Assembly (NCBI GenBank): GCA_001642005.1
Contig: LWCA01000511.1
Location: forward strand, 1-25,037
Direction: 5' to 3'
DNA: 25,037 nucleotides
From: Intoshia linei
Lineage: Eukaryota; Orthonectida; Rhopaluridae
Positions 1-25,037 of this stretch are shown one piece after another. Within the stretch, counting starts at the first letter, position 1, and the number at the start of each line of letters is the position of its first letter. The notes below the pieces were generated by a model. The model searched no databases, was not told the origin of the DNA, and worked only from the letters and a program-made list of their open reading frames with translations. A program made the position numbers and the translations under genes.

Positions 1-54
1 CATTAATTTAAATATAATTATATTTTTGTTAATATTGAAAGCACTAACCTTACT

Positions 55-636
55 TTAATCGTTTTCTTTCCAATTTTGATGTAACTTTGCCCATTCCATC
101 CTTCATTTTTTCATTCGTGTTGAAAGGAGGGGTTTTCGAATTTTTTTGTATGATTTGTATCCTGCATCTACAAGTTTACGGTTCACTGTTTTTCTTGATA
201 AATTAATATTTTTGGTTTTAAGTTTAGATACGATTTCATTGCAGTTGGAATATCTGTTTTCCAGTGCGGTTCTAATAATAATTCTATCAGTTCTTTTATC
301 TGTTCCATTTTTCCTGTCGCAGTTTTTCCTTTTGGATACATTCAATCCGTCTGTTTTTGCGTTACTTTTTTTTAGCAAAGATACATATGATTGTGAATAC
401 ACCAATTCTATCACAATTTTTTTTTGACTCCAATTAGTATTTTCTATTAAACCAATTATAATAGATTTTTTTTCAGAAGAAATTTCCTGTTTTTTTCCCA
501 TAGCAGATGAAGAAATTTCAAAAATAAAAATAAACGTGCAGAACTATAACAACGATAAGATTTATATTAAAACGATAATAGCACCGATTACGTGAATAAC
601 AAAGAGAAGTTAATATTTTTGTCTCTCTATAGTGTA
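55..636 (-). pseudogene. Tc1-like transposase relic with 5' terminal repeat candidate
   Basis: An ATG at 501 (minus strand) opens a 132-codon frame. It reads as the N-terminal DNA-binding half of a Tc1/mariner-superfamily transposase: an SQKKIVIEL...SQSYVSLL helix-turn-helix, a lysine-rich linker, a second HTH (NLSRKTVNRKLVDAGYKSY), then the typical KPLL..R.KK. A TGA at 103-105 interrupts it. Past that stop the same frame goes on with RMEWAKLHQNW, which in Tc1 proteins follows directly, then meets a TAA at 55-57 where family members have Trp (D-W-S-K-V). The catalytic DDE part would lie beyond base 1. On the 5' side a CACTATAGAGAGACAAAAAT end at 634, next to TA at 635-636, looks like the outer tip of a Tc1 terminal inverted repeat with its TA target site. 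Two in-frame stops make it a dead copy. The family call is strong; the exact terminus is tentative. Confidence 0.8.
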
Positions 637-938
637 AATCTAAATATTTTAGATGCATATTTGAATTAGAATTAATTATTTGTTGGATTAATGTTTTAAT
701 GCTTAACAATGCATTTTCTAAATGAATGAAAATTCAGCTTTCTATATATGCTCTATATTATAATCTAATGTTAAAATAACAAAAGATATAACCATATTTA
801 CAATTTTTTGTAATTATTATAATTATATGGCCAATACTGTAAATATTAGTTATTTATTTATTTTAACAATATTAAATAATATAATTTTTTTCCTATTTCC
901 ATATAAATAAGAAATATTAATTTTATGTTTTGATTTTT

Positions 939-959
939 TTTACGTTTTGCGAACGTAAA
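939..959. repeat. Short perfect hairpin TTTACGTT/AACGTAAA
   Basis: Eight-base perfect arms (TTTACGTT at 939-946, AACGTAAA at 952-959) flank a 5-base loop. A related palindrome, ACGTAAA-t-TTTACGT, sits at 1154-1168. The two could be ends of one small inverted-repeat element of about 230 bp, but no target duplication is evident. The stretch from about 637 to 938 is AT-rich and I see nothing else in it. Confidence 0.4.
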
Positions 960-1011
960 CAAAAAATTCATCAAATTTTTTAAGTACTTTTACTAAAATT
1001 TGAAAAAAGCT

Positions 1012-1042
1012 TACTTAGTTTTTTATTTTGTAAAACTAAGTA
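1012..1042. repeat. 11-bp-arm inverted repeat (hairpin)
   Basis: TACTTAGTTTT at 1012-1022 and AAAACTAAGTA at 1032-1042 are perfect inverted arms around a 9-base loop. The hairpin lies just left of a GAACACACTAGT tract (about 1079) that recurs near 18634, so it is probably part of a repeat family. Confidence 0.45.
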
Positions 1043-1095
1043 CTTGGTACTTACTGAGTTAAAAAAAAAAACTAAATTGAACACACTAGTCCGTA
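1030..1095 (+). repeat. Shared tract, copy 1 (GTAAAACTAA...TTGAACACACTAGT)
   Basis: This tract contains GTAAAACTAA, then a diverged spacer, then TTGAACACACTAGT and a TAT/CATAC-like tail. The same order of blocks in the same orientation recurs at about 18600-18655, inside intron 2 of the tyrosine hydroxylase gene. It looks like one end of a dispersed repeat. The following 1100-1560 is AT-rich; its longest frames (for example 1212-1406, minus strand) have no recognisable family and no ATG start. Confidence 0.45.
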
Positions 1096-1567
1096 TACTA
1101 TTTGAATCGGAAACTACTGATATACCGTAAATCAGTAAAATTGTAATTTTAGTACGTAAATTTTACGTGTATATAAATATATAATACTAATCTTGAAATT
1201 TACTGAAACATTCAATAATTTAGACAAATTGAAACTTCATCAAAATCAAATATACAAAATTTAAACAAAAATTCAGAAAAACTGCCACCTGTTTCTTTAA
1301 AAACAAAATTCGTTACATTTAAAAACATTGTACCTTGTGCAATGCAAAAATCACTACAAAAACTAAATAATTCTGGATCTAAAATAAATTGATAATTATT
1401 ATACAATGTAATTATAAATCACATTTATTATTTATTTAAACAAGTGATATACGATGAATTTCCCTAAACTTACTGAATTTCAGTGTATTTTTATACAAAT
1501 TTTTAATCCTATAATCCAAGGAAAAAATTTTTGAAAAATCGTTTGAAATTTAGTATATATTATATAT

Positions 1568-1823
1568 CAGTGATGCCCAACGTGGTCCACAGCCAAATTT
1601 GAAGATAACAATAAAATTCTTATTTTAATACATTTATTTTTATTTTGTATTTTCAATTATTTTCATTGAAATATGATTTGCAATTTGATGAGTGATGAGT
1701 TTGAAATTGCAGTACTTTTTGATTTTAAAATGAATCGTTTACAACTGAAAATTATTCGGTGGTTTACAAAAAATTTCTTATATAGCTTGTGGTCCACAGG
1801 TTTAAAAAGGTTGAGCGTCCCTG
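1568..1823. mobile_element. hAT-type MITE, about 256 bp
   Basis: The left end begins CAGTGATGCCCAACGTGGTC. The reverse complement of the right end begins CAGGGACGCTCAACCT and later has the matching GTGGACCACA. CAG(T/G)G-type tips followed by a GTGGTCCAC block are typical of non-autonomous hAT elements. The flanks are TTATATAT and ATATATAA, which are too low in complexity to prove an 8-bp target duplication. There is no coding capacity, so it would depend on a hAT transposase elsewhere, such as the partial one at the right end of this window. Confidence 0.6.
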
Positions 1824-2295
1824 ATATATAACACTGTTACTGAGATCGGGATAAACCTCATGAAGTTTCTTCGCTATTCATAGTGGAAATGGACTTAATA
1901 TACAATGTATATAAACCATTTATTTACAAAATTTTTATGAATTTTTCCAATCCAGAGACTTTTATAAATATTAAATTCGGACTGAGAATTTAATGATAAT
2001 ATTATTACTAATTATAATTTTAGAAATTAGACAAAGTTTTAAATGTCAAAATTTGTAAATAAAATTTTTCCATATATAAAAAACTTGTAAACACATACAT
2101 ATTAATTTATTAATAATATTTTTGTACAAAAGTAAAATGTAATGAATATGGTATAACAACTATATGAATTATTATATTTATATATTAGGTTGACTGTTAT
2201 GTACTTCGTACAAACAGCATCTACCTCTGCCGAAGGCGGACTTTTTTTAATTCTACCAAAAAAATGCTACATTCACCATTATCAATCCTTTAAAG
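1824..2295. other. AT-rich intergenic stretch
   Basis: I see no gene, RNA gene or convincing repeat here. A short less AT-rich patch around 2200-2250 (CTCTGCCGAAGGCGGACT, containing a small GCCGAAGGC inverted repeat) stands out from the background but has no identity I can assign. Confidence 0.4.
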
Positions 2296-2530
2296 CAGTG
2301 GCCACCAAACTCTTTGACTAAAAAAAATTTTATAAAGGTGTGCGTTTCTGAGACTGAGATTTACGACAATGTTAATGGTTTACAACGCTTCCCAGAATTT
2401 ATGGCTTATGTCATTTTTAAAAAAAAGGCAAATTGGGTTTCTCCCCTGAAAGACTCAAATCCGGAAATGAAACATAGATATTCATCCAGTTCGAAAACTG
2501 TATTAGAAATTAGTTTTTAATTTTGTCAAA
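2296..2530 (+). repeat. Dispersed repeat family, copy 1
   Basis: The left edge starts CAGTGGCCACCAAACT, a hAT-like tip. The body has recognisable blocks: GACAATGTTAATGG, then CCAGAATTT, AAATTGGGTTTCTCCCCTGA, CCGGAAATGAAA and AAAACTGTATTAGAAATT. The same blocks in the same order occur at about 14690-14905 (p38 intron) and, more decayed, at about 19650-19860 (tyrosine hydroxylase intron). The 68-codon open frame at 2314-2520 lies entirely in the repeat and starts at TTG, so I do not regard it as a gene. Confidence 0.6.
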
Positions 2531-3027
2531 AACACAATTTCCCCTTTATTTAAATATTGTGTAAAATTAGTTTTTTAAAAAATTTTAATTAAAGTTTACT
2601 ATTAAATAATTTATATGGCTTATTCTAAAAACCTGACCATCCAAAATGCAGTTAAACAATATAGTGGGTAATATCGAAATAAGTACTATAATATGGGTAA
2701 TGTAGTAAAAACGTTTGGAAACACTGGTCTAAAATGTTTGTTTCGAGGTTCTAAACATACTTTAATGTGTGGCCCTATCGCAGATACATAAAAGTAACAA
2801 TTTCATGAACGTGTACCAGTATTGTGAAAGATTTGAGGCAAATAGTATCCGTTATATAGTTTTAAGACTAATTTGTATGAATCTGAATCAGATTGTGAAC
2901 CATACTTTGGTGTATTCGATTTGTCAAAAAATCAAGTTCAATGACACAATTGACAGAAATATAAAATGTGAACCAAAATAATGATATACAAAGTTACTTT
3001 TATTATTTAATAAAATACCAAGGAAAT
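2531..3027 (+). other. Upstream region of the SLC25A20-type gene
   Basis: This is AT-rich sequence before the carrier start. A patch at 2700-2780 is somewhat less AT-rich. No TATA box, repeat or conserved exon can be defended. A 70-codon frame at 2769-2981 lacks family features. The promoter and 5' UTR of the carrier presumably lie here, but nothing in the sequence fixes the transcription start. Confidence 0.35.
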
Positions 3028-4288
3028 ATGACTGATGCAAGCACAACAAGTGCTTCAAAGGGGTTTATAGCTGGAGGCGTAGCTGGTATGTCAATGGTTA
3101 TAACATGTCATCCACTCGATACTTTGAAAGTACGCATGCAAACAGGAGAATCTCAATCAATTATTCGATATTTGACAAATATGTTAAAAAATGAGGTTTA
3201 TCAAAATGATATATAACAATTTTTAGGGACCTAGATCTGTATATAAAGGCATGACTGCTCCATTAGCAGGCATTACACCAATTTTTGCCCTTAGCTTTTA
3301 TGGATATAACGTAGGAAAATTGATACAAATGAAGGACGAAAATAGCATTTTATCGTATGCTTTATTGGAGTGCAAAGACCATATTATTCCCTTGACTCCT
3401 TAAGTGTTAAGAGATTATAAAATGTAATCAACTGTTTACAACCTATCATTTTTTTGTGAGTATTTTATTTCCTTAGAACTCGTATTTATTTGTCATGAAT
3501 ACACGGTTAAAGGCACTGATTTTATAGTTACCTATCGTGTTAATTCAGATTTTCACAAATTTTTGCGGCAGGAGTCATTTCTGGAATTTACTCGACAGGT
3601 TAAATTAAATTAAAAGTACGCATGTTTAGTATTAATGGCACCCGGAGAACGTATAAAATGCCTGCTGCAAGTGCAACAATCCTCCAAACAAAAAATATAC
3701 AACGGACCCATCGACTGCGCCAAAAAATTATATAAACAAGGAGGAATACGAAGTGTCTACAAGGGAACAGGTGCTACTCTTTTGAGAGGTAGTTACTATG
3801 AAAATTATTGCACATAAAATTAGATCTTCCTGCGTCAGGTGTATATTTTTCATCATATGAATATTTGAAATATTTATTTACTCCAACTGGAACAAGGTAA
3901 TTTTAACAATGACTGAAAAATGTTATAGTGGCAAAGATTTATCATCAAGTAGAACATTAATGGCAGGTGGTATAGCAGGAATGTTGAACTGGACAGTTTG
4001 TATGCCACCTGATGTTGCAAAGTCCATTTACCAAACAGGTTGCGTATATTAAAACTAAAACTAAACATATCAAATAGCCCCAGAAGGAAAATACAAAGGG
4101 TTATATAGTGTTTTTACTGAAATTATGAAGAAGGACGGATTGAAAGGATTTTATCGTGGTGCTACTGCAGTGTATCTTAGGGCTTTTCCAGCAAACGCTG
4201 TATTCCACGATTGATTATTTTTAATTCTATTTAGATAATTTTTTTTATGTACGAAGCTACAATGAAATCACTAAATAAAATTTATTAA
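3028..4288 (+). CDS. SLC25A20: Mitochondrial carnitine/acylcarnitine carrier, 8 exons
   Basis: Exons: 3028-3195, 3227-3354, 3549-3598, 3630-3788, 3824-3896, 3929-4038, 4078-4199, 4235-4288, giving 287 aa (vertebrate forms about 300). It is an SLC25 inner-membrane exchanger that swaps acylcarnitines for carnitine for beta-oxidation. Three carrier signatures are present: PLDTLK (29-34), PGERIK (120-125) and PPDVAK (219-224). Carnitine-carrier hallmarks are [20 protein letters not shown] (the Arg-Asp pair used in substrate binding) and LRAFPANA. The start ATG sits just before [11 protein letters not shown]; an upstream in-frame ATG at 2968 would add 20 residues. The introns are 31, 194, 31, 35, 32, 39 and 35 bp, all GT-AG. 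The first matrix loop is about 10 residues shorter than in vertebrates, and the Arg of K-S-R in repeat 3 is Ile. An AATAAA at 4274-4279 lies inside the last exon. The stop overlaps the convergent mL64 stop. Confidence 0.94.
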
Positions 4289-5082
4289 TTTGACTTGGCA
4301 AGTTGAACACTTTGTTTTAGCATTTCAATGCGTTTTTGAGTGGAAACATCTTTATTATCCTTTTTGCTTAATTTTTTTTCTATTTTAATTCGTTCTTCAT
4401 TTTGTTTGACTAACTTTTCATACCTGGGATCACGTTTATCAATTTCATAACCATAATATTTTTTGACCATTTTCTTAAGTTGCTCTTCTTTTTTAATTGC
4501 ATATTCTAGATTAACATTCTCCTTTTCATGCATACTTATCAATTTCTGGTGGTGTATGTTCATTTTATCTAAGGCTTCATCAATCTCTTTTTCTCTAAAT
4601 TAAAATCAATTAATCAAAATCTTTAAAAATTACTTTTCGTAGATATCGTTTTGTTTATCTATTGCAGACTGTTTTACTTTTTCAACCAGTTCTTCTGTAC
4701 CCATTTCATTTGATCTTTCTTGGCAAAGTTTTGCAAATTCTTTACCATGCGGCCAAAATAATCCATTCGGAGCTCCTATTTTTTCTGGTCCAAATTTTAT
4801 TGCCATTTTTCTTATATTGTTCATTTGATAATCATAGTCGTATATAGGTTTAGGTATTTTGGTTAATCGATGTACTACCTTGGAGGGAAGTTTACTTTTT
4901 AAAAGATTCGATATTTGGTATTTCTCAGGTTTAGGAGGATAATTTAAATAGTCGTTTTCTTTAAAACCATTCACATTGTTGTTAATTTCCATTGCTGTAA
5001 GTATCTCATCTCCTACATTGTAGGATTTAAAGGTTCGCACTTGCATCCAACATGTTCCAACGCGAAAATTTTTCAATTTCAT
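4285..5082 (-). CDS. GADD45GIP1: Mitochondrial large-subunit ribosomal protein mL64 (CRIF1/GADD45GIP1)
   Basis: Exons 5082-4634 and 4594-4285 (minus), separated by a 39-bp intron (GTAATT...TTTAG), give 252 aa, a little longer than the human protein (about 220). Matches to the family are the F-G-P...APNGLFWPHGKEFAKL segment (human has YGAASGVVPGSLWPSPEQL) and the later YYGYEIDKRDPRYEKL segment (human GYQVDPRSARFQEL), followed by a lysine-rich helical tail. In other animals this protein sits at the mitoribosome exit tunnel and helps insert nascent membrane proteins. The basic, Arg/Lys-rich N-terminus is compatible with a mitochondrial presequence. The middle region, around the exon junction, is strongly charged and predicted coiled coil by eye. 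The stop TAA (4287-4285) overlaps the carrier's stop on the other strand, and an AATAAA (minus, 4286-4281) overlaps it too. Confidence 0.86.
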
Positions 5083-5149
5083 CAGATCAAATTTAACTTT
5101 AATTTATTGTGAGAAATTGACAGTAAATATTAAGTCTGGTTTGATTCAA

Positions 5150-5940
5150 ATTTTGGAATTATGTTTGTAAAACTAAGTATTTTTATCAATCAAAATAGAA
5201 AAATCATGTTTATCAAAAAGTGGACGAACATCTTTCTAAATTTTGATTAAAGTTAATTTTACCTTCACCGTGTCGAAAAGTATAGTTTCGTTAGGGCAGC
5301 TGTCTCCAAGCTTTTGAGTGGTATGGACGCAATTTATAACAATTTACCAATATGTAATAACTGGTATCAAATTATAAAAAAACATCACAAAATTTTTTAA
5401 ATTGAACACAACCAAGCGGCGATATGCGTACAATAAGTAGTCACGATAAATCATGTAATATTAATTTTAAAAAAATCTTAGGTCTAGTAAAAAAATTTAT
5501 TTTGAGAAAAAGGTATTAAGATTGTTGCAATCATCAGCCTTAGGGTATGGTAAACTCGATTATTTTCATTAACTTTAATAAAATCAACCATTCTAATAGT
5601 TATTTGAATAATTTTCAAAAAAACAGTAACATATAACCGAACCTACCTTGCTCGACGCCACCACCGAAAATGAAAAATATACACCTAAAGCAAATTTAGC
5701 AAACGATACGTAGTGTCATATATCCTAGCCACCTCTCCAATACTCTTGGCTTAAAATTTTTAATTTTTCGAATCTATACAATCTAATTTATTAACATTAA
5801 AATCATTAGTTAATTCAAGAATATAATATTTTTACACCTCAATTTCGAAAATTGTGTAACCATTTTACAAAAATGTCGTCGAAACCACTCTAAGAGTGAC
5901 CTCGGAGTACGGCAGGTTCAACACCGCATACGCTACAAAA
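5150..5940 (-). other. Exon-like blocks of an unresolved minus-strand gene
   Basis: Several less AT-rich patches have splice-like borders on the minus strand. (a) About 5932-5870: TTTTGTAG then an open frame AYAVLNLPYSEVTLRVVSTT, then GTAAAA. (b) About 5683-5645: GCTTTAG, a 38-base open block, GTAGGT. (c) About 5572-5468: CTATTAG, then ATG and a frame VDFIKVNENNRVYHTLRLM followed by a hydrophobic stretch. (d) About 5330-5264 joined to 5236-5175 by a 27-bp GT-AG intron, giving GDSCPNETILFDTVK + KDVRPLFDKHDFSILIDK and a TAG stop. I do not recognise the product and cannot link the blocks into one frame with confidence. One membrane-spanning segment in block (c) is possible. It may be a real small intron-rich gene or a decayed one. 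Confidence 0.35.
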
Positions 5941-6070
5941 AAATAAAATAAGAAACATAATTCACTAAGACTATAAGTTTTAGACCGAAAAATTTACTCA
6001 TAAAAAAATTCAAATTGATAGATTAAATTTTTTTGAAACTTTCCTGTATTTAAAGGAGCAAAAACAGATA

Positions 6071-6373
6071 TCATTTATTAATATTTTTAAATATAATACT
6101 ATTCATAATAATGCGTAATTTTGTAATAAAGGTAGAAATATTAATTAAATCTAATTGAATCTCTTCAATATTATTAATTAATCTGGTAGGTACAGAGTCC
6201 ATACAAGAAGGGAAATTTTTGTTGAGAGGTTCTTCAGTATCGCAATTTTGCAATTGATTAATGTATTTTTCGTAGAAATTACCGTCTATATATTTAATAA
6301 ATAATCTAACTCCAGATGTTTGATTAATGGTGACAATCAAAATTCTAAAATTACAAATTATATACAGGCTCAT
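6071..6373 (-). CDS. Uncharacterised 100-residue ORF
   Basis: An intact ATG-to-TGA frame of 100 codons in AT-rich DNA. The N-terminal 20 residues are hydrophobic (SLYIICNFRILIVTI), the middle reads SGVRLFIKYIDGNFYEKYI, and the last 45 residues look helical (VPTRLINNIEEIQLDLINI). Real-protein-like composition (Gly, Cys, Pro, Thr, Asp) argues for coding, but I recognise no family. It ends just before a stretch without features and begins 90 bp from the hAT-type MITE. It could also be one exon of a longer gene; TTTTAG-type acceptors are too common here to decide. Confidence 0.35.
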   Translation of the reverse strand: MSLYIICNFRILIVTINQTSGVRLFIKYIDGNFYEKYINQLQNCDTEEPLNKNFPSCMDSVPTRLINNIEEIQLDLINISTFITKLRIIMNSIIFKNINK

Positions 6374-6463
6374 TTCTATTTAACAGAAAAAAATTTTTGA
6401 TTAACTATTAATGAACTATTCTCATGTAAATCAAAATATTCTCATTATTTCATTGTTTTAATA

Positions 6464-7064
6464 CAGTGGTTGCCGGTTAAAATAGTGTATGGACCCCCAT
6501 TTGAAAATATTTACTTTTTTGAACACCAAGGGAAACATAAAACATTGATGAAAAAATTAAAGTTAAAATTTTTCATAATAGAATTTAGAAAATCGTGTTT
6601 TTCAAAATAATATTGAAAAAAGAGGATATTTCCTTTTAGCGTTGGTAATATTGGAGTTTTATTGTGAGGTTGAAATAAGAGATGTTTCTCTTAAGATTTG
6701 GTAAAATCGTGTTTTTAAAAAAAATATAAATACAAAATTCCCTAAAGGGTTGGTGAAATGGGACGTTTTATTTTGTAGTTAGATTAAGTGAATTTTTCAT
6801 AAGGTTTCGTAAAATCGGATTTTGAATAAAAATATCGGAAAAATTCAATTTTTCCTTGAGGGCTTCAAATGGTATTTTTTATAAAATTATAGTAATGGTG
6901 GGATAAAAGTGTAATTTTTGAAATAAGATTTTGGGATAATCAACATCTATAAACTATGTAATAAATATTATAAATAAACAAAAGTTGATCAAAATTTTTT
7001 CATATTTTATTTGAATCTCACGGGCCCAAGGCATATAATTTCGGACCCCAATAGGGAACCACTG
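6464..7064. mobile_element. hAT-type MITE, 601 bp, with 8-bp target duplication
   Basis: The left tip CAGTGGTTGCCGG and the inverted right tip CAGTGGTTCCCTATTGGGG are classic hAT termini. Flanks TTTTAATA (6456-6463) and TTTTAATG (7065-7072) match at 7 of 8 positions, as expected for a hAT 8-bp target duplication. There is no transposase frame. The interior consists of degenerate units around GGTTTGGTAAAATCG...AAATTCCCT. Part of it (about 6804-6935) is clearly homologous to the core of the smaller MITE at 10235-10540, and the unit resembles, in reverse orientation, the subrepeats of the foldback element at 10014-10967. Confidence 0.85.
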
Positions 7065-7072
7065 TTTTAATG

Positions 7073-7882
7073 TATACATTATTTATAAAAAATTCCGTTA
7101 TTGAGAATATTTTTCCAATATAATTCCTCGTTGACGGAATGAGATTTTTTCCAAGGCCAATTATTCCGTTAACAAGAAATCAGCCTGTATTTGAAAGTGA
7201 AATTGTCAATTGTTTAAATTTGCTGTTACAACAAAAAAATATTAAATTTACTAACTACAGTAGTAATTTTAATTTATTTGTTAAATTTAACAATTAATAA
7301 ATGTAAGGTTTACAGTTGGAGAAAACCACATTTCATAAATAGGTGAATTTAATCATTTTCCTAAAGTCAACTAATTAGACGCTAAAATTACAGTAATTTT
7401 TTTTATTCTTTTTTATCTATGCTATAATATAAATTCAAATCATTTTTTTAAGTATAAGACAAGCCTTTTTTATGTTTATTTAAGTTAAGTTAATTAAGTT
7501 TTTTATGAAAATTTACCATCTATTTCAAATTTCCCCTTTTCACAGTAACATAATTGTATTTACAATAAAACTGGGATGTTTAATGTTGTTTAAACTTTAA
7601 AGTGATGAATTTTTTGAACTTTGACAATATTATATTTCAACCAAATATTAAGAAACAAATCCAAATTACAAGACAGTACTGCTCACTTTAACATTTAAGA
7701 TTATGTTATCAATGATAAGTTACTAATATAAACATTTTTTCAACAATAAAATCTCACATATCATTTCACGGACTTGCTTTTAATTTTGTCATATCAAAGG
7801 GTTAGATGTCACGGGATAATAATTTCTTGCAATTGGACAGACTCATTGATATACTATTTAATTAATTTAAAAATTCAAAAAA
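7073..7882. other. AT-rich intergenic stretch downstream of MED17
   Basis: About 800 bp with no gene, RNA gene or structured repeat that I can support. It lies past the MED17 stop and would hold that gene's 3' UTR and cleavage site; no unambiguous polyadenylation signal stands out. Confidence 0.4.
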
Positions 7883-10800
7883 TTACACAGAGTCATTTGG
7901 ATCTGCAAGTATGGAATATGTATGCTTAAAAAGATGTGAACAGTTGACTATCGAATTACGATTAAATGAAGAGGATATATTGTTCCATCGAAGTTCGCTA
8001 GCCAATTCATCAATAATGTAAATTAAATGTTGTATAGACTAAAATACATAATAAATAAAAATTTGTAATACGAACCAAAGTATGAATGAAATTGTAAATA
8101 GCCTTTTTTTCTGGTCGCAGGACAACTTTTCTAATATCTGCACAAAAAAATTCGATGGAGTCACTATTTACTTTAACTTTTGTATGAGATCTAGATAAAA
8201 TAAATATTATAGATAAATATAAAAAAAATACTTGTAATACGGATGACCAACAGAAAAAAACGTTATTCTATACATTGTATAATCACATGAAACTAGAGTA
8301 AAAACGTTTAATCGAATTAACGGATCAGTTATTTCACATTCAAAATCATCTACCACTTGTAAAAATCTAAGTCATATCGTGTTATTATTTTAAATTGTTT
8401 GATAAATTAAAAATAAATATACATTTGCTTAATAATGGAATGATTGGCCATATCGTGTAAAGTTTTTAAAATTTGATTTCTAAAATTAAAATTAAAAAGT
8501 ATATTGAAATATAAACCTATCTGTATTAAATTTACGACGATATAATTTTCCTTTACAAGCGTATAACTGCTTCTTAGAAATTTCCCCCTGTAAGCTTCTC
8601 GATGGAGGAAGCCAACAATAATTCATATTTTCATTAATTTGGAACTGGTGCCATATTTTCAACAAACACATTTTCATTTTACTCATTAATACACTCTCAT
8701 TTACAACGTCATTTCGTGATGCCTTTGATGGTTTATCTTTAGAAATTTCGTCAGTCTAAAATTAATCAAATTGATAAAACACCTGATTTAATCATTGATA
8801 GTCAGTTATGAAATATTTAGTTGAAAATAAAAATAACATTTTATTAATTAAACTATGTATTTATCGTGCAATTACATTACAAATACTATATTTTTATTTA
8901 AATAATTAATTACTAGTTAAATCTGTTAAAATAATCTCACAAAACTAATTTTTACTTTGTTGTAATTTATAATTTCAAATTCTACACAAGTATGATTACC
9001 TCGATATGATTGGCATATTTTTGCATTAAGAAAAATGACAATTTTCCGCCTCCAATTAACTAAAAAATGAAATAAATTAAAAAAAATGCAAAGAACCTCA
9101 CAGGTAATAACATTTTCATAAATAGAGGTACAAATAGTATCAGAAAATTGAACACACTCTGAACAAATAACTGCAAAAAGTTCTCTACAAAATAAGACAT
9201 TTTGCGCTTCATTTAAAATAGTATTAATAGGATCAAATTGACTTGGTACAGTTTTCACAAAATCGTTAATTGAAACATTAAACGACAAAATATTATCTAC
9301 ACTCTGATCAGAATTTGAAAGTGTCACTAGAATCCAAGCTACAGCTTGCAAATTTGTTGGTAAAACAGCATTTAGTAATTTAAATTTTTGATGTTTAGAT
9401 TCATGTAAAATTTTATTTCTTTTAATTTCAATTATCCCCGTTTCCCAAAAATGCGATCCAGCGCTCCTGAAACTGACATCTACGTATATTTTATCATTTC
9501 TACTTATCACACGCCAGTGTTTGCATAAATTCAACAATTGAGATTTATATTCTGCATTTAATTTCAATGTTTCAAATGAAGGTTGTAGTGTAGAAAGGCC
9601 AGAACGTAAAGCTATAGATATAATTTGTGCAACCTAATTGTTAAATTTTAAAATTTTATCACAAAAATAAAAATACATTTCTTTGTAAAGATAGTTCTAC
9701 TAAATTTTCAGCATCTTGTGGTTTTGAATTTGGTTCATTTTCTGTAAAATCTATACAATAATATTTTCCATTTCTTAATATTTTTAATAAATCCAACAAT
9801 CCACAAACTTCTGTTAACGAAAGTCTAAAAACAAATTACAAAATGAAACAATCGAAAAAATCGAAAAAATGTTAAATCATTCGTTCATCAGGGATGAATC
9901 ATTTTCTTATTTCTATATGACAATAGCGATTATTAAATTATATTATTTAATTAATTGTACTCGTAAAATGCCTTTATATTATTGGGAAACAGTAAATATA
10001 TTTAAATTTTCATAATATAAAAATTATATATTACCAAACTGCACAACGAAATTTTGAGAATATTTTTTACCAGACCGTAAATGGAGAGTCTTGTAAGATT
10101 TTTTTAATCAAACTGCAAAAAGGAATTTTAGATTATTTTTATACGAAACAGTAGAAAAGAATTTTCAAAATATTTCTCTACCAAACCGTAAATGGAGACT
10201 TTTGTAAGATTTTTTTTAATCAAACTGCATGGAATAGTGATTGTAATTTACCGGGAAAAATAAAAATTTTTTATTCATATATAATAGAAAAGATTTCGTA
10301 AAATCGTATTTTTGAAAAGAATATCGGTGTAAGTCAATTTTTCAATAAGGGCTTAAAATGGTATTTTTATTAGTAGTGGGATTTTTGAAATAGTTAAATT
10401 TTAAATATTACAATTTATAATATAATCATATTTTCATAGTAATAACAAATATAAATCAAATACAGGTATGTCTCAATTTTTTTCGGAAAATCCCGGAAAT
10501 TATTAAATATCCCGGGAATTTTGTCCCGGCACAATCACTAGCAAGAAGGAATTTTAGATTATTTTTTTACGAAACAGTAGAAGGAAATTTTCAGAATATT
10601 TTTTTAGCAAACCTTGAAGGGTAGTTTTTACGAATATTTTTTTAACGAAACACTTCAAAGTGAATTTTCAGAATAGTGATTTCCAAACTTTAATGGGGAG
10701 GGTTTTTTAATATTTCTTTAACCAAACCCTTGAATGGGATTTTGAAGATTTTTTTACCAAACATTTGAAAGTGAATTTTCAGATTATTTTTTTACGAAAC

Positions 10801-11810
10801 AGTAGAAGGGAATTTTCAGAATAATTTTTTAACCAAATATTAAAGGGGATTTTTAGATTATTTCTTGACCCTCCTCTTCAAGGTTTGGTAAAATTATATT
10901 CTCAAAATTCCAATTTGAAGTTTGGTAAAAAATATGTTCATAATATATAATGTATAATTTTTATATTCTGAAGATTTAGACTCATTTACTGAGACATATT
11001 TCCCTAAAATCTATATTATTACACGCTATATTATTACCAATATTGCAGGTCATTTCATTTCATATAATTAATAATCAACCATTATTATAATCATTAATCA
11101 AGAAAAAAATAAAATGTTTTACGTATATAAAGCTTTTAAATTAAACCGAAAAAGCTTTAGTATAATTGTGATGCTAGTCATTTTAAGTTAAAATTTCATT
11201 GAATTTTTGTACTTTAGTTAAATTTAGTCCGTTAGATTAACTTAATCACTAATTTTTCTGTTAAATAGGAATTATCCTGAATATACAACTTAGAGGTGAA
11301 TTTACCATGATCGGGTCCCGAAAAATAACCTAAATATAAATTAAGTCTCTTCATGGGCATATATTTGATATTTTAAATTTGGTACACAAAACAATTATGA
11401 CAACATAATGGTCCATTTAAAAAATTGGTTGAGTTAATAATAAATTTTTTTGCTTTGTGGTTCCTTAATTTTTTAAATTTTCTTGCGATCCTGGGGATTT
11501 TTCATGGACCCAAATTGGATAACGCTGAAACATATCATAAGCCATCAATATTTATACTCACTTTAAATTTTCCAAAATATTGTTCCATCTAGATCGTGTT
11601 GATAAAATGGCTTCTTTATGTTGATCGATTATTGGTCCTTGAATACATTTAATTTTATTTTTAAATTTTTTTGATGATGTCAATTTTCTAAAATGTATAC
11701 ATAAAAACGTTGAAATACTATCAAAACTCTTTATATATTATATTTTCATTTAATTCAATTTTATCTATTGATAGTTCATCTTTTGGTAAAAGGTTTAATC
11801 GATACGCCAT
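7883..11810 (-). CDS. MED17: Mediator complex subunit 17, 10 exons
   Basis: Exons (minus): 11810-11728, 11687-11562, 9824-9677, 9633-9102, 9059-8956, 8755-8517, 8479-8423, 8366-8232, 8190-8076, 8038-7883, giving 564 aa (human about 650). MED17 is the central scaffold of the Mediator head module, required for RNA polymerase II transcription. Diagnostic stretches are RWNNILENLKLSLTEVCGLL (exons 2-3), HWRV...DVSFRSAGSHF (human HWK..GDLSYRSAGSLF) and LNEAQNVLFCRELFA (human LEAAQNVLLCKEIFA); the C-terminal half aligns loosely. Introns are 40, 1737, 43, 42, 200, 37, 56, 41 and 37 bp, all GT-AG. The intron 4 and intron 5 junctions were chosen by frame and homology; alternatives exist for the exon 5 donor. 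Intron 2 carries the foldback element. The N-terminal acidic region of vertebrate MED17 is largely missing. It is divergent from p38, with about 1.2 kb between the starts. Confidence 0.93.
10014..10967. mobile_element. Foldback element with about 37-bp subrepeats, in MED17 intron 2
   Basis: The ends are long imperfect inverted repeats. The left end reads AATATAAAAATTATA, a short spacer, TTACCAAACT...AAATTTTGAGAATAT. The complement of the right end reads AATATAAAAATTATAC, a longer spacer, TTACCAAACT...AATTTTGAGAATAT. Between them lie degenerate direct units of about 37 bp with consensus A-C-c-A-A-A-c-n-g-t-A...G-G-A-A-T-T-T-T-c-A-G-A-a-T-A-T-T-T-T-T-T. In the left part three units form a higher-order repeat: the ACC(A/G)ACCGTAAATGGAGA unit recurs at 10069 and 10180, 111 bp apart. 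At about 10880-10945 the units switch orientation. It is interrupted by a smaller element at 10235-10540. No clear target duplication and no coding frame. Confidence 0.7.
10235..10540. mobile_element. hAT-type MITE, 306 bp, nested in the foldback element
   Basis: Termini TAGTGATTGT...CCGGGA and, inverted, TAGTGATTGTGCCGGGAC; further CCCGG motifs lie near the right end. The flanks GCATGGAA (10227-10234) and GCAAGAAG (10541-10548) match at 5 of 8. Removing the insert restores the local subrepeat: the intact sister unit at about 10105-10140 reads AATCAAACTGC, AAAAAGGAATTTTAG without interruption, as an empty site would. Its core (about 10293-10395) is homologous to part of the 6464-7064 element. 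Confidence 0.8.
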
Positions 11811-12998
11811 TTTTTACAGTCAATTTAATGTCAATCAAGTTGAATTTAAATTAAAAACTTAAATTTATAAAAATTTTACACATCAAGAGTTAATAATAAT
11901 GACTCAACAGTGAAAGTTATCATTTACATGATTTTTATTGATAATCATTAATCCAATTCGTAATTAAAGGTATATTTTATTAAATTTATCACTTTTGACT
12001 ATATAAAAAGATGTACCATGTGATTTTATCTAATATTATAGTTATTATCTAATTTCTTTTAAATTGGATAGATAGTATAAAAAACTTTTAATTAGTTTTT
12101 TTATGACGACATAGATATGCTATTGAAACACATCTTTTGCTACATGTTAATTTCAAAAAATTTTGAAAAAAATGCAAATTGTTCGATTCATACATTTTTT
12201 TTTTAAAAATCATTATTTTTAAATTTTAATTTTTGTTTGCATTTGTGGATGTAAGAGTGATTTTAATATGACAAAATGTTTGAAAAATAAAATTCATTAA
12301 ATTTATCTTAAAATATAGCATTCTGATTGACGATATAAATTTCAAAACTAGTCTAATATATTAGATACTCATTCAGAATTACCAAAAATACCGATTCTGA
12401 AATATACCTTTCGATATTTGTGAAACACCCTATTATAGTAGGTATTTTTTAAATGAATAAACAATGATCCCCGTTTAATTTGCTGCAAAATGATAAAAAT
12501 AATTTTGACCTCAAAAAACTGAAATTGACCAATGACCATTTGAAATATAAACGAAAAAGTAGTCTTCAATACATTAGTTACTAGAGTTAATTTTACTGTG
12601 GTTGCACATTTTGAACTTTAGTAATAAAATGCTGAAGAGTCCTATATTTAAAAGTATAATTTAAAATGCTCATCTCCTATTTATTAAAATGTTGATTTTA
12701 CTATTTTTATAACTTTAAATAATTCTTACGTCAAAGTTTAAGAATTACTGGTATATACGTATAATTTTAACGACACTACTGTATCTTTAACCTATTTTTT
12801 AAAATCTATATGATGATTTGAATTAATGTAATTGGGAAATTACTACATTTTAATTTATTGCTTTGAAATTGAGCTACGAATTAATATATATGATTATTGA
12901 TTTAAATTTGTTTTAGTTTAACAATCTTATTTTATTTTTGAATAACTACATTTAAACTACGATTTAGTGTTAATTCTTATGCTTGTATTTAGTTTTCT
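11811..12998. other. Divergent intergenic region between MED17 and p38
   Basis: About 1.2 kb separates the two start codons. It should contain both promoters and 5' UTRs. The sequence is uniformly AT-rich and TATA-like strings are uninformative here. I see no exon, RNA gene or transposon end. An acceptor-like GTATTTAG lies 6 bp before the p38 ATG; it could be an intron end within the 5' UTR. Confidence 0.4.
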
Positions 12999-15900
12999 AT
13001 GAATTCAAATTTACCTCGATCTAATTCTGAACCTATTTCTACTACTACTGGTGAGTACATTGAAAATTATGTTACAAAATTAAATAAAACCAATTGGAAA
13101 GTTCCATTGTATTACCAACAATTGACTAGTTTTGGTTTCGGAACTTACGGCCAAGTGTGGTAACATTTGATCATAATTGCTAAATGTATATTAAACATTT
13201 AGTAAAGCAATGGACACTAAGCGTAATCGTTGGGTAGCCATAAAAAAATTGGCTCGACCTTTTTCATCTAGTGCCCATGCTAAACGAACTTTTCGTGAAA
13301 TATTTTTACTTAAACGTTTAAAACACGATAATGTAATTTTATTAATGTAAATCTATGTTTATTTTTCAATTATGTAAAAATAATATTGATTGATTTATAT
13401 TTACATTTTAATTTTATTATTATTGCCACAATTCATTGTGGCCATGTTTAAAATTAAAATTTTTTTTATATTAATACTTTTAAACAGATAATAAAACTTT
13501 TCGAACTATACTCTTCGGATAATGATTATGCATCTCTCCATGATATGTTTGTTTTTTTGTTTTAATTTCAAGATTTTTTAGATATATTATTACAGAATTA
13601 ATGGGTGGAGATTTAAGCAATGTTATTAAATCTCAACAACTTTCTCCAGATCATATTGTATTTATTTCTTACCAAATATTGCGTGGATTAAAGGTATACT
13701 ATTTGTATTAATTAAGATTCAAATCAGACCCTTTTAAGATTGTTTACAAAGTTTATTATCTATATAATATGTTTTGGTTAGTTTCGTTTTGCAAAGTAAC
13801 CTTATAACGAACATTGAATATTCAACCCTAAATTATTTGTTATTTTATCTACCTTTATGATGTATTGTTTTTAAATTGTATCCGATATATTGTTAATATA
13901 TACATTTTAGTTTATTCATTCAGCGGGAGTGATACATCGGGTACTTTTATTTTTGAATTATTCCATTATCTTTGAAAATAATTATAATTTCTTGTCAAAA
14001 ATTAATTATATTAAAGGATTTGAAACCGGCAAACATTGGCATCAGCGAAAATTGTGATGTTAAGGTAATTTCATATTTATGGTGAATATTTTAAAATTTT
14101 TGAGGTAATGAAACTATTATTTTTTAAAATTTTGGTTAACAATTTGCTAACAACTAACCTTTTTATCGTTAACAAATTTAAAATACTCGATACATGTTTT
14201 TATTTAATTATTTATAGGTTGCTTCAAAACGCAGTCTACAATCTAGACTTTTTATAATTATAATCTGAAATACTGAATAAAAATTTTTCATTTTTTCACA
14301 AATTGTTCTTCTTGATTATTATGTACTTTGTATAATTTTAAATCCAACTTAAATTTAATATTTAAAAAATATTGGTTGGTATTAAAATTTATGTTAAAAG
14401 TTATTTTTCACCGGGAATACGTCGATTTCTGGGGTTGCAATTTTGTATTGATATCAACTGGAATCAGCTGTATCACAATAGTCTCTTTTAATTATAGGAC
14501 CATTATTTATTTCAAATTTTTCGAAAATAAAAAACAATTCATACTAAACTGCTTTTTTGGTCGTAAAGGCGTCACTCATTTAGATTCAATTTTTGTGTGT
14601 TAACAGGATACAACTGTATTATCTGTAATTTTTGTAAAATTCTATAGCTGTTTTCTCATTTAAAAAAGGTAATCTGTTGTTTTGAGCGTGAAAATCATCT
14701 TTTTTTAAGTTGCCATTTATGATGATGTTATGATTTTAAAAACTATGCCAGAATTTGTTTTATTAAAATTTTGGGCTGATTTTATTTTTAAATAAAATGT
14801 CAAATTTGGTTTTGACCCTGAAGGATTCACATTCGGAAACTGAAAAATAAATATCAACATCCCCATCGAAAAACTGTATTAGAAATTGGGGTTTTTTTAA
14901 ATTCTACTACTGATAATTTTTTAAATATACTGTAACGCAAACATTCAATTTTATATTAGTAAGAGATTACTTACGTATTCAGTTATTTTACAAACAATGA
15001 TAATTTATTGAATTTTGAAGATTTTATTTACACTATTTGTTTAAAAACACAATTATTTAAAATGGTACTGATTAAATACCATCTCACTCAAGGATTTTGT
15101 TAGTTTTTGCATTACTAATATGGTTATAATTGTTGATTGTATTCTATTTCATTTTTCCTAAATCAGAATTCCTAACTTAGTTATAATGTTGTTACTGGTA
15201 TAGCAAAACCTTGATAACTAAGTTGAGACGTGGAAAGTTTATTTGAATTAAAAAAATGGACATGGGTGGAGTATGACACAGGCGTATGGAACCGAACAAA
15301 AAATTAAGGACACGGGAAATTTTACTGGCTTTAATATCAAAATATTTTTAACAAAAATGTTTCATCGATATAATATAATACATTCTGTGATTTAAATTAA
15401 GTTGATTAAAATTGATTTATTGTCATTAAAAATTAAAATTTTTATCTGTATTTTGACTTAAATTATGGAGAAGTATGTACGGCTAGGGGAAATTATATAG
15501 GCCTTTTAGAAATTTGTGGAATTTTGTGAACCGGACCACATCCAGGAAAATTTCTGGTCAAAATGATATAAAACCCTTGGGTAACACTCGTATCGACCAT
15601 CAATGTCGAGTAAAAAACTAATTTTTTTAATTAAGATTCTCGATTTTGGCTTAGCTCGTCAATCTGAAGATGTAATGACGGGATATATATCTACACGGTG
15701 GTATAGAGCTCCAGAAGTCATGTTAAATTGGATGTGTTACACTGAAAAAGGTACTTGGTATTAATTTTAGAAATTTTCTGTACTCATTATATTTATTAGT
15801 GGATATTTGGTCAGTTGGTTGCATCATGATTGAAATGTTGACTCAAAAAGTGCTTTTCCCAGGGAATGAACGTAATTATTTAATTCATCATAATATTACA

Positions 15901-16601
15901 TTACATTTGTATTTAATGTTTTAGACGTTGATCAATTGAATAAAATTCTGGCTTTATTGGGTAAACCATCAAACGAATTAATTGAAAGTATTAATTCTAT
16001 TGAGGTTTTATTTATTTTTATTGAAAAAATATTATTTATGTAGGCTCGTACATATGTAAAAAATTTACCCCCTTGGAGAAGACAAAACTTTTGTGAAATT
16101 TTTCCAATGATGTCGATAACAGGTTATTTTAAAAAATATTCACTTTAATATATTGTAATGTACAATAATTTAATATGTATTAACGTACAGTGCACTGCAG
16201 TGTATAACATGTAAGTATTTTTGAAAATATGCCAATAAATCGATTTATTCCTATGTAAAACAAAATATATTGGTTTATTTGATTTAAAAGAATGGAATGT
16301 TTAAGCTAATTAGTGATTTAAATAAATGGAATGTTTAAAGCTAATTATTTATTTAGAATTGGATCTATATGGAAATATTTTTATTTTAAACCCAACAAAC
16401 CGATATTCCTCAATAGATTGTTTGGCTCACCCCTACTTTGAAAAATTTGCAAACCCAGAGGATGAACCCACCTGTACACCTGTAGATACATCTTTAGAGA
16501 AGAAGGATTTACTTTTAATCGAATGGAAAAGTAATTTTATTAATTTTAAGCGAATCAACTAATTTAATTTAGAATGTATATACGATGAAATAATTGAATA
16601 A
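12999..16601 (+). CDS. MAPK14: p38-type mitogen-activated protein kinase, 12 exons
   Basis: Exons: 12999-13159, 13203-13332, 13488-13546, 13582-13693, 13911-13940, 14017-14064, 15636-15750, 15800-15871, 15925-16004, 16044-16122, 16357-16530, 16573-16601, giving 362 aa (human p38alpha 360). A stress-activated Ser/Thr kinase. Motifs: Gly-loop GFGTYG (46-51), catalytic Lys68 in VAIKK, gatekeeper Thr121 ([11 protein letters not shown]), HRDLKPAN with Asp165, DFG 183-185, activation loop T-G-Y at 195-197, RWYRAPE. The TGY motif and the loop length identify p38 rather than ERK (TEY) or JNK (TPY). The common-docking area keeps an acidic P-E-D-E-P. The C-terminus is cut short after YDEIIE. Introns range from 35 to 1571 bp, all GT-AG; intron 6 is bloated by repeats. 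An AATAAA (16597-16602) overlaps the stop codon. The symbol denotes the family; paralogue orthology is not tested. Confidence 0.96.
14690..14905 (+). repeat. Dispersed repeat family, copy 2 (p38 intron 6)
   Basis: It shares ordered blocks with copy 1 at 2296-2530: GATGATGTTATGATTTTAAA, GCCAGAATTTG, AAATTTGGTTTTGACCCTGA, TTCGGAAACTGAAA and AAAACTGTATTAGAAATT. It is decayed and non-coding. The frame at 14328-14603 just upstream starts at TTG, lies in the intron and has no family features. Confidence 0.6.
15174..15224. repeat. 11-bp inverted repeat in p38 intron 6
   Basis: AACTTAGTTAT at 15174-15184 pairs perfectly with ATAACTAAGTT at 15214-15224 around a 29-base loop. The stem does not extend in either direction, so it is too short for a microRNA precursor. 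The arm resembles that of the 1012-1042 hairpin, which suggests related elements. Confidence 0.4.
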
Positions 16602-16618
16602 AAAATTCATATTAAAAT

Positions 16619-19600
16619 TTATGTTATTTTGAAAATATCTTTTGCATCCAAAGCATGCCGATTCAATGTATGCACGATTAATTGTCTCTTTTCATCATCA
16701 TAAATTACAGATATGTCCTTTTTGATGTTTCGACTGTATTTTCTAAAATTATAATTTTACAATTTTAATTTTACATTAATTTACATTAACTCTTCCGTCA
16801 TCTTTGTGAAACTTTCAGTTACAAAATAATTTTTTTGATACATTGAATCGTCATATTTTACTTGTATTATAGTTTTTATGTTGAATTCATCAATTTGATT
16901 ATTCTTTTCTAATTTCAAAAAATTGTTCAATTCTCCAAGTGACGAAATTATCCCGGCTCCATACACTTTCATAATTTTAGGAATTCCTTCATAACATACT
17001 CCATATTCCATTGTAAACCAGTATAACTAAACTTGCATTTTATTGACATTATTTTTCCAAAAACGGTTAACATTTAAAAATGTAAAGTAAACGGTTAATT
17101 AAAATCGTTTATTAATAACTTTATTTAATAATTCAATTCTTATTGAAATTATTTATATGGAATCTGTACATTTCACAGTTGTACACATTCTATGAAACAT
17201 ATATACGTGTTATTGTCTCGTAAGGGTCAGTATATGAAAAGTTATAAATTTTTTTATTTTTATAAAATTACTGTTGCAAGTTTTTCAATTTCTTCATCGG
17301 ATGCACCAATTGAAGCTAAACCCAAATTTTGACTAAATTTTACAAATTTTATTGACAAAAACATTGGGACGTGGCCTAATAATTCATGTATGGTGTCTCT
17401 AAAATCATTTAAAATTAATACAGTCAATTTGTTTAACATACGGTTCTATTGTATATAGTGGATTTGATGAGTGTCGTACATATTGAGTAGCTTGAAATTG
17501 TTTGAAAGCTAATCTAAACAATTTCACGTTAAATTTAGTTATGAATTATGGATTGTATCGAAAATACATTTAAATCAACATTACGTTCCAAGAAAGTCTC
17601 TGGCTGATAGTAAACCACATACTGGTCGTAATTTCATGCCACTTTTTTCTAAATATAGTATAGGTTCAATTGTGTATAGTAATCATATTTAATGGACCAC
17701 TATTGAAATATCTAAGGCCATATATACTTGAAAATCTTAATTAATATGTTTAAAGTAGCATAGTATTGTTATATTGGTAGTTCCTGATAGATGTTTAGTT
17801 GAATTTTTGAAATAATTCTTAAAATGGGGTGCGTATGAGAATTTTGAGTTTTTAAGTAAATAAAAACGTAAACACTGAATGTATGGACGAAATGAAATTT
17901 AAAAAAACTTTCATTTACATTATAGAACAGTTTTCAATTTTAATTAGATCTAAATCTTATGACCGCATTATCTTTGAAAATTGTCTGAAAAAAAATGCCC
18001 TTAAATACCCTACTAAATTTGGATCCCAAAATTATATTCAAAATTTTCAATCATTGGGTGAATAAAAATTTCCCTTAAAAACCTACCTAAAATATATTTA
18101 AAAATTGGCTAAAAAATTTTTTCTTTAAAGAAACTCAATAATATGATTAATATCAAAATCAATGATTATGCCGCTCCGTGAATGTTCGCCAATCTTCAGT
18201 ATAAAACCACAAATTACCAGGGAGATCACATACTTGGCTGGATAGTTTCAGCACGAGGCCCTGATTTAATGTTAATTTAGTTTTATATTACCGGGTTTAA
18301 CAATTGTATGTATGCATTTACCTTCTATAAATGTAGATACATCTTGTAATTGTGGAATTTTTCCCATAGTATAAAGATCTGCATCAATCAATTGATTTAA
18401 ACCATCAATATACTCTTTGCACAAATCTTCACGATTAGCTAACAATTTTGATAAACAAATATTCCTATGTGTGATGAAATTATATTTACATTACAGCCAC
18501 CGTGATACAGCTGATTTATTTTGATTTTTAATGATTTTTGAATTACCATAATTATAAGATGGGCAACCCATCAAAGTTTTTTTCACAGTTTTGAAACTCA
18601 GTAAAACTAAATAACTCAGTACTTTTTGCAAAAGTTGAACACACTAGTATGTCATACATTGTATGTATCTCAGTATAAAAAAATTATTTGGTTCCTTGAA
18701 TACAATGTAATAGAAAATTGTATCTGAATTGAACTGTGGGAACTGCACTGCTACACCGTGGATTATTTTAACATTTTCAGATGCGGACGATAACCTTAGG
18801 ATTGATTCTGATGGAGAAAAATGTGAATAAAACAAGTCAACTTTTTTAAAAGCTAAGGGGGTTATATTCCTTGTAGTTGCTGAAGCCTCAAATAGATTTC
18901 GAACTACTACATTAGAAATATATTGGTTGGGTACCTGTTGATTTGTAACTCATAAAATTTAGAATAGTGTAAATTTGTTTGCTAGAAAATGATTGTAATT
19001 TTTGTGTGTACAATTTGTCTATTAGAATTTATTGTCCGCTAAAATGTATTGAAATTTAATCATGAGATTAATTTGTGGTTGAAAAGTGAATGAACACTAT
19101 ACTACACAACTACACTATAAGAATCATTTATATTAATATATGAACACCTGTACTGTACAAATATGTATTTCATCGAAATGAAATTAAAATACAACCAATG
19201 TAATGTTTGATTATTTATATACACAATGGATACAATGTATCAGTTTTAAAAGATTTAATATATCTGACAAAAAATTTTTATTGGAAAATGTAATTAGGTA
19301 CAATTTTAATCTGGTGCTATGCAGACCCAGCACTGCAGGGATTGCATTTCTGATGTTATTAATATACAGCAGGTTATTATTTGATTGTTTACATAGTTTA
19401 TAGAAATGCATAATTAGGTAATCGCACCCACAACCATTTCAATCAAAACTTATTTCCCAATTTTTTTTAAATATTATTCTTCCTATTTTATTTTCTTCGT
19501 TTGAAGTTTAATCATCCTGCGACTCGTGCTCACTAAAAGAACCCTATACATGAAAATTCTGAACGAGATGTTTAAATAATTGTCATTTTCTGGGATTATT

Positions 19601-20500
19601 GGTGATTTTTAATTATGTTTAATTATTTCTGAATATATAATTTTTTTAAATTTAAATTTATGATAATGTTTATGATTTTAAAATCCGTATCAGTGTATAT
19701 ATATTTTTAAATTCTCCAACTCGTTCTATTTTCAAAATAAGGACTATTGGGGTTTTTGACCCGTAAAGTATGAGTTTGAGAGGTTGAACTTTATTTTATT
19801 ATTACCCGGAAAAAACTGTAATTGAAATGAGGACTTTATAAAATTCTAAGACGGGTAGTTATTGAAATAAAATAAAACACACACAAACAAATATTGCGTA
19901 GAATATTATATAAGTAAGGATATCGTGGTTTTATTTTTAAATATATTTTACCATGTTTCGATTTCGCAAGAAATGTAATTAACCCTGGGAATGGTTTGAA
20001 AACTAAATGACAAATTTTATTCAAATCAAAATATTATGTCAACAACCTTTTATATGTAAATGCAAGTTTAGAAATGTCATCTCTTCTTTTTCGATAGTCT
20101 TCGTCTCCATAAGCCTATAAAGTAAAAATTGAAACTGATTTAGATCCAAGTTAGTAAACTAAGTGTAATTCAGTACAATACTAAATGTAGTTAGAATTGC
20201 GTTAACACAATCTTACATTTATAAAATATCTATAAAAACTACATACCGATTCATAAAATGTATAATTTGTTTCATATTATTGATTATTATATATTTACAG
20301 TTAAAAAATGTTGAAGGGTTATAGTTTTTAAAGAAATTTTGATATAAAAAATAATCCTTAGTAAGGATTACCCATGTAAAATTAATAAATTAGATTACCG
20401 GGTGATCTGTTTTAACATCTGGATAAAATTTATCTATAACATGACAACACTGATCCAAAATTGTCTCGTCTATTGAAAGAGTATTTGAAATTTTGTCCAT
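16619..20500 (-). CDS. TH: Tyrosine 3-hydroxylase (aromatic amino acid hydroxylase), 9 exons
   Basis: Exons (minus): 20500-20399, 20114-20047, 18596-18495, 18464-18322, 17648-17585, 17513-17442, 17398-17272, 17026-16785, 16742-16619, giving 347 aa. It makes L-DOPA from tyrosine using iron, tetrahydropterin and O2. Fe ligands are His188 and His193 (HELLGHVPM) and Glu233 (YWFTMEYG). Tyrosine-type marks are [26 protein letters not shown], and Asp286 in YDDSMYQ, which aligns with the Asp (rat Asp425) that favours tyrosine over phenylalanine. The first exons ([35 protein letters not shown]) match the start of the catalytic domain. No N-terminal ACT/regulatory domain and no C-terminal tetramerisation helix are present. 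The exon 2/3 junction is chosen by frame and inserts about 15 unmatched residues; the usual GDPIPRVEYT is diverged. Introns 284, 1450, 30, 673, 71, 43, 245, 42 bp. Confidence 0.92.
18162..18280. other. Less AT-rich exon-like block inside TH intron 4
   Basis: The block stands out in base composition from the surrounding intron. Plus strand: an ATG at 18182 opens a 32-codon frame ([16 protein letters not shown], then [13 protein letters not shown]). Minus strand: a frame including [17 protein letters not shown] is also open. I cannot tell which, if either, is or was coding, and recognise no family. It is probably a captured gene or transposon fragment. Confidence 0.35.
18600..18655 (+). repeat. 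Shared tract, copy 2 (TH intron 2)
   Basis: GTAAAACTAAATAACTCAGT, a spacer, then GTTGAACACACTAGTATG. It is colinear with 1030-1095. It lies immediately next to the TH exon 3 acceptor I propose, so a repeat insertion may have altered this exon's upstream border. Confidence 0.45.
18644..18949 (-). other. Open frame of 101 codons inside TH intron 2
   Basis: A stop-free minus-strand frame, less AT-rich than its surroundings, with balanced composition ([53 protein letters not shown]). There is no ATG near its start; it follows a TGA at 18952-18950 and ends TAG. Same strand as TH, but it has no similarity to any hydroxylase segment. It could be a decayed transposon frame or an exon of a nested gene. 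No family recognised. Confidence 0.35.
19650..19860 (+). repeat. Dispersed repeat family, copy 3 (TH intron 2)
   Basis: The blocks GATAATGTTTATGATTTTAAA, TTGGGGTTTTTGACCCGTAA, CCCGGAAAAAACTGTAATTG and AAATGAGGAC follow the same order as copies 1 and 2 but are more diverged. The frames on both strands at 19203-19411 are mutual shadows. The remainder of intron 2 (18950-19650) shows nothing else. Confidence 0.45.
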
Positions 20501-21037
20501 ATAATCGTTTTTATAAATTTTTTATTTCAGATATCAGTTTTATATTAAAATGTTTTCACATTAAATATATATAAATAATTATTTTTAATTTACTTTGTTA
20601 GCATTGCAATAAATGCATTTATTTTAATTTATCATAAAAGCAAATAATTATTAATAATAAATTTTTGGTGATTTAAATCCAATTTTAAATGTGTAACCTT
20701 TTATTGGATTTTTAAATAACTATAATGTGTTAACTAACTTAATGTACTATTATAATAAAACTAAAGTGCATATTGTTTGAATGCGCTTTATGTAATGTCT
20801 TTATTAAAATCAGTTAACAAAATTACGACGTATTGTTTTTGTTTACGCTAAAATGTAAAATAAAGTCATAATTTTGTTTTTGAAGAATAGTGCTGTAGAA
20901 ATAAATTGATATAAATGTAATTACCAAAAATTTAGTTTTTACAAATATGTTTGGCCGACTTTCGTATCGTTATTTGATTACTTAAATTACGTATATGCTA
21001 ACAATAGAGTGAATAATAAAGAAGAGTAATTAATTTT
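20501..21037. other. AT-rich region upstream of TH
   Basis: Proximal promoter side of the tyrosine hydroxylase gene. No conserved motif, exon or transposon end could be supported. The distal end borders the periodic motif array. Confidence 0.35.
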
Positions 21038-21361
21038 TCAGTATTTAATTAAAATACTGACATTTTTCAAAAAAAATTTTCTGTATTTTCAACATAAAAT
21101 TGTCAGTATACACACTAAAATATCAGTAATAAAAAGTATTTTGTCAGTATTCAATTACATATTTGTCAGTTTTTAATTGCTTTCTTGTCAGTACATAATT
21201 GCATTTTTGTCAGTATCTATATTAACTAAATCAGTATTCATCAAAAATTGTAAGTAATTCAACAAAAAAGTATATAGAAATAAACAAATTTTATAAAATA
21301 ATATTTTGTCAGTAAATAAATTGAATTGTAAATTTGATGATTTTGGAGTGTCAGTATAAAA
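21038..21361. repeat. 21-22-bp periodic TTGTCAGTA motif array
   Basis: It opens with a palindrome, TCAGTATTT-aatta-AAATACTGA (21038-21060). Copies of (TT)GTCAGTA/TCAGTA follow with the CAGT cytosine at 21104, 21124, 21145, 21167, 21189, 21211, 21232, 21310 and 21352; the gaps are 20, 21, 22, 22, 22, 21, then 78 and 42. Weakened copies at about 21081 and 21252 keep the phase. The spacers are AT-rich and barely conserved; only the motif core is. A direct copy at 21557 and inverted copies (ATACTGACAAA at about 21589, CATACTGACG at about 21611) lie further right and could mark the other end of an element of about 580 bp. Confidence 0.65.
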
Positions 21362-21707
21362 ATTAAAAATCTAGTTTTTGAAATAATACATCATCCACTA
21401 CAGACCCAAGTTAAAACTGAAATATTAAGATACCATATTATACCTACAAACCATATTACAAAAAAAATTAGAAATATTCTATGGTGTTTACACTAGAGAA
21501 TATTTTTTTATGAGAATAAATTATTATTTCCATATATTTTACAAAACATTTTTTGTCAGTTTCATTTTATACAGAACATTCAATTTGAATACTGACAAAT
21601 CAATAAGAAACATACTGACGCAATAAATGCACGCCAATAATAAATTTATATGTATATTTATTTTAGTTTATTTACTAACTGTAAATATAATAAAATCTTA
21701 GCGTAAA

Positions 21708-22441
21708 CAAGTGGTTTCCAATCTTGCTCATATTCAACAGTTTGGAAATTTTCAAATGTTGAAAATGGTCGGAAAAATGACAAATTAATTAACAAGACAA
21801 CCAATAATAAAAATATATAAATTGAAAAGACGGTGGTTTTTTTGGATCAAACTGTCAAATATTTATGTCATTTCGCAGCAAAATAATTGGAGCTTATTAT
21901 GTATAATAATAATAATATTATTATATATATTAATTTTAGATGTTACATATGAATTGGTATGAAAATCACTAAAAAGGTATTTTAGGGACATGAATTTTAC
22001 ATTTCATTTTCAGGCTGAAATATTCATTATTAATAATTTTTTTTGGGATGTATTTATAATGGGAGCATTCATGTGATTCGATTCATTTAGAATTATAAAA
22101 TGCTATTTTATCACCAGGGCTGTCTAAAATGTTGGTATTTATAAAAAAAATTTAGGTTCTAGACTAAATTTTTAATTTTAAGCAAATTTTATGTGTGCAG
22201 CTAAAATATGAGAATGAGCTATACACCATTTTATATAGGTCAAATCAGATTTTTTTCTTTAATCTTTAAATACAATTTCTACATCCATAGGCTATAGACC
22301 ATAGCTATTATTCAAAAGCTCCAATAGAAATCAAAATCAGCAAATCTGGTTGGAAATTATTTATTTATTACATATATTCATTTTTTACGTTTTGCAGAAT
22401 ATATTATTAAATTTTCTCGGGCCATGATTTGAACCACTCTG
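21708..22441. mobile_element. Possible hAT-type MITE, about 734 bp
   Basis: The left end CAAGTGGTTTCCAATCTTGC and the inverted right end CAGAGTGGTTCAAATCATGG share the GTGGTT...AATC(A/T)TG pattern of hAT tips, as in the 6464 element. The flanks AGCGTAAA and ATATATCA do not form a target duplication. The interior is non-coding. The boundaries are tentative. Confidence 0.4.
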
Positions 22442-23393
22442 ATATATCATATTGAAATGATAAAACTATTTAAAATTTATATCAATTAAAAAGGATCTAC
22501 AAAATGAATGAAATTAACCACTATATTTAAGTTTATTAATAACTTTCAGTAATTTTATTTATGAATGTAAAATATTTTTTTTGTAGGTAGTAATAAAATC
22601 TTCGCGGAATCAGGGTCTCCACTTCGTTTTAACTGAAATATAATAAAAAATACGGTAAGTGTTACAACCAATGATATAATATGCATCTTTCAAACCTAAA
22701 CACAATTTATCTTTTCAAACAATGTTCAAATTTAAGCATTTATTAAAAGGCATTGACAAGGTACATTAATTATTTCAAACAGCATTTAGATCTAACTCTA
22801 ATACCATCTATTGTTGATTCTGTTGTGTTTGTTTGGGTTTTAATTCCCTAAATACTTGAATTATTATAATTTAATAAAATAAAAACTAATTATCAACATC
22901 ATAATAATTAATAAAATCATCATAACAATTATAATGGTAACAGTTAAAGATTCAAATGTATTGTTAATTCCTTGATGACCTATTGCACAAATGCGTGATT
23001 AATGTTTAATCATTAAATTTATTAAATGAAATTATTAATCATTCATAGAAATTTTAAACTGGGTTTAAGTCATTCGACATTGTATGGATTGACATCTTTA
23101 CCTTCAAAAATAAAATGAAAACTTTTTATATAAAATAGCATCACTTGATATTTTCACGCTGCGTATTCAAAAGATAAAAAAAAAATAAATAAAATGTTTT
23201 TTGGTCAATTAACATACGAGAAAAAGAAAAAATTATTATCTGAGATATCTAATGTGTTCAATTAATTAATGTATCAGGTATAACCACTAATCTACTCTAA
23301 AATAGGCATATCACTATCATAAAAATTTTATTAATTTATCATTTCGGATCAATTTTTATGGATTTGAGTTTCATTACTGAAAACGTTTCTAAA
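22442..23393. other. AT-rich intergenic stretch
   Basis: About 950 bp between the possible MITE and the Tigger-like relic. I see no gene, RNA gene or repeat that can be defended. A small patch near 22600-22630 (TTCGCGGAATCAGGGTCTCC) is less AT-rich but has no identity. Confidence 0.35.
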
Positions 23394-23703
23394 TACAGTG
23401 CGACCTGTCGATAGGGAACACTGGAGATATGGACCATGCCAATATAAGCCATAAAATACAAGTAGAAAAAGACTTACTTTCAAAGAAACAAAGGAAATCT
23501 TAGAGTTCATTGATACTCATGGGTATTGCAGCCAAAGAGATTTAGCTACACGTTTTAAAATCTCTGTTGGTACCATAAATATAATTTTGAAAAACAAAAG
23601 TAGTATACTGGAAGTTAAAAACGACAACTTTAAATCAAAACCTTTTTTAACCCTTACAAGACTGCTGATTTTCAAAATTGAAAGCAACAAATTTCACTTA
23701 TGA
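23394..23703 (+). pseudogene. Tigger/pogo-like transposase remnant (CENP-B HTH) with 5' terminus
   Basis: TA at 23394-23395 is followed by CAGTGCGACCTGTCGATAGG, in the style of a pogo/Tigger terminal inverted repeat with TA target site. A frame at 23455-23703 encodes KRLTFKETKEILEFIDTHG then YCSQRDLATRFKISVGTIN and IILKNKSSILE, the N-terminal CENP-B-type (psq) helix-turn-helix of jerky/Tigger transposases. No ATG precedes it (TAA at 23452-23454) and a TGA ends it after about 82 codons. The second HTH and the DDE domain are absent, so it is a truncated relic. Confidence 0.75.
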
Positions 23704-23734
23704 AATGTTAAAAAACACTAAAATTTAAAGCTTA

Positions 23735-24157
23735 AAATTCAGAAATTTCAAATGTTATTGATTTGTATAGTGAACAACTTAAATTTGGCTTTAATATATG
23801 CAATCAAAGCACGAGTGAAGGCAGCAGTGCCATCCTGAATTTGCTGAACATAACCAATATAGCGACCTTCAGATTAATCAGCCTATTCAAAAGACTGTAC
23901 GAATATATCTCACTAGCGCAAACACCGAGCACAGACAGATCCGACTTCACATTTTATATAATTTGTATAAATCGAAATGCCAAAGTGTATGCTTGCTCAC
24001 AAGACGATATAATAAGATTTACGCTCGGGCATGGCATGCCTATTAGCGAGTTCGATCTTGCCCAGAAAGTTAGTGAAAACACCGAATTCGGTGTGTGCAT
24101 CACTGAATTTATGAATGAAGCATACTGCGAAACGAACGACATAGCGAACACCTAAAA
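23735..24157 (+). pseudogene. GC-richer uncharacterised ORF, probably a mobile-element relic
   Basis: The open frame (about 140 codons, no ATG at its head, ends TAA) contains the protein-like segments CNQSTSEGSSAILNLLN, FYIICINRNAKVYACSQDD and LGHGMPISEFDLAQKVSEN. Base composition is clearly richer in G+C than the rest of the window. I recognise no family. It lies directly after the Tigger-like relic and before further broken frames on the same strand, so it is most likely the 5' part of a decayed transposable element. Confidence 0.4.
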
Positions 24158-24224
24158 CAGAATTTCCAAAATAGACTACAATAATTATTATTTCAATAAA
24201 TATAAGAAAGCCAGAATAATAACC

Positions 24225-24660
24225 AAGATACAGTAAGAAAGTTCCACGTCAGATTGTGATAACGACGGATACACAAGTGAGGCGTCCTCTGATGATAAAT
24301 CACCGACTGCGCCGATGAATGTAGAGAGGAATCTGAAAGGCGACGATTGCGTCATTAAAATAAATAAAAAAGTAGATTGGCAAGATTGTTTGGACATATA
24401 GAGAAAGATCTATGAAAAGTATCAGGATTAACTAGGCAAGCGTAAATATATCGTATTGAAGGTAAATACGAGGACTTGAGGTACAATGCTTTATCTAATA
24501 CGCTGAAACACAATCTATGCCCAAAAGTAAGACTTAAGATTGATTAAGATTGTAAAATCGAAAAAGGACAAAGATTTTGATTTTGATTTTCAATTTGAAT
24601 CAATAGTGTGGAGCCTTATTCTGATAATTTAACCGATGAAGATTATTTACCTCATAATAA
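24225..24660 (+). pseudogene. Broken coding frames, mobile-element relic
   Basis: Successive plus-strand frames look coding but are split by frameshifts and stops: about 24238-24402 (SDCDNDGYTSEASSDDKSPT, then NKKVDWQDCLDI, stop TAG), about 24455-24545 (GKYEDLRYNALSNTLKHNLC, then PKVRLKID), and about 24620-24673 (NLTDEDYLPHNKVSK, stop). Ser/Asp-rich and basic segments are plausible for the N-terminal part of a transposase. I cannot assign a family. The next frame onward is hAT transposase, so these may be its ruined N-terminal half. Confidence 0.4.
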
Positions 24661-25037
24661 AGTTTCAAAGTAGTTCAAGGTAGTTTTGAAATTATACTAA
24701 AAAAACAAATGGAAAACTATACATATTTCTCCATATGTTTAGATAAAACTAATGATATTAGGGACATGGCTCAAGTTGCTGTCTTTGTTCGTATGATTAA
24801 TAAAGAATTTTATATATCTGAAGAAATGATGGGGATAGTTGTATTAATTGGTACAACAAAGGCACAGGATCTATACAGCGTTGTCATTAATATATTTGAA
24901 ACGTTGAATGTAAATATGATGAAGTTGACAGGAATTGTTATAGACGGCGCAGCTGCAATGATTGGTCAGCACAATAGCGTCGGTACGTTATTGAAAAGGT
25001 ACGCATCGCATAATGGAAATGATAATGTTGTATCTTA
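24661..25037 (+). CDS. hAT-superfamily transposase fragment, runs off the window
   Basis: A frame open from after TAA at 24658-24660 to the last base (ATG at 24709) encodes YFSICLDKTNDIRDMAQVAV, then INKEFYISEEMMGIVVLIGT and GIVIDGAAAMIGQHNSVG. S-x-x-L-D-x-(S/T)-x-D-I and the later DGAxAMxG motif are hallmarks of the RNase H-like core of ZBED/GTF2IRD2-type hAT transposases; the first Asp of the catalytic triad would be in the LDKTND segment and the second in DGAAAM. The window ends before the dimerisation (hATC) domain. Upstream coding sequence is broken, so the copy is probably dead, though this segment has no stop. Confidence 0.8.

Follow-up and report, generated by a model that had tools for sequence, protein, structure and literature searches.

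A GTCAGTA core array upstream of a biopterin-dependent hydroxylase gene of Intoshia linei is one arm of a dispersed, MITE-like DNA transposon

The hydroxylase locus and its core array

The window, by which we mean the whole stretch of 25,037 bp that was analysed (contig LWCA01000511.1 of Intoshia linei, positions 1 to 25,037), contains a hydroxylase gene on the minus strand, the start codon of which was read at 20498-20500. Three downstream exon frames match Biopterin_H, and comparison of one exon with solved structures gave tyrosine hydroxylase (TH) as the best match and TPH2 as a close second. The gene is a biopterin-dependent hydroxylase that is nearest to TH and is not separated from TPH by this one exon. 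The window also carries a gene with a CR6_interact match at 4285-4599 (minus strand), a MED17 gene at 8926-9633 (minus strand; match just below the cut-off), and a p38-like kinase gene at 15585-16562 (plus strand), which was recognised by eye and has a Pkinase match just below the cut-off. A tandem array distinct from the one described below, with a 37-bp unit repeated 8.5 times at 67% matches, lies at 10548-10863. Three further fragments were seen, one with a Tc1/mariner-type HTH at 103-543 (minus strand), one with an HTH and a CENP-B match just below the cut-off at 23455-23703 (plus strand), and one at 24661-25035 (plus strand) with a DUF4371 domain, which is often transposase-related.

A reading made from the sequence only had described a phased array of GTCAGTA motifs upstream of TH, at 0.54-0.86 kb from the start of the gene, and this distance holds for a minus-strand start codon at 20498-20500. 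When one mismatch is allowed, cores on the plus strand start at 21102, 21122, 21143, 21165, 21187, 21209, 21230, 21250, 21308, and 21350. The successive gaps across 21102-21256 are 20, 21, 22, 22, 22, 21, and 20 bp, in agreement with the seven consecutive intervals of 20-22 bp in that reading, and they are followed by gaps of 58 and 42 bp to two more cores (21308-21356). The array was said to begin with a palindrome of the same motif, and TTCAGTATTTAATTAAAATACTGAC, which consists of two facing cores, is present at 21037-21061. Copies in inverse orientation, expected at about 21590-21620, were found at 21590 and 21613.

We compared the region 21038-21361 with shuffled sequence; the lack of enrichment over such sequence had been named as grounds for giving up the array. 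The region holds 10 plus-strand cores with at most one mismatch, 6 exact cores, and 7 core pairs at 20-22 bp, and the corresponding maxima in 2000 dinucleotide shuffles were 6, 2, and 2, so that none of the shuffles reached the observed counts. Among 438 other 324-base blocks of the window (the blocks overlap one another), none contains a core pair at 20-22 bp. The array is real and well above chance, and it is not TH-specific. Tandem Repeats Finder reports a 22-bp unit of 3.5 copies with 76% matches at 21139-21216 and a 23-bp unit of 2 copies at 21064-21109, and the parts of the array that it detects are matched overall at 76-83%. Some adjacent units are thus decayed tandem duplicates.

A 615-bp transposon copy and its dispersed family

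The feature extends past 21361, the limit first given for it, and is part of a larger element of 615 bp at 21021-21635 (plus strand). This element is bracketed by an exact 9-bp direct repeat, AATAATAAA, at 21012-21020 and 21636-21644. Its left terminus (21021-21043, plus strand) carries the family motif GGGGAKTAATTAATTTKTCAGTA, which here begins GAAGAG and has two substitutions, and its right terminus (21613-21635, minus strand) reads GGCGTGCATTTATYGNGTCAGTA inward; aligned copies share these two motifs as their common stops. Along the element lie the palindrome, which is also present in most of 20 left ends inspected, then the left-arm cores, a middle part at 21357-21560 that alignment shows to be common to other copies, and an inverted right-arm core at 21590-21596 (minus strand). 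The inverted cores at 21590-21619 are the remnant of the right arm of this copy, in which the inner right-arm cores of the family majority are missing and, in the alignment, the edge of the gap falls inside a core. The outermost core is 17 bp from the end on the left and right alike, in the window copy and in its subfamily, which we call A. The longest stop-to-stop frame listed within 21021-21635 is 65 aa. Because AATAATAAA lies on both sides, the family ends are paired, and 9-bp target-site duplications (TSDs) are found across copies, 21021-21635 must be a transposon insertion. The GTCAGTA array is the left arm of this element, and the right arm carries the same motif inverted.

The sequence-only reading had proposed a genome search for GTCAGTA arrays as a check, and we carried it out on the 34.65-Mb assembly of 1319 contigs. 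GTCAGTA pairs separated by 12-16 bp number 300 genome-wide, compared with 1 in the reversed control, and a BLAST search with the region gave at least 92 matches (40 of 320 candidates scored). With at most two mismatches, 68 right ends and 49 left ends of subfamily A were counted genome-wide, compared with 0 in the reversed control in both cases. A shorter sister, subfamily B, has the ends GGGAARTATTTTATTT.. and GGCTTGTATTTAT.., for which the genome-wide counts were 77 right and 50 left ends compared with 0 and 0 in the control, in lists that overlap those of subfamily A. The two related subfamilies together have 124 distinct right ends, a total that leaves out 21 subfamily-B matches already in the subfamily-A list, and 92 left ends, a total that leaves out 5 ends common to both lists and 2 inner left ends. 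Recognised family ends lie on 143 of the 1319 contigs. The nematode SL1 leader, searched for in the genome with up to one mismatch, gave 0 matches, an outcome that would not by itself speak against a nematode. By pair, the end sequences are GGGGAKTAATTAATT / GGCGTGCATTTAT and GGGAARTATTTTATTT / GGCTTGTATTTAT, and all four end consensuses start with GG.

A genome-wide pairing, in which each left end was joined to the closest right end facing it at up to 15 kb, gave 63 facing pairs. Subfamily A supplies 31 of them, which are 424-1263 bp long, and subfamily B the other 32, at 195-778 bp. No facing pair in the 34.65-Mb assembly exceeds 1263 bp, and the search thus gave no long copy that might be autonomous. 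The fetched loci hold 35 left ends. Over a distance of 1.3 kb, 33 of them have a facing right end as their nearest one, none has a misoriented one, and two have no right end. An exact 9-bp TSD brackets 21 of these 33 fetched pairs, the window copy included, where cross-pairing gives an expectation of 0.06, and an exact 8-bp TSD brackets 2 of the 33 (expected 0.19). The remaining 10 pairs comprise 3 with inner-type left ends, 3 with a one-mismatch repeat of 8-10 bp, and 4 without a repeat. In three loci (L056, L077, and L072) an inner-type left-end-like sequence follows TTTTGCTGCTGRTGG, and this is perhaps a nested or composite form.

The terminal inverted repeats (TIRs) of subfamily A are inverted core arrays with diverged spacers. 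In subfamily B, one copy (L083) has cores over nearly all of its 279 bp, an exact 9-bp duplication, and TIRs that can be aligned, with mismatches, across about 85 bp. Another (L085) was aligned in its inner part only, and its 9-bp match lies within a T run. The other five of seven fetched subfamily-B copies showed no sure duplication, partly because the fetched stretches were short. The arms of A and B can be aligned with each other, the inner units closely and the outer ones less well, and the array therefore at least partly predates the split between the subfamilies. The family has the fixed-length TSD, the TIRs, and the many short copies of Class II non-autonomous TIR transposons, the short copies being judged from the 63 end pairs of 195-1263 bp, in few of which the contents were read. 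Taken together, these data demonstrate that the element at 21021-21635 belongs to a family of non-autonomous (MITE-like) DNA transposons that is dispersed in the genome and makes 9-bp target duplications, and that its (G)TCAGTA cores are arrayed at each end and point inward from both.

Mutator and Merlin as candidate superfamilies

The genome has 9 MULE-domain matches on 8 contigs and 7 IS1595-type (Merlin) matches, 6 of which are over the cut-off. Recognised family ends are on none of the 8 MULE-domain contigs and none of the 7 IS1595/Merlin contigs of this assembly, which may be incomplete. Core arrays were found in none of the 9 MULE loci, inspected with 1.5-kb flanks (shorter at contig ends, more on two contigs), and each locus has at most 1 exact GTCAGTA and at most 5 scattered TCAGTA; nor were they found in any of the 4 fetched Merlin-type loci of the 7 in the genome. 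At 13 right-end loci that have no left end within 1.3 kb, no transposase was recognised by eye among frames of at least 60 aa in interiors of up to 1.5 kb. Arrays and a recognisable transposase were together in none of the MULE loci, Merlin-type loci, right-end loci, or long end pairs. One MULE ORF, used as the query of a protein search, yielded 11 relatives, which have uninformative names and supply no context. MULE-domain elements at L040 and at L043 with L080 bear a repeat of their own, TTTAGCACTT, which was seen by eye near their ends and is different from the one described here. We also considered hAT elements, in which the TSD is 8 bp, and rejected them on the TSD lengths of 9 bp in 21 of 33 pairs and 8 bp in only 2.

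The TSD of Mutator (MULE) elements is 8-11 bp and typically 9 bp, and the duplication found in 21 of 33 pairs has this typical length. The nearest design is that of Tm1, which PMC3169594 describes as a Mutator/Foldback family of Meloidogyne (root-knot nematodes) with 9-bp TSDs, mostly MITE-like members, and TIRs in which units of about 14 bp with the core TTCAGTAT are repeated a variable number of times. The present family resembles Tm1, as described there, in its 9-bp TSDs, its MITE-like members, its motif-repeat TIRs, and its unlike outer-end motifs. The core is also shared, being TTCAGTAT in Tm1 and (G/T/A)TCAGTA(T) here, and because the motif is short the match could be due to convergence. 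The unit spacing, however, is about 14 bp in Tm1 and 20-23 bp (also 30 and 40-44 bp) here; the terminal 7-mers are CGGTTAA/CCTACCC in that account of Tm1 and GGGGAGT/GGCGTGC or GGGAAGT/GGCTTGT here; and the GA-rich motif D that it gives for Tm1 is absent from the window copy, every purine run in 21021-21635 being shorter than 9. Since the period and the outer motifs differ, the family is not a member of Tm1 as defined.

Other families share parts of this design. The Muta1 and Muta5 MULEs of Aedes aegypti, as described in PMC5225508, likewise have long TIRs, short subterminal tandem repeats, TSDs of 8-9 bp, and hundreds of non-autonomous relatives; they differ in having 12-15-bp repeats and known autonomous copies, and they were compared without the motif sequence. 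Galileo, a Foldback-like element of the P superfamily, has repetitive long TIRs in common with the family according to PMC3688188, but its transposase is of the P superfamily, its TIRs reach 1.2 kb, and its sites are widely spaced, with distances from the end of about 70, 561-577, and 701-718 bp. Among the matches listed by a literature search for GTCAGTA, none deals with a transposon that has this motif.

The best-surviving alternative is that a Merlin (IS1595-type) transposase, and not a MULE, moves the family, with the arrays serving the same job. According to PMC8101967, Merlin has 5'-GG termini and TSDs of 8 or 9 bp, and the family shares both, its four end consensuses starting with GG. 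These ends and the 8-9 bp duplications make Merlin a real rival, and the genome does hold the 7 IS1595-type matches, 6 of them over the cut-off. Against this, the resident Merlin-type loci, four of which were inspected, have TIRs of a kind of their own that are GGGTCTTG-like in 3 of the 4 and unrelated to the family, and none of the four has an array; the TSD here is 9 bp rather than 8 (21 versus 2 of 33 pairs); and motif-repeat TIRs with TTCAGTAT are on record for a MULE. We consider a Merlin origin unlikely, and we infer that the element is of the Mutator (MULE) type, of the Foldback/Phantom kind, and nearest in design to Tm1. Because no transposase gene is linked to the family, this assignment is likely but unproven. 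Among the options offered by the sequence-only reading, the terminal motifs, the inverted arrays, the 9-bp TSDs, and the dispersed family bear out the one of a long-TIR element with a subterminal array, with no linked transposase found. As a whole, we are fairly confident in reading 21021-21635 as a MITE-like, likely Mutator-type Foldback/Phantom element, the core arrays of which are putative transposase docking sites.

Core arrays as putative docking sites

We examined copy-to-copy variation in an alignment of 30 of the 33 pairs, the other three, with their inner-type left ends, being omitted. A variant present in at least 3 copies was counted as shared, and the narrow test covered 18 TCAGTA cores, omitting three poorer core matches at consensus positions 396, 530, and 565. 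Shared variants were found in 3 of 108 TCAGTA columns versus 45 of 363 spacer columns in the 30 aligned copies (Fisher P = 0.002), and when the mask was shifted by -14 to +13 bases the proportion of shared-variant columns was 5.6-20.4%. Singletons, which are probably mostly later decay, were less different (1.56% in cores versus 2.39% in spacers, P = 0.012). The leading G of GTCAGTA is freely variable (8 of 18 columns), and with all 21 seven-base cores the difference is gone (19 of 140 core columns versus 50 of 371 array-spacer columns), the wide-core variants lying largely in the first base and in the three poorer matches. Because the wider core erases the difference, and because the cores were picked by their own consensus, which biases the test, we regard the core constraint as suggestive. 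The fewer variants in TCAGTA fit a need of this sequence for transposition and suggest, without proving, that the cores are candidate transposase-binding sites.

The 432 gaps of up to 110 bp between exact TCAGTA copies in the fetched loci, which are non-independent since the copies share descent, comprise 212 of 20-23 bp, 22 of 30 bp, and 92 of 40-44 bp, but only 5 of 24-29 bp and 4 of 31-39 bp. The proposal that all cores face the same side of the DNA finds support in the right arm, where phase coherence is 0.88 (10.15 bp per turn) and was equalled by 25 of 5000 controls over 10.0-10.6 bp per turn. It does not hold for the left arm at normal pitch, where coherence is 0.46 at 10.0-10.6 bp per turn, was equalled by 1984 of 5000 jittered controls, and reaches 0.90 only at 10.85 bp per turn. 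The strict form of the same-side proposal is therefore weak and borne out only in part.

For Galileo, PMC3688188 reports that the THAP domain of the transposase was shown to bind several sites in the TIR. By analogy with this domain, the arrays would most likely provide multiple docking sites at each end for a trans-acting transposase. In such a mechanism, a transposase provided in trans would dock on multiple cores per end, and this multiple docking would give a short motif adequate grip and specificity. The transposase would then bring the ends together, cut at the GG termini, and insert the element with a 9-bp stagger. The spacing of about two turns would favour side-by-side binding, and selection during the spread of the family may have preserved the cores more than the spacers. 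That this is a Foldback-type family in which docking arrays are under measurable selection, with cores kept, spacers drifted, and gaps quantised at 20-23, 30, and 40-44 bp, we put forward only tentatively. PMC3688188 (2013) calls a binding-site role of Foldback and Phantom tandem repeats untested, and if the proposal is true the family is a natural test of whether Phantom/Foldback motif arrays are cooperative transposase platforms. In any case the family adds a design of the Tm1 type whose period is different, and the variation among its copies is a first suggestive sign of cores kept over spacers.

A decayed minisatellite of 21-22 bp, in which the spacing and the core conservation are relics of tandem duplication, would explain the 22-bp unit of 3.5 copies (76%) reported by Tandem Repeats Finder and the AATTGCAT-like spacers common to adjacent units, and it is favoured by the dependence of the core/spacer difference on the definition of the core. 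The arms are, however, inverted at opposite ends of the element, many units are inherited individually across subfamilies, and shared variants are rarer in TCAGTA than in spacers. The very decayed minisatellite that had been suggested therefore applies to a few adjacent units and not to the array as a whole, for which we think it very unlikely; it may be partly true as an account of the first origin of the units. Least credible of all is a host regulatory array of cooperative protein-binding sites for TH control. Its repeated, near-regularly spaced cores and its distance of 0.54-0.86 kb from the TH start, on the upstream side, speak for it. Against it, 143 of 1319 contigs bear recognised ends of this family and the TSD exactly brackets the window copy, which leaves the TH-specific array of the sequence-only reading unsupported. 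The place of the transposon upstream of TH appears to be one insertion among many, and later co-option of the element at TH may have occurred. That a seeming gene-control array turns out to be an ordinary transposon end calls for caution in reading phased motifs as regulatory.

At one other locus (L001/L003, G000:C22:42555-44672), two inverted right ends flank a bromodomain exon (Pfam match), for which the sole other match in the genome is weak. The neighbouring frames resemble, by eye, the portion of a GCN5/KAT2 gene that encodes the acetyltransferase, and the two that were scanned gave no Pfam match. We rejected a Pack-MULE capture here and take the locus for a resident gene with insertions. 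According to PMC3169594, one member of Tm1 lacks a TSD and bears one and the same motif at its two ends, and the C22 pair is parallel to it. The outer flanks of the two C22 ends mirror each other over at least 21 nt, as would result from reverse copying of one end together with the adjoining flank.
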